A stretch of DNA of 64,000 nt from Acinetobacter tianfuensis (lineage in GTDB: Bacteria; Pseudomonadota; Gammaproteobacteria; Pseudomonadales; Moraxellaceae): positions 1 through 64,000 of the forward strand of contig NZ_RAXV01000011.1 of NCBI RefSeq assembly GCF_003611465.1, read 5' to 3'. The notes beneath the pieces were generated by a model. It did no database searches, was not told the origin of the DNA, and saw only the letters and a program-made list of their open reading frames with translations. Below, piece after piece: positions 1-64,000 of this stretch. How positions within the stretch are numbered: the stretch's first letter is position 1; each line of letters opens with the position of its first letter. Both the position numbers and the translations under genes were made by a program.

Positions 1-138
1 ATCACGCGCTTCGCCACCGAATTTTTTTGCACAAACAGTTGCAATTGCAGCTGTTAAAGTTGTTTTACCATGGTCAACGTGACCGATTGTGCCCACGTTT
101 ACGTGTGGCTTATTACGTTCAAACTTAGCCTTAGCCAT
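1..138 (-). CDS. tuf: Elongation factor Tu, N-terminal 46 codons (cut by window edge)
   Basis: EF-Tu is the GTPase that delivers aminoacyl-tRNA to the ribosomal A site. Only the first 46 residues lie in the window. They begin [14 protein letters not shown] and contain the P-loop GHVDHGKT at about residues 19-26, which is diagnostic of EF-Tu. The ATG lies 94 bp downstream of the fusA stop in the same direction, so it is the last gene of the str operon rpsL-rpsG-fusA-tuf. A GGAAG-type ribosome binding site precedes it. Many gammaproteobacteria carry a second tuf copy elsewhere; this cannot be judged here. Confidence 0.97.
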
Positions 139-232
139 GTTTATCTTCCTTTGTAGATTACTCATGCAGGAAACCTGCATGAGCATTAGATTTTAACTAT
201 AAAATTAGTTAGGCAATATAGTAATCGAAAGA

Positions 233-2368
233 TTACTCGTCGTCACCTTTTTTACCGCCAGACTGGAACTTAGAAATGATGCCTTCAGCCACGTTACGCG
301 GAGTTTCAGCATATTTAGCAAATTCCATTGAGTATGTCGCACGACCTTGAGACATAGAACGCATTTGAGTCGCGTAACCAAACATCTCAGCAAGAGGAAC
401 TTCAGCACGAATCGCTTTAGTACCGCCAGGAAGATCGTCCATACCTTGAACCATACCGCGGCGACGGTTTAAGTCACCCATGATATCGCCCATGTAGTCT
501 TCTGGAGTTTCTACTTCAACTTTCATGATCGGTTCAAGCAAGATAGGATCTGCTTTCATGAAACCGTCACGGAATGCGTAAGAACCTGCCATTTTGAACG
601 ACAATTCATCAGAGTCGACATCATGGTAAGAACCGTCAAACAATGTCGCTTTGATGCCAACAACTGGATAACCAGCAAGGACACCATTCTTCATACGTTC
701 TTGGATACCTTTGTCAACGGCACCGAAGAATTCTTTCGGTACTACGCCGCCAACAACTTCTTCAGCGAACTCGTAGTCTTTTTCTGAGTCTTCAGGCATT
801 GGTTCAAGACGTACGTATACGTGACCGAATTTACCTTTACCACCAGTTTGACGAACGAATTTACCTTCTTGTTCAACTGACTTTTTGATCGTTTCACGGT
901 AAGAAACCATTGGTTTACCAATGTTCGCTTCAACACCGAATTCACGCTTCATACGGTCAACAATGATGTCAAGGTGAAGTTCACCCATACCAGCAATAAT
1001 TGTTTGACCTGATTCTTCATCAGTACGTACGCGGAACGATGGATCTTCTTTCGCAAGACGGCCTAAAGCAACTGACATTTTTTCTTGGTCAGCTTTAGTT
1101 TTAGGTTCAACAGCAAGCGCAATTACTGGCTCTGGGAATTCCATACGCTCAAGTGTAATTACTGCATTTTCGTCACACAGCGTATCACCAGTCGTCGTAT
1201 CTTTAAGACCTACACATGCCGCGATGTCGCCCGCACGAATTTCTTCGATGTCATGACGGTCATTTGCGTGCATCTGTACGATACGGCCTACGCGTTCACG
1301 TTTCATTTTCACAGGGTTGTAGCATGGGCTACCTGCTTTAAGCACACCTGAGTAAACACGTACGAACGTTAAGTTACCAACGAATTTGTCGTTCATGATT
1401 TTGAACGCAAGTGCCGCGAACGGCGCATCGTCAGACGCTTCACGAGAACCTTCTGTTTCGTCTTTGTCGTCTAAGATACCTTTGATTGCTTCAACGTCTG
1501 TTGGCGCTGGAAGGAATTCAATAACAGCATCCAACATACGTTGAACACCTTTGTTTTTGAACGCCGAACCACAAAGCATTGGCTGGATTTCGTTAAGCAG
1601 TGTGCGCGCACGAATACCTGCCACGATTTCTTCTTTAGTCAACTCGCCTTCTTCTAGGTACTTATCCATGAGCTCTTCTGATGCTTCTGCAGCAGCTTCG
1701 ATCATGTTAGTACGCCATTCGTTCGCAAGCTCAACTAAATCAGCAGGGATGTCGCCATATTCGAACTTCATACCTTGAGATGCTTCATCCCAGATAATCG
1801 CTTTCATTTCGATTAGGTCAACAACACCCTGGAAGTTTTCTTCAGCGCCGATTGGCACAACGATTGGCACTGGATTACCGCCAAGACGTGTTTTAACTTG
1901 CTCTACAGCACGGAAGAAGTTCGCGCCAGTACGGTCCATTTTGTTAACAAACGCAATACGAGGCACTTTATATTTGTTAGCCTGACGCCATACAGTTTCA
2001 GACTGAGGCTGTACACCGCCTACAGCACAGTAAACCATGCATGCGCCGTCAAGAACACGCATAGAACGCTCAACTTCGATTGTGAAGTCAACGTGTCCCG
2101 GTGTGTCAATTACGTTAATACGGTGTTGTTCGAATTGGTTACCCATACCTTTCCAGAAGCATGTTACTGCTGCTGAGGTAATAGTAATACCACGTTCTTG
2201 CTCTTGTTCCATCCAGTCAGTTGTTGCTGAACCTTCGTGTGTTTCACCTAGTTTGTGAGACTCACCTGTGTAGAACAAAATACGTTCAGAAGTGGTTGTT
2301 TTACCTGCGTCAATGTGCGCAGAGATACCAATGTTACGGTAACGCGAAATTGGAGTTTGACGTGCCAT
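233..2368 (-). CDS. fusA: Elongation factor G
   Basis: EF-G is the ribosomal translocase GTPase, which also acts in ribosome recycling. The 711-residue product has the usual bacterial length. It starts [12 protein letters not shown], with the P-loop AHIDAGKT at about residues 17-24, the G3 motif DTPGHVDF, and the G4 motif NKMD near residue 142. Domains II-V follow, ending GGKKGDDE. I chose the ATG at 2368 because an AGGA site lies about 9-12 bases before it; the in-frame ATG four codons upstream sits directly on that site and has no SD of its own. It is the third gene of the str operon, 128 bp after rpsG and 94 bp before tuf. Confidence 0.98.
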
Positions 2369-2496
2369 GATTTCTAGCATTCCTAAATTTTGTTGTTTAA
2401 AACAGGACGCTTTAAGCTGCTAAGTAACTTAAAGCGCTTGAGTGACAAAACAATGACTGCGTCATCACCTTCCTGACTAAGGCCTGTTTTAGTTGC

Positions 2497-2967
2497 TTAG
2501 AAACGGTAGTGAGAGAACGCTTTGTTGGCTTCAGCCATACGGTGCACGTCTTCACGTTTTTTGATCGCTGCGCCTTTGCCTTCAGCTGCATCAAGCAGCT
2601 CGCCAGCAAGACGTAAAGCCATAGTTTTTTCAGAACGCTTAGCAGCAGAGTCTACTAACCAACGCATAGCTAGAGCAGTACGACGGGATGGGCGTACTTC
2701 CATAGGTACTTGGTATGTAGCACCGCCAACACGGCGAGCTTTTACTTCAACCATAGGACGAACTTTTTCAAGCGTAGCTTCAAAAAATTCAACTGGGTCT
2801 ACTTTTGATTTTTCTTGAACGCGGTCTAAAGCACCGTAAACGATACTTTCAGCAATAGATTTTTTACCATCTTGCATTACGTGGTTCATGAATTTAGCGA
2901 TTGTTTGGCTGCTGAACTTAGGATCCGGAAGGATTTCACGGGCAGCAACTACGCGACGTCTTGGCAT
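2497..2967 (-). CDS. rpsG: 30S ribosomal protein S7
   Basis: S7 nucleates assembly of the 30S head by binding the 3' domain of 16S rRNA, and contacts E-site tRNA. The 156-residue product starts [18 protein letters not shown], carries the conserved segments [20 protein letters not shown] and [20 protein letters not shown], and has the family's normal length. It lies between rpsL (179 bp upstream) and fusA (128 bp downstream) on the same strand. In E. coli S7 is the translational regulator of this operon, acting at the S12-S7 spacer. The long spacer here could serve a similar purpose, but I did not derive a matching structure. Confidence 0.98.
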
Positions 2968-3146
2968 TTTAATACACCTAATAAATATGACACTTCAGGT
3001 TTATCCAGCATTAGTGCAAAGTGTCATGCACCCTTCGCTGGCCTTACTATACGTCGCTTGGAATTTTCACAATAAAATGCAGAAATCAGACAAGCGAGAC
3101 GATAAAGGATTGCGGTTCTAGACCTTAAGATTTAATTCTTAACGAA

Positions 3147-3521
3147 TTATTTCTTAGGACGTTTAGCACCGTATTTAGAACGTGACTGGTTACGGTCTTT
3201 CACGCCAGCACAGTCTAAAGAACCACGAACGGTATGGTAACGTACACCCGGTAAGTCTTTAACACGGCCGCCGCGGATAAGAACAACACTGTGCTCTTGC
3301 AGGTTATGGCCTTCACCGCCGATGTAGCTAGAAACTTCAAAACCAGAAGTTAAGCGAACACGGCAAACTTTACGCATTGCTGAGTTAGGTTTTTTAGGTG
3401 TAGTTGTGTAAACACGTGTACAAACACCACGACGTTGTGGACAAGCCTTCAACGCAGGAACTTTAGATTTTTCAACTAAAGTTGTACGACCCTTACGGAT
3501 CAACTGATTTGTTGTTGCCAT
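3147..3521 (-). CDS. rpsL: 30S ribosomal protein S12
   Basis: S12 sits at the decoding centre and is the classical streptomycin target. The 124-residue product starts [15 protein letters not shown] and contains [18 protein letters not shown]. The residues that change in streptomycin-resistant mutants are wild type: Lys43 in PKKP and Lys88 in GGRVKDL. The start is preceded by ACGGGAG with good spacing. It is the first gene of the str operon; its promoter and a leader hairpin are listed separately. Confidence 0.98.
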
Positions 3522-3541
3522 TTGGCAATTCTCCCGTTAAT

Positions 3542-3575
3542 AAAAAGCCCCAAAAACATACTGCTTTTTGAGGGC
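3542..3575 (-). terminator. Terminator-like hairpin in the rpsL leader
   Basis: Read on the minus strand, GCCCTCAAAAA (3575-3565) pairs with TTTTTGGGGC (3556-3547) with one bulge, followed by TTTTT. It is therefore intrinsic-terminator shaped. It ends about 20 bases before the rpsL start codon and begins where the str promoter should start transcription. It could stop read-through from the upstream EcsC gene, act as an attenuator of the str operon, or protect the 5' end of the message. Confidence 0.6.
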
Positions 3576-3580
3576 ATACA

Positions 3581-3609
3581 ATTGTAATTCAGGATAAATA
3601 AATGGTCAA
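3581..3609 (-). promoter_or_regulatory. Probable sigma-70 promoter of the str operon
   Basis: On the minus strand, TTGACC (3609-3604) is followed after 17 bases by TACAAT (3586-3581), close to the sigma-70 consensus. Transcription would start near 3574, giving an rpsL leader of about 50 bases. No other equally good promoter is seen between the EcsC gene and rpsL. Confidence 0.6.
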
Positions 3610-3674
3610 GATTCAGCTGATCATGATTTTCCGCTCAAACTCAGCATTTGCTGCTTTTATACAGCAAAATCACC

Positions 3675-5075
3675 TTATTCAGCTTTGTCTGCATTTGGTG
3701 TTTTTTTAGGCTTACGCTTCACTGCAGCTTTGGCGCTAACCGTTTTATCATCCTGCTGTAAAACAGCATCATCTGCATTATTCAGCGGCTGCGCAGATTT
3801 ACTTGACGCCAGCTCTTTTTCCGCCAGAGCAGTGAATTCCTCAAAAATCTTTTCTTCTGCTGCCTCAGCATCAGTTTCGGCCTGCGCTGCATCAGCTTTT
3901 TTTACCAATTTAACTTGGCTAATATTGCAGTTGCCCTCAAGTTCTATGGTTTGATTCACCACTGGCTCAGCCATATGCTGCTCCAGCGGCTGAATAGAAC
4001 CCAGCAGTTTTGGCGCTGCCTGAGCCAGCAACTCCACAGATTTTTCATATGCTGCCAAAGGTGTCAGCTGCAAGTCTTTATGCTGAATCAGATAAGCCCG
4101 CGCACTTGAAAATACTTGCTGCGCCTTAACATTTGCTTCGTCAACTAAACGGCGGCTATATATGGCACTGACTCCAACATTTGCCAGCGGTGTCAATTTT
4201 GTTAAGCGATCCAGCAAAGATACCTTCGGTATCTGATTCAGCCACTGCCACTTATATTGACCATCTTCAGCCAATAAGAATTTTTTAAGCGCCTCAGCAT
4301 CATTGCTTGACCCCAGCATTTGCTGAAGCTGGCTGATGTCACTGTTCTGAATGGTCTTTTGCAGCGCCTTTAAAGCCATAAGCAGCGCCTGCTTTTCTGC
4401 AATAATCCCCAGATCAATTTGCCTAAAAATATATTGCACAATGTCTTGGTCGCTTTCTTTACTTAAGTCAAAACCATATGAACGGCCAACCTGATAAATA
4501 ACCCGCAGCGACATCACCAAAGAGGCAGGAATATCGATACTTGAACCAATTGCGCCAGTAGCGCCAGTAATTGCGCCCTGCAAAACCGCAATCCATTTAT
4601 TTTGTTCCGTCAAAGCCTGACTCAAGCGCTTCGAGCGGTCTACGTCTTGTGTCAGCTCTTCTAAATCACGCAAACCCGCCTGATCCAGCACATCATCTAC
4701 AGAACTTAAGTTATTGCTGAATTGATTCAGCTGTTCAAAAAGGTAGTCTGAAATACGGTCGGAAAATTGCGGCGATACAAAATTCACTGCATTATTGACT
4801 TTGCTGTAATGCCGCCCCAAAAGCTGGCGCGATACATCTGGCAGGTGTGAACGCAGCATCTGCTGCGGATTGTCATATGTTTTTGATGCAAAGATGCTTG
4901 CTGGCTGTGACTGCCCTTCAATTACCTGATTTGACTGCAGCGGCTGCGTCAGCTTCGCAACCGAGTCTGGCGCAGCATGATTCAACATCGACATACCTGT
5001 ACTGCTGAGCTTTTTAGCCACTCCAAATGCATTCGAAAAGAAACTGCTTGATTGCTTATTATTCGAGTTCGCCAT
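3675..5075 (-). CDS. EcsC-family protein
   Basis: This 466-residue protein has an EcsC-like core from about residue 130 to 330. It includes the small-residue-rich stretch GAITGATGAIGSSIDIP and then RVIYQVGRSYGFDLS, typical of the EcsC family. The function of that family is poorly defined; it is named after a gene beside a Bacillus ABC transporter. The N-terminus is low-complexity and the C-terminus is acidic, Ala-rich and ends in a Lys-rich tail (KRKPKKTPN). It lies 153 bp upstream of rpsL on the same strand, and a leader hairpin probably separates the transcripts. It is divergent from fabB, with 276 bp between the starts. The family call is fairly safe; the role is unknown. Confidence 0.75.
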   Translation of the reverse strand: MANSNNKQSSSFFSNAFGVAKKLSSTGMSMLNHAAPDSVAKLTQPLQSNQVIEGQSQPASIFASKTYDNPQQMLRSHLPDVSRQLLGRHYSKVNNAVNFVSPQFSDRISDYLFEQLNQFSNNLSSVDDVLDQAGLRDLEELTQDVDRSKRLSQALTEQNKWIAVLQGAITGATGAIGSSIDIPASLVMSLRVIYQVGRSYGFDLSKESDQDIVQYIFRQIDLGIIAEKQALLMALKALQKTIQNSDISQLQQMLGSSNDAEALKKFLLAEDGQYKWQWLNQIPKVSLLDRLTKLTPLANVGVSAIYSRRLVDEANVKAQQVFSSARAYLIQHKDLQLTPLAAYEKSVELLAQAAPKLLGSIQPLEQHMAEPVVNQTIELEGNCNISQVKLVKKADAAQAETDAEAAEEKIFEEFTALAEKELASSKSAQPLNNADDAVLQQDDKTVSAKAAVKRKPKKTPNADKAE

Positions 5076-5351
5076 TCCTTACCCCATGATTGATGTTCTT
5101 TCAATTCTTGATAAATACTAGGTGCAGTCAGTATTTAACTCAACCTGATTATGTATCTTTTAGTTAAAGCGACTCAGTTTTACACATGCAGGCAAATCAC
5201 TGAAAATACGCATAGGATTTGCCATAAGCAAACAAAATTCTTTCTGCTATTATGACTGCAATTGAAATATTCGAGTAATGCTGCGCTCTTCAGTCGTCAT
5301 GGCGGATGGCCGCGCATTCACACTCACACGAAAGCGATAAAGGATCTGCAG

Positions 5352-6581
5352 ATGAAACGTGTTGTTATCACCGGTATGGGCATTAATTCATGCATTGGCA
5401 ATACTCTAGAAGACGTGACTCATTCTTTACAAAACGGAATTTCTGGAACACGCGCAAATCCAACTTATGCTGAACTCAATTTTAAAAGTCATGTCAGCGC
5501 AGCCGCTGAACAAGACTTTGACGGCATTGACCGCAAATTAAAACGCTTCATGGGCGTATGCGCAATGTATGCCTACAACTCAGCTTTAGCTGCTGTAGAA
5601 CATGCAGGCTTAACCGCAGAGCAAATTGGCGGCAACCCGCGTTACGGCATTGCTGGCGGTTCAGGCGGCGGCTCTACAGCGTCAGTTATTGAAATGAATG
5701 AGCTCCTTGAAACCAAAGGCGCACGTAAAGTCGGCCCATTCTTTGTGCCGCGCAATATGACCAACACCATTACTGCCAACGTTGGCGTTGCATTTAAAAT
5801 GCAAGGTGTTGCTCACTCAATTACCAGCGCATGCGCAACTTCTGCAGATGCAATTGGCTATGCCTACAACCTGATTCAATTGGGCAAACAAGACCTCATG
5901 CTTGCAGGCGGCGGCGAAGAAGATCACTGGTCTCAAAGCTTACTGTTTGATGCAATGGGCGCATTATGCGCTAAATACAACGATGCGCCTGAAACTGCAT
6001 CACGCCCTTACTCAGCTGACCGTGACGGTTTCGTGATTGCAGGCGGCGGCGGTTTTGTTGTTCTAGAATCACTTGAGCATGCTCAAGCGCGCGGCGCAAA
6101 CATTTTGGCTGAAGTCGTTGGCTATGCTGCAAACTCTGATGGCGCTGACATGGTTGCGCCGTCTGGTGAAGGCGCTACCCGCTGTATCCTTATGGCGCTA
6201 GAAGAAGCTAAACAGCATGGCGCAGACAAAATTGACTATGTCAACACGCACGGCACATCAACACCTGCAGGCGATGTAACAGAACTTAAAGCAATGGAGC
6301 GCGCATTCGGTGAAGGTCAAGTGCCGCCACTTAGCTCGACTAAATCGATGACTGGCCACAGCCTTGGCGCTGCGGGCGTACAAGAAGCCATCTATTCTGT
6401 ACTGATGATGCAAAATGACTTCATTGCCCCAAACATCAACGTGACTGAACTGGATGAAGGCGCAAAACCATTTGATATCGTACTTGAAAAACGTGACACA
6501 AAATTGAATACTGTGATGAGTAACAGTTTCGGTTTTGGCGGTGTAAATGCTTGTCTCGTTTTCAAAAAATGGGAAGGCTAA
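5352..6581 (+). CDS. fabB: Beta-ketoacyl-ACP synthase I
   Basis: FabB condenses malonyl-ACP with acyl-ACP in fatty-acid elongation and is needed for unsaturated chains. The 409-residue product starts MKRVVITGMGINSCIG. It has the active-site Cys161 in SACATSA and the thiolase-fold histidines His300 in NTHGTSTP and His336 in MTGHSLGAAG. I chose the ATG at 5352, preceded by AAGGA at proper spacing, over in-frame starts upstream that would add about 30 residues unlike the family. It is a single gene, divergent from the EcsC gene and 67 bp before hemJ. Other fatty-acid genes lie at 8.6-10.7 kb. FabB fits better than FabF because of the short N-terminus and length. Confidence 0.93.
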   Translation: MKRVVITGMGINSCIGNTLEDVTHSLQNGISGTRANPTYAELNFKSHVSAAAEQDFDGIDRKLKRFMGVCAMYAYNSALAAVEHAGLTAEQIGGNPRYGIAGGSGGGSTASVIEMNELLETKGARKVGPFFVPRNMTNTITANVGVAFKMQGVAHSITSACATSADAIGYAYNLIQLGKQDLMLAGGGEEDHWSQSLLFDAMGALCAKYNDAPETASRPYSADRDGFVIAGGGGFVVLESLEHAQARGANILAEVVGYAANSDGADMVAPSGEGATRCILMALEEAKQHGADKIDYVNTHGTSTPAGDVTELKAMERAFGEGQVPPLSSTKSMTGHSLGAAGVQEAIYSVLMMQNDFIAPNINVTELDEGAKPFDIVLEKRDTKLNTVMSNSFGFGGVNACLVFKKWEG

Positions 6582-6648
6582 TCTAAAAGTCTGCCAATTG
6601 GCGCTAGTGCGCCAATTGGCACACCCACCGCCCTATTTAGGGTAAATT

Positions 6649-7101
6649 ATGGATGCTCCTTCAGATGCTTTCCTCTGGGTCAAAGCATTACATATCATCG
6701 CTGTAGTCTGCTGGTTCGCAGCGCTTTTCTACCTTCCCCGCTTATTCGTTTATCACGCCATGAGTGATGATGCGATCAGCCATCAACGCTTTGAAGTTAT
6801 GGAACGCAAGCTGTACCGCGGCATTATGTGGCCAGCGATGATTGCAACCTTAGTTACAGCACACTTCCTTGTCGATTGGGGCGACGCAACACGCCATTAC
6901 CATGAAGCGCTTTGGTTCTATCTAAAAGTCGGCCTCGTCGGTTTATTAGTGATTTACCATTTGGTTTGCGGCTATTACCGCAAAAAACTGATTGGCAATG
7001 CACACCTCAAACCGCATCAATTTTGGCGCTTCTTTAATGAGATGCCAACCTTGATTTTATTTGCTGTCGTCATTTTAGTGGTTGTGAAGCCAAGCTTCTA
7101 A
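6649..7101 (+). CDS. hemJ: Protoporphyrinogen IX oxidase HemJ
   Basis: HemJ oxidises protoporphyrinogen IX to protoporphyrin IX in haem synthesis and is an integral inner-membrane protein; it replaces HemG/HemY in Acinetobacter and many other bacteria. The 150-residue product has four hydrophobic helices. It has the family's conserved N-terminal histidine in KALHIIAVVCWFA, then LFYLPRLFVYH, and a conserved RKLYRGIMWPA loop. Length is typical. It follows fabB by 67 bp and is followed by a terminator, so it may be expressed with fabB or alone. Confidence 0.9.
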   Translation: MDAPSDAFLWVKALHIIAVVCWFAALFYLPRLFVYHAMSDDAISHQRFEVMERKLYRGIMWPAMIATLVTAHFLVDWGDATRHYHEALWFYLKVGLVGLLVIYHLVCGYYRKKLIGNAHLKPHQFWRFFNEMPTLILFAVVILVVVKPSF

Positions 7102-7113
7102 AAACACAAATCA

Positions 7114-7139
7114 AAGCCTCGGAAATTCGGGGCTTTTTT
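7114..7139 (+). terminator. Terminator after hemJ
   Basis: AAGCCTCG and CGGGGCTT form a short stem around GAAATT with one G-T pair, followed by a run of T. Confidence 0.75.
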
Positions 7140-7236
7140 ATTCCTTAGATTCTCAAATAAACAACAGCACAGCACTCTAACTCTCATCTCTTTGTATAAT
7201 TTCAGCATTCTTTAGCTCATCTATATTTCAAACTTC

Positions 7237-7924
7237 ATGCTAAATAAAGCCTTATCCAGCCTAGGCCTGCAAGGCATCAAAACTGACACTCTGCTCCGCA
7301 CACCGCAGCTTTACCCCAGTCAAAACCTGCAAGGGCAAATTCACTTCCAAGGCGCATCGGTCAATAAAAATATTAACGGCATCTACTTACAGCTCATGAC
7401 CGAAGCAGAATCTGGCGACCATGAACGCAAACAGGAACTATGCATTGCACAATGGCATATCAGCGGCGCTTTTCAGCTTCTAGCAAATCAGTCAACACAG
7501 CTGCAATGCGCGCATAATACAACCCGTGTTTGGCTGCATACTCATTTAGACGCAGACTGGGGCTCGATGACACCGATCGCGGCGATACACCCAAACCTTC
7601 CCGCTTCCTGCTATGCAAAACTTTGTACAAGCCATGCAGCACTGCGGTTATCAGATAGTATCAACCAATGTAGAGCGCGGACAGCTGAATGGCGGTTACT
7701 TCCGCTCAAGTATTGGCTGCTACCAAGAAATAGAATTCGAACCCAAACAAAGGCTGTCAGGCATCAATGAAATTGAAGTTTCATTTATTACCGATGCACA
7801 GCAAGTACATATACTTCTAGAAATTGACCGCAAGTTCCGCGGTGATGGTTATAAAACACTTTCCATTCCACACCAAAACACCAACCCGCAACAATTACTT
7901 GCTGAACTTCATTTGAGAATCTAA
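7237..7924 (+). pseudogene. Spo0M-like (SpoOM family) gene with a frameshift
   Basis: Two reading frames together make a Spo0M-like protein. The first (from 7237) runs through KTDTLLRTPQLYPSQNLQG to HLDADWGSMTPIAAIHPN. The second resumes around LPLPAMQNFVQAMQHCGY and continues through GCYQEIEFEPKQR and FRGDGYKTLS to a stop at 7924. Spo0M-family proteins carry this whole order of motifs in one chain. The join requires a one-base shift between about 7584 and 7609, near AAACCTTCCCGCTTCC. From memory of the family, the part before the shift also seems about 20 residues short between QSTQLQ and TTRVWLH. Both points suggest a decaying gene, although a base-calling error at the shift is possible. 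The family's bacterial role is unclear (arrestin-like fold). Confidence 0.65.
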
Positions 7925-7931
7925 GGAATAA

Positions 7932-7958
7932 AAAAGCCATTCGATATGAATGGCTTTT
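7932..7958. terminator. Bidirectional terminator between the Spo0M-like gene and kbp
   Basis: AAAAGCCATTC and GAATGGCTTTT form a perfect 11-bp stem around five bases. With A/T runs on both sides it can serve the two convergent genes. Confidence 0.85.
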
Positions 7959-7970
7959 GATATGCAAAAA

Positions 7971-8444
7971 TTAAGCAGGAATACGCAATACCTGACCCGG
8001 GAAAATATCATCCGCATTTTTCAACAAAGGACGGTTGGCCTCAAAAATTTTATTATATTGATTTGCATCACCATAGAATTCTTTCGAAATTTTAGATAAA
8101 TTATCCCCCGGCTTTACGGTATAAAATTTACTTTCAGGCTCCGGACTGACCACAGTCAGCTGATCATCCACTTGAGCCACATGATCAATATTCCCCAAAG
8201 CCAAAACAATTTTTTCACGGTCAGCCTGTGTCTGCACCTGCCCCTTAACAGCTGCTAAATCAGATGCGCCATTATAGCTGACTGACAAACCTGTAATTGG
8301 AAGCCCTAAGCTTTTCACATGACCTAATAGTTTATTCGCCACTTCCTGAGCAGACGGCTCTGCCGGAGCTGCTGGCGCCGCCTGAGGTTCTGCAGGCGCT
8401 GTATTTTTCTTACCAATACCTTTTACAAAATCAAAAAGACCCAT
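7971..8444 (-). CDS. kbp: BON-LysM protein, Kbp/YgaU type
   Basis: This 157-residue protein matches E. coli Kbp (YgaU), a small soluble potassium-binding protein. It starts MGLFDFVKGIGKK, as YgaU does, and has an Ala/Pro-rich linker at about 18-32. A BON-like domain follows at about 35-100 (VQTQADREKIVLALGNIDHV), then a LysM domain at about 107-155 (FYTVKPGDNLSKISKEFYGD to FPGQVLRIPA). There is no signal peptide, as expected for the cytosolic YgaU type. It is a single gene, convergent with the Spo0M-like remnant. Whether it binds K+ here is inferred from the homologue. Confidence 0.85.
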   Translation of the reverse strand: MGLFDFVKGIGKKNTAPAEPQAAPAAPAEPSAQEVANKLLGHVKSLGLPITGLSVSYNGASDLAAVKGQVQTQADREKIVLALGNIDHVAQVDDQLTVVSPEPESKFYTVKPGDNLSKISKEFYGDANQYNKIFEANRPLLKNADDIFPGQVLRIPA

Positions 8445-8586
8445 TTTATTCTCCAGCTTTTATGTGTTTTATACATTATTGAAACGCACAAACAGTTATA
8501 GCGAAAAAGTCTCTTGAAAAAAGGCTGCCATTGGTGACAGAAACGTTAAAGATTGTAATTGTATCCAGCAGCAATCATTCAGGCAT

Positions 8587-8619
8587 AAAAAAAACCGCCT
8601 GAAATCAGACGGTTTTTTT
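8587..8619 (-). terminator. Terminator after acpP
   Basis: On the minus strand, ACCGTCTGA and TCAGGCGGT pair with one G-T wobble, followed by eight T. Confidence 0.85.
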
Positions 8620-8646
8620 AGAATTCAGCAATGCTGAACATCCGCA

Positions 8647-8883
8647 TTAACCAAGTTTTTTAGTTACATAGTCAATTGCAGATTGAACAGTTGTGATTTC
8701 ATTAGAATCTTCATCAGGAATAGTGATGTCAAAATCATTTTCGAAAGACATAACAAGTTCAACTAGGTCTAGAGAGTCTGCACCTAAGTCATCCATGAAA
8801 GATGCTTCGTTTTTAATTTCTTCAACTTTAAGGCCAAGTTGTTCTGAAACTGCTTGCTTAACGCGTTGTTCGATATCGCTCAC
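8647..8883 (-). CDS. acpP: Acyl carrier protein
   Basis: AcpP carries growing acyl chains on a phosphopantetheine arm. The 78-residue acidic product contains the modification motif [12 protein letters not shown], with the attachment Ser in DSL, and ends [15 protein letters not shown]. The start is a GTG at 8883: it gives the conserved N-terminus (M)SDIEQRVK and has GAGGAG seven bases upstream. The in-frame ATG five codons earlier overlaps that SD and is rejected. It lies 83 bp downstream of fabG in the same direction and ends in a strong terminator. Confidence 0.97.
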
Positions 8884-8966
8884 AGGAATTCTCCTCATTG
8901 CTTGTGGCGTTTTTAATGCCGTTAGTTTAATTCAATCTAAAAAATTTGGAAAGTTTATACTTGAGC

Positions 8967-9701
8967 TTAGCTCATGTATAAACCGCCATTTACATGTAAA
9001 ACAGTGCCAGTAATGTAACTTGCTTTTTCTGAAGCCAAGAAACTTACAGCATTCGCAATATCTTGCGGCTCACCTAAACGGTTTAAAGCCACCTGATCAC
9101 TCATTTTCTTACGAATTTCTTCACTTAACTGTTCAGTCATTTCTGTTGCAATAAAGCCCGGCGCCACACAGTTTACTGTGATTTGACGGCTGCCCATCTC
9201 TTTTGCAAGGCTGCGGCTGAACGCTTCAATACCGGCTTTAGCAGCCGAATAGTTCGCCTGACCAGGGTTAGCAAAATGCGCAACGACAGAACTGATATTA
9301 ATAATGCGGCCAAAGCGCGCGCGCGTCATGCCTTTTAATACACGCTTAGACAAGCGGTATACCGCTTTCAGATGAATATTTAAAATATCATCCCAGTCAT
9401 CTTCCGACATGCGCAGCAGCAAGTTATCTTTGGTAATACCGGCATTATTGACTAAGGCTAAAATTGGGCCATAATTTTGCTCAATTTCTGAAACCAAAGC
9501 TTCAATTGCTTCAGCATTGCGCACATCCAGTACCTTGCCAGCACCATTTTCAGCATAAAGCGCAGCAAGTTTTTCTGCACCCGCTTCAGATGTCGCAGTA
9601 CCTACAACAAAATAACCGTCTTGGATCAGCTGCTGAGCGATGGCTGCGCCAATCCCTCGGCTCGCGCCAGTCACCAGCGCAACTTTGCGTTCTTGTGTCA
9701 T
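8967..9701 (-). CDS. fabG: 3-oxoacyl-ACP reductase
   Basis: FabG reduces 3-ketoacyl-ACP with NADPH in each elongation cycle. The 244-residue short-chain dehydrogenase has the cofactor motif TGASRGIG at about residues 11-18, NNAG near 87, and the catalytic Ser-Tyr-Lys set in INISSVVAHFANPGQANYSAAKAG (Ser about 139, Tyr about 152, Lys about 156). It ends VNGGLYMS, typical of FabG. Its start overlaps the fabD stop by four bases (ATGA), which implies translational coupling within fabD-fabG-acpP. Confidence 0.97.
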   Translation of the reverse strand: MTQERKVALVTGASRGIGAAIAQQLIQDGYFVVGTATSEAGAEKLAALYAENGAGKVLDVRNAEAIEALVSEIEQNYGPILALVNNAGITKDNLLLRMSEDDWDDILNIHLKAVYRLSKRVLKGMTRARFGRIINISSVVAHFANPGQANYSAAKAGIEAFSRSLAKEMGSRQITVNCVAPGFIATEMTEQLSEEIRKKMSDQVALNRLGEPQDIANAVSFLASEKASYITGTVLHVNGGLYMS

Positions 9702-10684
9702 GCAATTTTCCCTTCCGCCACTAAAATGGCGCTTAAGGCATCCTCCATACGACTCTTAGAGTCAAGCGGGAATGCTTTTTCGATATTTGGCAAACGTTTC
9801 GCAAGATTCGCAAGCACATTGCCTGGACCGCATTCCACAACATACTGAATGCCCTGATCCTGCACGAACTGCATGGTCTTCGTCCATTGCACAGATTGGT
9901 ACAGCTGCTCAGTTAAAGCCTGACGCAATGCTGCCGTATCCGCTGCGATTTCTGCGTTGACATTTTGTATTACAGGAAGGCTAGGCAGCTCAATGGCAGT
10001 TTGTTCCAAAGCTTCTGCAAACTGCTCGGCAGCTGGTTTCATCAGCGTACAATGTGAAGGCACAGACACTGGAAGAGAAATTGCTTTGCCGCCGTTTTCT
10101 TTCGCCGCAGCCATAACCGCTTCAACTTCCGCCTTATCTCCAGCAACAACCACTTGACCTTTTGCATTGTAGTTTGCCGCTTGAACAGAGCCCTCACCTG
10201 CAGTGCTCGCTTTCGCGCACAGTTCTACAACCTGCTCATCTTCAAGACCTAAAATAGCAGCCATAGCACCCTTGCCTTGAGGCACAGCAGTCTGCATCAG
10301 CTTACCGCGCAGATTCACCAGCTTCACCGCATCACCCAAACTCATTGCGCCAGCAGCAACCAATGCGCTGTATTCACCTAATGAGTGGCCCGCCAAGTAT
10401 TTTGGCATTACACCGCCCAGCTCCAGCCAAACACGCCATAAAGCAATACTTGCTGTCAGCAATACAGGCTGTGTAAATTCAGTTTGATCTAAACCTTCGC
10501 CGCTTTGCGCGATATGCCACAGATCAAAACCCGCTGCCGCCGATGCTTCAGCAAATGTCTCCTGCACAGCCGAAAACTGTTCTGCAAGTTCAGCGAGCAT
10601 GCCTGCTTTTTGCGAACCTTGACCAGGGAACACAAAAACTGTTTTCATTGCTTGAGCCGCTTGCTCGATTTGTTTAGCAGACAT
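9698..10684 (-). CDS. fabD: Malonyl-CoA:ACP transacylase
   Basis: FabD moves malonyl from CoA to ACP and so supplies the extender unit for FabB and its relatives. The 328-residue product carries FVFPGQGSQ at about 17-25, the nucleophile Ser in GHSLGEYSALVAAG near residue 100, the active-site His in PVSVPSHCTLMKPA near 212, and a C-terminal GPGNVLANLAKR. An extra dozen residues precede the core (MSAKQIEQAAQAM); a start at the second Met (residue 13) is possible but has no better SD. It is the first gene of fabD-fabG-acpP. The plsX and fabH genes that often sit between rpmF and fabD are absent. Confidence 0.95.
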   Translation of the reverse strand: MSAKQIEQAAQAMKTVFVFPGQGSQKAGMLAELAEQFSAVQETFAEASAAAGFDLWHIAQSGEGLDQTEFTQPVLLTASIALWRVWLELGGVMPKYLAGHSLGEYSALVAAGAMSLGDAVKLVNLRGKLMQTAVPQGKGAMAAILGLEDEQVVELCAKASTAGEGSVQAANYNAKGQVVVAGDKAEVEAVMAAAKENGGKAISLPVSVPSHCTLMKPAAEQFAEALEQTAIELPSLPVIQNVNAEIAADTAALRQALTEQLYQSVQWTKTMQFVQDQGIQYVVECGPGNVLANLAKRLPNIEKAFPLDSKSRMEDALSAILVAEGKIA

Positions 10685-10825
10685 AAATAAATCCTTTAAT
10701 TTAGACGAATGGTATCTCTAAATGATTAAAATACCAGCAAGCCCTCATATACGCTTATGTTCGGTGCAGAAATTTAACACTTAATTTTGTATTTAGTAAT
10801 TGCCAAATACAACAAAATCAACCGC

Positions 10826-10856
10826 AAAAAAAAGGGAGCTTTCGCTCCCATTTTTT
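10826..10856 (-). terminator. Terminator between rpmF and fabD
   Basis: On the minus strand, GGGAGC-GAAA-GCTCCC is followed by eight T. It lies between rpmF and the fabD start, so fabD should have its own promoter in the roughly 140 bp that follow. Confidence 0.9.
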
Positions 10857-10887
10857 CTACTAAGCTTGACGCTTAATACATCTTCAA

Positions 10888-11070
10888 TTATTCAGCAGTT
10901 GCTTTAGCGAATAATTGACGACCACGGTAGATACCATCTTTAGATACGTGGTGACGACGGTGAGTCTCGCCAGTAGCTTGGTCTACAGTTAATGCATTCT
11001 CAGTTAAAGCGTCATGTGAACGGCGCATGTCACGGCGAGAGCGACTTTTACGGTTTTGCTGAACGGCCAT
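10888..11070 (-). CDS. rpmF: 50S ribosomal protein L32
   Basis: The 60-residue basic product begins [20 protein letters not shown] and ends [12 protein letters not shown], the family's normal length and sequence. The zinc-binding cysteines of some L32 proteins are absent, as in other gammaproteobacterial forms. It follows yceD by 77 bp in the usual yceD-rpmF pair, and a strong terminator follows. Confidence 0.96.
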
Positions 11071-11147
11071 GATGGCTCCTTACAAATATCGAAAAAATGG
11101 ATCAGAACAAATTCGATTGTCTTATACGTGTGAGTATAACACAAAAA

Positions 11148-11705
11148 TTAGTTAAGTTTACCCTTTAAAGACGCCAAAACATCAAACGGATTATCCCGCT
11201 TTTCTTCGGCAGCCTCTTCAACGGCAGGCTGATGCTTATGTTCACACGAGTCGTGCTTAGGTGAAAAAGGCATCAGCAATAACAATTCATCTTCTATCAG
11301 TGCAAGTAAATCCGCGGTCGCAGGCGCATCATAGCTGCCTTTAACCGTTGCTTCACTCTCACCTAAAACGATGAAATCAGCATCCTCATCCAAGCGCTCT
11401 ATCAGTGACTCATCATCCACAAGCGCCAGATGAAAATCTGAAACAAGTTCAATTTCAACAGATTCCAGACAACGCTGGCATTCCATTGGAACTTTTGCTT
11501 CAGCATGGCCATCCAGCCATACAATACGGTGATAAGCATCCATTGATAGCTTACAGTCTATGTTAACCAATTGATCATCAATTGATCCAACAGCTTCACG
11601 AGCAATACGAACAAGACGGGACAATGGCAGTGTTCCTGACCATGTATAGCCCTGTTCAGCCCATTTAAACGGCTCTATCTGTGCCGGAAAGGTATTTGCT
11701 GACAT
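11148..11705 (-). CDS. yceD: YceD/DUF177 family, 23S rRNA accumulation protein
   Basis: YceD-type proteins are needed for normal 23S rRNA accumulation in E. coli and in plant plastids, and are nearly always encoded just upstream of rpmF, as here. The 185-residue acidic product has the family's CQRCLESVEIEL segment near residue 82, a distal DADFIVLGE, and a LALIEDELLLLMPFSPKHDSC-like end with a Cys/His pair. The start overlaps no other gene. It is divergent from epmC, with 97 bp between the starts. Confidence 0.85.
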   Translation of the reverse strand: MSANTFPAQIEPFKWAEQGYTWSGTLPLSRLVRIAREAVGSIDDQLVNIDCKLSMDAYHRIVWLDGHAEAKVPMECQRCLESVEIELVSDFHLALVDDESLIERLDEDADFIVLGESEATVKGSYDAPATADLLALIEDELLLLMPFSPKHDSCEHKHQPAVEEAAEEKRDNPFDVLASLKGKLN

Positions 11706-11802
11706 AATTAAGGCGGCAATTCTACAAATTCATCATTACTCTGTCAAAGATTAAGATACAATTTTGTTCTTATTTAGACAGACCATTTGGGTAATTTACG
11801 TT

Positions 11803-12465
11803 ATGCATCTGTTGCAGCCGCAAACAGAAGTGAGTATTTCATCACTTGTTAGCACAATTTCAACCATAGATTCTGACAGCTCACCGCAGCAAGTGCAACA
11901 CTCGCAGCAGGCGGATTCGGCAGCAGAAAATCAGCAGGTCGATTGGCTCATCTTACACTTTAATATGTGGTTTTCCCATCTAAATGTGGTTTTAGTCCGC
12001 GGCGACTTTGAACCCGAGTATTTTCCAGCGGCAGAAAACAGCCCTGCCCGCATTCAGTTTGCGCATGGTTTTTTTAACAGCGCCCTGCATGAAATCAGCC
12101 ATTGGACCATTGCTGGCGACAAACGCCGCCTGCTGCCAGACCTAGGCTATTGGTATGCGCCAGATGGCCGCACTGCAGAACAGCAAGCGCTGTTTGAGCA
12201 AGTTGAAATTAAGCCGCAAGCTATTGAGTGGATGTTTTCTAAAGCCTTTGGCCTCAAATTCCGTGTTTCTTTAGACAACTTGACGGGTGACGGCGGTGAC
12301 GGCAGCCGCTTTAAAGACAATGTCTATGCTCAAGTGCAGCGTTATTTTCAAGGCGAAGCAAAACTTCCGCGTGACGCAAAACATTTTATTGACTGCATTT
12401 GTGCGCATACACGCCAAGGCAAGTCGCTTCAAGCAGTGGAATTTAAGCGCGAAATGCTTGATTAA
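11803..12465 (+). CDS. epmC: Elongation factor P hydroxylase (EpmC)
   Basis: EpmC hydroxylates the beta-lysylated lysine of EF-P, the last step of EF-P modification in gammaproteobacteria. The 220-residue product contains the family core HGFFNSALHEISHWTIAG, with the metal-binding His-Glu-x-x-His, followed by RRLLPDLGYWYAPDGR and VEIKPQAIEWMFSKAFG. About 40 extra Gln/Ser-rich residues precede the conserved part, which begins near DWLILHFNMW. The ATG at 11803 is preferred over a TTG 13 codons upstream; neither has a clear SD. EF-P and the other Epm genes are not in this window. Confidence 0.85.
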   Translation: MHLLQPQTEVSISSLVSTISTIDSDSSPQQVQHSQQADSAAENQQVDWLILHFNMWFSHLNVVLVRGDFEPEYFPAAENSPARIQFAHGFFNSALHEISHWTIAGDKRRLLPDLGYWYAPDGRTAEQQALFEQVEIKPQAIEWMFSKAFGLKFRVSLDNLTGDGGDGSRFKDNVYAQVQRYFQGEAKLPRDAKHFIDCICAHTRQGKSLQAVEFKREMLD

Positions 12466-12548
12466 ATTACACAAATCTACGTGTTATCACTTGCATACTG
12501 CATTCACGCGGTCACATAATAAGCAAAGGCACGATCTGGAGGACATCT

Positions 12549-13166
12549 ATGCTTCACTTAAGAGTACATCCTGACAATCCTCAGCCGCGTTTAATCAGCC
12601 AAGCCGTAGAACGTATCCGCGCAGGCGATGTGGTGGTCTACCCAACCGATGCAGCCTATGCGATTGGCTGCCAGATTGGCAATAAAAATGCCATGGAGCG
12701 TATTGCTCAGATCCGCAGGCTGGATGCGAAGCATCAGTATGCCATTATCTGTTCGGATCTTTCCGACATTGCAACTTATGCCAAAGTTGACAATGCTATG
12801 TACCGCCTGCTGAAAAATAACACACCAGCCGTAACCACTTTCATTTTACCCGCGACCAGCGAGGTGCCGCGCCGCTTAATGCATCCTAAAAAGAAAACTA
12901 TTGGCCTGCGTATTCCAAGCAACCCGATTTGCCAAATGTTACTGAAAGAGCTGGGCGAACCGCTGCTGACATCTACACTGATTCTGCCAGGGCAGTCCGA
13001 ACCGATTGATGACCCGTATGATATTGAAATGCAATTAGGCAAGCAGATTGATGTTTTGATTGACGGCGGCTTAGGCACTTTGCACACAACCAGCATTATC
13101 AATTTAGCAGGCGAATATCCAGAAATCATCCGCCGCGGCATAGGCGATGTCAGCGCTTTTGAATAG
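12549..13166 (+). CDS. yciO: YciO/YrdC/Sua5-family protein
   Basis: The 205-residue protein has the YrdC fold: VVVYPTDAAYAIGCQIGNKNA at about 28-48 and KKKTIGLRIPSNPICQMLL at about 115-133, ending PEIIRRGIGDVSAFE. It belongs to the YciO subgroup, related to TsaC/TsaC2, which makes threonylcarbamoyl-AMP for the tRNA t6A modification. YciO itself has weaker or uncertain activity of that kind. It starts 84 bp after epmC, with a good SD (CTGGAGG), and precedes a small unknown gene by 31 bp. The subfamily assignment is by length and overall sequence. Confidence 0.8.
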   Translation: MLHLRVHPDNPQPRLISQAVERIRAGDVVVYPTDAAYAIGCQIGNKNAMERIAQIRRLDAKHQYAIICSDLSDIATYAKVDNAMYRLLKNNTPAVTTFILPATSEVPRRLMHPKKKTIGLRIPSNPICQMLLKELGEPLLTSTLILPGQSEPIDDPYDIEMQLGKQIDVLIDGGLGTLHTTSIINLAGEYPEIIRRGIGDVSAFE

Positions 13167-13197
13167 ATTTAAAATATAGCTTGGAAAGGCATTCAAT

Positions 13198-13467
13198 ATG
13201 GATATATTTCAGGTATTGCTGAACATCAGCCGCTTTAAACGCAATAAAACCATTTATGCTGTTGAGCCTTGGACACCGGAGTCTGAGGCCCAAGTGGTTC
13301 TTGAACCCGCAGAAGGCCTTATCCACATCATCCGCGGCGATTTAAGATTTGAATATTTTTTAGAGGTCAGCTTAGCCCAAGACCTTTTACAGCAGAATCA
13401 ACATTCCAGCCTCTGCATGCGCGATCAGTGCCTGCGCATGATTGAATATGCAATGCAGAATACATAG
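13198..13467 (+). CDS. Small conserved-looking hypothetical protein (89 aa)
   Basis: I do not recognise this 89-residue protein. It starts MDIFQVLLNISRFKRNK and is soluble, with no signal or membrane segment and a mixed alpha/beta pattern. It contains one Arg-Gly-Asp (RGD) and two Cys in SSLCMRDQCLRMIEYAM. An SD (GGAAAGG) lies about 13 bases upstream. It follows the yciO-type gene by 31 bp, probably in one transcript, and a terminator follows. Codon use resembles its neighbours, so it is likely a real gene. Confidence 0.65.
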   Translation: MDIFQVLLNISRFKRNKTIYAVEPWTPESEAQVVLEPAEGLIHIIRGDLRFEYFLEVSLAQDLLQQNQHSSLCMRDQCLRMIEYAMQNT

Positions 13468-13535
13468 AAAGCCGTTTGATTCTATACGCGCTCCGCAGAG
13501 GCGCTGAAAATAGTATCTCCTTCTCAATAAACATT

Positions 13536-13565
13536 AAAAAACAGCAAACTGAGGTTTGCTTTTTT
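13536..13565. terminator. Terminator between convergent unknown genes
   Basis: AGCAAAC and GTTTGCT form a stem around CTGAG, flanked by A6 on the left and T6 on the right, so it can serve both directions. Confidence 0.75.
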
Positions 13566-13584
13566 ACGCCCTAACACCATTCGC

Positions 13585-14133
13585 TCAGCCGCCATTTTCC
13601 AGCCGCTCATTTAACTGTTTTGTTTCTTCAGAAACAGCTGCGCTTTCTGGAGCCTGCTGAATCGCATCATCCTGAATACCGGTCACGGACGCAAAATTCG
13701 GACAATCCATTAAAACCTGCTTATGCTGATAGAGCGCCTTGCCGTATTTATTTTGCAGCATATAAGTCGATGCGACTTGATCATCCTTATAAACAGCCAA
13801 ATATGCCTTCACCATGTCCGGTTCTTCATTTCTAAGCTTTTCAACCTGCATACAGCCAAGCTGATTGATATAGCTTTGTATTTCAGCTGGCGCTTGTGTA
13901 CCGGTAAAATCGGTCAGTTTGATATAAGTAATGATATTGGGATACTGATTTAAAATATCGCCATCCACTGGAAAGCCCGTATTTTGAATGTGCTGCTTAA
14001 ATGCCTGATCCGCCCGCAGGCCCTTGAGCGTACTGCGTACCTGTTCTTGAAATTGATGCTCCCAGTATTTTTCTGTACCAAAAAACAAGCCTGCAACCGC
14101 CAGCACCCCAGCCGCGATAAATTTTAGATTCAT
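13585..14133 (-). CDS. Hypothetical secreted or membrane-anchored protein (182 aa)
   Basis: I do not recognise a family. The product begins with a short basic start and one hydrophobic segment (MNLKFIAAGVLAVAGLFFGT), which reads as an uncleaved anchor or signal peptide. The rest would be periplasmic. It has two Cys that could form a disulphide (NQLGCMQVEKL and LMDCPNFASV) and an acidic, disordered tail ending ERLENGG. It is a single gene between a shared terminator and a long spacer. Confidence is for a real gene, not a function. Confidence 0.65.
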   Translation of the reverse strand: MNLKFIAAGVLAVAGLFFGTEKYWEHQFQEQVRSTLKGLRADQAFKQHIQNTGFPVDGDILNQYPNIITYIKLTDFTGTQAPAEIQSYINQLGCMQVEKLRNEEPDMVKAYLAVYKDDQVASTYMLQNKYGKALYQHKQVLMDCPNFASVTGIQDDAIQQAPESAAVSEETKQLNERLENGG

Positions 14134-14381
14134 ACGAACTCTTTTTTATAAATATTTAAATTGTTTTAAACGGCTTTTTTTACTCTGGCTCAGCCTGAAC
14201 AAGCTATCCCCCGCCTTCTTAAATTTTACATTTTCACTATAAATTTCACAGCATAAGCATGATTTATTTTTAATTATTCCGCTGAATGGCGAATCACTTC
14301 ACCAAAATATATTTTCAATATTGCCAACAGCAGTCAAATGTCTGCTTTTTAAAATTGCGCCTGCACATGCGGATGTCAAAA

Positions 14382-14513
14382 TCAGCGGCCCTGAATTTGC
14401 ATATCCAGCAGACGGTATGAACTGAGCACTGACTCCGCCGCAGATAGCGCAAGGCCTGCCGCTTCTGCCGCATTCAGAAGATAAACCTTAATTATTTTCA
14501 GGTTTTTCGTCAT
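14382..14513 (-). CDS. Possible small protein (43 aa)
   Basis: A 44-codon frame in the 14.1-14.65 kb spacer starts ATG at 14513 (MTKNLKIIKVYLLNAAEAAG) and ends MQIQGR before TGA. Codon use (GCG/GCC Ala, CTG Leu) is like real genes here and unlike the AT-rich surroundings. It predicts a short basic start and an amphipathic, Ala/Leu-rich helix. The SD is weak (CAGAG). It could be a true small protein or the remnant of a larger gene. Confidence 0.35.
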   Translation of the reverse strand: MTKNLKIIKVYLLNAAEAAGLALSAAESVLSSYRLLDMQIQGR

Positions 14514-14616
14514 TTAATCTCTGAATTAATTTATTTGAGCGCAAATTTGAATTACACTACCCGACATTATCTATGTGCTTTTTCTTTTCGATGAGATATC
14601 GAAGAAAGAGTCTCGC

Positions 14617-14670
14617 ATGCCTTTGAAAATTCGCGTGGCCTATAACTGCAATGAATCAACCTATCCATGA
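14617..14670 (+). CDS. Possible 17-residue upstream ORF overlapping the scpA start
   Basis: An ATG at 14617 with a good SD (AAGAAAGAG, six bases away) opens an 18-codon frame (MPLKIRVAYNCNESTYP, stop). It ends 20 bases inside scpA in another frame. The scpA ATG itself has a poor SD, so this frame could feed ribosomes to scpA by translational coupling. Evidence is the SD and the overlap only. Confidence 0.35.
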   Translation: MPLKIRVAYNCNESTYP

Positions 14671-15445
14671 AATAGTGGAGCAATCTGCACACATCCGTGT
14701 ATTGGATGAGTGGCAAGATACGATTCCAGAGGATTTATACATCCCGCCTGCAGCATTTGAAATTCTATTAGAGCATTTCGAAGGACCACTCGACTTTTTA
14801 ATTTACCTGATTCAAAAAAATGGCTTCGACTTGCTTCAAGTTGATATTGCGCCCATTGCAGCGCAGTACCTGTCTTATATGGATGCCATGAAATCCTTAA
14901 ACATCGAACTCACTGCCGACTATATGGTCATGGCTGCGCTGCTTGCAGATTTAAAATCGCGCCTGCTGCTGCCGAAACCAAAGTCATTGCAGGCAGCTGA
15001 AGATGATCCAAAACAAGAACTGATTGAACGTCTGGAAAATTATCTGCGCATTAAGCAAGCTGCAGAACGCCTTGGACACATGCCCGTTTTAGAACGCGAT
15101 ACTTTTGACACCAATGTCAGCCTTGGCCATACTTTGCAAGTCAATGAGGGCTATAGCGCCAGCCAGCTGCGTGATGCCATGCTGTGCATCTTTAACCGCC
15201 CAGAACCTGTCGTGCATCAAGTGCTGCAAGAGCCTGTACTGCTAGAAGAACGGATTGCCTATATTGAAAGCAAACTGCAAAACGGCGAAGTGCTTGAATT
15301 TGAAGCACTGCTCAAACCTGAACAAGGCCGTATGGGCATGGTGGTGACCTTCATGGCAATTTTAGAACTGACCCGCCAGCAAAAAGTTCAAATTATTGCA
15401 TCAGGCATTGAAGCCCCGCTTGCCATTCAAGGAGCTCAAGCATGA
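14651..15445 (+). CDS. scpA: Segregation and condensation protein A
   Basis: ScpA is the kleisin that bridges the heads of an Smc dimer; with ScpB it forms the Smc-ScpAB condensin. The 264-residue product has the kleisin N-terminal region FEILLEHFEGPLDFLIYLIQ at about 37-56 and DIAPIAAQYLSYMD after it, then a helical middle and a winged-helix C-terminus (GRMGMVVTFMAILELTRQQ). The smc gene of this genome lies at 32.2-35.6 kb. The stop overlaps the scpB start by four bases. The ATG at 14651 has a weak SD. Confidence 0.93.
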   Translation: MNQPIHEIVEQSAHIRVLDEWQDTIPEDLYIPPAAFEILLEHFEGPLDFLIYLIQKNGFDLLQVDIAPIAAQYLSYMDAMKSLNIELTADYMVMAALLADLKSRLLLPKPKSLQAAEDDPKQELIERLENYLRIKQAAERLGHMPVLERDTFDTNVSLGHTLQVNEGYSASQLRDAMLCIFNRPEPVVHQVLQEPVLLEERIAYIESKLQNGEVLEFEALLKPEQGRMGMVVTFMAILELTRQQKVQIIASGIEAPLAIQGAQA

Positions 15446-16032
15446 TTCAAGAACAGCTGCTGCCGCAAACACCTGAAGAAGATCTGCATGAAATGCTCAT
15501 GCAGCTGGAAGCCATTATTTTTGCCAGCGAAACTGCAGTGTCTATTGCACGCTTAAAAGAAGCGTTCCAAGACCGCTACAGCAAAACAGAACTGCGCCAA
15601 TATTTGCAGCAGCTGTCTATGCTGCAGCATGGCAGATCAATTGAACTTGTTGAAACCGCTCAAGGTTTCCGTTTTCAAGTTCGCGCAAAATATCGTAACA
15701 TTATTGCTCAAACTTGGCCTGAGCGACCATCTCGCTTATCGCCATCTTTGCTCGAAACCCTTGCTGTGATTGCTTATCATCAACCAGTAACCCGGGCAGA
15801 CATAGAGCAAATCCGCGGAGTAACCAATAACAGCCAAATTTTACGTACGCTGTTTGAGTGGAGCTGGATCAAAGAATCCGGATTCCGCGAACTCCCGGGA
15901 AGGCCTGCGTTGTTAGTTACAACGCCTCAATTTTTAAACGCATTTGGCTTAACTACTTTAGGTCAATTGCCTCCCCTGCAGGATGCCAAGGAAGCTTTTA
16001 TGGCCCTCGACGCGAATGCGCCGAAGTCATAA
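15442..16032 (+). CDS. scpB: Segregation and condensation protein B
   Basis: ScpB is the dimeric winged-helix partner of ScpA in Smc-ScpAB. The 196-residue protein has two winged-helix domains, with the conserved LEAIIFASE near residues 22-30, YRNIIAQTWPERPSRLSPSL near 82-101, and LETLAVIAYHQPVTRADIEQ followed by IRGV near 101-124. It overlaps scpA by ATGA and is followed after 42 bp by rluB, the common scpA-scpB-rluB order. Confidence 0.94.
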   Translation: MIQEQLLPQTPEEDLHEMLMQLEAIIFASETAVSIARLKEAFQDRYSKTELRQYLQQLSMLQHGRSIELVETAQGFRFQVRAKYRNIIAQTWPERPSRLSPSLLETLAVIAYHQPVTRADIEQIRGVTNNSQILRTLFEWSWIKESGFRELPGRPALLVTTPQFLNAFGLTTLGQLPPLQDAKEAFMALDANAPKS

Positions 16033-16074
16033 ATAGGTGAACTGTTGAATGATAATTTCTAAGGTTATGCTGTC

Positions 16075-17184
16075 ATGAGTGAAAAATTGCAAAAAGTGCT
16101 TGCACGTGTTGGGCTGGGTTCTCGCCGTTATATGGAAGAAGTCATCGCCGCCGGCCGTGTAAGCGTAAATGGTGAGGTTGCCCAAGTGGGTGAACGCATT
16201 GAGCCGGGAGATGAGCTTCGCATCGATGGCCGTAAAGTACAATTTCAAATTGAAGATGAAATCCGCCGCCGTGTGCTGATTTACTATAAGCCAGAAGGTG
16301 AAATCTGCTCACGCAACGACCCTGAAAACCGTCCGACTGTATTTGAGCAATTGCCTCAGATTCCCGGCGACCGCTGGGTCATGGTGGGCCGTCTGGATAT
16401 CAACTCTACAGGTCTTTTACTGTTCACAAATGACGGTGAAATGGCAAACCGCTTAATGCATCCGTCAAATGAAATTGAACGTGAATATGCAGTGCGCGTC
16501 ATGGGTGAAGTAACCCCTGCGATCATTAAAAATATGACTACAGGCGTGACCTTAGATGACGGTCCTGCAAAATTCGAATCATTCTCTGAAATTGGCGGTG
16601 AAGGTATTAACCGCTGGTTCCAAGTGGTTGTAAAAGAAGGCCGTAACCGTGAAGTACGCCGTATTTTTGAATCACAAGGCCTAAAAGTAAGCCGCCTGCT
16701 CCGTACCCGTTACGGTACAGTTATTCTGCCGCGTGAACTGCGTACAGGCCGCTGGATGGAATTGGACAAAAATGACATCGACAACTTAACTAAACTCGTT
16801 GAGTTGAAGCCGCGCCAAGGCACTGGCCTTTACGGTATGGCAAAACGCCGTAATGAGCGCATGCAAGAAAAACCAATGGCTGCACGCCGCGGCGGTTTCT
16901 TACGTCAGCAACGCCGTGATAACGAAGAACAGCCTGTGAACATGGGACGCAGCGAACGCCGTGATGACAGCCGTTCTAGCCGCCCGGAAAATCAAAATGG
17001 TTCTCACTTTGCACGCCGTGACAACCGCGATGGCAACAATTTCCAGCGCCGCGACAACCGCGAAGGCAATTCATTCCAACGCCGTGAGCCGCGCAATGAG
17101 CAAGGTTTTAACCGCCGTGAAGAACGTGATGAAAATGCGCCGCGTAAACCATACGGTTTTAATAAAGGTTTCAAAAAATTCTAA
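16075..17184 (+). CDS. rluB: 23S rRNA pseudouridine(2605) synthase
   Basis: RluB isomerises U2605 of 23S rRNA. The 369-residue product has an S4 RNA-binding domain at about 1-60 (LQKVLARVGLGSRRYMEEVI) and the RsuA-type catalytic domain with GRLDINSTGLLLFTNDGE near residues 103-120, whose Asp is the nucleophile. REVRRIFESQGLKVSRLLR follows. From about residue 255 the protein becomes an Arg/Asn/Asp-rich disordered tail with repeats such as RRDNRDGNNFQ, typical of an RNA-contacting extension. A terminator follows 20 bp after the stop. Confidence 0.93.
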   Translation: MSEKLQKVLARVGLGSRRYMEEVIAAGRVSVNGEVAQVGERIEPGDELRIDGRKVQFQIEDEIRRRVLIYYKPEGEICSRNDPENRPTVFEQLPQIPGDRWVMVGRLDINSTGLLLFTNDGEMANRLMHPSNEIEREYAVRVMGEVTPAIIKNMTTGVTLDDGPAKFESFSEIGGEGINRWFQVVVKEGRNREVRRIFESQGLKVSRLLRTRYGTVILPRELRTGRWMELDKNDIDNLTKLVELKPRQGTGLYGMAKRRNERMQEKPMAARRGGFLRQQRRDNEEQPVNMGRSERRDDSRSSRPENQNGSHFARRDNRDGNNFQRRDNREGNSFQRREPRNEQGFNRREERDENAPRKPYGFNKGFKKF

Positions 17185-17203
17185 TTTTTGAATCTTTTAT
17201 AAT

Positions 17204-17238
17204 AAAAAAAGACAGATTTAAAATATCTGTCTTTTTTT
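17204..17238 (+). terminator. Terminator after rluB
   Basis: GACAGAT and ATCTGTC pair around TTAAAAT, with A7 before and T7 after; it may act in both directions. Confidence 0.85.
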
Positions 17239-17325
17239 ATTTGAGAGTCCAAGTTTTCAAGCTTTACTGCAGCTTCCGCCAAAATACATAAAGCTCAGTA
17301 TCTGCAGACTTTCACTGCTTAAAAT

Positions 17326-17430
17326 TTAAGCTACCTTATTCACATTGGCTTTAGCAAGCTGAATGGCTTGCTGCAAAACACTTGATCAGACACAAAAATA
17401 CGTTCAATTTCAGACTTTCCCAAACCAAAC
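17326..17430 (-). pseudogene. Coding-like remnant downstream of bioD
   Basis: Past the bioD stop, the minus strand reads KFGLGKSEIERIFVSDQV in one frame, then QAIQLAKANVNKVA and TAA in another. One base shift joins them into what looks like the last 35 or so residues of a protein. No start or upstream part exists because bioD occupies that place. I do not recognise the parent family. It may be chance, but the amino-acid composition is protein-like. Confidence 0.25.
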
Positions 17431-17434
17431 TTTA

Positions 17435-18076
17435 TTATGCTAAAACAGGAATATCAATCCACAAGCTATGAGGAAAGTGTTTCGTCAAATATGCCTGCAA
17501 GTATGCAGCCGTATCTTTTGAAATCAGCTCATCCTGTGATTCATCATTTAAATTATAAGCTATTGCATACAGCTCTAAGCCTCGGCTTTTTAGGGCTTCC
17601 AAGCTTAAAATGGTGTGGTTGATACTGCCTAAACGGCCCGAAGTGACTAAAATCACGGGATGTTTTTTCTCTGCCGCATAATCGATCGTCAATAAATCTG
17701 CAGTCAACGGCACCATCAAACCGCCTGCGCCTTCCAATAAAACTACATCATACTTTTCAGCCAATTGCGCTGCAGCATGTTCAATTTTTTGAAAATCAAT
17801 TTCACGGCCATCAATTTTCGCGGCCAAATGCGGTGACGCAGGATAAGTAAAAATCTCTGGCATAGTCAGCTTCATTTCATCTTCAGGAAACCAGCCCATA
17901 CCCATAATGTCACGATGCTGTGCAATGTCTTCAGAAATATCAACATTGCCCGTTTGAATCAGCTTTTGGGTAATGGTTTTTTTGCCCTGCTCATTCCACA
18001 ATTTCGCTAAATAACCCGTCGCATAAGTTTTCCCGATGCCGGTGTCGATTCCACTGATAAAGTAAATTTGGGACAC
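17435..18076 (-). CDS. bioD: Dethiobiotin synthetase
   Basis: BioD uses ATP and CO2 to close the ureido ring of dethiobiotin from DAPA. The 213-residue product has the P-loop GIDTGIGKT at about residues 9-17 and the family motif LLEGAGGLMVPL near 95-106. The start is GTG, directly after the bioC stop (TAAGTG), with AAGGA at suitable distance; this gives MSQIYFISGIDTGIGK. It is the last gene of the five-gene biotin operon. Confidence 0.95.
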   Translation of the reverse strand: MSQIYFISGIDTGIGKTYATGYLAKLWNEQGKKTITQKLIQTGNVDISEDIAQHRDIMGMGWFPEDEMKLTMPEIFTYPASPHLAAKIDGREIDFQKIEHAAAQLAEKYDVVLLEGAGGLMVPLTADLLTIDYAAEKKHPVILVTSGRLGSINHTILSLEALKSRGLELYAIAYNLNDESQDELISKDTAAYLQAYLTKHFPHSLWIDIPVLA

Positions 18077-18850
18077 TTATTTTTTCCTTACAATACACTG
18101 GATGGGGTGATAGGTGAGCGGATACTGAAGCGCTTCTGAATCTGGGGCATGCACAAACTGCGCATAATCCCGATAAAACTGCTGCAAAGCGCTTTTTGTC
18201 CAGCGGTGCTGCGCCGTTGCAGTCACTCCCGTTGCCTTAATATGCTGAAGCACATCGCGGGGATGCTCAAAATACAATGGCTGTACCTCTTGCTTCATCA
18301 TGACAAATTCAAAACCGCAATCCATCAAAAACCGCTGCAGTATATGGATTTCAAAATACTCCAAACCGCAGCCTGTCAGCTGTTTCATTTCACGCAGATT
18401 TTCCGTACCAAAACTGCTGAATACAAAATAACCTTGGGGCTTTAAAGCGTCATATATTTTGCTGAACAGCTGCGGTAAATCGGACATCCACTGCAAAGCA
18501 GAACTTGAAATAACCAAATCTAAATTTTGCGGAAGCGCCAGCTGTTCAATATCCCCCATCAGCAGATGGGTATGGGTCTGTTGTAAAAAAGCAGCATCTT
18601 GCAAAGCAGCGATATTTTCAGACAGATCATTCAAATACAAAGTATCAATTGAACAATGCTTAAGCACTTCCTGCGTCAGCATTCCTGTACCGCAGCCGAT
18701 TTCCAAAGCCTGATGCCAATGTTTTTGCCCGACATACTGACCCATCAGTCCAGCCAGCTCTATGCAAATTCTTTTTTGAACCACTGCCTGCTGATCATAA
18801 GTCAACACCGCTTTAGAAAAACGCTGCTTAATTTGAGATTTATCCAGCAT
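18077..18850 (-). CDS. bioC: Malonyl-ACP O-methyltransferase
   Basis: BioC methylates malonyl-ACP with SAM to start the pimeloyl chain of biotin. The 257-residue protein starts MLDKSQIKQRFSKAVLTYDQ, matching the BioC family start, and has the SAM-binding motif ALEIGCGTGMLTQEV near residue 48. VISSSALQWMSDLPQLFSKI follows near 113. It is packed between bioF (one base upstream) and bioD (adjacent). The BioH-like esterase that would later remove this methyl group is the first gene of the same operon. Confidence 0.93.
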   Translation of the reverse strand: MLDKSQIKQRFSKAVLTYDQQAVVQKRICIELAGLMGQYVGQKHWHQALEIGCGTGMLTQEVLKHCSIDTLYLNDLSENIAALQDAAFLQQTHTHLLMGDIEQLALPQNLDLVISSSALQWMSDLPQLFSKIYDALKPQGYFVFSSFGTENLREMKQLTGCGLEYFEIHILQRFLMDCGFEFVMMKQEVQPLYFEHPRDVLQHIKATGVTATAQHRWTKSALQQFYRDYAQFVHAPDSEALQYPLTYHPIQCIVRKK

Positions 18851-18851
18851 C

Positions 18852-20021
18852 TTAGTCTGCCATCAGTTGCTTGATTAATGTATGCAGCTCTTCTTGACCA
18901 ATATTTGAAGTCAAAGAAATGCGTAAGCGTGAGCTATGTTTCGGTACAGTCGGCGGGCGTACAGGCATAATATAAAAACCGGCCTTTTGTAGGGCATGGG
19001 CTTTTTCTACCGTTTGATTCGACTCGCCAATAATGACTGGAACAATATGCGAGCTTGAAGGACAATCAAAACCTCTGGCTTGAACCGCTTGCTGCAAACT
19101 TTGACTGATCTGCTGTAAATGTTGCCGTTCAGCTTTTAAATTTAAAACTTTCTTGAAGATAAAATCCGTCCATGCCATACAGATCGGAGGCTGCGCAGTA
19201 CTGAAAATCAACGGGCGCATGGCGTTAATTAAATAGTTCCGAATGATCGGATGACAAATCAAATAACCGCCCACTGAAGCAATCGCTTTACCAAAAGTTC
19301 CAGCTAAAAGATCAATATTATCCATGACCTGATATTGCTGCGCGCAGCCTAAACCCTGCTCACCGCGAACACCAATTGCATGCGCTTCATCGACATACAG
19401 CATGACTTTTCTAAATTGCTTTTTGATCCGTACTAATTCAGCCAAATCAGTTTCATCGCCATCCATACTGAAAATGGATTCAGTCACGACAATGATCCGT
19501 TCAAAAGCTTCATCGTCATGATATTTATGTAAAAGCTGTACCAGATGCGCCAAATCATTATGGCGATAGCGCACATATTTGGCAGTGGATAAACGGATAC
19601 CGTCAATCATGCTGGCATGAATCAGCTTATCTGCAAGAATTAGAGTTTTACTGTCCGCAAGTGCAGGTAAAATCCCAATATTCATGTGATAGCCGCTGTT
19701 AAACACCAGCGCTGCGCGCCCATGAAAAGCTTGACTTAAACTTGCTTCAAGCTGTTCATATTCTGGAAAATTCCCTGTCAGCAAACGTGAAGACGCGGAA
19801 CTCATCCAGCGATGTGCATTTGGAGTTTCATCAAAGAATTGCTCACGAAGGTGAACATTGGATGCCAAACCCAAATAGTCATTTGAAGCTAAATTCAACA
19901 TTTTATGATTATGAATGGTGATGTAGCGATCTTGCTGAACATTAGCAGTGAATTGACGTAAATTACCTTGCTGTTTCAGCTGATCAAGCTGCTCTGAATA
20001 ATGCTCAAGTAAATGCTTCAC
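18852..20021 (-). CDS. bioF: 8-amino-7-oxononanoate synthase
   Basis: BioF is a PLP enzyme that condenses pimeloyl-ACP with alanine to KAPA. The 389-residue product has the family pattern [15 protein letters not shown] at about 41-55, [16 protein letters not shown] near 205-220 and the PLP lysine in [14 protein letters not shown] near 236. The start is GTG, overlapping the bioA stop by four bases (GTGA), so translation is coupled to bioA. Confidence 0.95.
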
Positions 20022-21310
20022 GCCGCATTCTCCATTTGCTTAACCACTGCAGCCAACTGTTCCAGCAATGTATTTAATTCCTGTTCAGAAATAACATAAG
20101 GCGGCATCACATACACCAGCTTGCCAAATGGACGCACCCAGATGCCGCGGCGGACAAACTCTTGCTGCAGGCTTTTCATGTCGACATTAAAGGTGAGTTC
20201 CACCACACCGATTGCACCTAAAACACGAACATCATGTACATAATCAAGCTGTGCAAGCGGCTGCAAATGCACAGATAACTGTTTTTGAATACGATCGATA
20301 TTGCCTTGCCAATCTTGAGAAATCAGCATTTCAGTACTTTTGACTGCCACCGCACAAGCCAATGGGTTTGCCATAAATGTCGGGCCATGCATAAACACGC
20401 CTGCTGCGCCCTTGCTAATGGTTTCAGCAACATTTTTACTTGTCAGTGTTGCAGATAAAGTCATATAACCGCCTGTCAGCCCTTTGCCGATGCACATAAT
20501 GTCAGGTTCAACACCCGCCCATTCCCAAGCAAAGAGCTTGCCAGTTCGGCCAAAACCTGTGGCGATTTCATCAAAAATCAGCAGGATATTATATTTTTCA
20601 CAAAGCAGTTTAGCTTGACGCAAATATTCGGGATGGTAAAAACGCATTCCCCCTGCACCCTGCACAATCGGCTCAAGAATCAGACCGGCAATACTTTCAT
20701 GCTGTTCAGCCAGAGTCTTTTCCAGTTCAGCAATATCTGCCTGATTCCATTCTTCATGAAAGCCAACTTGCGGCGCAGGAACAAAAATTCGATTCGGCAA
20801 ACTTGAGCCAAAAATTTGATGCATCCCTGTCACTGGGTCACAGACAGACATCGCATTCCACGTATCTCCGTGATAGCCCGAACGCGGTGTCACAAAGTTG
20901 GTTTTCTGAACCTTGCCTTGCGCCTGCCAAAACTGTACAGCCATTTTCAAAGCCACTTCCACAGCCACAGAACCCGAATCTGCATAAAATATTTTATCCA
21001 AACTTGGCGGGCTAATTTTCAGCAGCACTTTACCCAGCTGAATCGCAGGATCATGAGTAAAACCGCCAAACATGATATGCGACATGTTCTGCAGCTGATC
21101 GGTCACTGCCTGATTCAGCTCAGGATGGTTATAACCGTGAATTGCGCACCACCAAGACGACATCCCATCTATGAGCTGACGGCCATCTTCAAGTTCAATC
21201 ATGGCACCAAATGCTTTTTTTACCTTAAAAGCCGGCAGCGGCTGAGTCATAGAGGTATAGGGGTGCCAAATGTGCTGCTGATCAAATTGCAGATCGGTTA
21301 ATTCGGTCAT
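20018..21310 (-). CDS. bioA: Adenosylmethionine-8-amino-7-oxononanoate aminotransferase
   Basis: BioA converts KAPA to DAPA with SAM as the amino donor. The 430-residue class III aminotransferase has [14 protein letters not shown] at about 13-26, [35 protein letters not shown], the PLP-contacting [14 protein letters not shown] and the PLP lysine in [14 protein letters not shown]. It follows the bioH-like gene by 84 bp and overlaps bioF by four bases. Confidence 0.95.
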
Positions 21311-21394
21311 CCATTACTCCACGCCTAAGGCTGCATTGCATTTTTTTGCATGTTAAACCTGCAGGAGTCAAAAATAAATTGCGATATAGACCAG

Positions 21395-22138
21395 TTATCC
21401 GTTTGTTTGTTTGATTTTCTGTAAATATTGGCAGATTTTGTCACTTATGCTTTCAAATTGAAAAATAGGTAAGCCATGTGAGCCGCTAAGCAGTTCTATT
21501 TCTAAAAACTCTGCATTTAACTTTTGAATATTTTCAGCAACTTTGTAACTAACTAAGAAATCTTGTTTTGCAAAAAAATGATACTGATACCCTGCATAAT
21601 TTTTCAAGATATTGACAGTATTCAGTTGCTCCAAACAGTCTAAGCCCTGTTTTAACCGCTCTAAATTTTGAGGCTGAATCAAACTTTGTAAAACTTGAAA
21701 ATCTTCTTTCGTGGTTTTTACCCCCTGACAAACCATAAAGCCAAATTTCTTTAAAGTAGCAATCGCATCATGTTGAAAGGACTGTTTAAAGTTTTGAAAT
21801 GCCTCCTCAGACATCGCTGTATGCCATTCTGCATGTTCAACACAGCTTTCGACAAAACATGGATTTGAAGCCAGCGTGATCAAAACTTTCTGCTGATGAT
21901 ATTGTTTAGAAATTTGATCCGCCAATAAGGCCGCAAGCTGCCCGCCCAAAGACCAGCCGATGATCACATCAAAAACTTTGGCTTTTTCAGCCTGCTGCTG
22001 TAACTCTTTTTCATCCAAGGCATTAAAAATATTGATCAGCTCTACCGTATGGCCTTTATATTCCAAAGCCTGTTTAAGTGAATTGAGCAGTTTGGTTCCG
22101 CCGCCCCAGCCTGTAATAAGTAAAATTTTTTGATTCAA
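21395..22138 (-). CDS. Alpha/beta hydrolase, probable pimeloyl-ACP methyl ester esterase (BioH role)
   Basis: This 247-residue alpha/beta hydrolase begins ILLITGWGGG (oxyanion region). It has the nucleophile Ser63 in GWSLGGQLA, a plausible acid Asp193 in FFAKQDFLVS, and His221 in SGSHGLPIF, so a full triad can be placed. It heads the bioA-F-C-D operon next to bioC, which implies the BioH step: removal of the methyl ester from pimeloyl-ACP to stop elongation. It is not a close BioH sequence, so this is a functional guess from context. The start is TTG; the preceding in-frame codons reach a stop and no good SD is visible, suggesting weak translation or control here. Confidence 0.75.
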   Translation of the reverse strand: MNQKILLITGWGGGTKLLNSLKQALEYKGHTVELINIFNALDEKELQQQAEKAKVFDVIIGWSLGGQLAALLADQISKQYHQQKVLITLASNPCFVESCVEHAEWHTAMSEEAFQNFKQSFQHDAIATLKKFGFMVCQGVKTTKEDFQVLQSLIQPQNLERLKQGLDCLEQLNTVNILKNYAGYQYHFFAKQDFLVSYKVAENIQKLNAEFLEIELLSGSHGLPIFQFESISDKICQYLQKIKQTNG

Positions 22139-22171
22139 TGGAGGACTCTTATCTCAATAAAATACTCATAT

Positions 22172-22217
22172 TATGAAATAATTTCATACCTGTTTCTATG
22201 ATCAATATGCTTGATCA
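22172..22217. promoter_or_regulatory. Two perfect palindromes upstream of the biotin operon
   Basis: TATGAAAT-A-ATTTCATA (22172-22188) and TGATCAA-TATGC-TTGATCA (22199-22217) are perfect inverted repeats, 34 and 61 bp upstream of the first bio gene. They have operator size and position. No biotin regulator is seen nearby, and BirA here lacks a DNA-binding domain. Confidence 0.5.
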
Positions 22218-22233
22218 AGTGCAATTTAATGCG

Positions 22234-22440
22234 CTATTGCGGCATTAATTGCTGTTTGTCATGCTGCCGCATTTTCAGCCCATCGAACGTAAGCTGCATC
22301 AGCACTGTGTCAGCATCGGTATTTTATTGCTGCTTATTTTCAATGGATTTCCAGCATAAAATGATCATCAAAGAATACCGACATTTCACGTCCCGCAAAT
22401 TCAATAAAACTTGCTACACTCAAATTCAGACTAAAGTAAG
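22234..22440 (-). pseudogene. Degraded coding remnant, possibly a TetR-type regulator C-terminus
   Basis: Two minus-strand fragments read like one protein split by frame changes: FIEFAGREMSVFFDDHFM (stop TCA at 22340-22342 on the plus strand), then ADTVLMQLTFDGLKMRQHDK with stop at 22234. The order of an acidic/aromatic helix followed by a Leu-rich helix and short tail resembles the end of TetR-family ligand domains. No helix-turn-helix part remains; the peroxiredoxin gene begins where it would continue. Tentative. Confidence 0.3.
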
Positions 22441-22452
22441 GGAAATATCATC

Positions 22453-23025
22453 ATGCCATTCCAAAAAAAATTTAGCCTCTGTCTGCTTTCCCTTTCTGCC
22501 ATATGCAGCTTAACAACGGTTAGCCATGCTGAAAATTCAATTTTCTCTCAAGCTTCATCTAAGCAGCGGCAATGGGTAGGTAAAACTGCGCCAGCCTTTA
22601 AGCTGCAAGACCAAAATTCAAAATGGCATGAACTTAGTCAATACAAAGGCAAATGGGTCGTTCTCTATTTTTATCCCAAAGATAATTCGCCTGGCTGCAT
22701 ACAAGAAGCCAATGAGTTTAAATCTTTATATCCGCAGTTTCTCAAAAATAATGCTGCCGTCTTTGGTGTGAGCTTGGACGATGTCACATCACATCAAAAA
22801 TTCTCTCAAAAACTGGGGCTGAACTTCCCTATTTTGGCAGACAGCCAACATCAGCTGGCCAATCAGTTTGGAATTGTCCGCAATCTAGGGATTACAAAAA
22901 TTGCAAAAAGGGAAACTTTTTTAGTCGACCCAAATGGCATGATTGTCTATCACTACAGCAGCGTGAATACACAGACCCATGCCAAACAAGTCTTGGCAGA
23001 TATTCAAAAATTTTCTAAAAAATAA
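22453..23025 (+). CDS. Exported Bcp/AhpC-type peroxiredoxin
   Basis: Peroxiredoxins reduce hydroperoxides through a reactive Cys. The 190-residue product has a Sec signal peptide (KKFSLCLLSLSAICSL, cleavage likely after SHA at residue 26), so it should be periplasmic. The domain starts at GKTAPAFKLQDQ and has the catalytic motif YPKDNSPGC with Cys82, as in Bcp. The mature part contains no other Cys, so it would be a one-Cys type without the resolving Cys five residues later that many Bcp proteins have. SD AAGGGA precedes the ATG. It is a single gene with a terminator shared with bfr. Confidence 0.88.
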   Translation: MPFQKKFSLCLLSLSAICSLTTVSHAENSIFSQASSKQRQWVGKTAPAFKLQDQNSKWHELSQYKGKWVVLYFYPKDNSPGCIQEANEFKSLYPQFLKNNAAVFGVSLDDVTSHQKFSQKLGLNFPILADSQHQLANQFGIVRNLGITKIAKRETFLVDPNGMIVYHYSSVNTQTHAKQVLADIQKFSKK

Positions 23026-23059
23026 GAATAAGTCACGCCCATACAAAACGACAGACCAT

Positions 23060-23094
23060 AAAAAGGCCTTCAGATTCTCATCTAAAGGCCTTTA
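23060..23094. terminator. Bidirectional terminator between the peroxiredoxin gene and bfr
   Basis: AAAGGCCTT and AAGGCCTTT form a perfect stem around a 14-base loop with A/T flanks. Confidence 0.8.
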
Positions 23095-23147
23095 ATTCCA
23101 CCTCATCCCAACCTTCCCCTCATAGAGAATGCTGGAATGAAGCAATC

Positions 23148-23612
23148 TTACATTTGTGATTGAATATAGTTTTGTAGACCAATCAGCTGAATTAAACGCA
23201 ATTGTTTTTCCAGCCAATAAGTATGATCTTCTTCTGTATCAGACATTTGCTGACGAAGCATATCGCGCGTAATGTAATCGCCTTTTTCTTCGCAAAGCTT
23301 TACGCCTTGAGCCAGCTTTTCACGTACTTCATACTCAAGCTTCAAATCGGCTTTTAAGCAAGAAACAACGTCTTCACCCACTTCAATGTCATCACGCTTC
23401 ATGTTTGGCGTGCCTTCAAGGAACAAAACACGGCGGATAATCGCATCAGCATGCTGTGCTTCTTCCTGCATTTCATGATCAATGCGTTCAAAAATTTTGC
23501 TCAAACCCCAGTCTTCATACATACGGGAATGAATCAGGTATTGATCACGAGCAGCCAGTTCGCCGCCAATCAACATATTTAAGTAGTCTACGACTTCTGG
23601 ATTGCCACGCAT
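23148..23612 (-). CDS. bfr: Bacterioferritin
   Basis: Bacterioferritin stores iron in a 24-mer shell. The 154-residue product starts [20 protein letters not shown]. Relative to E. coli Bfr it keeps the ferroxidase ligands Glu18, Glu51, His54, the Glu equivalent to 94, and the EEDH Glu/His pair near 126-129. The haem-binding Met52 is Ala (EEAQHAD), so this subunit probably does not bind haem by itself. I chose the ATG at 23612 (GGAG eight bases upstream, family N-terminus) over one eight codons earlier. It is a single gene. Confidence 0.93.
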
Positions 23613-23983
23613 ATTAAAACTCCATACCCTTTTCAAATATTATGGACAACTTTCTCTGTCTTTGCAAAATCTAAAATGTGTAAGTTTATGATTTATATAT
23701 ATTTTAAATGATAAGCATACGCATTTGCAGTTCAATTCCGCTTAATTTTCACATAAAAAATAAGAACTTGTGCAAATTTCAACTGCCTGTACAAGCTGAT
23801 TGTTCAAAAAATAAGTGCCGATTAATTTTGTAACTATTCACAATGCTTCTTATTTAACGCAAACATCAGCTGATTGATTCAACACGCCAAACTTGCGCTG
23901 CTGTATTTTTATATAGGGAGCACAGTACTGATGCTTCATGTATTGCAATTAAAACAAGGTTAAAATTCCCAGCGAAAACAAAC
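23613..23983. other. Spacer between rlmF and bfr
   Basis: A 371-bp AT-rich spacer between two minus-strand genes. It must hold the bfr promoter. The stretch AATGATAAGCATACGCATT near 23708 is only loosely Fur-box-like. I see no gene, repeat or clear hairpin. Confidence 0.5.
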
Positions 23984-24958
23984 TTAAGCTGAAATCCAAC
24001 GCGCATTCTTCCACGCTTGCTGCTGCTTTGAATCTAAAAAAGTCCAAGCGACAAAACGGCTTTCTTTTTGCCCCTGTGTCATTTTTATAGTTTTCATATC
24101 CACTGCGCCGCTCTTCGCTATAGCTTTTAAGAGCACTGGCAATGTTGTTTTCTTGGAAACCAGCGTACTAAACCAAAGGCATTGCTCTGCAAACTGAGTG
24201 CTCTCTTGCACCATTTGGCAGACAAATCGTTCTTCGCCGCCATCACACCAGAGTTCGTTTTTCTGACCGCCAAAGTTTAACACCACCTTTGTCCGATCAA
24301 CTGGCTTGCCTAGCTTTCTTAATTTTTGAGTTGCGGTCGCGTTGGCTTCATCTTGTGAGGCATGAAATGGCGGATTACACATGGTCAAATCAAATCGATC
24401 TGAAGGTTTAATCACACCATTGAAAATATTGCTCGCTTTTTTCTGCAATCGAATCTGAATGCCTTTACGCAGATTCGGATTTGCCTCCACAATAAATTGA
24501 GCACTTTTAACCGATGTAGCATGTATATCTGAGCCGACAAATTTCCAGCCATAACTGCGATGACCAATGATCGGATAAATACAGTTCGCGCCCACCCCAA
24601 TATCTAACACTTGAACGGCGTGTCCTGTTGGAATTTCCCCCTTATTGTTAGCACTCAGCAAGTCAGCTAAGTAGTGGATATAGTCGGCTCTGCCCGGAAT
24701 AGGCGGGCAAAGAAAATTTGGAGGAATATCCCAATATTGAATGCCATAAAAATGCTTGAGCAATGCTTTATTGAGCATTTTCACAGCGTGCGGATCAGAA
24801 AAGTCGACCGAAAGATCGTTATATTTATTTAGGCTGACAAAAGGTGCAAGTTCCGGACAACTCTTGATTAACTGAGGAAAATCGTAACGACTGCTATGCA
24901 GATTTCGTGCATGTAATTCCGATTTTTGTTGCGGAAAAGATTTCTTTGCTTGCGCCAT
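23984..24958 (-). CDS. rlmF: 23S rRNA (adenine1618-N6)-methyltransferase
   Basis: RlmF methylates A1618 of 23S rRNA with SAM. The 324-residue product has the family N-terminal region LHARNLHSSRYDFPQLI, the SAM motif VLDIGVGANCIYPIIG near residue 118, and the N6-adenine methyltransferase signature MCNPPFHAS near 196. The ATG at 24958 (MAQAKKSF) is preferred to a TTG six codons upstream; neither has a strong SD. It is a single gene at the left border of the accessory patch holding the insertion sequence. Confidence 0.92.
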   Translation of the reverse strand: MAQAKKSFPQQKSELHARNLHSSRYDFPQLIKSCPELAPFVSLNKYNDLSVDFSDPHAVKMLNKALLKHFYGIQYWDIPPNFLCPPIPGRADYIHYLADLLSANNKGEIPTGHAVQVLDIGVGANCIYPIIGHRSYGWKFVGSDIHATSVKSAQFIVEANPNLRKGIQIRLQKKASNIFNGVIKPSDRFDLTMCNPPFHASQDEANATATQKLRKLGKPVDRTKVVLNFGGQKNELWCDGGEERFVCQMVQESTQFAEQCLWFSTLVSKKTTLPVLLKAIAKSGAVDMKTIKMTQGQKESRFVAWTFLDSKQQQAWKNARWISA

Positions 24959-25290
24959 GTGTATGCCAATATTCAATGGGAGAACAGAATCATCTGATAA
25001 GGCAGGATCTATACCTGCAAATTAGTCAATATTGTACGTGAATTTGACCATCAATGACGCCCCAGTCCTTTTATTTGTCTATCTGCAAAATCAATAACCA
25101 CTTGGACATCTATTCTTATTTTATCTGGACATTCTTGTTTGCTATAGCATTTAATCTCATTAAAAAAAACCGTGGAACATTGATTGAATAATGATCATGG
25201 AACATGAAGAATCAACAAAAAAGTCCAATCGGTGATGACTGGACTTTTCACATCAGCATAAGATAATGATTTATATCAGGTAAAAATTTA
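24959..25290. other. Spacer between rlmF and the insertion sequence
   Basis: About 330 bp, AT-rich, containing one strong terminator (listed separately) but no gene I can support. The terminator has no obvious gene to serve on either side, so it may be left from a lost or interrupted gene. Confidence 0.5.
25219..25248. terminator. Orphan terminator left of the insertion sequence
   Basis: AAAAGTCCA and TGGACTTTT form a perfect 9-bp stem around 12 bases, with A-rich and T-rich flanks. Confidence 0.75.
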
Positions 25291-25319
25291 TGTTATTCAC
25301 CAATTAAAATGTCTATGCG
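25291..25319 (+). repeat. Left terminal inverted repeat of the insertion sequence
   Basis: Starts TGTTATTCACCAATTAAAAT and continues GTCTATGCG. It matches the right end at the TGTTA, ACCA, TTAAA and TGTCT blocks. Confidence 0.75.
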
Positions 25320-25344
25320 ATAAACCATTTAAAATGTCCTGTTT

Positions 25345-26679
25345 TTAACCATAAGAGTCAAGCACAGGATTTAAATTTCTTTGTTCAATAACAGCTTTCT
25401 GAGCTTTACGGCTCGGCATACTTTTCTTGAGACGGGAACGTTTATTCTGTTTTTCCAACTCTTCGTGTTGTTGTTGAATATGAGCTAGGACTGCGCCTAA
25501 CCGTTTATTCTCAACCACTTCATTTTGCTGCAGTCCAGCCAGTTTATTGAAGACGCTATAGTTGATCTTCCGTCCTTCATGCATGATGGCCACAGTGCCA
25601 TCTGGATACTCCAGAAATGAAATGTATTGCCCAACCAGCTTATGATTCAGTACTGTTGGCTCAAGCATATAAATACATTTGTCATAGGTGATGGTCAGAT
25701 TCTTAGTGACCTTACGTGGTTCCTGCCAGGTGAAAATATCCTCCAGTTCAAGATCAGATTCGGTTAAAGGGCGATGCAAGTTCTTGGAATTTCTCGCACA
25801 CTTGGCGAACTTCTGATTGAAATGCTCAATAAAGCAGGGCAGCCATGCATTGGCTTCGGCAATCGAGCAGATGCCTTCCAGGCGCATTTCCTTGATCAGA
25901 CGATCCTGCAGTGTCCTGTTAGCACGTTCCACACGACCTTTGGCCTGTGGGGAGTTGGCAAAGATAATATCAATGTTTAACTCATTCAGAATCCTGCCAA
26001 ATTGTGTGATCTGACTGTCCTGACTGGATTTCTGGTTCACTCTGAATACCGAATGTTTGTCACTATAAAAGGCCAGCGGCTTGCCGTATTGTTCAATGTA
26101 GGCTCGGGTGGAAAGCATATAGTCAAAGGTGGTTTCAGCCTCACAAAAGCGCAGATGCAACAGCTTTCCAGTGGCATCATCGATATAAACCAGCAAGCAG
26201 CATTTTGCAGCTCGACCTTCAAACCAGTCATGATATGAGCCATCAATTTGGATCAGTTCACCGAAGCAATCCCGCTTATATCGAGGCTGATATGGCCGTT
26301 TCAGACGCTTGGATCGCGGAATCCAGAGTTCATTGGCAGTCATCCAGCGACGAACCGTTTCCACAGGAATATTCAGGTCAAACATGCTGCTGAGCTTCTC
26401 ATGCGCCAAGGTTGGACCAAAGCCCAGCAGATGTTCAGAAATAAGGGAAAGGCATTCAGACTTTACGGCTTCATCATGGCGACGATGACCCGGTTGACCA
26501 CGACTGGCATGTGTCAGGCCTGAAATACCGTCTTGCTTGAGCTTGTGCAATAACCGGGTAATTTGACGGGTTGAAAGATTCAGAATTTCAGCAGCACGGA
26601 CTTGTGTAATACGTCGATCTCGAACATCTTGCAGCACTGCAATACGTTGTATTTCCTTGTCAGACATAGTGATCAGCAT
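25345..26679 (-). CDS. ISNCY-family (IS1202-like) DDE transposase
   Basis: The 444-residue protein has an N-terminal helix-turn-helix at about 10-60 (RITQVRAAEILNLSTRQITR) and a second DNA-binding region to about 125. The rve-type DDE catalytic core follows: first Asp in LIQIDGSYHDWF near 145, second Asp in AFYSDKHSVFR near 208, and Glu in SPQAKGRVERANRTLQDRL near 254. A basic C-terminus follows (KRSRLKKSMPSRKAQK). The frame is intact and all three acidic residues are present, so it should be functional. It is the only gene of the element. Confidence 0.88.
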   Translation of the reverse strand: MLITMSDKEIQRIAVLQDVRDRRITQVRAAEILNLSTRQITRLLHKLKQDGISGLTHASRGQPGHRRHDEAVKSECLSLISEHLLGFGPTLAHEKLSSMFDLNIPVETVRRWMTANELWIPRSKRLKRPYQPRYKRDCFGELIQIDGSYHDWFEGRAAKCCLLVYIDDATGKLLHLRFCEAETTFDYMLSTRAYIEQYGKPLAFYSDKHSVFRVNQKSSQDSQITQFGRILNELNIDIIFANSPQAKGRVERANRTLQDRLIKEMRLEGICSIAEANAWLPCFIEHFNQKFAKCARNSKNLHRPLTESDLELEDIFTWQEPRKVTKNLTITYDKCIYMLEPTVLNHKLVGQYISFLEYPDGTVAIMHEGRKINYSVFNKLAGLQQNEVVENKRLGAVLAHIQQQHEELEKQNKRSRLKKSMPSRKAQKAVIEQRNLNPVLDSYG

Positions 26680-26742
26680 CTCGATTCATATCCAGTCCAT
26701 GATGTTGATGCGCATCATAGACCAGACATTTTTATTGGTGAG

Positions 26743-26771
26743 AATACAGACACTTTAAATGGTTTCTAACA
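26743..26771 (-). repeat. Right terminal inverted repeat of the insertion sequence
   Basis: Read inward on the minus strand it starts TGTTAGAAACCATTTAAAGT and continues GTCTGTATT, partner of the left repeat. Confidence 0.75.
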
Positions 26772-26848
26772 ATTTAATTTCGTATAACATGTATTATGTT
26801 AATTTTAGAAAATATCAATAATTCTATTTAATCGTAGGAAACATAAAA

Positions 26849-27559
26849 TTGTCTATTCCACTAAGTGAAATCGAAAAGTTGACTAAGAACCCTGAATGGC
26901 AAAAAAACATTCAAATAATTAATCAAATCCTGATAAATTTTCAAATGGGTCTTACTTCCTTTTTTAATAAACCTGAAGTGCAACAAACATTAATAGCCAT
27001 CCAAAATGCCTCTATTGCTCTTAATAAATATTTAAATGATCCGAGAGTTCAAAAAAATCTACAAAATTTCCAAATGTTAGTAGTTGATATTGTGAACAAT
27101 CAAAATTTTCAGAAAAACTACATCAACAATCAAAAAATTGATAACAAAGAGAATTTTATTTTTTTTGAAGAAAGTATTCGTGATGAAATTAATTTTTCTG
27201 ATGAACTTCAATCTTTTGAAAATGAGGAAGAGAAAAATAAGTTTTTAGATTTTTTTATACAATTTGTCTTTATTATTTTTATGTTTCATATAGATAACTT
27301 AGAAGTAACTTCTGACTTTAAGGAAACCTATGTTTACTATCTTAATAAGATTGAATCAAAAGGTGTAACTATTTCTCGTGTTAACTTAAGAGAAGCTCCA
27401 AATTTTCAAAGTGAATCGATTATTGTTATTCCTAGAAATACACCGTTGAAAGTATATAAAGAAGTTACCAATGGATGGATTAAAGTTTCTGTGAATATAA
27501 ATAATATAGATCTTGATGGGTATGTATCTGAGGCTTATATAAAAAAAGTTAAAAATTAA
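26849..27559 (+). CDS. AT-rich accessory gene: helical repeats plus C-terminal bacterial SH3 domain
   Basis: The function is unknown. The 236-residue product has about three imperfect 26-28-residue helical units at its start, each opening with an N-P-x-(V/W)-Q type motif: KNPEWQKNIQIIN, NKPEVQQTLIAIQ and NDPRVQKNLQNFQ. An acidic middle follows, then a hydrophobic segment near 135-150 (FLDFFIQFVFIIFMF) that may be a membrane helix. A bacterial SH3 domain occupies about 172-235 (RVNLREAPNFQSES and GWIKVSVN). Base composition is far more AT-rich than its neighbours, a sign of transfer. The start is a TTG with AGGA nine bases upstream; no in-frame ATG is better. It lies 77 bp right of the insertion sequence. 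Confidence 0.65.
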   Translation: MSIPLSEIEKLTKNPEWQKNIQIINQILINFQMGLTSFFNKPEVQQTLIAIQNASIALNKYLNDPRVQKNLQNFQMLVVDIVNNQNFQKNYINNQKIDNKENFIFFEESIRDEINFSDELQSFENEEEKNKFLDFFIQFVFIIFMFHIDNLEVTSDFKETYVYYLNKIESKGVTISRVNLREAPNFQSESIIVIPRNTPLKVYKEVTNGWIKVSVNINNIDLDGYVSEAYIKKVKN

Positions 27560-27955
27560 TATGATTTAAACTCTTTTTTAGCCGTTGATGGCAAATAGAT
27601 GAGTGCTCAATCATAAGGATAAGATTTAATATAATAGATTCTATACGAAATGAAGAAGCCTAGACCGAAGATCTAGGCTTTAAATTAAAGGACACAAGTT
27701 AGATACGACTCTTCGTCCATTTATTTGTGAGATTTTGCGTCCACAATAAGAAGAATATGCATCTATCCAACATTCATCCCATCTCAGCGTTTTTTGAAAT
27801 CAACAAAAAATCGCTTTTGCAGCGCTCTCATGAGATTTCTGCTGAATTTAGAGCACATTAAACTCAATAATAAAAATATATTTTTTCAAATTAATCAAAG
27901 ACAAAACTTAATATTCTCAATATGATAAAAAATGCGTCAATTAAAGTTGAAGAAC
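27560..27955. other. Spacer right of the SH3-domain gene
   Basis: An AT-rich 396-bp spacer with one terminator (listed). The rest, to the epimerase start, shows no gene I can support. It forms the right edge of the AT-rich accessory patch. Confidence 0.5.
27656..27680. terminator. Hairpin about 100 bp after the SH3-domain gene
   Basis: AAGCCTAGA and TCTAGGCTT form a perfect 9-bp stem around CCGAAGA. The T-run is weak (TTTAAATT). Confidence 0.6.
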
Positions 27956-29017
27956 ATGAATACCAAGACAACACCAATACTCGTTACAGGCGCCACAGGC
28001 TATATTGCCAGCTGGGTCATTAAACAATTGCTCGAAAAAGGACACACCGTACACGCCACCGTTCGAGATTTAAATAAGAAAAAGAGTTTTGCTCATCTGG
28101 AAAAAATCGCCGCGCAAAGTTCAGGCTCACTGCAGCTGTTTCAAGCCAATTTGCTGGAACCGGGTTCATTTGATCAGGCCATGCAAGGCTGTGAAGTTGT
28201 TCTGCATATGGCTTCGCCTTTTGTGGTGACCAATTATAAAGATGCCGTTAAAGACATTATTGAACCCGCTGTTTTAGGCACTGAAAATGTCCTGAAAAGT
28301 GTCAATAACATTGAATCGGTCAAGCGTGTGGTCGTCACCTCAAGCATTGCATCGACCTATGGCGATGCCATTGATATCCGGCAGACAGCCAATAATGAAT
28401 TTGATGAATCGCACTGGAATACCACCAGTTCCGAAGCGCATCAGCCTTATCCATACTCAAAAGTCATGGCGGAGCGTAAAGCGTGGGACATGCAAAAGGC
28501 ACAAAGCCGTTGGAGTTTAGTCTGCGTCAATCCAGCGCTGGTTCTTGGCCCTTCACTGACAGCCATGACTAAATCAGGCAGTGTAGAAGTGCTCGAGCAG
28601 TTTGCAAACGGCATGACCCTTGCAGGTGTACCGCCGATGTGGAATGGCATTGTCGATGTTCGTGATGTTGCCGATGCTCACTTGCAGGCAGCCTTTAACC
28701 CAAATGCAAAAGGCCGTTATATCATCAGCGGCGGCACGCTCAGCCTGCTGGAAATGGGTAAAATTCTGCGCCAAAACTTCGGCCCTAAATTCCCCTTCCC
28801 GCGCAATCAATTGCCTAAAGTGGCATTCAAGCTATTTGGCCCATTGGCTGGCTTTTCCAAGTCTTTTGTTGAACTGAATATGGGCTACCCTATTTACTTT
28901 AATGCGTCTAAGAGCCAAACCGAATTGGGTATTCAATATCGCAATATTGAAAACAGCTTAGTTGAGCATTTCCAGCAGCTGCTGGATGACGGTGTTGTGA
29001 AAAAATATATTCCTTAA
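27956..29017 (+). CDS. NAD(P)-dependent epimerase/reductase, dihydroflavonol-4-reductase-like
   Basis: This is an extended short-chain dehydrogenase of 353 residues. It has the Rossmann motif VTGATGYIASWVIKQLLEKG at about 10-29, HMASPF near 85, VVVTSSIASTYG near 125 and the catalytic Tyr-x-x-x-Lys in PYPYSKVMAERKAW near 165. This pattern is the DFR/cinnamoyl-CoA-reductase-like group, whose bacterial substrates are mostly unknown aldehydes or ketones. The start at 27956 (MNTKTTPILV) has GAAG upstream and is preferred over an ATG eight codons earlier without SD. It is a single gene followed by a strong terminator. Confidence 0.8.
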   Translation: MNTKTTPILVTGATGYIASWVIKQLLEKGHTVHATVRDLNKKKSFAHLEKIAAQSSGSLQLFQANLLEPGSFDQAMQGCEVVLHMASPFVVTNYKDAVKDIIEPAVLGTENVLKSVNNIESVKRVVVTSSIASTYGDAIDIRQTANNEFDESHWNTTSSEAHQPYPYSKVMAERKAWDMQKAQSRWSLVCVNPALVLGPSLTAMTKSGSVEVLEQFANGMTLAGVPPMWNGIVDVRDVADAHLQAAFNPNAKGRYIISGGTLSLLEMGKILRQNFGPKFPFPRNQLPKVAFKLFGPLAGFSKSFVELNMGYPIYFNASKSQTELGIQYRNIENSLVEHFQQLLDDGVVKKYIP

Positions 29018-29021
29018 AATG

Positions 29022-29048
29022 CAAAAGCCACCCCTAAAGGTGGCTTTT
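29022..29048. terminator. Bidirectional terminator between the epimerase gene and ligA
   Basis: AAAAGCCACC and GGTGGCTTTT form a perfect 10-bp stem around CCTAAA. Confidence 0.9.
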
Positions 29049-29071
29049 TACAGTACATTTGCTTGGCGTCT

Positions 29072-31165
<2,094 letters not shown>

Positions 31166-31195
31166 TTATAAAAATCAGCTCAGACAGTTGCAATG

Positions 31196-32170
31196 CTAAG
31201 CTTCAACAGCTTGCCCTGAACGGTAGTCAATTGCCTGATGGCGCCAATGTTCACGCAGCTGCGGCGTAAATTCTTGGTTATTCTGATCATAAACAGTACC
31301 GTCAATTTCACGTGCAATTAAGCGGGAAATACTGTCCATGGTATCAAAAGCATTTTGTACGTCGCTATGCGGCAGCGCTAAGAAAAAGGCCAAACCTTTC
31401 ACCTGTTCTGAAGATAAGCTTTCTAAATCAAATCCTGCTGCGGCGCCATCGTTATTAATCTGCAATACCGAAAACAACAACTTGCTGCCGTCTTCGCTGT
31501 AACGGTGGAAACAAGCCATTTCGCCAAAGCGCAGACCGTATTTCATTAAAACTTTTAATGTTTTTTCACCAGAAAGCACACGGCTGTCTGGGTAAATATT
31601 CAATGCAATATAGGTTTCAGCAGTGGCTAAATCACTTTCATCATCCACTTGCTTCTGTTCATGCAAATGTGCATCTAAAATATTGCTTTCATCTTCAAAT
31701 TCTGTGATTTCAGCTTTTTCAATCTGATTCAAGCTCAGTTCCTGCGCTTTTTCAGGCGCTTTCTCAACTGGTTTTTCAGCTTCTGTCTCAGCAGCCTTTT
31801 CAGATGCTTCAGCTCTGAGCTCAGTATCCGCCTCTGCCTCAGCGGCCGCTTTCTGTTCTACAGCCTGTTCAGCCGATACCTTCACGCCTTCTACAGGTTT
31901 GGTTTCAGCTTGCGGTTCAGCTTTCACCTCTTCCGCATTGATTGTTTCTGGAACTTCATTCTGCAACGATGGCTCTACACGTTCTGCTGTATCTGACTGC
32001 AGCTGATCACGTACAAAACGCGGCAGCACAGGCTGCTGTGAGTCAAGGTGAATATGCAGATCCGATTCTAATGACGGTGTTTCCTCTGCCGGCTTTTTCA
32101 GCAGCAGGCGCGCGCCCAGCAGCATAATAATCACTGCTGCAATGATCCCCAGAATTGTGGTGATTTCCAT
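31196..32170 (-). CDS. zipA: Cell division protein ZipA
   Basis: ZipA anchors FtsZ to the inner membrane. The 324-residue product has an N-terminal membrane helix (TILGIIAAVIIMLLGARLLL, about 4-23) and a long Ala/Glu/Lys-rich linker to about 185. The C-terminal ZipA domain binds the FtsZ tail (TYIALNIYPDSRVLSGEKTL to EFTPQLREHWRHQ). The ATG at 32170 has GGAG eight bases upstream; an ATG five codons earlier lies within smc. It begins one base after the smc stop codon, so the two are translated in tandem. Confidence 0.92.
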   Translation of the reverse strand: MEITTILGIIAAVIIMLLGARLLLKKPAEETPSLESDLHIHLDSQQPVLPRFVRDQLQSDTAERVEPSLQNEVPETINAEEVKAEPQAETKPVEGVKVSAEQAVEQKAAAEAEADTELRAEASEKAAETEAEKPVEKAPEKAQELSLNQIEKAEITEFEDESNILDAHLHEQKQVDDESDLATAETYIALNIYPDSRVLSGEKTLKVLMKYGLRFGEMACFHRYSEDGSKLLFSVLQINNDGAAAGFDLESLSSEQVKGLAFFLALPHSDVQNAFDTMDSISRLIAREIDGTVYDQNNQEFTPQLREHWRHQAIDYRSGQAVEA

Positions 32171-32171
32171 A

Positions 32172-35100
32172 CTATGACTCCGCAACTAAACCGTATTCTT
32201 TTGCCTGCTCTAAATTCACAGTCACTAATTTCGAGGTTCCCGGTTCAGGCATGGTCACACCGAGCAAATCAGTTGCCATGGTCATCGCCAGTTTATTATG
32301 TGTAATGTAAATGAATTGAACTTGTTCAGACAGTTCTTTTACCAAATTACAAAATCTTCCTACATTGGCATCATCCAGCGGCGCATCCACCTCATCCAGC
32401 ACGCAGAATGGCGCCGGATTGAGTCTGAATATCGCAAAAACCAATGCCAATGCTGTTAACGCTTTTTCACCGCCTGACAGCAACGCCAATGAACTGTTGC
32501 GCTTGCCCGGCGGTCGTGCCATCAGTTTTACACCTGATTGCCAGTCATCTTCAAGACTTAAACTCGCTTCACCGCCATTAAATACTTTCGGGAACAAGTC
32601 TTGCAGCTCTGCATTCACCCGATCAAACGTATTCATAAACAATTTACGCGTTTCCTGATCGATGCTTTTCATCGCGCCGCGCAGCTGTTCAACAGTTTTT
32701 TCTAAATCTTGCATTTGATGACTGAGCTCATCATAGCGCTTTGAAACTTCTTCATATTCTTCAGAAGCCGCAAGGTTCACCGCGCCCAATTTATCAAACT
32801 GCTTTTGCGCCTGTTCCAGTTTCTGCTGATGGCTGCTGATGTCAATATTCAGCCCCGTCAGCATCTCACTGTTCAGCTCTTTCAGCTGTTCGCTATAGTG
32901 CTGTAAATCTGACTGCGCTGCCTGCCATGCCAAACGCTTTTGCTCCAGCTCTGTACGCAGTTTTTCATCCTGCTGCTGATGGCTGTGGCGCTTTTCCGTC
33001 AGCTCGCACTGCTTGGACTGCACATTGTTCAGCTCCAGCTGCCATTCAGTCCATGTTTTTTGCAATTTTTCAGCAACAGCAGACTGGTCAGCAAACTGCG
33101 CCTGCAATGCAGGGAGTTCAAGCAATACTGGATCAACAAATTTCTGCGCCTGTTCCATTTGCGCCGCAATCTGCTGACGCTGCGCTTTTAAAAACACACT
33201 GTCTTTTTCTAAAAGCTCAATCTGCTGCGCTGCCTGCAATACCTGACGGCGGACAATTTCCAGTTCTTGCTGCGCCTGCTGTGCCACTTGCTGCGTGTCT
33301 TCCAGCTGGCCTGTCAGTTCTTCAGCTTGGAACTGCAAGGTTTTAAAATTAGGCAAGGACTGTTCCAGCTTCATATTTAATGCATGCAGATCAATTTCCA
33401 AATCATCTTTCTGCATCGCATCTTCTTCAAGCTGCGCCTCAATTTGCGCCAGCTGATCTGACAGCTGCTGCTTCTGCAGCGCAAATGCCTGCGCTGTGCT
33501 TTGAACTTTAGCAATTGCGACATCAGCCTGCTGCCACGCCTGCTGCTGCAGTTTGAAGGCTTCTTGTGCAAGCTTTTGCTCTTGCTGCAACACTTGAATC
33601 TGCGCTGCCGCTGCAGGAAGCAAAGACTCAGCCTCTGTAAACTTCGGCAATTTGTCTGCCAGCAGCTGTTCAATTTCATCTAAACGGATACGGTGGCTCA
33701 ATGCGCCCTGAGCTGCTTGACTGTCTTCATCATAGTGCAGGCCAACCACCCAATCTGGCCCAACATGGTAACCATCCAGCGTCAAAATGGACTGTCCTGC
33801 AAGCAAGACTGTCTGATGGTTCAAAGCAGCCGCCAAATCATCTGCAATAGCAACCTGCTGCCACAAAGAATATTGCGGCGTGTCAATCCAGTCAGCCAAA
33901 CAGCTTAAGCCAGATAGCTGAATTTTACTGTGCTGGCCTTGCGCTTTCAGCTGACGCGCCGTGCTGTCTTGAAATGCCGATGTTTGCTCCAGCACTTGCG
34001 CATGCAGCCATTTGGCTAAGAACTTCTCTACTAAAGCTGCCTGACCTTTTCCTGCAGCCGTCAGCTGCAAAGCCTGCATCAAACTTACCGTCTGCGCTGG
34101 CACTTTGGGCGCCGACTTAATTAACAGCTGGTTCAGGTTTTTCTGTTCAGACTGCAGTACCTGAATTTCTGATTTCAGCTCCTGCACAGCCGCTTTGTGC
34201 TGTGCGTGCACAGTATTCTGCTGCTCGACTTGCTGCTGCAAAGCGGCGATCTGCTGCTCGCTATTTTCCAGCTGCTGCTGAAGCTGCTGTTTATTGTATT
34301 CCAGCGTTTCAAGTTCGTCTTGCTGCGCCTGATTTAAAATTTGCGAAGCCTGCTGCTGCAGCGTGGTTTTCTGCTGTTCTAAACGGCCAATATTTTTGCT
34401 CAGCTGCTCACTCTGCGCCAGCATCTGCAGTTTTTGCTGCTGCTGTTTATCTACAAGGGATTTAACTTGCTCAAACTGCTGCTGCACAGCGCTTTGCTGC
34501 GCTTTTAAATCGCTCAGCCCCTGAGTACGCTCCTGACTCTGGCTTTCTTGTTTTTGCAGCTGCGCGGTTTGATCTTCTTGCTGCTGATGCAATGTTTCCA
34601 GCTGCAGTTCAATCAGCTGCAGACGTTCTTTGGTCTGTGCCCGCTGCTGTTCCAGCTGTTCTAAACTTTCCGAATTTTGACTGTACAGCGCCTTTTTCTG
34701 CTCGAGCGACATTTTCAGTTCAGACAGCTTTTTCTCTTCCTGCTGCCATTCATTTTGCAAAGGCGTAGACTGCTGAATCAGGCGCTGAAACAGCTCACTG
34801 GTCGATGTCAGATCATGTTCTAAAGTGGTCAGTTCAGAGCGGACAAGTTTGAACTGTTCGCCAAGATCATTCATCTGCACCGTATATTCTTGCTGCAAGC
34901 GGCTGCTTTTTTCACACTGAAATGACAGCACTTCAATTTTGATGCTGCGGATCTGCTTTTCTAAATCTTTATACTGCACTGCGCTTTCAGACTGGCGCTT
35001 CAGTGTTTTCAGCTGCGACTTCAGCTCAGACGCAATATCTTCTAAACGCGATAAATTCTGCGTGGTATGTTCCAAGTGCTGTGTCGTTTCACGGCGGCGC

Positions 35101-35624
35101 GCCTGATAACGCGACACGCCTGCAGCCTCTTCCAGAAATACCCGCATTTCTTCAGGCTTAGCATCGACCATACGGTTAATCATGCCCTGTTCAATAATTG
35201 CATATGAACGCGGGCCCAAACCTGTGCCTAAGAAAATGTCCGTAATGTCTCGGCGGCGGCATTTAGCGCCATTTAAGAAATATTCAGATTTGCCGTCACG
35301 GTTGACCTGACGGCGCACTGCCAGTTCATTATAGGCATTATACGCACCGCCCAACTTGCCATAAGTATTGTCAAAGCGCAGTTCTACACTGGCCACACTT
35401 ACAGGCTTGCGTTTTGCAGTACCCGTAAAAATAACGTCCTGCATGCTGCCGCCGCGGAGCTGGCGCGCGCTGGATTCACCCATCACCCAGCGGATAGCGT
35501 CAATGACGTTGGATTTTCCGCAGCCGTTTGGCCCAACCACGGCGGTACGGCTGTCTTTAAATTGCAATGTCGTGCTGTCGGCAAAAGATTTGAAGCCGGA
35601 AAGTTTTAAACTGCTTAAACGCAT
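32172..35624 (-). CDS. smc: Chromosome segregation protein SMC
   Basis: Smc is the ATPase core of the Smc-ScpAB condensin; scpA and scpB lie at 14.6-16.0 kb. The 1150-residue product has Walker A GPNGCGKSN at about 32-40, long Gln/Glu-rich coiled coils at about 170-500 and 650-1000, and a hinge between them. The ABC signature LLSGGEKALTALAL is near 1058 and Walker B FCVLDEVDAPLDDANVG near 1084. It is followed by zipA with one base between, and preceded by a GntR-type gene with ten bases between. Confidence 0.96.
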   Translation of the reverse strand: MRLSSLKLSGFKSFADSTTLQFKDSRTAVVGPNGCGKSNVIDAIRWVMGESSARQLRGGSMQDVIFTGTAKRKPVSVASVELRFDNTYGKLGGAYNAYNELAVRRQVNRDGKSEYFLNGAKCRRRDITDIFLGTGLGPRSYAIIEQGMINRMVDAKPEEMRVFLEEAAGVSRYQARRRETTQHLEHTTQNLSRLEDIASELKSQLKTLKRQSESAVQYKDLEKQIRSIKIEVLSFQCEKSSRLQQEYTVQMNDLGEQFKLVRSELTTLEHDLTSTSELFQRLIQQSTPLQNEWQQEEKKLSELKMSLEQKKALYSQNSESLEQLEQQRAQTKERLQLIELQLETLHQQQEDQTAQLQKQESQSQERTQGLSDLKAQQSAVQQQFEQVKSLVDKQQQQKLQMLAQSEQLSKNIGRLEQQKTTLQQQASQILNQAQQDELETLEYNKQQLQQQLENSEQQIAALQQQVEQQNTVHAQHKAAVQELKSEIQVLQSEQKNLNQLLIKSAPKVPAQTVSLMQALQLTAAGKGQAALVEKFLAKWLHAQVLEQTSAFQDSTARQLKAQGQHSKIQLSGLSCLADWIDTPQYSLWQQVAIADDLAAALNHQTVLLAGQSILTLDGYHVGPDWVVGLHYDEDSQAAQGALSHRIRLDEIEQLLADKLPKFTEAESLLPAAAAQIQVLQQEQKLAQEAFKLQQQAWQQADVAIAKVQSTAQAFALQKQQLSDQLAQIEAQLEEDAMQKDDLEIDLHALNMKLEQSLPNFKTLQFQAEELTGQLEDTQQVAQQAQQELEIVRRQVLQAAQQIELLEKDSVFLKAQRQQIAAQMEQAQKFVDPVLLELPALQAQFADQSAVAEKLQKTWTEWQLELNNVQSKQCELTEKRHSHQQQDEKLRTELEQKRLAWQAAQSDLQHYSEQLKELNSEMLTGLNIDISSHQQKLEQAQKQFDKLGAVNLAASEEYEEVSKRYDELSHQMQDLEKTVEQLRGAMKSIDQETRKLFMNTFDRVNAELQDLFPKVFNGGEASLSLEDDWQSGVKLMARPPGKRNSSLALLSGGEKALTALALVFAIFRLNPAPFCVLDEVDAPLDDANVGRFCNLVKELSEQVQFIYITHNKLAMTMATDLLGVTMPEPGTSKLVTVNLEQAKEYGLVAES

Positions 35625-35634
35625 AGTGTCCTGA

Positions 35635-36330
35635 TTATCGCCGTGAGCGTCTTGCCCACGCGAGTTCGATTTGTTTCATCCGTGTCAGCGATTCCAACAC
35701 AAGGTTGCGTAAGTGTCGACAAAAATCTTCCATAAATAAAGTGGCTTGTTGTGATTTTCGAATCAAAATTGCATCAGTCACCAGCTTAAACAGCTCGAAA
35801 GATTCTTGCAGCTCCCTGCGCGAGATATTCAGCGTTAGAAAATAGCTGCGGCGCAGTGACGGCAGCAGCTCTTGGTAATAACGCATTAAGTAAGCATTGC
35901 CTACCATTTCATGCTGCCGCGCCATACCTTGAAAGATCAAATCATAAAACTTTTCTGCATTGCCTTGGCGGGTTTCTGCATCTAAATGCTCTAATAATAG
36001 CTGAATACGCTCAGCTTCATGGCTGCGCCAAGTTTCCGACATGCGCTGCACAATCTGGCCCAGCAGCAAAGATGCCATATCAAATAAAGCTCTGACTTGC
36101 AGTGCGGACATTTCAGACACGATGGCCCCGCGGCGCGGAAAAATTTCGATCAGCTGTGTCCGCTCTAAAATCAGCAAAGCTTCGCGCACAGAGCCGCGGC
36201 TGACATCCAGCTCTGAAGAAATGCGCAATTCCTGTATGCGCTCGCCTTCTACCAGCTCACCGCGGATAATCTGCTCGCTGATGTGCTTGGCAATTTGTTC
36301 GGATAAACTCTCCGCTTCTTGTTGCTGCAT
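35635..36330 (-). CDS. GntR-family (FadR/FCD-type) transcriptional regulator
   Basis: The 231-residue protein has a winged helix-turn-helix at about 10-75 (EGERIQELRISSELDVSRGS followed by VREALLILE) and an all-helical FCD-type ligand domain at about 85-220. That domain is one of the FadR-subfamily forms that sense carboxylic acids. It starts 157 bp from the TauE/SafE gene and ends ten bases before smc on the same strand, so smc-zipA may share its transcript. The ligand and targets cannot be told from sequence. It carries no features tying it to biotin control. Confidence 0.85.
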   Translation of the reverse strand: MQQQEAESLSEQIAKHISEQIIRGELVEGERIQELRISSELDVSRGSVREALLILERTQLIEIFPRRGAIVSEMSALQVRALFDMASLLLGQIVQRMSETWRSHEAERIQLLLEHLDAETRQGNAEKFYDLIFQGMARQHEMVGNAYLMRYYQELLPSLRRSYFLTLNISRRELQESFELFKLVTDAILIRKSQQATLFMEDFCRHLRNLVLESLTRMKQIELAWARRSRR

Positions 36331-36487
36331 ACTGTTCCTGTATTTTTTTTATTACTGCACCAAGTGCATTTTATTATTTCAAACCAGTCTGATTTAACTG
36401 TTTTTCTGACTGCAGCGCCATGACATTGTAGGACAATCTTATGTCTATAAAGCCAACTGCAGACAGACTGCCCTGATATTCAGCTTT

Positions 36488-37291
36488 TTATATCACGCTG
36501 ACCCCTTGATAAATAAAATATAAGCCTACTGTAGTCAATAAACCTGCAAAACATTTTTTTAACATGGCTGGTGACAGTATATGTGCCGCTTTTGCCCCTA
36601 ATTTCGCCGTAATAAAGCTCATGGCACTAATACCGATAAAAGCATAAATATGCACATAGCCAATTGTATTCGGCACTTCAACATTGGACTGGCCAAACCA
36701 CATAAAACCGAGAGCGCCAGCAACCGCAATGGGCAAACCGCAAGCTGCTGAGGTCGCGACCGCCTTTTGCATGACCACCCCATGACGGTTTAAATACGGC
36801 ACCGTTAAACTGCCGCCGCCAATACCGAAAATGGCTGAAGCAATGCCAATGCCGCCGCCTGCCGCCAATTGCATTGGCTTACTCGGTAAAGTCTGCGCGG
36901 GATCAACCGCTACATGCGCGCCTTTAAACATTTTAAAAGCAACCCACACAGCAAAGAAACCGATCAGCAGCTGCAGGCCCTGACCAGACATATAGTCAGC
37001 AATGCCCGCACCTAAAAATGAGCCTGCAACTAGGCCCGGCGCCAAGTTTCTAAACACAGACCACATGACAGCGCCTTTCTTATGATGCGCAGAAACCGAA
37101 CTGATGGACGTTACAATAATGGTCGCCAAAGATGTGCCGACCGCCATATGCATAATAATGGCTGGATCATAGTTCAGCTGGGTAAAGACAATGAATAAAA
37201 TAGGTACAATAATTAAACCGCCGCCAACCCCAAATAGCCCCGCAGCAAAACCAGCGATTGCGCCGATCAGTAAATATATGATTAACTCCAT
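36488..37291 (-). CDS. TauE/SafE-family sulfite/organosulfonate exporter-like membrane protein
   Basis: The 267-residue protein is almost wholly hydrophobic, with about eight membrane helices in two halves. It carries the duplicated family signature: GFAAGLFGVGGGLIIVPILF at about 13-32 and GIGIASAIFGIGGGSLTVPY near 148-167. Members export sulfite, sulfoacetate or similar anions, but most are unassigned. The ATG at 37291 is used; a TTG codon directly before it is also possible. It is divergent from birA, with 29 bp between starts, so their promoters must overlap or lie inside the genes. Confidence 0.85.
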   Translation of the reverse strand: MELIIYLLIGAIAGFAAGLFGVGGGLIIVPILFIVFTQLNYDPAIIMHMAVGTSLATIIVTSISSVSAHHKKGAVMWSVFRNLAPGLVAGSFLGAGIADYMSGQGLQLLIGFFAVWVAFKMFKGAHVAVDPAQTLPSKPMQLAAGGGIGIASAIFGIGGGSLTVPYLNRHGVVMQKAVATSAACGLPIAVAGALGFMWFGQSNVEVPNTIGYVHIYAFIGISAMSFITAKLGAKAAHILSPAMLKKCFAGLLTTVGLYFIYQGVSVI

Positions 37292-37320
37292 CAATACTTT
37301 TCCACAATTCTCAGATTCAA

Positions 37321-38088
37321 ATGGATTTAGAGACTCGACTCTTACAGCAAATCTTGACTGAAGCAGGTCAGCTTCCTGAAGTGCTTCTGCTCAAGCCTGT
37401 CACAGCATCAACCAATGATGATGTACGCGAAATCGCGCTCAAAGGCGTACAGCAGGTTCTCGTGACCAGCGTACGGCAAACCCGAGGCCGCGGTCAGCGC
37501 CAGCGCCAGTGGGTTTCACCTGAAGGCAATATCTATTTAAGCACACTGCTCAATACCCGAACACCCATTGATGGCCGTTTAGCGCTGGAAATTGCGTTAA
37601 ATATCCTGCAAATGCCAAGCCTGAAAGACCTTCATCTGCAGGTGAAATGGCCAAATGACCTTTATAGCCTGCAAGGAAAATGGGGAGGCATTTTAGTTGA
37701 ACCCTTAAATGCGCATCAAGCCGTGGTCGGTGTCGGCTTAAACGTGCTGCCCATCCCCAAAGAAGGGATTGAACAGGCAGCCAGTTCGCTCACAGAGCTT
37801 GGACTGGAGCAATTTGACCGCATTCAGCTCACAGCAGAACTGTATTTGGCCATTCAGCAAGCTGGTGAATGGTTCAGCCATAACAGCTATAATTTGGCTG
37901 CCCGTTTTAATCATTATGCAGCGTTTAAAGATCAGCCCGTTGAAATCGAACATCTTCAAGGCATTAGCCAAGGTATTTTCCTCGGTATCCGCAATGACGG
38001 TGCAATCGAAATTCAGCACAACGGCAAAATTGAACACCATTTCCAAGGCCGCTTGCGCTTACAGACCGCACAGCAGCCAGAGCACTGA
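37321..38088 (+). CDS. birA: Biotin-[acetyl-CoA-carboxylase] ligase (monofunctional BirA)
   Basis: BirA makes biotinyl-AMP and attaches biotin to the AccB subunit of acetyl-CoA carboxylase. The 255-residue product has the catalytic motif [20 protein letters not shown] near residues 58-77, KWPNDLY near 116 and KWGGILVE near 126. It lacks the roughly 60-residue N-terminal helix-turn-helix of E. coli BirA, so it should not repress the bio operon itself. It is two bases from coaX and likely co-transcribed with it. Confidence 0.93.
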
Positions 38089-38090
38089 AC

Positions 38091-38831
38091 ATGAAAAATT
38101 TATGGCTCGATATCGGCAACACGCGCTTAAAATATTGGATCACGGAAAACACAGAAATCATTGAACATGCAGCCGAACTGCATCTGCAGTCTCCTGCAGA
38201 ACTGCTGCTGGGTTTAGTGCAGCATTTCAAAGCTTTGGACTTGCATCAAATCGGCGTTTCATCTGTACAAGACAAAAAAAATAATGACCGCATTTTAAAG
38301 ATTTTAAAATTTTTAAATGTGCCCATTACATTTGCCCAAGTACATGCCGAATACCAAGGCTTGCGCTGCGCCTATGAAGACCCGTCAAAACTCGGTATTG
38401 ACCGCTGGCTGCAAATGCTGGCTGTTGCGCATGATCCCAAACAGCAATATTGTGTGATCAGCTGCGGTACAGCGCTGACGATAGACCTATGCAATGGCAT
38501 GCAGCACTTGGGCGGCTATATTTTGCCAAACCTCTATTTGCAGCGTGACTCTCTCATTCAAAATACCAAAGGCATTAAAATTCCAGATGCTTCGTTTGAC
38601 GAACTGTCCCCTGGAAAAAATACCATTGATGCAGTACATCATGGCATTTTGCTCAGCTTAGTCAGCACTATTGAAAAAGTTTTGGAAAAGTATCCAAGCA
38701 AGCTGATTTTAACTGGCGGCGATGCGCCGCTATTTGCAAAATACCTTATAAAATATCAGCCTGAAGTAGAGCAGGATTTACTGCTCAAGGGTTTGCAAAA
38801 CTATCTGTCTCATCAGGAAGCGCTTGTTTAA
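38091..38831 (+). CDS. coaX: Type III pantothenate kinase
   Basis: CoaX phosphorylates pantothenate, the first step to coenzyme A; type III kinases are not feedback-inhibited by CoA. The 246-residue product has the ATP loop [13 protein letters not shown] at about 4-16, the pantothenate-site motif [11 protein letters not shown] near 99-109 and [11 protein letters not shown] near 123. No coaA is seen here. It follows birA by two bases, and the birA-coaX pair is common in gammaproteobacteria. A strong terminator follows. Confidence 0.94.
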
Positions 38832-38856
38832 GCCCTTGAAAAAATTACTTTGCATG

Positions 38857-38888
38857 AAAAAAGCAGTGCTCATAGAGCACTGCTTTTT
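38857..38888. terminator. Terminator after coaX
   Basis: AGCAGTGCTC and GAGCACTGCT form a perfect 10-bp stem with a three-base loop, flanked by A6 and T5. Confidence 0.9.
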
Positions 38889-38912
38889 CTTAAACTGAAC
38901 ACAGCAAGGCTT

Positions 38913-39491
38913 TTATAGCAGCGGTTTCAAAACATCATAAAGGCGCTGAAACTCAGTATAGCCATCATTCGCCATAAAGTGCCCTGCATTTTTAATTTCT
39001 ACAGTCTGCGCCTGAATAAAGTTAGCCAGCTGAATCGTTTGCGGCGGCGCGACATAAGTATCATTGCTGGATAATAAGCACACTGACAAAGGTATATGCT
39101 TAGCAAGCAATGAACTGTCTAAATTTACCTGCTGAATAAAACTGTCCAGCTCTGGCAAAGCCCGCAGCGGAGACATAAAGCCTGCCACAAAAATACCGGC
39201 CCGAATTTTACCGCGGTGCTGCCTGAAATAATCAGTTAAATAATGCAGCGCAGCAATACAGCCCAAACTATGGGCAATAATGATGCTGTTTGCATCCAGC
39301 TTAGACAGCTGTGACGCTAAAAGTTTTTGCCAATATGCAAAATTCGGCTGTGCAGACTCCGCTAAGATAATCCGCTTTGATACATGGCCAGACTGATTTA
39401 GCTGCTGGCTCAGCCATGGAAACCAATGATCATTTGGCGATGCCTGATAGCCATGAATAATATAAATATTTCTTTTTTGTTTTGAGATCAT
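38913..39491 (-). CDS. RBBP9/YdeN-family alpha/beta hydrolase
   Basis: The 192-residue serine hydrolase begins YIIHGYQASPNDHWFPWL, typical of the RBBP9/YdeN group. It has the nucleophile Ser in IIIAHSLGCIAAL near 80, the Asp region SSNDTYVAPPQT near 145-155, and His in KNAGHFMANDGY near 174. Substrates of this group are unknown; members are small esterases. The ATG at 39491 gives the usual length. An ATG 44 codons upstream would add a stretch unlike the family and has no better SD. It is a single gene between two strong terminators. Confidence 0.82.
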   Translation of the reverse strand: MISKQKRNIYIIHGYQASPNDHWFPWLSQQLNQSGHVSKRIILAESAQPNFAYWQKLLASQLSKLDANSIIIAHSLGCIAALHYLTDYFRQHRGKIRAGIFVAGFMSPLRALPELDSFIQQVNLDSSLLAKHIPLSVCLLSSNDTYVAPPQTIQLANFIQAQTVEIKNAGHFMANDGYTEFQRLYDVLKPLL

Positions 39492-39677
39492 TACTGTTTC
39501 ATTCTTATTTACTGTCACTGTTATTGTTCTAGACAAACTTCTAAGAAGAACAATCTGCCTGTTTATTATTTTGTACTGCAATATACGGTTTTGACAAGTG
39601 ATGAATGGTGCACGTTTCATCATTTTTTCTCATCATCTGATCGACCTGCCTCCCGCTGATGATTTTGGATCAAGCAT

Positions 39678-39704
39678 AAAAAAAGCGCCTCACAGCGCTT
39701 TTTT
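39678..39704. terminator. Terminator after ffh
   Basis: AAAAAAAGCGC and GCGCTTTTTT form a stem around CTCACA, usable in both directions. Confidence 0.85.
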
Positions 39705-39715
39705 AAAAGTCCAAA

Positions 39716-41122
39716 TTATTTTGGATCTTTATTGCCGAACAGCGGGCCCATACCGCCGCCGCCGCCAAACTGCTTTTGCATATTGCCTAATGATTTCATC
39801 ATTTTTGCCATACCTGACGGATTAGCAAATTTTTTCATCATTTTCGCCATTTGCGCATGCTGTTTAATCAGCTTGTTCACTTCAACCACATCCATACCGC
39901 AGCCAGCTGCAATACGTTTTTTACGGCTTGGGTTCATGAGGTCCGGGTTACGGCGCTCTTTAATGGTCATCGATTGAATAATCGCTTCCATTTTTTTCAC
40001 TTGCTTTTCAGGGTTCGCTTGCGCCAACGCATCTTGAATCCCTGCACTGTTCATACCAGGCAGCTTATCCAGAAAGCCCATCATGCCGCCCATTTTATTC
40101 ATTTGCTCAAACTGCATCAGCATATCTTCAAAGTTGAAGCTGCCGCCTTTTTGCAGTTTTTTCGCCATTTTTTCGGCTTTTTCTTTGTCGACTTTACGTT
40201 CAAGCTCTTCGACTAAAGAAAGTACATCCCCCATACCCAAGATACGCTGTGCAACACGTTCAGGGTGGAATGGCTCTAAGGCATCCAGCTTTTCGCCCAT
40301 ACCTAAGAATTTGATTGGCTTGCCTGTAATTGCACGAACAGAAAGCGCTGCGCCGCCGCGGGCATCACCATCCGTTTTGGTCAGAATCACACCCGTTAAC
40401 GGCAATGCATCATTGAAGGCTTTGGCTGTATTGGCCGCATCCTGACCCGTCATTGCATCGACAACGAATAAAGTTTCAGTTGGCTTAATCGCCGCGTGAA
40501 GTTCTTTAATCTCATCCATCATCTCGTCGTCTACGTGTAAACGACCTGCTGTATCGACAATCAGGACATCCGCAAATTGGATTTTCGCCTGTTCAATTGC
40601 GCGGTTAGCAATGGTAATCGGTTTTTCGTCTGCGCTTGATTCAAAGAAAATCGCGCCAACTTCGCCTGCAACGGTTTGCAGCTGTTTGATCGCCGCTGGA
40701 CGGTATACGTCGGCAGAAACCATTGCGACTTTTTTCTTTTGGCGTTCTTGCAAAAAGCGCGCTAATTTTGCAGCGGTTGTGGTTTTACCTGCACCTTGTA
40801 AACCTGCAAGCAAGACAACAACTGGCGGTTTAGCTGCAAGGTCAAGGCTTTCATTCGCCTCACCCATCATTTTTGTTAATTCATCATGTACGATTTTAAC
40901 AAATGCTTGGCCAGGCGATAACTGAGTCATCACTTCCTGGCCCAATGCTTCTTCCTTAACTTTCGCGATGAACTCACGAGTTACAGGCAGCGCCACATCG
41001 GCTTCAAGAAGTGCCATACGCACTTCACGTAACGTATCTTTAATATTGTCTTCGGTTAGCTGCCCAGAGCCAGTAACATTTCTTAAACTCTGCGTGAGTC
41101 GTTCTGTTAAGGTATCAAACAT
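39716..41122 (-). CDS. ffh: Signal recognition particle GTPase
   Basis: Ffh binds 4.5S RNA and signal sequences and brings ribosomes to FtsY at the membrane. The 468-residue product has the N helical domain (LTERLTQSLRNVTGSGQL), G1 GLQGAGKTTTAAKLA near 105, DTAGR near 190 and TKTDGDARGG near 247. A Met-rich M domain runs from about 325 (NFEDMLMQFEQMNKMGGMMG), with the RNA-binding GCGMDV near 409 and a Gly/Met-rich end. It is a single gene, divergent from the YpjD-like gene. I did not find a 4.5S RNA gene nearby. Confidence 0.97.
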   Translation of the reverse strand: MFDTLTERLTQSLRNVTGSGQLTEDNIKDTLREVRMALLEADVALPVTREFIAKVKEEALGQEVMTQLSPGQAFVKIVHDELTKMMGEANESLDLAAKPPVVVLLAGLQGAGKTTTAAKLARFLQERQKKKVAMVSADVYRPAAIKQLQTVAGEVGAIFFESSADEKPITIANRAIEQAKIQFADVLIVDTAGRLHVDDEMMDEIKELHAAIKPTETLFVVDAMTGQDAANTAKAFNDALPLTGVILTKTDGDARGGAALSVRAITGKPIKFLGMGEKLDALEPFHPERVAQRILGMGDVLSLVEELERKVDKEKAEKMAKKLQKGGSFNFEDMLMQFEQMNKMGGMMGFLDKLPGMNSAGIQDALAQANPEKQVKKMEAIIQSMTIKERRNPDLMNPSRKKRIAAGCGMDVVEVNKLIKQHAQMAKMMKKFANPSGMAKMMKSLGNMQKQFGGGGGMGPLFGNKDPK

Positions 41123-41260
41123 TGCAAAATCCGCTTAAAATAGCCACGAGCAAAAAATTGTTTCTTAAAATAGAAAATTTATGCATAGAATGCTATAGGA
41201 TACTGTAGTTCGCATAGAATTTATATAAATGAATACCCATCATCCTGAAAAAGGTTTGAC

Positions 41261-42070
41261 ATGATCAGTCTCCCCTTGGTTTACACGATCTTAGCATTAA
41301 TTGCCTATACCACCTCCTTCTGGTATCTGTTTATGAGCTTAATGTCTAAACGTACTCCAAACCATTGGTTTATTGGCATTATTTTAGGCTTAGGTTTAAT
41401 TTTGCATGGCGCTGTGCTGTTCGGTGACATGCTCACGCCTATGGGTATTAACTATAATGTATTCAATATATTGTCCTTTACCTCAGGCCTTATGCTGCTG
41501 CTGAGCATCCTATTCAGCACTTATCGCCCTGTCATTGCTCTCAATCTAATTGGCATTCCGGTTGCTGCCGCAGGTTTGATTCTTGGATTTGCCTTCAGCA
41601 AACATGACCTCTTTATTTCACGCAATTCTATTGGCTTAGACATTCACATTATTCTGTCGCTTTCAGCTTATGCTGTCCTGCTGATGGCAACCATGCATGC
41701 GCTGCTGCTTTGGTTCCAAGACCGCGAATTAAAAAAGAAACAGAAGCGCCGTGTTTGGGTCAGCCTGCTCCCATCCTTCCAAGCAATGGAGTCACTGCTG
41801 TTTGATATGCTCTTTGCAGGCTTTGGCTTATTAACATTTGCGCTTGGCTTTGGCTTTTTCACCATTGATGATTTCTTTGGCCAGCATCTTGCTCACAAAA
41901 CTGCATTCAGCATCATTTCCTGGTTCGTTTACGGCGCTCTGCTGATTGGTCATTACAAATTTGGCTGGCGCGGTCAAAAAGCCATTCGCTTTACAGTCAT
42001 CGGCTTTTTCCTACTTGCTGTCGGCTTTATCGGTTCAAAACTGGTTTTAGAAATGATTTTAGGCCGTTAA
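41261..42070 (+). CDS. CcsA/YpjD-type inner-membrane protein (cytochrome c assembly family)
   Basis: The 269-residue protein has about eight membrane helices and belongs to the CcsA/CcmC/YpjD group, named for haem delivery to cytochrome c. Conserved His occur at GLILHGAVLFG near 50, GLDIHIILSLSAYAVLL near 128-144, and HKTAFSIISWFVYGALLIGH near 212-231. The length and the absence of a clear tryptophan-rich haem loop fit the YpjD subgroup next to ffh, as in other gammaproteobacteria. The function of YpjD is not firmly known. It starts 138 bp from the ffh start, divergently. Confidence 0.8.
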   Translation: MISLPLVYTILALIAYTTSFWYLFMSLMSKRTPNHWFIGIILGLGLILHGAVLFGDMLTPMGINYNVFNILSFTSGLMLLLSILFSTYRPVIALNLIGIPVAAAGLILGFAFSKHDLFISRNSIGLDIHIILSLSAYAVLLMATMHALLLWFQDRELKKKQKRRVWVSLLPSFQAMESLLFDMLFAGFGLLTFALGFGFFTIDDFFGQHLAHKTAFSIISWFVYGALLIGHYKFGWRGQKAIRFTVIGFFLLAVGFIGSKLVLEMILGR

Positions 42071-42760
42071 CCCTCTCCTGCTCTACTTATTGTTTTTTTG
42101 GATATCTTTTGAGGCCATATTCAGCTTTTATATTATTAAAAAAAGTACAATTGTGCAGATTTTTATATCAAACTCACCGCAATAAAAAGATAAATACACC
42201 CCGAAATATGCAGCAATAGTGAATTCACGCACTAATTATTTATTTTATTAGAATAAATTAAATGGCACTGCTAAAAGCAGCACCATTCCTATACAGGTGT
42301 ACTTATTTATAGCTTGAATATATTAATCCAAAATGTGACAAAATGATTCAAAAAATGAGAATAAACATGCCTATTCAACAAAAAAACTTTTAGTTCATGA
42401 TTTTTTAATCATGTAAAAACCAAATATTTATTGAAGCTTGAATTTATAACAAGTCTATTTTTTATCCACAGCTATCAATAACTTAAAAACAAAAAACAAA
42501 AAACAAAAAACAAAAAACAAATGAATCACTTTTGCAAATACGATTCGAATATCATTTTTCAGCTGATAAAAAAAATGCTCATTTTGGAAATAAGCACCCA
42601 TTTTCCAGAAAAAAACAATTACATATTACTTGCAATCAATAACAAATAGATACAATTCTGCAAACCATTTCACACTATTGCCTAAAGTGTGTTTACTGAT
42701 TACACTGAATTTATTCAATAAAAATACATGACGTAAATAAATTACCGTGCCGGGGGACGT
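42071..42760. other. Long AT-rich spacer before the pilin cluster
   Basis: A 690-bp spacer with strongly AT-rich composition and no gene. It contains a heptamer tandem repeat (listed) and must hold the promoter of the pilin cluster. CCGGGGGACGT just before 42761 is a GC-rich, strong SD. The composition suggests silenced or recently acquired DNA. Confidence 0.6.
42485..42521. repeat. Tandem heptamer repeat (AAAAAAC), about five copies
   Basis: Four exact AAAAAAC units (42491-42518) are flanked by partial units. It lies about 240 bp upstream of the pilin cluster. Such runs can change copy number during replication. Confidence 0.9.
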
Positions 42761-43180
42761 ATGAATAACAATAACGGATTCACATTACTTGAATTAATCA
42801 TCACTGTGGTCATTGTTGCAATATTGGCTTCTATTGCTATTCCAAGCTACCAAAACTATATAACCCGTTCCAAAATCAAAGAAGCTCAATCGAATCTCAT
42901 TGCGTTATCCCTTTCTGCCGAAAATTATTATCAGCGTACACTGAATTACCCGACGGCTACGATTAACTCTTCGAGCGCTTTAAGCTCAGATACGGTTTTC
43001 AAAACATGGGCGCCTTCATCAAATGCATTTGAATATAAATATGCATCGACTGATGGAGCAACGTATACCCTGACCGCCACAGGCAATGACCCCAAAGTAT
43101 CTGGCTGTACGCTTACACTCACCAATGCAGGCGTGAAAACAGTTGCCAGCTGCGGCTCAGTCACTGAATGGATGAAATGA
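42761..43180 (+). CDS. Type IV pilin-like protein (PilE/ComE type)
   Basis: The 139-residue prepilin has a very short leader MNNNNG, a cleavage site G-FTLLE with Glu5, and a classic hydrophobic helix ([20 protein letters not shown]). The region after the helix ([20 protein letters not shown]) is like PilE minor pilins. Two C-terminal Cys (VSGCTLTL and ASCGSVTEW) can form the D-loop disulphide. It would be cut by PilD and inserted in the inner membrane for pilus or pseudopilus assembly. It is the first gene of a five-gene cluster, with a strong SD (GGGGGA). It could be a minor or a small major pilin. Confidence 0.85.
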
Positions 43181-43181
43181 C

Positions 43182-43706
43182 ATGAAAATAAATAATCCAA
43201 ACATGCACATGGGCTTCACCCTGATCGAACTGATCATCACCATCGCGGTGCTGAGCATTTTACTGATGGCAGGCACAGCGCTGACTCGAAGCTGGGTTGA
43301 CCGCAGTCAAGTCAACAGTGCATTGGCAACGTTTAAAACCGCCGTATATCAAGCCAAAGCATCTGCGCTGCGCAATACCAATAATCAGCCGCTCAACAAC
43401 TCAGCGGTAACGGTCTGCTTCGATAGTACAAACAGCACACTCAATATTATACGTACTGCAGTCAATTCAAATGATGTATGTACGGTTCCAGCTGGTTCAC
43501 CGCCGTCAAGTGACAATATTTTGCTTCGCACTATGCCGCTTTCAAAAGATGTCTTTATTCAACAAGGCAGTACTTCTTTTGAATGCTTATCTTTCAATTC
43601 TGCTGGCGTTTTAGTTAAAGCCACTGGCACCTCTTGCATTAACGATGTCACCGCAGCTTTCAAGGTAGGGAAAAACGATGAAACAGCTGAATTTAAAATC
43701 TTATAA
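43182..43706 (+). CDS. FimT/GspH-like minor prepilin
   Basis: The 174-residue prepilin has leader MKINNPNMHMG, then FTLIE with Glu5 and the helix LIITIAVLSILLMAGTAL. The body follows the GspH/FimT plan (SALATFKTAVYQAKASALRN, then NSAVTVCFDS), with Cys that can pair near the end (SFECLSFNSAG and GTSCINDV). FimT/FimU-type proteins prime pilus assembly with PilV, PilW and PilX. It begins one base after the preceding stop and overlaps the next gene by 29 bases. Confidence 0.82.
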   Translation: MKINNPNMHMGFTLIELIITIAVLSILLMAGTALTRSWVDRSQVNSALATFKTAVYQAKASALRNTNNQPLNNSAVTVCFDSTNSTLNIIRTAVNSNDVCTVPAGSPPSSDNILLRTMPLSKDVFIQQGSTSFECLSFNSAGVLVKATGTSCINDVTAAFKVGKNDETAEFKIL

Positions 43707-44088
43707 AGAAAGCGGTTTTACGCTGCTGGAGTCTTTAATTGGGCTGATGCTATTTTCCATCGTGATTCTTGGCAGCGGCGCTGCGATCAGCAAAATGATG
43801 ACTGCACAGAAAGACTTAAACACTAATTCCATTATTATCAATATGATGCAAAAAAAATTGCAAAATGCGCTGAATAATACCGCTACAGGCAGCGTTTGTA
43901 ATGCCGTCAACAAAGACAGTTTTGTATTAGCAAACAAAACCTACTACACAGCTTGTGCAATTGAAACAATCAATATGGGCACAACAGACACTGAATGGCC
44001 CGTTTTAGCAGTCAGCACGACGCTGGCAGAAGCGCAAACCTGCGCAAACGGCACTGCCAGTGACAACTGTTATGTCGTAGGGAGATAG
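43678..44088 (+). CDS. PilV-like minor prepilin
   Basis: The 136-residue product has leader MKQLNLKSYKESG and the cleavage motif G-FTLLES, a typical PilV/GspI opening (LLESLIGLMLFSIVILGSGA). It has a short body with Cys in GSVCNAVNKDS, YTACAIET, QTCANGTASDNCYVVG. It probably belongs to the tip-priming complex with the FimT-, PilW- and PilX-like proteins. It overlaps the fimT-like gene by 29 bases and is two bases from the next gene. Confidence 0.8.
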   Translation: MKQLNLKSYKESGFTLLESLIGLMLFSIVILGSGAAISKMMTAQKDLNTNSIIINMMQKKLQNALNNTATGSVCNAVNKDSFVLANKTYYTACAIETINMGTTDTEWPVLAVSTTLAEAQTCANGTASDNCYVVGR

Positions 44089-44090
44089 TC

Positions 44091-44723
44091 ATGCCTAAAA
44101 ACGGATTTACGATGATCGAATTGCTGGTAGGTATCGTGATTGCGATGCTATGCATGATTACTATGCTGATGCTTTTTAAGCAGTTAACCCATGTCGGGCT
44201 CAGTTCAACACAAGATGCTGAATATGATGCTCAGCTGCAATCTGGGATGCTGGCTATTCAAAAATATGTCCAAAATGCAGGCTTTGGCTCAGGCCAGCAA
44301 GGAGATATTGCATCGGGCACATATTCTGGCAATCCAGCGATATTCTGGCGCTCAGTAAAAGAACTTAATGTGACGCCTATTGCCTATGAGTGCAGAGGAG
44401 TTGGTGAAGTCATCACCACAGAAGACGGTCAAAAAGTACACCGCCTTGTCCTGCTGAAAAAAACAGCTTGCGGTACAAGTGAAGCAATTACAGCTGGAAG
44501 CTGGGAAAAAGATCAACCGATTATTGCCATAAGAAACAGTAGTGATGCACCTATTTATCAATATGCAATCGCAGCAGGCAGCGGATGTTCTCCGTTTGGT
44601 ATCGAAAAAACATCGGCAGCAGGCCTCAAGCAAATTACGCTTACAGCAGCTCGGCAGCATATGACGGGCATAGGTCAAAATATTCAAAACGTTGTCTGTC
44701 TTAGCAATATTACAACGACTTAA
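44091..44723 (+). CDS. PilW-like minor prepilin
   Basis: The 210-residue product has the shortest leader, MPKNG, then FTMIELLVGIVIAMLCMITM, the PilW/GspJ-type start with Glu5. The body (DAQLQSGMLAIQKYVQNAGFG) resembles PilW, in which an early helical segment is followed by a beta-rich region. Cys occur in YECRGVGE, KTACGTSEA, GSGCSPFG, NVVCLSN. It follows the PilV-like gene by two bases and precedes the PilX-like gene by 19 bases, with SD GAGGGATGAG for the latter. Confidence 0.8.
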   Translation: MPKNGFTMIELLVGIVIAMLCMITMLMLFKQLTHVGLSSTQDAEYDAQLQSGMLAIQKYVQNAGFGSGQQGDIASGTYSGNPAIFWRSVKELNVTPIAYECRGVGEVITTEDGQKVHRLVLLKKTACGTSEAITAGSWEKDQPIIAIRNSSDAPIYQYAIAAGSGCSPFGIEKTSAAGLKQITLTAARQHMTGIGQNIQNVVCLSNITTT

Positions 44724-44742
44724 TAAGAATGAGGGATGAGCA

Positions 44743-47241
44743 ATGCATACTTTAAAACAACAACAAGGCATGGCAACCATCTTATTGGTATTGCTCATTG
44801 GCATCACTGTCATGCTGCTTACTGCCACTGTCGCAAAAACACTGGTCACTAACCGTGAAGCTGGTGTGGCAGCGCATGCACAAACAAATGCACAGCTTAT
44901 GGGCTGGGCCGGTGTGAGCGCATTTAAAGAATATTTATTAAATCAAGGCCAATCGAATGCGACGAATATTACCGCATTAAATGGACGAAGCATTACCTTA
45001 AGGTCTGAGGCCAATAAAAAAGAAATTATTGCCAAAAATATTCGTGTTTCCGGCTGCGCAGCAGAAGGAGCTGATTGCACGGTCACAGCAAATATCAGCT
45101 CGAATAACCTAAGTTCTCAGGCTGCAACCACTATTGAAGTGGTCTATAACCTGACGCTTGCCAATGGGGCTGTTGCTGTCATCAGCGAAAATAGCGCAAT
45201 TAACTTTGGCGGCAATACTGTATTTTCAGGTGCAACATTAATCGAGTCTGAATCCCCAAATGCCAAGGTGACGCTCAATGTTGACGGCAGTCTTGCATTG
45301 AATCTTCTATTTAAAACCAAAAATATCTCTGAGCTGAATATCAATGCAACTGGGGATGTCTATATCGATTGCGGCGCTCAAAACTGCGGTGATGCCATTA
45401 TTAATGTCACCTCTAGAGGAAAAGTCACGCTGCTGACAGGCGATAATTTTGGAGATATTAAAGCGCTTGGCACTGTAACGCTATATACAAGCGCAACAGC
45501 TAAAAATATTCAGTCAATTGGCAATGTCGAACTTAGCGGCTGGTCTAAAGCAGACAATATTGAAACCATGGGCAATGTTACTGTCAGCGCTTCAACAGTA
45601 AAAGATGTCAAAGCCAATGGCTGGGTTAGCCTGAACACTGGGGCTAAAGCTGGAAAAATTGAATCAAATAAAGATGTTTCTTTATGGACAGGAAGCAGAT
45701 CACAAGATATTTTTGCCAAAGGAGAAGTTGAGATTCATACTGACACGACTGCTGGGAATATCAAAGCGGGGAAAAAAGTGACCGTAACGGGAATCAATGC
45801 CCGTGCTAAAAATGTAGAAACATTAGGCGCGGTTGAGCTTTGGCTTGGCGGTAAAACCGATGATATTACCGCAAAAGGCAATGTTGAAGTGCACACTGGC
45901 AGCACCGCCGGCCACATCAAATCTGCAGGAAAAGTTCAAGTGATTGGGCTTGGCGCAAGTGCACAAGATATTTATACCGTTGGCTCAGATATCGATGTCT
46001 CTTTGTTTGCTACATCAGGTTCTACGTATAAGAAGCAGACTCAACTCTCAGCATCTTTTAATGCAATGACAGCCCCAACTGTGACTATTAACGAGCAGAG
46101 CATACGGCAAGGCATCAGTGACAGTACCGCATTTGAAACTAAAGTTGATGTAACTGTCTACAAACAAGATGCGAACTATATTTTCACCAAAAGCGGCAAG
46201 TTTGACCGTGTTTACCTGAACCAGTTAAAAAACAAAACCAATACTCTGACTTATATTTATGAAAATAATAGTCAATATGTTCTGAATGCGGATGGAAGCA
46301 AACAATCTATTAACTCTGAAGGCTTCTCAATTGGTGATTATACCTACAATGGAAAAACTTATACGGGAGCGATTTGCCTTACCATGACCAATGGAAAATG
46401 CAGCAGTGAAATCATTGGCTATCTGCCTCGTATCAGCATTGGTAAAACTCTAGGTATAGATGACGACTACGGTTATGGCGATATTTTAAAAAGATGGCGT
46501 GTACGCTCAATTCTAAACCCATCTGCATTGGACAATGCCACACTTGCACCTGGGATCATGTATTTTGAAGGCACGCTGGAGTTCGCTGGCGCTGCCAACT
46601 GGCAAGCTGACAGTTTAACCAACGCATATACCAATAGTTTCTTAGCAGAAGGAGAAATTTGGTCCATCGCCTTCTCTCCGCGTATCTATGCGCCTTATGA
46701 GGTTGTACGTGAAGGTGCGGAGAAAGTTGGCTTGATCTGTAACCGCCGTTTAAAAACAGTAAATAATGCAGACCTTCCAATTACAGCGACAACACCGGCA
46801 ACATTGTCAGAACGCTACTTAGTGCCAATGAATCTATGTAAAAATGACAATGAGTTCCTGCTTAATATGGACAAAAATCCTGATCAGACCAATAAAAAGG
46901 TCACAATTGACGGCAAGTCAATTGATAAACTGGATTTAGGCCGTGTGGCATTAATGGCGAATGGTCAAATTCATATTGGCGCATGTACCCGCATTTATGG
47001 TGATGTACTGAGCCGTAAAGGTGTAACAACCTCTGCAGCCTGCGGTATTACAAATAGTCCTAACGCCATTACAGGAAATATTGGGACTCAAGGTGTAAAT
47101 GGCGGTCTGATTGCCAACCATGTGATGGGCGGTACAAAAATTACTGTTCCATCTAAAAATGGCGATGGATCAGGTACGCCGGGTACTGGCAATGGCTTAA
47201 AAGCATCAAGCTCTAAAGTGCAATGGTCTAGGTACTTATAA
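44743..47241 (+). CDS. Giant PilX/GspK-like tip pseudopilin with beta-solenoid repeats
   Basis: This 832-residue protein has a prepilin-like start: MHTLKQQQG, then MATILLVLLIGITVMLLTAT with no Glu5, as in GspK/PilX-type proteins that sit at the tip. A pilin-like part follows to about 145, with Cys pairs CAAEGADC and CGAQNC. From about 196 to 422 run eleven imperfect 17-18-residue repeats of the form (D/N)I-x-x-x-G-x-V-x-(L/V)-x-(T/S)-G, for example DITAKGNVEVHTGSTAG and DIFAKGEVEIHTDTTAG; this is the pattern of a beta-solenoid. The last 400 residues are beta-rich, with Cys at SRKGVTTSAACGIT and no recognised domain. Normal PilX is about 160-200 residues. It probably presents an adhesive or binding surface on the fibre. 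A terminator follows. Confidence 0.72.
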   Translation: MHTLKQQQGMATILLVLLIGITVMLLTATVAKTLVTNREAGVAAHAQTNAQLMGWAGVSAFKEYLLNQGQSNATNITALNGRSITLRSEANKKEIIAKNIRVSGCAAEGADCTVTANISSNNLSSQAATTIEVVYNLTLANGAVAVISENSAINFGGNTVFSGATLIESESPNAKVTLNVDGSLALNLLFKTKNISELNINATGDVYIDCGAQNCGDAIINVTSRGKVTLLTGDNFGDIKALGTVTLYTSATAKNIQSIGNVELSGWSKADNIETMGNVTVSASTVKDVKANGWVSLNTGAKAGKIESNKDVSLWTGSRSQDIFAKGEVEIHTDTTAGNIKAGKKVTVTGINARAKNVETLGAVELWLGGKTDDITAKGNVEVHTGSTAGHIKSAGKVQVIGLGASAQDIYTVGSDIDVSLFATSGSTYKKQTQLSASFNAMTAPTVTINEQSIRQGISDSTAFETKVDVTVYKQDANYIFTKSGKFDRVYLNQLKNKTNTLTYIYENNSQYVLNADGSKQSINSEGFSIGDYTYNGKTYTGAICLTMTNGKCSSEIIGYLPRISIGKTLGIDDDYGYGDILKRWRVRSILNPSALDNATLAPGIMYFEGTLEFAGAANWQADSLTNAYTNSFLAEGEIWSIAFSPRIYAPYEVVREGAEKVGLICNRRLKTVNNADLPITATTPATLSERYLVPMNLCKNDNEFLLNMDKNPDQTNKKVTIDGKSIDKLDLGRVALMANGQIHIGACTRIYGDVLSRKGVTTSAACGITNSPNAITGNIGTQGVNGGLIANHVMGGTKITVPSKNGDGSGTPGTGNGLKASSSKVQWSRYL

Positions 47242-47251
47242 AACCAGCATC

Positions 47252-47287
47252 AAGCCAGCTCAACCGCTTTGTTGAGCTGGCTTTTTT
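47252..47287 (+). terminator. Terminator after the pilin cluster
   Basis: AAGCCAGCTCAAC and GTTGAGCTGGCTT form a perfect 13-bp stem around CGCTTT, then T6. Confidence 0.92.
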
Positions 47288-47439
47288 ATTTTCAAATTTA
47301 TTGCCTCACTTAAATCTTAAGCCAAAATTTTTCCGCTTATCACGGAGAGTTTTATCTTATAAATTTTAAAATTTTCACCGCTGGACATAAGACCTAAAAA
47401 AACGTATAACTCCGTTTTTAAAATTTACAGGTGAACACG

Positions 47440-48372
47440 TTGAAACTTGTTCTTGCACCCATGGAAGGCTTAACAGATCCGATTATGCGTGATGTGCTCA
47501 CATCCGTAGGAAGCTTTGACTGGTGTGTGACTGAGTTTATCCGTGTCACGGACAGTGTTCTGCCTGATCATGTTTACCACAGTTATTGCCCTGAGCTGCA
47601 AACGGATGGAAAAACCGCTGCAGGCACGCCTGTACATGTACAATTTCTAGGCAACAACCCTGACATGCTGGCAGCCAATGCTGTTCGCGCTATAGAACTA
47701 GGTGCGCCTGCCATTGATATGAACTTTGGCTGTCCTGCCAAAACCGTTAACCGCCACCGCGGCGGCTCTGTACTGCTGGATGAGCCTGAAGTCGTACACG
47801 AGCTGGTCAAAGCTGTTCGTGATGCAGTTCCCGCTCATATTCCTGTTTCTGCCAAAATGCGTTTGGGCTACATGGACCGGAACTTTACATTGGAAAATGC
47901 GCATGCTATTGAAGATGCTGGCGCGGCATGGGTTACGGTACATGCCCGTACTAAAGCAGACGGCTATACCCCGCCTGCTTTTTGGGATCAGCTTGCGCCC
48001 ATTCGCGAGGCGCTTAAAATCAATGTCATTGCGAATGGTGAAATTTGGAATAATACCGATGCTCGACAGTGTTTGCTGGAATCTGGCTGTCAAGATTTAA
48101 TGATTGGACGCGGTGCAGTCACGACACCCGATATTACCCAGTGCATTCGTCAAAATACAGATCTGCCTTTAATTACATGGGCAGAACTGATCCAGCTGCA
48201 GGTACGTTTTTTAAACGGCCCCTATAAAAAAGAAATCAATATGGTTGGCCGCTATAAGCAATGGCTAGGCATGATGTCCAAACATTATCCTGAGGCAAAA
48301 CAGCTCTGGGATGAAGTGAAGAAAGTTAAACCTCTCGATGAAATTGTACAAAAATTACAAAGCCATCAATAA
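47440..48372 (+). CDS. dusC: tRNA dihydrouridine synthase (DusC type)
   Basis: DusC is an FMN enzyme that reduces U16 of tRNA to dihydrouridine. The 310-residue product starts with the family's LVLAPMEGLTDPIMRDVL and has DMNFGCPAKTVNRHRGG (catalytic Cys in GCPAKTV), SAKMRLGY, ARTKADGY and NGEIW with IGRGAV. The ITEFVRV-like CVTEFIRVTDSVLP and overall length fit DusC rather than DusA or DusB. I use a TTG start at 47440 because AGGTG lies six bases upstream and the protein then begins like other DusC proteins; a GTG three codons earlier is the alternative. It is a single gene. Confidence 0.88.
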   Translation: MKLVLAPMEGLTDPIMRDVLTSVGSFDWCVTEFIRVTDSVLPDHVYHSYCPELQTDGKTAAGTPVHVQFLGNNPDMLAANAVRAIELGAPAIDMNFGCPAKTVNRHRGGSVLLDEPEVVHELVKAVRDAVPAHIPVSAKMRLGYMDRNFTLENAHAIEDAGAAWVTVHARTKADGYTPPAFWDQLAPIREALKINVIANGEIWNNTDARQCLLESGCQDLMIGRGAVTTPDITQCIRQNTDLPLITWAELIQLQVRFLNGPYKKEINMVGRYKQWLGMMSKHYPEAKQLWDEVKKVKPLDEIVQKLQSHQ

Positions 48373-48375
48373 TCA

Positions 48376-48402
48376 AACAGCCCTTTTATCAGGGCTTTTT
48401 TT
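48376..48402. terminator. Terminator after dusC
   Basis: AGCCCT and AGGGCT form a short stem around TTTATC, followed by T7. Confidence 0.8.
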
Positions 48403-48409
48403 CATCACA

Positions 48410-48769
48410 TCAAACCATTTCAGTATTCAGCAAAAAACTAACCTCTTGAGCAGAAAATTCTTTGGAAAACTCAGAGGTCGGATTTAAAACTAAAGTTGCG
48501 CCTTGCGTCATTGAAAATAACTTTCTTGCGGCCAATTGAATAAAAGGCTCGTCGCCTAAATCATCGATAATCATTTTTTCGGAAAGAAAAAATGCAATCG
48601 CCTGCTCCCCTTGCTCCGTTTCTAACATACGAAATTGAATTCGCCCCTGTGTTTGCTCAAGTCCAAGACAATAAATATCCGACGCTAATAATTGTTTTAA
48701 AAATGCTGGTGTGGCTTCAGGGTTTTCTGCTGCTATTTTAAAGAGCATGTCTAGAAATTGTTCTGTCAT
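48410..48769 (-). CDS. SseB-like N-terminal domain protein (119 aa)
   Basis: The 119-residue acidic, soluble protein has the SseB-N-type pattern. It opens with helix MTEQFLDMLFKIAAENPEAT, then ...FLKQLLASDIYCLG, a middle AFFLSEKMIIDDLGDEPFIQ, and the signature (ARKLF)SMTQGATLVLNPTSE near 85-103. SseB-domain proteins are widespread, often stand-alone and of unknown function. It is a single gene between the dusC terminator and a spacer of 237 bp without features. I am fairly sure of the domain and not of any role. Confidence 0.65.
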   Translation of the reverse strand: MTEQFLDMLFKIAAENPEATPAFLKQLLASDIYCLGLEQTQGRIQFRMLETEQGEQAIAFFLSEKMIIDDLGDEPFIQLAARKLFSMTQGATLVLNPTSEFSKEFSAQEVSFLLNTEMV

Positions 48770-49006
48770 TATAAATTCTATTCAATCATTTTTATTATCA
48801 GACACATCATAGCAAAAGCTCTATAAACTGCAACAGTCTGATTCAGCATATCTTCTTAATGGCCATTCAGAGCAAAATCAAGACTGCGAACGGCCATGCC
48901 TTTTGTTGCAAGCTTTCAATATGATTGATAAAGGTACTCAAATTATTTTTAGCTCGAATATTCCTATTTGATGGAATTTGAATCGCCATTTAAAAATCAA
49001 TTAATT

Positions 49007-49336
49007 TTAATTCAATTCTTCTAGTGTTGGCGGCATTCGTGCAAACCAATTTAAATTATAAACATTCTCACGATCTTTCATTAGATTATCAATTGTTGTT
49101 AATCCATTCCCAGGCTCACCTGTTATCTGATTCACAACAATACATGTTAAAGGCGGTAATTTTTCACGTTCACAATAATTCATGATACGACCTAAAATTG
49201 GCGCTAAAACACCTGCTCCTTCAAATTCTAAATAATTTGCTACCATTTTATAAGTAAGAGTTTGACGAGTACTCGCTGCTGCAATTAAAATCTGCCAAAC
49301 TTGTAATGCACGTTCATTCCGTGTTCTAGAAACCAT
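49007..49336 (-). CDS. Small protein resembling an alkyltransferase-like (ATL/MGMT C-domain) core
   Basis: I do not recognise an exact family. The 109-residue protein lines up by eye with the C-terminal domain of the neighbouring Ogt: VWQILIAAASTRQTLTYKMV against VWQALLTIPFGETRSYKEIA, and PPLTCIVVNQITGEPGNGL against PCHRVVGANGKLVGFAGGL. The helix-turn-helix arginine finger position and the loop differ. A Cys near the active-site place (LTCIVVN) replaces the PCHRV motif, so methyl transfer is unlikely. Alkyltransferase-like proteins bind damaged DNA without repairing it. It starts 36 bp after ogt on the same strand. The start is ATG at 49336 with a weak SD; a TTG two codons earlier is possible. 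Confidence 0.6.
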   Translation of the reverse strand: MVSRTRNERALQVWQILIAAASTRQTLTYKMVANYLEFEGAGVLAPILGRIMNYCEREKLPPLTCIVVNQITGEPGNGLTTIDNLMKDRENVYNLNWFARMPPTLEELN

Positions 49337-49372
49337 ATTCAACTAATTCAAATATTTTTTAATTTGAATATC

Positions 49373-49855
49373 TTAATTCAATTTCTCAATTTTTAATAGA
49401 ATACTTTTATTCTCTAATCCACCTGCAAAACCAACCAGCTTGCCATTTGCACCCACCACACGATGACACGGCGCAATAATCGAAATCGGATTTTTACCGT
49501 TAGCGGCGCCAACAGCCCTTACAGCTTTCACATTGCCAACCTGCTCAGCAATTTCCTTATAACTGCGAGTTTCGCCAAAAGGAATCGTCAGCAAAGCCTG
49601 CCATACTTTTTGCTGAAACTCAGTCCCTTCAAAATCTAGAGGCAAGTCAAAACGCTGACGCTGTCCTGCAAAATATTCATTCAGCTGCTTTTGCGTTTCC
49701 AGCAAAATCGGATGCTGTTTGTCTTCAATCAATTGCGCCAAACGCACCCGTTTCGGGTCTTCATTTTCCCAAAGTACTGCAACCAAAGCAGTCTCGTTCG
49801 CAACAAGTTTTAATACCCCAACAGGAGAACTCATTTCTATAAATGAAAGCTGCAT
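49373..49855 (-). CDS. ogt: Methylated-DNA-[protein]-cysteine S-methyltransferase
   Basis: Ogt removes methyl groups from O6-methylguanine or O4-methylthymine by taking them onto its own cysteine. The 160-residue product has the helix-turn-helix part FQQKVWQALLTIPFGETRSY and the active-site motif IIAPCHRVVGANGKLVGFAGG, with the acceptor Cys in PCHRV near residue 130. The Asn hinge and arginine finger (KAVRAVGAANGKNP) are in place. It lies 37 bp after a Gdx-type gene and 36 bp before the ATL-like gene. Confidence 0.94.
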   Translation of the reverse strand: MQLSFIEMSSPVGVLKLVANETALVAVLWENEDPKRVRLAQLIEDKQHPILLETQKQLNEYFAGQRQRFDLPLDFEGTEFQQKVWQALLTIPFGETRSYKEIAEQVGNVKAVRAVGAANGKNPISIIAPCHRVVGANGKLVGFAGGLENKSILLKIEKLN

Positions 49856-49892
49856 AGTCTGATTCCGATATTGAATACATAAATAGATTAAT

Positions 49893-50210
49893 TTAGCTGG
49901 AAGATAATTTCATCAAAATTAAACCTGAAATAATCAGCACAGCTGCGAGCATACGCATGGCTGAAGCAGGTTCACCTAAAAAGAAAATTCCAACAGCAAA
50001 TGAACCAATTGCGCCAATCCCAGTCCAAACCGTATAGGCCGTTCCGAGCGGCAACGTTTTCATTGCATAAGATAAAAGCGCAAAACTTGCAATCATAAAC
50101 ACAATGGTCAAAATACTTGGCGTAAGTTTAGAGAAGCCATCTGATATTTTCATAAAATATGCCCAGATAACTTCCAAAATACCTGCAACAATTAACAATA
50201 CCCAAGCCAT
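49893..50210 (-). CDS. gdx: SMR-family exporter, Gdx/SugE type (second of a tandem pair)
   Basis: Gdx proteins are small inner-membrane guanidinium/H+ antiporters. The 105-residue, four-helix protein has the essential Glu13 in IVAGILEVIWAYFMKISDGF, the G-F-S-x-L-T-P-S motif after helix 1, and LPLGTAYTVWTGIGAIGSFA, all typical of Gdx/SugE rather than EmrE. It shares about three quarters of its residues with the next gene upstream. Two similar SMR proteins side by side may work separately as homodimers or as a pair. A weak hairpin lies between the two genes. Confidence 0.85.
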   Translation of the reverse strand: MAWVLLIVAGILEVIWAYFMKISDGFSKLTPSILTIVFMIASFALLSYAMKTLPLGTAYTVWTGIGAIGSFAVGIFFLGEPASAMRMLAAVLIISGLILMKLSSS

Positions 50211-50264
50211 TTCAAATACCTTTAAAACACATCAATACAAAAACTTAAAAATAGAAATTACACA

Positions 50265-50297
50265 GAAAAAGAGCCATATTATTCAACACAGCTCTTT
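50265..50297 (-). terminator. Weak hairpin between the two Gdx genes
   Basis: AAAGAGC and GCTCTTT pair around a 16-base loop, followed by TTCTG on the minus strand. It could reduce expression of the second exporter. Confidence 0.45.
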
Positions 50298-50314
50298 GCT
50301 TTAATTTAAGTGTA

Positions 50315-50632
50315 TTAACTGGATGAAAGCTTCATCAATACCAGACCAGAAATAATCAAAACCGCAGCAAGCATGCGCATTGCTGTTGCTGGTTCACCTA
50401 AAATAAAAATACCGACAAGAAAGGAGCCAATCGCGCCAATGCCTGTCCAAATAGTATAGGCCGTCCCCAGAGGTAATGATTTCATGGCATATGCCAATAA
50501 ACCAAAACTGAGAATCATAAAAAATATGGTGATAATGCTCGGTGTAAATTTACTAAAACCTTCGGACAGCTTCATGCTGTATGCCCAAACGATTTCAAAA
50601 ATACCTGCAAAAATAAGAACAATCCAAGCCAT
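50315..50632 (-). CDS. gdx: SMR-family exporter, Gdx/SugE type (first of a tandem pair)
   Basis: The 105-residue four-helix protein has the essential Glu13 in IFAGIFEIVWAYSMKLSEGF, then FTPSIITIFFMILSFGLLAY and LPLGTAYTIWTGIGAIGSFL. The Gly-Phe-Ser-Lys stretch and the Trp-Thr-Gly-Ile-Gly helix mark it as Gdx (guanidinium export), not a quaternary-ammonium pump. It is the first gene behind a sigma-70 promoter and a two-hairpin leader that fits the guanidine-II riboswitch, which supports guanidine as its substrate. SD GGAG lies eight bases before the ATG. Confidence 0.88.
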   Translation of the reverse strand: MAWIVLIFAGIFEIVWAYSMKLSEGFSKFTPSIITIFFMILSFGLLAYAMKSLPLGTAYTIWTGIGAIGSFLVGIFILGEPATAMRMLAAVLIISGLVLMKLSSS

Positions 50633-50658
50633 GATGCCTGCTCCAACTTAAAAGTAGA

Positions 50659-50736
50659 GTCAGGCCGTCCTGACGAATTTTCTCAAAAGACAAAACAGAC
50701 GAAAGTCGGTTTAAAATGAGGGAGGTCGTTCCTCCC
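50659..50736 (-). promoter_or_regulatory. Probable guanidine-II (mini-ykkC) riboswitch
   Basis: The leader of the first Gdx gene has two hairpins as RNA: GGGAGG-AACGA-CCTCCC (50736-50720) and GUCAGG-ACGG-CCUGAC (50674-50659), 45 bases apart. The second shows the exact GG-ACGR-CC form of guanidine-II riboswitch loops; the first has one extra A in the loop. The second ends 26 bases before the ATG, a place from which it could mask or free the ribosome binding site. Guanidine-II elements are known to control gdx genes in gammaproteobacteria. Confidence 0.75.
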
Positions 50737-50748
50737 AAAGAGAGAAGC

Positions 50749-50776
50749 AGTATAATCAATTTCATATCCAAGTGAA
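50749..50776 (-). promoter_or_regulatory. Probable sigma-70 promoter of the Gdx pair
   Basis: On the minus strand, TTCACT (50776-50771) and TATACT (50754-50749) are 16 bases apart. Transcription would start near 50742, just before the first hairpin. Confidence 0.6.
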
Positions 50777-50853
50777 GTGACATTTACATGATTTGACCAA
50801 AAATACACCTAAAAATTTTATGGTTTTCATCTAAAAATAGAGGAATATTGAAT

Positions 50854-51339
50854 ATGCACCATCCTTTTTGGGGAGACATAACGGAAATTTTTGGTGAATA
50901 TATGACTGAAATTGTCTTTCAATCCAATTTTTTTCAGCACGGAAATGCATTGTATCTTGGTGATGTATACGATGAAGAAGGTGAAGAAATTGAAAATGCG
51001 CCATCTATTGAGCAACTCAATGAGTTTGCGCAAAGCTATCAAGCATTTTTGCAGCACTTAGAATCTTGCCTCGAACAAATTCAACATCGAGCTTTTGAAC
51101 GCTACATTCAGCTCTATGCTCATTATTATGAAAACCCTGAAAAATCAGGCGAAGCTCCATTAATAATCACCGCCATTGAACAGCATAATTTTTATATTCG
51201 GAATTTACTCCATATCCGCATCAGTGACCGGCAAACTGTCCGTTTAGCCATTCGATATGACTTAGATACAGAACATGGTATGGAGTTCAAATTTATCGGC
51301 AATCAACTGGTCAAAGTTGCAGGCATTGCTGAAACTTAA
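50854..51339 (+). CDS. Hypothetical protein, possibly DUF6985-like (161 aa)
   Basis: The product is an acidic soluble protein with a beta-rich start (FWGDITEIFGEYMTEIVFQS), a helical middle (LNEFAQSYQAFLQHLESCLE) and a beta-rich end. This arrangement reminds me of DUF6985-type proteins, but I cannot confirm it. I use the ATG at 50854 with AGGA nine bases upstream; a TTG two codons earlier is less likely. It is divergent from the Gdx pair, with about 220 bp between starts, and convergent with copB. No role can be given. Confidence 0.6.
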   Translation: MHHPFWGDITEIFGEYMTEIVFQSNFFQHGNALYLGDVYDEEGEEIENAPSIEQLNEFAQSYQAFLQHLESCLEQIQHRAFERYIQLYAHYYENPEKSGEAPLIITAIEQHNFYIRNLLHIRISDRQTVRLAIRYDLDTEHGMEFKFIGNQLVKVAGIAET

Positions 51340-51350
51340 GCTATAGAAGC

Positions 51351-51383
51351 AAAAAGGCCACTTCAATTGAAATGACCTTTTTT
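51351..51383. terminator. Terminator between the hypothetical gene and copB
   Basis: AAAAAGG...CCTTTTTT enclose the palindrome TTCAATTGAA in an imperfect stem. It is usable in both directions. Confidence 0.6.
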
Positions 51384-51412
51384 AAATTATCTAAAATTGA
51401 ATTCACTGTCCC

Positions 51413-52357
51413 TTAGAACTTAAAGCGAATACCAGCACCATATACACCGCCATTTTCAGAATCTGATTTCACTTGCCACGGTGTTTCATCCTTGCCTTTC
51501 GAATATGCATAAGCAATGCTGATATAAGGCATGACTTTTTTACTGATTTCATAACGGGTTTCAAGCCCTGCTGCCGCACTGCTCAAACCTGTTTTTTTCG
51601 CATATTTAGAATCATCACTAAAAATCACATCCAGCTCTAAGTAGGGCTGCATAATCAGTTTCTGTGTAATCAGCAAATCACGTTCCGTTTCTAAGCTAAA
51701 CGCTGCGTAGCTGTCTTTACCTGCATACAAATACGCATCGGTTTCAAAGAAGTACGGCGCCATACCATGCAAACCAATCACTGCATCGACATGTTCTTCG
51801 GTGTCTTTACGCTGATTGCCTAATTCAATTTTTTCACGGCGGTAACGTGCACCAATTTGCGCATCCCAAAAGTCAGAAATCATACGGCTATATAAAATTT
51901 TGGCATCATAATGCGCATCATGCGATTCTTCTTTATCTGCATGAACTTTAATAAAAATTTTATTTTCATCTGTGCCAATACGGGTTTCAAACTCGGACTT
52001 TAAAGCACCCACGCCATCTTCATTGACCAACCATTGATTATCGACAGCAGTGACCGCATAAATTTGCGCACCATGTTCTTTACGATGATGATTTTGATGA
52101 GAATCAGGATAACCACTTCCATGCTGTGCTTTTTCAACTGTTGCTGCTGACGCAGATAGCGCATGATTGGAATGATTTTGCACAGAGGCTTGAGGCGAAT
52201 TTAACACAACATTTGGAGTATGCTGTGAGTGATCCATCGGCTCAGCTGTCGTCGATTTCACACTATGATCTTCACCATTATGCGCAAAACTTACCGCACT
52301 GATCATTAATAATGATACCGCTAAAACACTTTTAGAAAAAAGATTAATGGTGTGCAT
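51413..52357 (-). CDS. copB: Copper resistance protein B (outer membrane)
   Basis: CopB is an outer-membrane protein that binds or sequesters copper and works with CopA. The 314-residue product has a signal peptide (VLAVSLLMISAVSFA, then HNGEDHSVKS), a His/Met/Asn-rich linker at about 24-100 with metal-binding HSQHTPN, HSNHAL and HQNHHRKEHG, and a beta-barrel C-terminus from about 100 (ENKIFIKVHADKEESHDAHY, ending YGAGIRFKF with a terminal Phe). It starts 14 bases inside the end of the small upstream gene, with SD GGAG formed from that gene's own codons. Confidence 0.88.
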   Translation of the reverse strand: MHTINLFSKSVLAVSLLMISAVSFAHNGEDHSVKSTTAEPMDHSQHTPNVVLNSPQASVQNHSNHALSASAATVEKAQHGSGYPDSHQNHHRKEHGAQIYAVTAVDNQWLVNEDGVGALKSEFETRIGTDENKIFIKVHADKEESHDAHYDAKILYSRMISDFWDAQIGARYRREKIELGNQRKDTEEHVDAVIGLHGMAPYFFETDAYLYAGKDSYAAFSLETERDLLITQKLIMQPYLELDVIFSDDSKYAKKTGLSSAAAGLETRYEISKKVMPYISIAYAYSKGKDETPWQVKSDSENGGVYGAGIRFKF

Positions 52358-52589
52358 GCTGATCTCCTTTCTGCGCCTTTTTATCCTGCGGCTTCTCTAT
52401 TGTTTTTTGTTGATGCATGTGCTGATGATCTGGACGCTCAGAATGGTTCATTTGAGAGTGATTCACCGGCATAGCGGTCGTAGTCGATTTCACACTATGG
52501 TTTCCCCCGTTATGCGCAAGACTCAAGGTACTCACGCCCAAAACTGCAACTGCAAGAAAAGCTTTTAATACAATATTAGTGATGTGCAT
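52344..52589 (-). CDS. Small His/Met-rich periplasmic protein, paralogous to the CopB N-terminus
   Basis: The 81-residue protein has a signal peptide (IVLKAFLAVAVLGVSTLSLA), then NGGNHSVKSTTTAMPVNHSQ and further His/Met motifs, ending GDQHAHH. Its first 45 residues match the start of CopB closely, but the beta-barrel is missing. It should be a small copper-binding periplasmic protein. The ATG at 52589 has AGGAG six bases upstream; longer in-frame starts lie inside copA. It overlaps copA by 14 bases and copB by 14 bases. Confidence 0.75.
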   Translation of the reverse strand: MHITNIVLKAFLAVAVLGVSTLSLAHNGGNHSVKSTTTAMPVNHSQMNHSERPDHQHMHQQKTIEKPQDKKAQKGDQHAHH

Positions 52590-54318
52590 GTTCAGCTCCT
52601 TTTTGTTCAGCTGCTTGATTGGTTTGAGCTGGGTTTGCGCCTTGAATTGGTGTTGTTGAAACCTGTCCATCGCTGACATTTGCCACAATTAACTTGTTCA
52701 TCATCCCTGCGCTCATGTGATAAAGCAGGTGACAATGAATTGCCCATTCACCTAATTCATCTGCGGTCAGTAAAGCGGTCACAGTTTTACCTGGAGGCAC
52801 AATCAGCGTATGTTTATTTGGCATATCTACCGATTCTTGACCATTCTCCAATTGCATAAACATGCCATGCAAATGCATCGGGTGCGCCATCATGCTGTCA
52901 TTGATAAATTTGATACGGATACGCTCGCCATATTTCACTTTCAGCGGTTCAGCATCACTGAATTTTTTACCGTTAATGGTCCAAATATAGCGTTCCATAG
53001 TACCGCCCAAACGCACCACCAATTCACTGCTGGCTTCACGAATATCTTTTTGCGGTTTTAAAGATTTTAAGTCGCTATACTGCAAAGCTTTATTGCCCGC
53101 AGGTGTCGACGCATTTGCCCAGCCATAAACCACTTGATCATTTTTTTGCGGTTTTACTGCGCTATGCTGTGAATGATCCATGCCTTTCATATCACCATGA
53201 TTCATTTTCGAGTGATCCATGCCCTGCATATCACCGCCGCCATGCCCCATATCTTCCATGGTTAACAGTGAGCGTGGACGAGGTGCAGGCATATGAATGC
53301 CATGTGTCACTGGGTTCAATTCATTGTGCAGTGTGCCAATTGCATAACCTGAACGGTCAATTGACTCCGCTTCAATCTGATAATGTCCGCCTTTCGGTTC
53401 GACAATCACATCATAAGTTTCAGCAGTTCCAATACGGAATTCATCCACAGCCACCGGTTTTACAGGCTGGCCATCAGCGCTGACCACGGTCATTTTTAAG
53501 TTAGGAATACTGACATCATAAAAAGACATGGCTGAAGCATTCACAAAGCGCAGGCGAATTTTTTCATTCGGTTTAAACATGCCTGTCCAATTTTGTTCAG
53601 GTGTTTTACCGTTAATGAGGAAGGTATAGCCTGTCACATCAGACATATCGGTTTTCAGCATGCGCATCTGATTCCACATCTTACGGTCAGACCATGTGGC
53701 TTTTACGCCATCACGTTTAACTTGCTTCCAGACATCGCTGAGTGTTTCACGCTGATCTTGATAATATTCCGCAGAAATTTTCAGGTCTTTTTGAATTTGA
53801 TCACTGGTTTTTTCATGAAAATCTGACAGCATCACTACATAGTCACGCTCGGTTTTTTCATGCGCAGCAAGCGGCTTTTTCCCTTTAGGATAAATCACAA
53901 AAGAGCCATATAAACCGTCTTGTTCTTGCCCCTTAGAATGGGCGTGATACCAATACGTACCGCTTTGGCGGATTTTAAATTTGTAGACAAATTCTGCATT
54001 CGGCTGAATGCCGTTAAAACCATTAAAGCCTGGTACGCCATCCATAATGCCCGGCAGCAGCAGTCCGTGCCAATGAATAGAAGAATCTTGGTTTTTTAAA
54101 TTATTTTTCACGCGAATGATGGCTTCATCACCCTCTTCAAACTCAAGCAAAGGCGCAGGAAATTGACCATTTACGGTAATGCGCTTTACAGGTTTTCCAG
54201 TTGGGCTGACCACTGCTTCATCAATAACAAGCTGATATTCACGCACTTCGGCAAAAACCAAAGGTGACGACGCAAAACAAATACCTGCCAACAGGTACGA
54301 ACGAATTTTATGAGACAT
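52576..54318 (-). CDS. copA: Copper-resistance multicopper oxidase CopA
   Basis: CopA oxidises Cu(I) in the periplasm, making it less toxic. The 580-residue product has the copper sites HWHG near 82, WYHAHS near 123, HPMHLHG near 477 and HCHLLYHMSAGMM near 523. A Met/His-rich stretch near 360-390 (MQGMDHSKMNHGDMKGMDHS) probably binds extra Cu(I). The signal peptide (MSHKIRSYLLAGICFASSPL) has no twin-arginine, though multicopper oxidases usually use the Tat pathway; an in-frame stop lies just upstream, so the start is fixed. It ends KGAEHAHH and overlaps the next gene by 14 bases. Confidence 0.92.
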   Translation of the reverse strand: MSHKIRSYLLAGICFASSPLVFAEVREYQLVIDEAVVSPTGKPVKRITVNGQFPAPLLEFEEGDEAIIRVKNNLKNQDSSIHWHGLLLPGIMDGVPGFNGFNGIQPNAEFVYKFKIRQSGTYWYHAHSKGQEQDGLYGSFVIYPKGKKPLAAHEKTERDYVVMLSDFHEKTSDQIQKDLKISAEYYQDQRETLSDVWKQVKRDGVKATWSDRKMWNQMRMLKTDMSDVTGYTFLINGKTPEQNWTGMFKPNEKIRLRFVNASAMSFYDVSIPNLKMTVVSADGQPVKPVAVDEFRIGTAETYDVIVEPKGGHYQIEAESIDRSGYAIGTLHNELNPVTHGIHMPAPRPRSLLTMEDMGHGGGDMQGMDHSKMNHGDMKGMDHSQHSAVKPQKNDQVVYGWANASTPAGNKALQYSDLKSLKPQKDIREASSELVVRLGGTMERYIWTINGKKFSDAEPLKVKYGERIRIKFINDSMMAHPMHLHGMFMQLENGQESVDMPNKHTLIVPPGKTVTALLTADELGEWAIHCHLLYHMSAGMMNKLIVANVSDGQVSTTPIQGANPAQTNQAAEQKGAEHAHH

Positions 54319-54363
54319 AACTTAACCTTAATTTTTGAAAATCAATAAATTTTTAAAAATCGG

Positions 54364-54840
54364 TTAAGCTTTCGGAGGGCGCAGAATTTCCTGCCAATAA
54401 CCTTTTAGATATTGTTCTGTATAGCGGGATTGGATCGTTTCTACAGTGACATCAGACTTGAATGCATCGAGCTGCTGCGGCTGATAAACATCTAAAGAAA
54501 ATACACTGATTTGACAATGCCATAGAGCGCAATCACTGCATTGACTTGGCATTGCATTGGCCATAGACATATCGCAATGCGGCAGCGTATTTTGTTCCGC
54601 AATCTGCTTCGCATCCAGCATGGCTGGCATATCATGACAGTTGCTGTCTGTATTTGCTTGCGCATTTTGCATAGCATGATGAACAGCAGAACTGCTTTCT
54701 TGGGCTGCTGCTTGCTGCATCATTATGCTGTGTATCGGTTTTTGCACCGCAGAGGCAACACTGCTCCAGCTCATGACAAATGCCATAAGCAAAGCAAACG
54801 CTGCATGCTGCCGCAATCTTTTCAACACAATATGATCCAT
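54364..54840 (-). CDS. Cys/His/Met-rich secreted protein at the head of the cop operon
   Basis: I do not recognise a family. The 158-residue product has an N-terminal signal-type helix (HAAFALLMAFVMSWSSVASA) and then a metal-binding-like section: SNCHDMPAML, LPHCDMSMANAMPSQC and SDCALWHCQ. The cluster of Cys and His with adjacent Met suggests copper binding or sensing in the periplasm. It ends ILRPPKA. It is the first gene of the operon, 45 bp before copA. Small proteins of this kind lead cop operons in Acinetobacter. Confidence 0.65.
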   Translation of the reverse strand: MDHIVLKRLRQHAAFALLMAFVMSWSSVASAVQKPIHSIMMQQAAAQESSSAVHHAMQNAQANTDSNCHDMPAMLDAKQIAEQNTLPHCDMSMANAMPSQCSDCALWHCQISVFSLDVYQPQQLDAFKSDVTVETIQSRYTEQYLKGYWQEILRPPKA

Positions 54841-55125
54841 CTATGGTCACAGCCCAAATCTCTTTTTAGCTTAAGTCATAATTTTTAAGGGAGCAAGCAC
54901 TTAAATCTGAATTGAACAAAATGCAGGTTATGCCTCCCTTTTCTGTTTTCCGTCTAATAAAAAACATTGAATGGCTCAGTTTGCCATAACTCTTTTTTAA
55001 ATTTATTTTAATACTTCAGCAACGGACACACCAAACTGGTTTACTGGTTATAATTATATTTCACTCAGCACAAAAATTAATCATGACAAAATAAAACACT
55101 GTTATTTTCATCACTTAACTCAACT

Positions 55126-55152
55126 AAAAAAGGACTCTTTTGAGTCCTTTTT
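55126..55152 (-). terminator. Terminator after rpe
   Basis: AAAAGGACTC and GAGTCCTTTT form a perfect 10-bp stem with loop TTTT. For rpe it lies beyond the DnaA-box-like array, so the array would be in the 3' part of the message. Confidence 0.85.
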
Positions 55153-55211
55153 ATACATTTTTTGTCTAATTTAAAAACAATTACAGTGCAAGTGTTTGTA
55201 AAATGTCCGAT

Positions 55212-55283
55212 TTATCCACCTAGTTATCTACACAGATATCCACGCCGTTATACACAAAGTTATCCACAGATCATAGTGGATAA
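55212..55283. repeat. Array of DnaA-box-like sequences phased at exactly 12 bp
   Basis: Five direct 12-bp units start at 55212, 55224, 55236, 55248 and 55260: TTATCCACCTAG, TTATCTACACAG, ATATCCACGCCG, TTATACACAAAG, TTATCCACAGAT. The fifth has the perfect DnaA box TTATCCACA; the fourth (TTATACACA) fits TTWTNCACA; the others differ by one or two bases. A sixth, inverted copy (AGTGGATAA) is at 55275-55283. It lies 12 bp past the rpe stop. Confidence 0.85.
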
Positions 55284-55294
55284 ATCAGATTTGA

Positions 55295-55981
55295 CTATAG
55301 CTGCACCGAGCGAACTTGTGCAAGCTCTGCACGCATTTCATCAATCACAGCTTTATAATCCGGTTTACCAAAAATTGCGGAACCAGCCACAAACATATCT
55401 GCACCAGCTTCAGCAATTTCACGGATATTGGCAGGGCCAACACCGCCATCCACTTCTAAACGAATGTCACGGCCTGAGGCATCAATAATCTTGCGCGCTT
55501 CGCGTAATTTTTCTAAAGTCATTGGAATAAACTTCTGACCGCCAAAACCTGGGTTCACACTCATTAAAAGAATTTGGTCTACTTTGTCCAGCACATAATC
55601 TAAGTAATGCAATGGCGTTGCAGGATTAAAAACTAAGCCTGCTTTCGCGCCGCCAGATTTAATCAGCTGTAAAGTACGGTCAATATGATCAGAAGCTTCT
55701 GGATGGAACGTAATAATATCCGCGCCTGCTTCCAAAAAATCACCAACCATGCGGTCGACTGGCGAAACCATTAGATGCACATCAATCGGCGCCTGAATAC
55801 CATACTTTTTCAATGCCTTACATACCCCTGCACCAAATGTCAAATTGGGCACATAGTGGTTATCCATGACATCAAAATGGACAACATCTGCACCTGCTTC
55901 AAGTACATTTTCAACTTCTTCGCCTAAACGGGCAAAGTCTGCAGACAAAATAGAAGGTGCAATTAAATATGGCTTGGACAT
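55295..55981 (-). CDS. rpe: Ribulose-phosphate 3-epimerase
   Basis: Rpe interconverts ribulose-5-phosphate and xylulose-5-phosphate in the pentose phosphate pathway. The 228-residue TIM barrel starts [17 protein letters not shown] and has [17 protein letters not shown] (metal His/Asp) at about 34-50, [10 protein letters not shown] near 68, [21 protein letters not shown] near 139 and [12 protein letters not shown] near 175. Length is normal. It is a single gene with a 50-bp leader before an open region toward the DUF2218 gene. Confidence 0.95.
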
Positions 55982-56101
55982 GGGAGAACCTGGCTAGCGA
56001 TGAGTTTGATAACCGCAGTATAGCAAAAGCGGCCTTTGCCTGTCTTAACCGAAGATCATTGCATGTATAAAACACTGTGTTGCAAACACACGATTAAATT
56101 A

Positions 56102-56120
56102 AAAATGATTCTCAATTACA
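56102..56120 (+). promoter_or_regulatory. Fur-box-like site before the DUF2218 gene
   Basis: AAAATGATTCTCAATTACA shares the AATGATTCTCA core of many gammaproteobacterial Fur sites. It lies about 35-50 bp before the start of a gene type often linked to iron uptake. Confidence 0.45.
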
Positions 56121-56153
56121 ATAACCCATCATATCTACAGCGCTGAGAAAAAT

Positions 56154-56441
56154 ATGCATCAATATTCTGAAGCTAAAATTGCATCTGCACAGCCTTCCCG
56201 TATTGCTAAACGCCTCCTGAATCATTGGAAACACAAATTTGAAACGGCTGAAGATGAACAGCAATTCAGTATTTATATGCCTGCTGCAACCGTGCTGCTG
56301 CGCCCTGCCAGCGATGAACTGCATGTACGCATTCAGCTCCAAGATGAAACTGCGGATTTAGGCCATTTAGAAAATGTAGTTTTAGACCATCTGATTCGTA
56401 TGGGACAGGAAGAATTACAGGCAAATTGGCAGCGAATTTAA
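56154..56441 (+). CDS. DUF2218-family protein
   Basis: The 95-residue soluble protein has the DUF2218 layout: a helix with RIAKRLLNHWKHKFE at about 16-30, strands (QQFSIYMPAATVLLRPASDE) and a C-terminal LENVVLDHLIRMGQEELQ. DUF2218 genes often lie near siderophore uptake or utilisation genes; their biochemical role is not known to me. The Fur-like site upstream agrees with iron control. It is a single gene with a strong terminator. The ATG has no clear SD; RBS-like AGAAAAAT lies just upstream. Confidence 0.78.
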   Translation: MHQYSEAKIASAQPSRIAKRLLNHWKHKFETAEDEQQFSIYMPAATVLLRPASDELHVRIQLQDETADLGHLENVVLDHLIRMGQEELQANWQRI

Positions 56442-56466
56442 ACCTTAGCCTGCTCATTTCTCAGAA

Positions 56467-56492
56467 AAAAGCCAGACGGCAGTCTGGCTTTT
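56467..56492. terminator. Bidirectional terminator between the DUF2218 gene and fghA
   Basis: AAAAGCCAGAC and GTCTGGCTTTT form a perfect 11-bp stem around GGCA. Confidence 0.92.
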
Positions 56493-56524
56493 CATCTCGC
56501 TGAGCTTTTTAAGCTAACCGCAGC

Positions 56525-57361
56525 TTAACTCTGCAGCTGCACAGCATGGAACTGCAAATGATCATCCATAAAGCTTTGAATAAAATAATAGCCGTGATCA
56601 TAAGCTTCATGCTCACGCAGTGTTAATTTCTGCCCTGCTTTTATACATGCTTCACGGAATAAAGCTGGATTCAATTGGCTATAGAATTGATCACTTAAGC
56701 CCTGGTCAATCAAAATATCTTGAAACAGTGCGCCTTTGCTTTGGATCAAAGCCGCTGCATCATGTGCTTGCCAAACGGTCTGATCTGCACCTAAATAGTG
56801 GGTAAATGCTTTTTCACCCCAAGGGCATTGGCTCGGCGCGCATATAGGCGCAAATGCTGAAACAGATTTAAATTTTTCAGGATATTTCAACGCTAAAGTC
56901 AATGCGCCATGACCGCCCATGCTGTGGCCAAAAATACCTACTTGTTCAGAGCAGATTGGAAATTGCGCCAGTACCAATGCATAAAGTTCATCTGCAACAA
57001 AGCTTTCCATTTGAAAATGTTCAGCCCATGGCTCTTGCACCGCATTGATATAAAAACCGGCGCCTTGACCAATATCCCAATGATCACCTTTTGCAACTTC
57101 ATCACCGCGAGGCGAAGTATCCGGTGTAATTAAAATAAAGCCCAGCTGCGCTGCCATACGCTGTGCATGCGCCTTAATAGCAAATGTTTCTTCTGTGCAG
57201 GTTAAGCCCGCCAAATAAAATAAGGCTGGGCAATCTTGGCCCTTTAATGCCTGTTCAGGCAAAAAAATACCAAAACGTGATGATGTTTTTAAGCTGACTG
57301 AGTCAAAACTATAAATCCGCTGTTCACCCTGAAAACATTGATTGCTTTGCACCAATTGCAT
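56525..57361 (-). CDS. fghA: S-formylglutathione hydrolase
   Basis: FghA hydrolyses S-formylglutathione to formate and glutathione, the second step of glutathione-dependent formaldehyde removal. The 278-residue esterase has FYLAGLTCTEETFAIKAHAQ near 48-67, the nucleophile Ser in IFGHSMGGHGALTLAL near 146, Asp in ILIDQGLSDQFYSQL near 225, and His in YDHGYYFIQSFMDDHLQFHA near 259. Length is typical. The partner dehydrogenase (adhC/frmA) is not next to it. It is a single gene. Confidence 0.92.
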   Translation of the reverse strand: MQLVQSNQCFQGEQRIYSFDSVSLKTSSRFGIFLPEQALKGQDCPALFYLAGLTCTEETFAIKAHAQRMAAQLGFILITPDTSPRGDEVAKGDHWDIGQGAGFYINAVQEPWAEHFQMESFVADELYALVLAQFPICSEQVGIFGHSMGGHGALTLALKYPEKFKSVSAFAPICAPSQCPWGEKAFTHYLGADQTVWQAHDAAALIQSKGALFQDILIDQGLSDQFYSQLNPALFREACIKAGQKLTLREHEAYDHGYYFIQSFMDDHLQFHAVQLQS

Positions 57362-57393
57362 AACACGTCACCCTGCCCTAGATCTAAATAATT

Positions 57394-58800
57394 TTAATGT
57401 TTCAATTCTAATTCAGCTTGAGGTGCATCTGGTGTGCCAGATGCAGGCGGAAATAAACGCTGCTCCAGCTGCGGCAGCATAAATTGCATATTTTTCCCAA
57501 TAGACCATTGCGGCTCAGAAGGTTCAAAGCCTTGCGCCGCTTCCCATTTCGCTACGGTTTCCTGCGCTTGCTTAAAGGCTGCTGAAATTGAATTCTGCTC
57601 ACGCATTGCTTGATCAAAGAAGGCGCGGCCAAAATAGGTATAATCCGCTTCATTTGAACAGCCAAAAGACTGGCGGTCTGCCGCAGACGCAGTAATAATC
57701 AATGTGTTTTCATCCTGCAGCGCAGGTAAAAAACTGCCTGAATAACATGCAGAAATCACAATCACGCGCCAGCGGATACCAGAGGCATCAAGGGTTTGAC
57801 GTAACCATTTCGGATCAACCTGCGCTAAATCCAGCGGCGCATTTTCCATTTCAAATACGTTTGGCAAACCATGTGATGTCATATACAAAAACAGCACATC
57901 GCTTTCACGGTTCATCTGCTGTCCGATACGGCGCAGCGCCAGCTCCATACTGGTTTTAGATGCAATTGGAACTTCAGTACGTGTTGCAGGATGATTAATC
58001 AATTCAATGGAACGGCCAAACGTGCCAAAGCGGGTATCGAACTGTTCTTTTATACGCTCTATTTCATATTTGAACACATCTTGATAACTCGCGCCTGCTA
58101 CACCTAAGAAATACCAATGCGACTGCGCAAACTCACCGTACTGCACGGCGTCTAAAGATTTATTCAGCAAACGGCTTTGCGCATAGAAAGCATCTTCTGC
58201 AAAAGCGGGCGGCAGCGCCTCTACTTTCCAAATCGGCTGATCTTTGACAGACATTTGCCAAACCACCAAAGTGAATAAGGTCGCCAGCATAATAAGCGCA
58301 CGTTCCCACCATGGCCATTTCAATTCACGGGAGAAAACCCAAACCACAGCCAAGCTTTGCCATACAAACAGCACAATAAATAAGGTTGGGATATAGTCAT
58401 ATAACAGGTATGGCAAATAGTCCAAATCGCCCAAGTACTGAATCAGACATTGAAACAGCATGATGTGCGTATCCAGCACCAGCCACAGCAAGGCTGGCAC
58501 CAGCATCAAACGCGGGTTATTAATGCGCTGGGATAAAAAAATACCGACAATTAAGGCAATAAAAGGCCAAAGTGCATAGCTGATCAGGCCCTGCGGGTTA
58601 AAATCCCCCATGCGGCCTGTACTGAGCCAGCTGAATAAGCTATTTGCGCAGCCGCCCAAAACGCCCCAAAACACCAATTGCATGATCGATGGGCGAACAA
58701 TCTGCAGCGAGCGCCTCGACCCGAGAAACAGCCACATTCCCGCAGTTTGGTTGCTTTTAAAATCATGCCAAAAATTGATGGAAGGTTTAAAATCGATCAT
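57394..58800 (-). CDS. Membrane-anchored C13-family (legumain/caspase-like) peptidase
   Basis: The 468-residue protein has five hydrophobic segments at about 38-60, 71-92, 97-118, 130-155 and 165-182, and then a soluble domain. That domain is of the C13/caspase type: His310 in FLYMTSHGLPNVFE and Cys352 in VIVISACYSGSFLPAL form the expected dyad, and SRLLNKSLDAVQ and WYFLGVAGASYQDVF occur in their usual places. It should face the periplasm or cytosol from the inner membrane. Bacterial C13 peptidases are widespread but their targets are unknown. A Pro/Ala-rich tail follows (LFPPASGTPDAPQAELELKH). It is a single gene. Confidence 0.82.
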   Translation of the reverse strand: MIDFKPSINFWHDFKSNQTAGMWLFLGSRRSLQIVRPSIMQLVFWGVLGGCANSLFSWLSTGRMGDFNPQGLISYALWPFIALIVGIFLSQRINNPRLMLVPALLWLVLDTHIMLFQCLIQYLGDLDYLPYLLYDYIPTLFIVLFVWQSLAVVWVFSRELKWPWWERALIMLATLFTLVVWQMSVKDQPIWKVEALPPAFAEDAFYAQSRLLNKSLDAVQYGEFAQSHWYFLGVAGASYQDVFKYEIERIKEQFDTRFGTFGRSIELINHPATRTEVPIASKTSMELALRRIGQQMNRESDVLFLYMTSHGLPNVFEMENAPLDLAQVDPKWLRQTLDASGIRWRVIVISACYSGSFLPALQDENTLIITASAADRQSFGCSNEADYTYFGRAFFDQAMREQNSISAAFKQAQETVAKWEAAQGFEPSEPQWSIGKNMQFMLPQLEQRLFPPASGTPDAPQAELELKH

Positions 58801-58915
58801 AGGATTCAGAGGGCAGCTGTAGCTCGCTTATGCGCAGAGTAAGTTTATGCTTGATGTATTTTTTATCAATGCTATTTTCCAACTATATCTCAAATCTTTG
58901 CTATTTTTGCAGCAA

Positions 58916-59743
58916 TTATGAAATTTCAGACTTAAGTTCTAGCTGGAAATAAGCATCGAAGCGGCAGGCATCACCTTGCCATTGATGATTTGGCGCAGCA
59001 TCTGCTAAAAATACTGCTAAACGGGGACGTTTCACCACCACCCGTTTCGCAATTTTTTGAGCCAACGCTAATAAATTATCGCCCAGATCCATCTCGCCAT
59101 CTTCAGGCAACAGCAAATGCAGCAGCTGCATTTGCTTTTTCACCTGCGCCTGTTTTTTTACCGCCTGCTGATTTTGATCACGCTGCGGAAACATCGGGTC
59201 TAAATACACCACATCATAAAACCGCTGCGCATCAGCCTGTGTTTGCAGATAGTCTGCGGAATCTGAAAAAACCAGCTGTATACGGCTGGCAGCGCCATGC
59301 AGAAAGGCATCATTCAGCGCGCGCTGCCGGGTATCTTCCAGTAAAGTAAAAAGTATCGGGTGACGTTCAACCAAGGTGACGTGTGCGCCCAAATGCGCCA
59401 TCAGCAAACTGTCATGGCCTAGGCCAGCTGTTGCATCAATCAAATTCGGCTTCTCACCCAAGTTGCAGGCACGTGCAATCATTTCTGATTTTAAGGATGC
59501 CCGCTTTAAACGTCCTGCTTCAGCTTTCCAATCCGGCTGCATTTTCATGCCGTTAGCGCACAGCCATAAACCATCTTCATCTGCACATAAAGCAAGCTCA
59601 GGATGATGTCGGAAAAAGCGCGCATTCAGCTTTTCCGCCACTTCAATTTTTACTGCAACCCCACGTGAAGAAAGCACAGCAGAGAACTGCTGTGCTTTCA
59701 TTTCACATTCGGCTTCAGTGTATAAGCGGATATCGCTTACCAT
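58916..59743 (-). CDS. rsmJ: 16S rRNA (guanine1516-N2)-methyltransferase
   Basis: RsmJ methylates G1516 of 16S rRNA with SAM. The 275-residue product has the SAM motif [20 protein letters not shown] near 115-134, [17 protein letters not shown], and the catalytic-type [13 protein letters not shown] near 196-208. The ATG at 59743 (MVSDIRLYT) is chosen; the 20 codons before it would lie in uppP and add a stretch unlike the family. It overlaps the uppP stop by seven bases. Confidence 0.9.
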
Positions 59744-60561
59744 AGTTTCCAGCCTGTAAATGCAAATAATAAAATCAGTAATCCAGATGCAATGCGGTAC
59801 CATGCAAAGACCATAAAGTCACGCTTTGCCACATAGGCCACCAGCACACGAATTAAAATCAGTGCTGAAATAAAAGATACGATGATGCCTGTGGCCAATA
59901 CCGTCCAGTCTTCCGCAGTCTGAAATACATCATAACTTTGGTACAAATCTAAAAGGCCTGCGCCAATAATCACTGGAATACCTAAAAAGAAAGAAAACTC
60001 AGTGGCCGCTTTACGAGACACTCCTAAGAACATCGCGCCAATAATCGTTGCGCCTGAACGTGATGTACCCGGAATCAAAGACAGCACCTGAATTAAACCA
60101 ATCCAAACCGCATCTTTTATTGTTAAGTCTTCTACTTCTTTCGCACGGACTTTTGGCGGGTTTTTCTCAATCCAAATAATAATTAAGCCGCCAATAATGA
60201 GGCCCATTGCAATCGCAATATTATTAAACAAAAGCTCTTTTACTGTCTGGCCAAAGCTCAGGCCGATCAATACAATTGGAATAGAAGCTAAGATTAAGCC
60301 AAAACCCAGGCGGCGGCCCTTTTCTTCACCTGTAACCATGCCTGTCGCTGCGCCCCAAAGACGCGACCAATATTCATAAATGACCGCAGCAATAGCGCCC
60401 ATCTGAATAGCAATGACAAATACATCACTCTTTTCTTTGGTCCAGAAATTCATTAATTCAGATGCAAGAATTAAATGGCCTGTACTGGAAATGGGTAAAA
60501 ATTCTGTAATACCTTCAACAATACCCATGATTGCCGCTTTCAGCAGCAGTAAAAGATCCAT
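59737..60561 (-). CDS. uppP: Undecaprenyl-diphosphatase UppP (BacA)
   Basis: UppP removes a phosphate from undecaprenyl diphosphate to recycle the lipid carrier of peptidoglycan, and gives bacitracin tolerance. The 274-residue inner-membrane protein has the signatures [20 protein letters not shown] at about 14-33 (catalytic Glu region) and [19 protein letters not shown] at about 162-180 (Pro-Gly-x-Ser-Arg-Ser-Gly). It has about eight membrane helices. It follows tsaB by 12 bp and overlaps rsmJ by seven. Confidence 0.95.
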
Positions 60562-60573
60562 ACCTATTCCTAA

Positions 60574-61239
60574 TTATGGTTTGCCTTGTTCTGGAATTTT
60601 TTTCCAAGCATTATCACGTAAATACACAGGAAGCGCCTGTTCTGCGCCGACCCAATTTTGCTGTTTCGCCTCTACAATGGCAATAGCAGCAATATCTTGG
60701 GCAGTTGCGCATAATTGGACGAATTCTACTTGTTCTGGCTTAACTAAAGCTGAACCTGAGCCAATCACTGCAAATTTCACAGCCTGCTCAGCTTCGCTAT
60801 AGCTTAATAATTGTTCTTCATCTACAGGCTGCATAATGCCTGCTGCATCCAGCTTATAACTGGCAATATAAACTTCGCTCATACGCGCATCCAGAACTGC
60901 TGTCACCTCTGTCAGTCCTGCTGTGCGGTACGCTGCTTGCGCTAAAGCCTGTAAAGTTGAAACAGGAATCACTGGCACATCATTTGCCCAAGCCAGCGCC
61001 TGAGTCACTGCAGCATTAATCCGTACACCGCTAAAAGAACCAGGCCCGCGGCTAAATGCAATCGCCGTCAAATCGGCTGCCTGAATGCCTGTCTCTGCAA
61101 AGCCTTGTTCAATGAGCGGAAGAATGGTTTGCGTCTGCGCCTTCGCGCGCGCATCCAGCTGGAAATAAAGCTCTTGATGTTCATCTGCAATACAAACGGA
61201 ACACTGCTCATTGGCAGTTTCCAGCGCCAGCACGTTCAT
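60574..61239 (-). CDS. tsaB: tRNA threonylcarbamoyladenosine protein TsaB
   Basis: TsaB is the scaffold partner of TsaD (and TsaE) that puts threonylcarbamoyl on A37 of ANN-reading tRNAs. The 221-residue product starts MNVLALETANEQCSVCIADE, an ASKHA-type phosphate loop, and has the FSRGPGSFSGVRINAAVTQA segment near 71-90 and VLDARMSEVYIASY near 113. The ATG at 61239 has AAGG six bases upstream; one seven codons earlier is less likely. It is the first gene of tsaB-uppP-rsmJ. Confidence 0.9.
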   Translation of the reverse strand: MNVLALETANEQCSVCIADEHQELYFQLDARAKAQTQTILPLIEQGFAETGIQAADLTAIAFSRGPGSFSGVRINAAVTQALAWANDVPVIPVSTLQALAQAAYRTAGLTEVTAVLDARMSEVYIASYKLDAAGIMQPVDEEQLLSYSEAEQAVKFAVIGSGSALVKPEQVEFVQLCATAQDIAAIAIVEAKQQNWVGAEQALPVYLRDNAWKKIPEQGKP

Positions 61240-61376
61240 GCACAACCTTAATTTAGTCAATCTGAAAAATGAACGCTATCATACTCCACTCATGCCAGCT
61301 GTGCGAGCGCTTCTCTGTGAGCATCTGCAACGAAAAAATGAAATGGCGCTGCCTGTTTTCAGCGGTTTACTCACAA

Positions 61377-61910
61377 TTAATCTAAACTGACTTTTTCCAA
61401 GTTCTTAAATTTCGGAAAATGCGATGCATAATGTAAAGCGCTCATTTTCAATTTATCTGCAGCGGCATCATCTAAGGTTTTCACAACTTTACCCGGTGAG
61501 CCCATCACGACAGAATTATCAGGAATCACTTTCCCCTCGGGAATCAATGCATTTGCCCCAATAATGCAGTTTTTGCCAATCACCGCATGATTTAGTACCA
61601 CAGCATTAATGCCGATTAAACTGTTGTCCCCTACTGTACAGCCGTGCAGCATGGCCTGATGTCCAATTGTGACATAATTGCCAATATACATTTCTATGCC
61701 GGCGTCGGTATGCAGCACAGCATTTTCCTGCACATTGGTAAAATCACCCAATTTAATTTTGGCATTGTCTGCGCGGATCACCGCACCAAACCAAATACTG
61801 ACTTCCCGTCCTAATTCAGCCTGACCAATCACAGCAGCACTCTCTGCAACCCAGCCATCCCACGGCTGATGCATGGCTTTGGGCTGATGCCCCTCAAATT
61901 TGTACAGCAT
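61377..61910 (-). CDS. Gamma carbonic anhydrase-like (YrdA/PaaY-type) hexapeptide protein
   Basis: The 177-residue left-handed beta-helix has repeated hexapeptide patterns from about residue 20 to 130. The zinc-binding histidines of the family lie in NAVLHTDAG near 70, IGHQAMLHGC near 88 and 93, with conserved Arg/Asp in FGAVIRADNAKIKLG near 42-56. Such proteins are trimers; some are carbonic anhydrases and others thioesterases (PaaY). The ending PNFKFKNLEKVSLD-like helix is typical. It is encoded 14 bp after a Nudix gene on the same strand, and the pair may be one transcript. Confidence 0.82.
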   Translation of the reverse strand: MLYKFEGHQPKAMHQPWDGWVAESAAVIGQAELGREVSIWFGAVIRADNAKIKLGDFTNVQENAVLHTDAGIEMYIGNYVTIGHQAMLHGCTVGDNSLIGINAVVLNHAVIGKNCIIGANALIPEGKVIPDNSVVMGSPGKVVKTLDDAAADKLKMSALHYASHFPKFKNLEKVSLD

Positions 61911-61924
61911 ATCCGCCTCGAACT

Positions 61925-62524
61925 TTATCTGATTTTAAACACAGGTGAATTCACCAAAAACGGCCAGTCTTTTTTATAATCTAATCCATATTGAAATAAT
62001 GACACCAGCATGCGGGCTGTCAGTCCCCACACAATTTCATTTTCAACACGCATACTTGGAAAATACAATGACTGATGCGCATAGCGCACCTCATAAGGAA
62101 TAGGCGGCGCATCCATAAGTTTTTGCAGCGATGCAAAAAATATCCGGTCTATTTCAGACGGCTGCGCAACCAGCTGAACCTCTGGCGGAATGAGCCCGAC
62201 CACGGGCTTAACCAGCATTCCATTGCGCGCTTTTTGCATAGGCAAATCCCCTAAAAGCCGCACATCAAATGGATTCAGCGCAGTTTCTTCCTGTGCCTCA
62301 CGCAGTGCAACCACAATATTGCTGGTATCATTGGGATCCCGCTTCCCTCCGGGAAAAGACACCTCTCCTGCATGATTATTCATATACGCAGAACGGCGGG
62401 TCAGCAATACTTTAGGATCCTGCTCATCTGTAATCGCAATTAACACAGCCGCCTGTGCAGGATATATACGCTTGGAAAAGCGTAAACTTTGCTGCAGTTT
62501 TTGTGTTAAAAAACGATTATCCAT
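61925..62524 (-). CDS. nudL: Nudix CoA pyrophosphatase (NudL-like)
   Basis: The 199-residue Nudix hydrolase has GEVSFPGGKRDPNDTSNIVV near 53-72 followed by ALREAQEETAL, which forms the Nudix box G-x5-E-x7-R-E-U-x-E-E-x-G-U. The preceding AAVLIAITDEQDPKVLLTRR and the S-F-P-G-G-K type opening mark the CoA-pyrophosphatase group (NudL/NUDT7), which split CoA to phosphopantetheine and 3',5'-ADP. The last position of the box (Gly) is Ala-Leu here. It lies between a divergent Nudix gene and the carbonic-anhydrase-like gene. Confidence 0.82.
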   Translation of the reverse strand: MDNRFLTQKLQQSLRFSKRIYPAQAAVLIAITDEQDPKVLLTRRSAYMNNHAGEVSFPGGKRDPNDTSNIVVALREAQEETALNPFDVRLLGDLPMQKARNGMLVKPVVGLIPPEVQLVAQPSEIDRIFFASLQKLMDAPPIPYEVRYAHQSLYFPSMRVENEIVWGLTARMLVSLFQYGLDYKKDWPFLVNSPVFKIR

Positions 62525-62649
62525 CCTTGTTTCTCTTTGTTATTTCTCTGCTTTCATCATAGCCGAATTTTTATGCTTATGTTTAGAAATGATGCTAAAG
62601 AAGCAATTTTCAGTTATGCTGATGGCTCACTTTATCATTGACGATGAAT

Positions 62650-63198
62650 ATGAAATTTTGCAACAGCTGCGGGCACGAGACAACGGAAAAAATCCCTCTG
62701 GGTGATCACCAAGTACGCTGTGTCTGTACGCATTGCAGCACGATTCAATATGTAAATCCTAAAGTGATCTGCGGCGCTTTAGCGCTCTGGGAAGATAAAG
62801 TTTTACTCTGCCGCCGCGCCATTGAACCGCGTTATGGCCTATGGACTTTACCAGCAGGCTACATGGAGCTTTTTGAAACCATGGAGCAAGGCGCAGCCCG
62901 GGAAACCCGTGAGGAAGCCGAAGCGGAAGTGAATATTGAACAGCTTTACTGCATGTACAATATTCCGCGTATCGGGCAAATCTATGTGCTGTTCAAGGCA
63001 GAACTGATTGAAGGACAATTTGGCGCTGGCGAAGAAACCATCGAGTCGCGCCTTTTTGCAGAAGATGAAATTCCATGGAATGAATTAGCCTTCCCCAGCG
63101 TGGAACGCACCTTAAGACATTATTTCGAAGACCGTAAAACCGGCAGCTTCAGCATGCATCTAGAAACACTCGGTACACGTTTAGATCATACGGGTTAA
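62650..63198 (+). CDS. Nudix hydrolase with N-terminal zinc ribbon
   Basis: The 182-residue protein starts MKFCNSCGHETTEKIP and has a four-Cys zinc ribbon (CNSC and CTHC, at about 4-30), as in NudC-type enzymes. The Nudix domain follows: LPAGYMELFETMEQGAARET near 73-92 and REEAEAEV after it, which make the Nudix box. Nudix domains with this ribbon cleave NADH, FAD or ADP-sugar-type substrates; the exact one is not clear. I use the ATG at 62650 as it gives the usual start MKFC; an ATG two codons earlier is also possible, and none has a clear SD. Confidence 0.82.
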   Translation: MKFCNSCGHETTEKIPLGDHQVRCVCTHCSTIQYVNPKVICGALALWEDKVLLCRRAIEPRYGLWTLPAGYMELFETMEQGAARETREEAEAEVNIEQLYCMYNIPRIGQIYVLFKAELIEGQFGAGEETIESRLFAEDEIPWNELAFPSVERTLRHYFEDRKTGSFSMHLETLGTRLDHTG

Positions 63199-63231
63199 TC
63201 AGCTCATCATCCCGAAGCGAGCCTGAAAATA

Positions 63232-63257
63232 AAAAGCCCATCACTTGATGGGCTTTT
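63232..63257. terminator. Bidirectional terminator between the Nudix gene and the partial gene
   Basis: AAAAGCCCATC and GATGGGCTTTT form an 11-bp stem around ACTT. Confidence 0.92.
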
Positions 63258-63265
63258 TATTCGGT

Positions 63266-64000
63266 TTATTTTGCTTTTACGCTATAACACGGCGCAAGCT
63301 CAAAACTGATTTCACCGCCGCTGCGTTTCGCCAGCTCTTTCGATTCTGTATCAGCCGGCACATTATTGCTATAAACGCGGTTAAAGCTTGCAAAGCTATT
63401 GCCCCACTTCACTTTTTGACCAGCAGAGTCGGTAAAGGTCACTGTTGTTGGACGGCTTCCAGCAGAAGCTTGCAGCAAGCTGCCCATTTGTACTAATGCA
63501 CCGCCCACAACCACATTATCTGTGCCATTCGCAGACGTCTTGATAGTGGTGTTCATGCCAATCAAAGCACCATCCAATGTTCCAAATACTTTATCACCCA
63601 AAATCATACGCAGTGAAATTGTATTTGGCGTTACTTTAGAACCATTCGTAAAAGTACGCGTAACCGTTCCAATGCGGTATTGCTGCGTACCGTGCCCATC
63701 TTGCATTAGAAGTTTATCTAAGACATCAGCGCCGCTGCATCCTGTTATACTGTCGGTCGATAAATCGACCTCATTTGTACTGGTTTCAAAAATATCTGCC
63801 GGAACATTGGGACGGATATTCGTGCGAATATCACCATTGCGGTCAATAGCAATACCCAATTTCACAGACTTCAGAGACGTATCTGTAAATTTAAATGTTA
63901 AATTTGCATATAACGGGAACAAATATGTCGATGCTGGTGAATTTTGCTGCGTACGGAAAATATTTTTATCCAAATAAGAAATTGGATACAGCTTATACAA
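63266..64000 (-). CDS. C-terminal part of a large surface/secreted-type protein (5' end outside the window)
   Basis: The open frame runs off the window edge and covers 244 residues plus stop. It is beta-rich and Thr/Ser/Asn-rich, with few charges, and holds motifs GIAIDRNGDIRTNIRPNVPA and GTLDGALIGMNTTIKTSANG. It has two Cys (ITGCSGADVL and ELAPCYSVKAK) that may form a disulphide, typical of an exported adhesin, pilus-like or surface protein. Its position as the last gene of an operon and its character resemble Acinetobacter fil-type gene products from memory, but I cannot verify that. No start codon is within the window. A terminator follows. Confidence 0.6.
   Translation of the reverse strand: MYKLYPISYLDKNIFRTQQNSPASTYLFPLYANLTFKFTDTSLKSVKLGIAIDRNGDIRTNIRPNVPADIFETSTNEVDLSTDSITGCSGADVLDKLLMQDGHGTQQYRIGTVTRTFTNGSKVTPNTISLRMILGDKVFGTLDGALIGMNTTIKTSANGTDNVVVGGALVQMGSLLQASAGSRPTTVTFTDSAGQKVKWGNSFASFNRVYSNNVPADTESKELAKRSGGEISFELAPCYSVKAK

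Follow-up and report, generated by a model that had tools for sequence, protein, structure and literature searches.

What is a row of DnaA-box-like sequences doing behind rpe? The window that we analysed is a stretch of 64,000 nucleotides from Acinetobacter tianfuensis (contig NZ_RAXV01000011.1, positions 1 to 64,000). Just 3′ of the rpe gene, it carries five direct units at a pitch of exactly 12 bp (55212-55268). DnaA control away from oriC is poorly known outside a few model bacteria. If such arrays bind DnaA, those described here would give two defined regulatory sites to a genus that includes an important hospital pathogen. We propose, with a probability of roughly 0.5, that the rpe array is a conserved non-coding DnaA-assembly site, not an origin, and that it would work like datA of Escherichia coli.

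A phased array lies between rpe and a probable terminator

The array had been picked out by a sequence-only reading, and its five direct starts, their exact 12-bp spacing and the inverted sixth unit that follows were all borne out (Table 1). Scored against TTATCCACA, the five units reach 40 of 45, the best five-unit score at pitch 12 in the window. Other pitches between 9 and 24 yield five-unit scores of 29 at most. Chance origin is ruled out, because the pitch-12 maximum in 400 Markov-1 random windows was also 29, with none above. By contrast, the window holds no excess of single TTATNCACA-like 9-mers with at most one mismatch (70, against 79.7 expected). It is the phased array alone that is unusual there, not DnaA-box-like 9-mers generally. 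Elsewhere in the window, a perfect tandem repeat of AAAAACA (5.3 copies, 42485-42521) stands just after a single TTATCCACA at 42462.

Table 1. Coordinates of the array, its surroundings and the second array of the same genome (window positions unless a contig is named).
Feature	Position	Strand	Remark
Box 1, TTATCCACC	55212..55220	+	Full consensus in 0 of 65 aligned arrays
Box 2, TTATCTACA	55224..55232	+	Full consensus in 0 of 65 aligned arrays
Box 3, ATATCCACG, weakest	55236..55244	+	Full consensus in 0 of 65 aligned arrays
Box 4, TTATACACA	55248..55256	+	Full consensus in 1 of 65 aligned arrays
Box 5, TTATCCACA, presumed high-affinity anchor	55260..55268	+	Identical in 64 of 65 arrays
Inverted sixth box, TTATCCACT	55275..55283	-	15 bp from the start of box 5
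Place of IHF-consensus-like site, degenerate in the window (AAAACAATTACAG, 4 of 9)	55174..55186	-	
Perfect hairpin, 11-bp arms, 4-nt loop, A and T runs	55127..55152		
rpe, ribulose-phosphate 3-epimerase	55295..55981	-	PF00834; array adjoins its 3′ end
Locus of the recB-recD array of A. tianfuensis, three units, TTTTCCACA-cgg-TTATCCTCA-aac-TTATCCACA	G000:C25:22509-23109		

The array is placed between the end of rpe and a perfect hairpin, which is probably the bidirectional terminator of rpe. By eye, a similar hairpin-like stretch is present in most aligned rpe loci. Copper resistance genes (CopB, multicopper oxidase) occupy one side of the locus, and DUF2218, esterase, C13 peptidase, methyltransferase and BacA genes the other. 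A known RNA element at the array was considered and rejected, the two Rfam matches both scoring far below their gathering thresholds. Also in the window, two similar adjacent genes of 105 aa on the minus strand (49893-50632) resemble, by eye, small multidrug-resistance transporters.

All four spacers of the window array are 3 bp long and end in G. The accessible text of a ChIP-seq study of E. coli describes DnaA as binding mainly to paired boxes with 2 or 3 bp between them, a pitch of 11-12 bp; at purH, base-pair insertion strongly reduced DnaA binding and base-pair deletion did not (PMC11317965). In its arrangement, the window array fits this double-DnaA-box class of same-direction boxes 2 or 3 bp apart. 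It has the 3-bp spacer in common with the E. coli double boxes, but these come in pairs, whereas the window has five boxes in a row. According to the same portion of that study, the 3-bp spacers of E. coli end in G at polA, purH, nrdA, datA, oriC and DARS1, but not at DARS2, mioC and dnaA (PMC11317965).

The array keeps its place across Acinetobacter

The sequence-only reading had asked whether other Acinetobacter genomes carry the array beside rpe. Most of those examined do. We surveyed 79 genomes, 77 of which gave an rpe match, and found an array downstream of rpe in 65 of the 77: 64 with five units and one (G022) with three. The five-unit arrays score 39 or 40 of 45 at a pitch of exactly 12 bp and the three-unit array scores 33, whereas at pitches of 9, 10, 11, 13, 14 and 15 bp the rpe loci reach 29 at best. 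The remaining 12 genomes score 21-27 and count as lacking the array; one of them, G058, is masked at this place and unreadable. Because these 12 show no array there, and because two genomes (G001 and G089) lack both this array and the second one described below, the rpe array is dispensable in some lineages.

A set of named Acinetobacter loci, overlapping with the survey genomes, gave the same picture (10 of 12). The array is present in A. stercoris, A. pecorum, A. lwoffii (twice), A. ihumii, A. portensis, A. silvestris, A. nosocomialis and strains ANC 4169 and NIPH 2100; it is absent at rpe in Ca. A. avistercoris and A. pollinis. It also adjoins rpe in an A. baumannii record. Outside Acinetobacter, none of 68 rpe loci passed the identical scan. 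Four survey genomes (G011, G016, G064 and G078) carry a second, diverged rpe paralogue of 65-67% identity.

The surroundings of the array are less constant than the array itself. Its distance from the end of the rpe match ranges from 28 to 304 bp, with the pitch unchanged. The gene beyond the hairpin, judged by eye, differs by species: it is copper-type in most named loci, SMR-like in A. pecorum and A. lwoffii, and HAD-like in A. nosocomialis. Since both the distance and the next gene vary while the pitch is fixed, the array seems to be an independent unit.

Regular direct repeats are a hallmark of iterons, and the sequence-only reading had suggested the remains of an iteron-type origin. That suggestion fared badly. 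The array is kept in place in 65 of 77 species across the genus, and a profile scan of ten nearby proteins (50848 to 60561) gave no match to a replication-initiator (Rep) family. In a plasmid collection, the only records matched by the array region itself were five from A. baumannii, 0.66-4.09 Mb in size and in three cases as long as a chromosome; twelve other records matched other or partial stretches, with E values of 0.03 or more. A related idea is that the units are sites for another protein with similar sequence preference, but they fit the DnaA consensus. We regard this whole reading, plasmid relic or other protein, as highly improbable.

Three of the A. baumannii records in the plasmid collection (NZ_CP077849.1, NZ_CP104448.1 and NZ_CP064203.1) are 3.66-4.09 Mb long; they may represent chromosomes, or fusions, that were catalogued as plasmids. 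At least NZ_CP077849.1 carries the rpe locus.

One anchor box and four graded boxes

Conservation is concentrated in the boxes. Near-identical sequences were down-weighted (effective n about 30). On that basis the boxes hold 1.65 bits per column and the spacers 0.92; upstream, the value is 0.94 over the 60 bp that precede box 1 and 0.63 beyond them, and downstream of the array it is 0.27. The summed score is 39 or 40 of 45 in 64 of the 65 arrays. Each position has its own character. Box 5 is the near-invariant consensus box, box 4 is TTATAAACA, TTATCCATA or TTACCCACA, box 2 is mostly TTATC[AT]ACA, and boxes 1 and 3 follow [TA]TATCCA[TC]N (Table 1). Spacers 1 to 4 end in G in 46, 62, 43 and 56 of the 65 arrays, respectively. 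The earlier assignment of the units as DnaA-type boxes is supported, at the level of predicted sites.

The arrangement resembles the low-affinity arrays of E. coli oriC, which in the accessible part of their description consist of one strong box and weaker boxes in one direction, with 2-bp spacers (PMC4451416). Strong anchor, graded weak boxes and common direction are shared; the Acinetobacter spacers are 3 bp rather than 2 bp, and the rpe array does not lie beside dnaA.

Two further elements were seen upstream of box 1. A conserved TTGTTTAT-like element lies about 10-19 bp before it and in some species is part of an inverted TTATAAACA. Many species have a weak box at 11-bp pitch directly before box 1.

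The inverted sixth box is not a feature of the genus. It is present (at least 7 of 9) at offset 15 in 13 of the 65 arrays and in none at offsets 13, 14 or 16, and we rejected it as genus-wide because 52 arrays lack it. This bears on a DARS-like function, in which boxes 4 and 5 together with the inverted box would form a core for ADP release, regenerating ATP-DnaA. The window copy does have the layout of DARS1 and DARS2, with an inverted box behind a direct pair at 12-bp pitch, and its elements follow one another as in the E. coli DARS1 core: a direct box, 3 bp, TTATCCACA, a gap and then the inverted TTATCCACT. However, the gap holds one extra base pair (6 bp against 5 bp in DARS1), so that the inverted box sits at offset 15 rather than the 14 of both DARS1 and DARS2. 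Moreover, the direct boxes number five against two in DARS, and what is conserved across the genus is the co-directional array. Given the offset and the 13 of 65 arrays, we consider a DARS-like site quite unlikely.

A second array overlaps the start of recD

The rpe array has a counterpart. At the recB-recD junction we found a second 12-bp array, with at least three units in 75 of 77 genomes: 33 genomes have three units, 1 has four, 16 have five, 20 have six and 5 have seven. The threshold was a three-unit score of 21 of 27, which none of 462 shuffles reached (highest 19). The two genomes without it are G001 and G089. The recD gene was recognized by TIGR01447 over cut-off, and recB by TIGR00609 as best match, below cut-off. 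Across the surveyed genomes, no simple rule trades loss of the rpe array against a long recD array.

This second array overlaps the beginning of recD, and on the coding strand its boxes read VDK, EDN and VEN. Each 12-bp unit is four codons, and the number of units can therefore vary without a frameshift. Codons alone do not explain the pitch, because the rpe array, which lies outside rpe, has the same one.

Does the array act as a gene switch? DnaA might work as a road-block or terminator on rpe or the next gene, and might control recD expression at recD. The overlap with the start of recD would suit such a role, and the accessible text of PMC11317965 describes gene regulation by E. coli DnaA at comparable box pairs. 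At rpe, however, the array sits behind the gene at a widely varying distance, and the next gene beyond the hairpin is not constant among the named species. A DnaA-controlled gene switch is, in our view, unlikely.

Both arrays lie away from oriC

The rpe array is not a usual oriC, as the sequence-only reading had said. In the A. tianfuensis genome, dnaA is on a different contig (G000:C36), and its product has the C-terminal DNA-binding domain. Among 23 near-complete genomes, the rpe array lies 0.176-0.229 of the chromosome from dnaA (0.200 ± 0.013), and on both grounds we rejected a usual origin. In the same genomes recD lies at 0.092-0.145 (0.107 ± 0.013). Either array can be on either side of oriC, depending on the genome; the two are on mutually opposite sides in 10 of 23.

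The map position relative to oriC had been put forward as a check on function. It is indeed conserved, but proportionally no more tightly than that of two control genes, recA (0.422 ± 0.028) and alaS (0.349 ± 0.020). We therefore reject any special conservation of map position; the constancy of the array position is probably ordinary. At about 11% (recD) and 20% (rpe) of the chromosome from dnaA, the two arrays are nevertheless replicated some while later than oriC, which is also true of datA.

The genuine origin shares the pitch. At A. tianfuensis oriC a 12-bp triple (TTACCAACA, TTAACCACA, TTATCCACA) stands about 461 to 429 bp before dnaA, together with consensus boxes and several further boxes in both directions. 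High-affinity DnaA sites at oriC of A. calcoaceticus are mentioned in the accessible text of PMC4451416, and oriC predictions by Ori-Finder in that of PMC4245941 and PMC3691203. The likeness to the oriC triple, and the combination of phased DnaA boxes with an IHF-like site, both of which belong to the equipment of an oriC, would also suit a DnaA-using site of chromosome organisation or an origin that is secondary or serves in times of stress. Yet the neighbourhood proteins examined include no initiator. In the genomes whose matches could be placed, each chromosome has a single dif site and a single dnaA, which argues for one main origin, beside which a weak one might exist. Taken together, we think a secondary origin or organisation site very unlikely.

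The A. tianfuensis genome has 25 matches to the dif-like XerC/XerD pattern, whereas many congeners have one to four. The surplus matches are probably plasmid-type dif modules.

An IHF-like motif stands at a fixed offset

The motif YAANNNNTTGATW is the reverse form of the IHF consensus. The rpe arrays match it at offset -38 from box 1 with a mean of 7.0 of 9, and 51 of 65 score at least 7; the next-best place is the forward form at -41, with a mean of 6.0. At the recD arrays, the reverse form appears 3 bp after the last box with a mean of 7.4, and 69 of 75 score at least 7; the next-best place has a mean of 5.7. The recD array of A. tianfuensis scores 8. When the letters of the consensus were shuffled 2000 times, the observed mean was reached 21 times at rpe, 6 times at recD and never at both. 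In single-genome shuffles the IHF-like site has no significance (about 28% of shuffles reach at least 8 of 9 within 70 bp), and the signal is significant only as a fixed offset across species. These places are thus putative IHF sites.

By eye, a weak direct box-like stretch, TTATACATT, is seen at 55151-55159 in the window, at the hairpin end. Seen from the array, it lies beyond the IHF-like place, and a true box there would put the IHF-like site between boxes, as in datA.

The array resembles datA more than DARS

The essential boxes of datA all point in one direction, with an IHF site between boxes, and datA is copied some time after oriC; head-to-tail ATP-DnaA contacts are described for datA and for oriC (all from the accessible part of PMC5742627). 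The Acinetobacter row shares with datA its non-coding position outside oriC (dnaA being on another contig), the single direction of its predicted DnaA boxes (all five) and their copying after oriC; in most species an IHF-like motif accompanies the row. Even the pitch recurs, since datA contains a 12-bp pair, TTGTAAACA-gag-TTATCCACA. There are differences too. The boxes of datA are spread around the IHF site, whereas the five Acinetobacter boxes form one unbroken row beside rpe, with the IHF-like site on its flank and degenerate in the window copy. The loci also differ: E. coli datA lies near tRNA-Gly genes and queG.

The sequence-only reading had left the choice between a datA-type and a DARS-type site open. 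The datA-like form of that proposal fits better, because the boxes are co-directional and, in most species, an IHF-like site stands at fixed offset; the DARS-like form fits less well, for the reasons given above.

Clusters of DnaA boxes outside oriC are known from other bacteria. In Bacillus subtilis and Streptomyces they repress untimely initiation and are considered analogous to datA, according to the accessible text of PMC5742627; we liken them to the rpe array by description only, as box clusters outside oriC. The present arrangement at rpe and recB-recD appears to be without a published description. Among the titles and opening lines of abstracts listed from the open literature on Acinetobacter DnaA boxes, replication initiation in A. 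baylyi, DARS, recD and DnaA ChIP-seq, and in the accessible text of PMC4585315, we found no such arrays and no Acinetobacter DnaA ChIP data; most subscription papers lie outside this search. The accessible part of PMC12371093 does not mention Acinetobacter.

A model for DnaA assembly at the arrays

Phasing, box conservation, position, the second array and, in most species, the fixed-offset IHF-like motif can all be read from the DNA. Binding of DnaA and of IHF, the order in which the boxes fill, ATP dependence and an effect on initiation are what we infer. In the datA-like reading, DnaA would bind the consensus box 5 first, and the four graded weaker boxes, each 12 bp from the next (3-bp spacer), would then be filled head to tail. 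The single direction of the boxes would favour the head-to-tail ATP-DnaA contacts known from datA and oriC. In most species examined, oligomer formation may be aided by the IHF-like bend site, whose end is 25 bp ahead of box 1. If DnaA does bind, a consensus anchor followed by four graded boxes at fixed pitch would also be a clean natural substrate on which to study the growth of DnaA oligomers on double-stranded DNA.

The array would thereby capture DnaA, preferentially ATP-DnaA, and lower its free level by titration. Head-to-tail ATP hydrolysis possibly contributes to the lowering. Copied after oriC, about 20% of the chromosome away, the array would keep oriC from early refiring, and the recB-recD array, about 11% away, would act likewise. 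All 31 genomes searched have an Hda match, 24 of them over cut-off. These genomes therefore probably also have the known Hda-clamp route for inactivating DnaA, in which case the arrays would add to it.

A bolder version of the datA-like reading can be offered only tentatively, and we hold it to be doubtful. Acinetobacter might control DnaA at two nodes, the paired, IHF-assisted head-to-tail arrays at recB-recD and rpe, in place of datA and DARS. The recD array, lying in the first codons, would couple the DnaA level to RecBCD, and its box number could change in frame by whole 12-bp units.

Similar triples occur in other Gammaproteobacteria

A strict three-unit pattern occurs in at least 10 of 369 genomes across the class, a lower bound that says little about absence, since the pattern misses the window array itself. 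Some other Gammaproteobacteria have near-perfect TTATCCACA triples at 12-bp pitch. One lies beside dnaA and dnaN (L370), another before dnaN (L366), and a third (L364) near an rnpA-like protein that scores below cut-off; other triples are near unrelated genes. The triples beside dnaA and dnaN mildly support the view that such arrays are DnaA sites.
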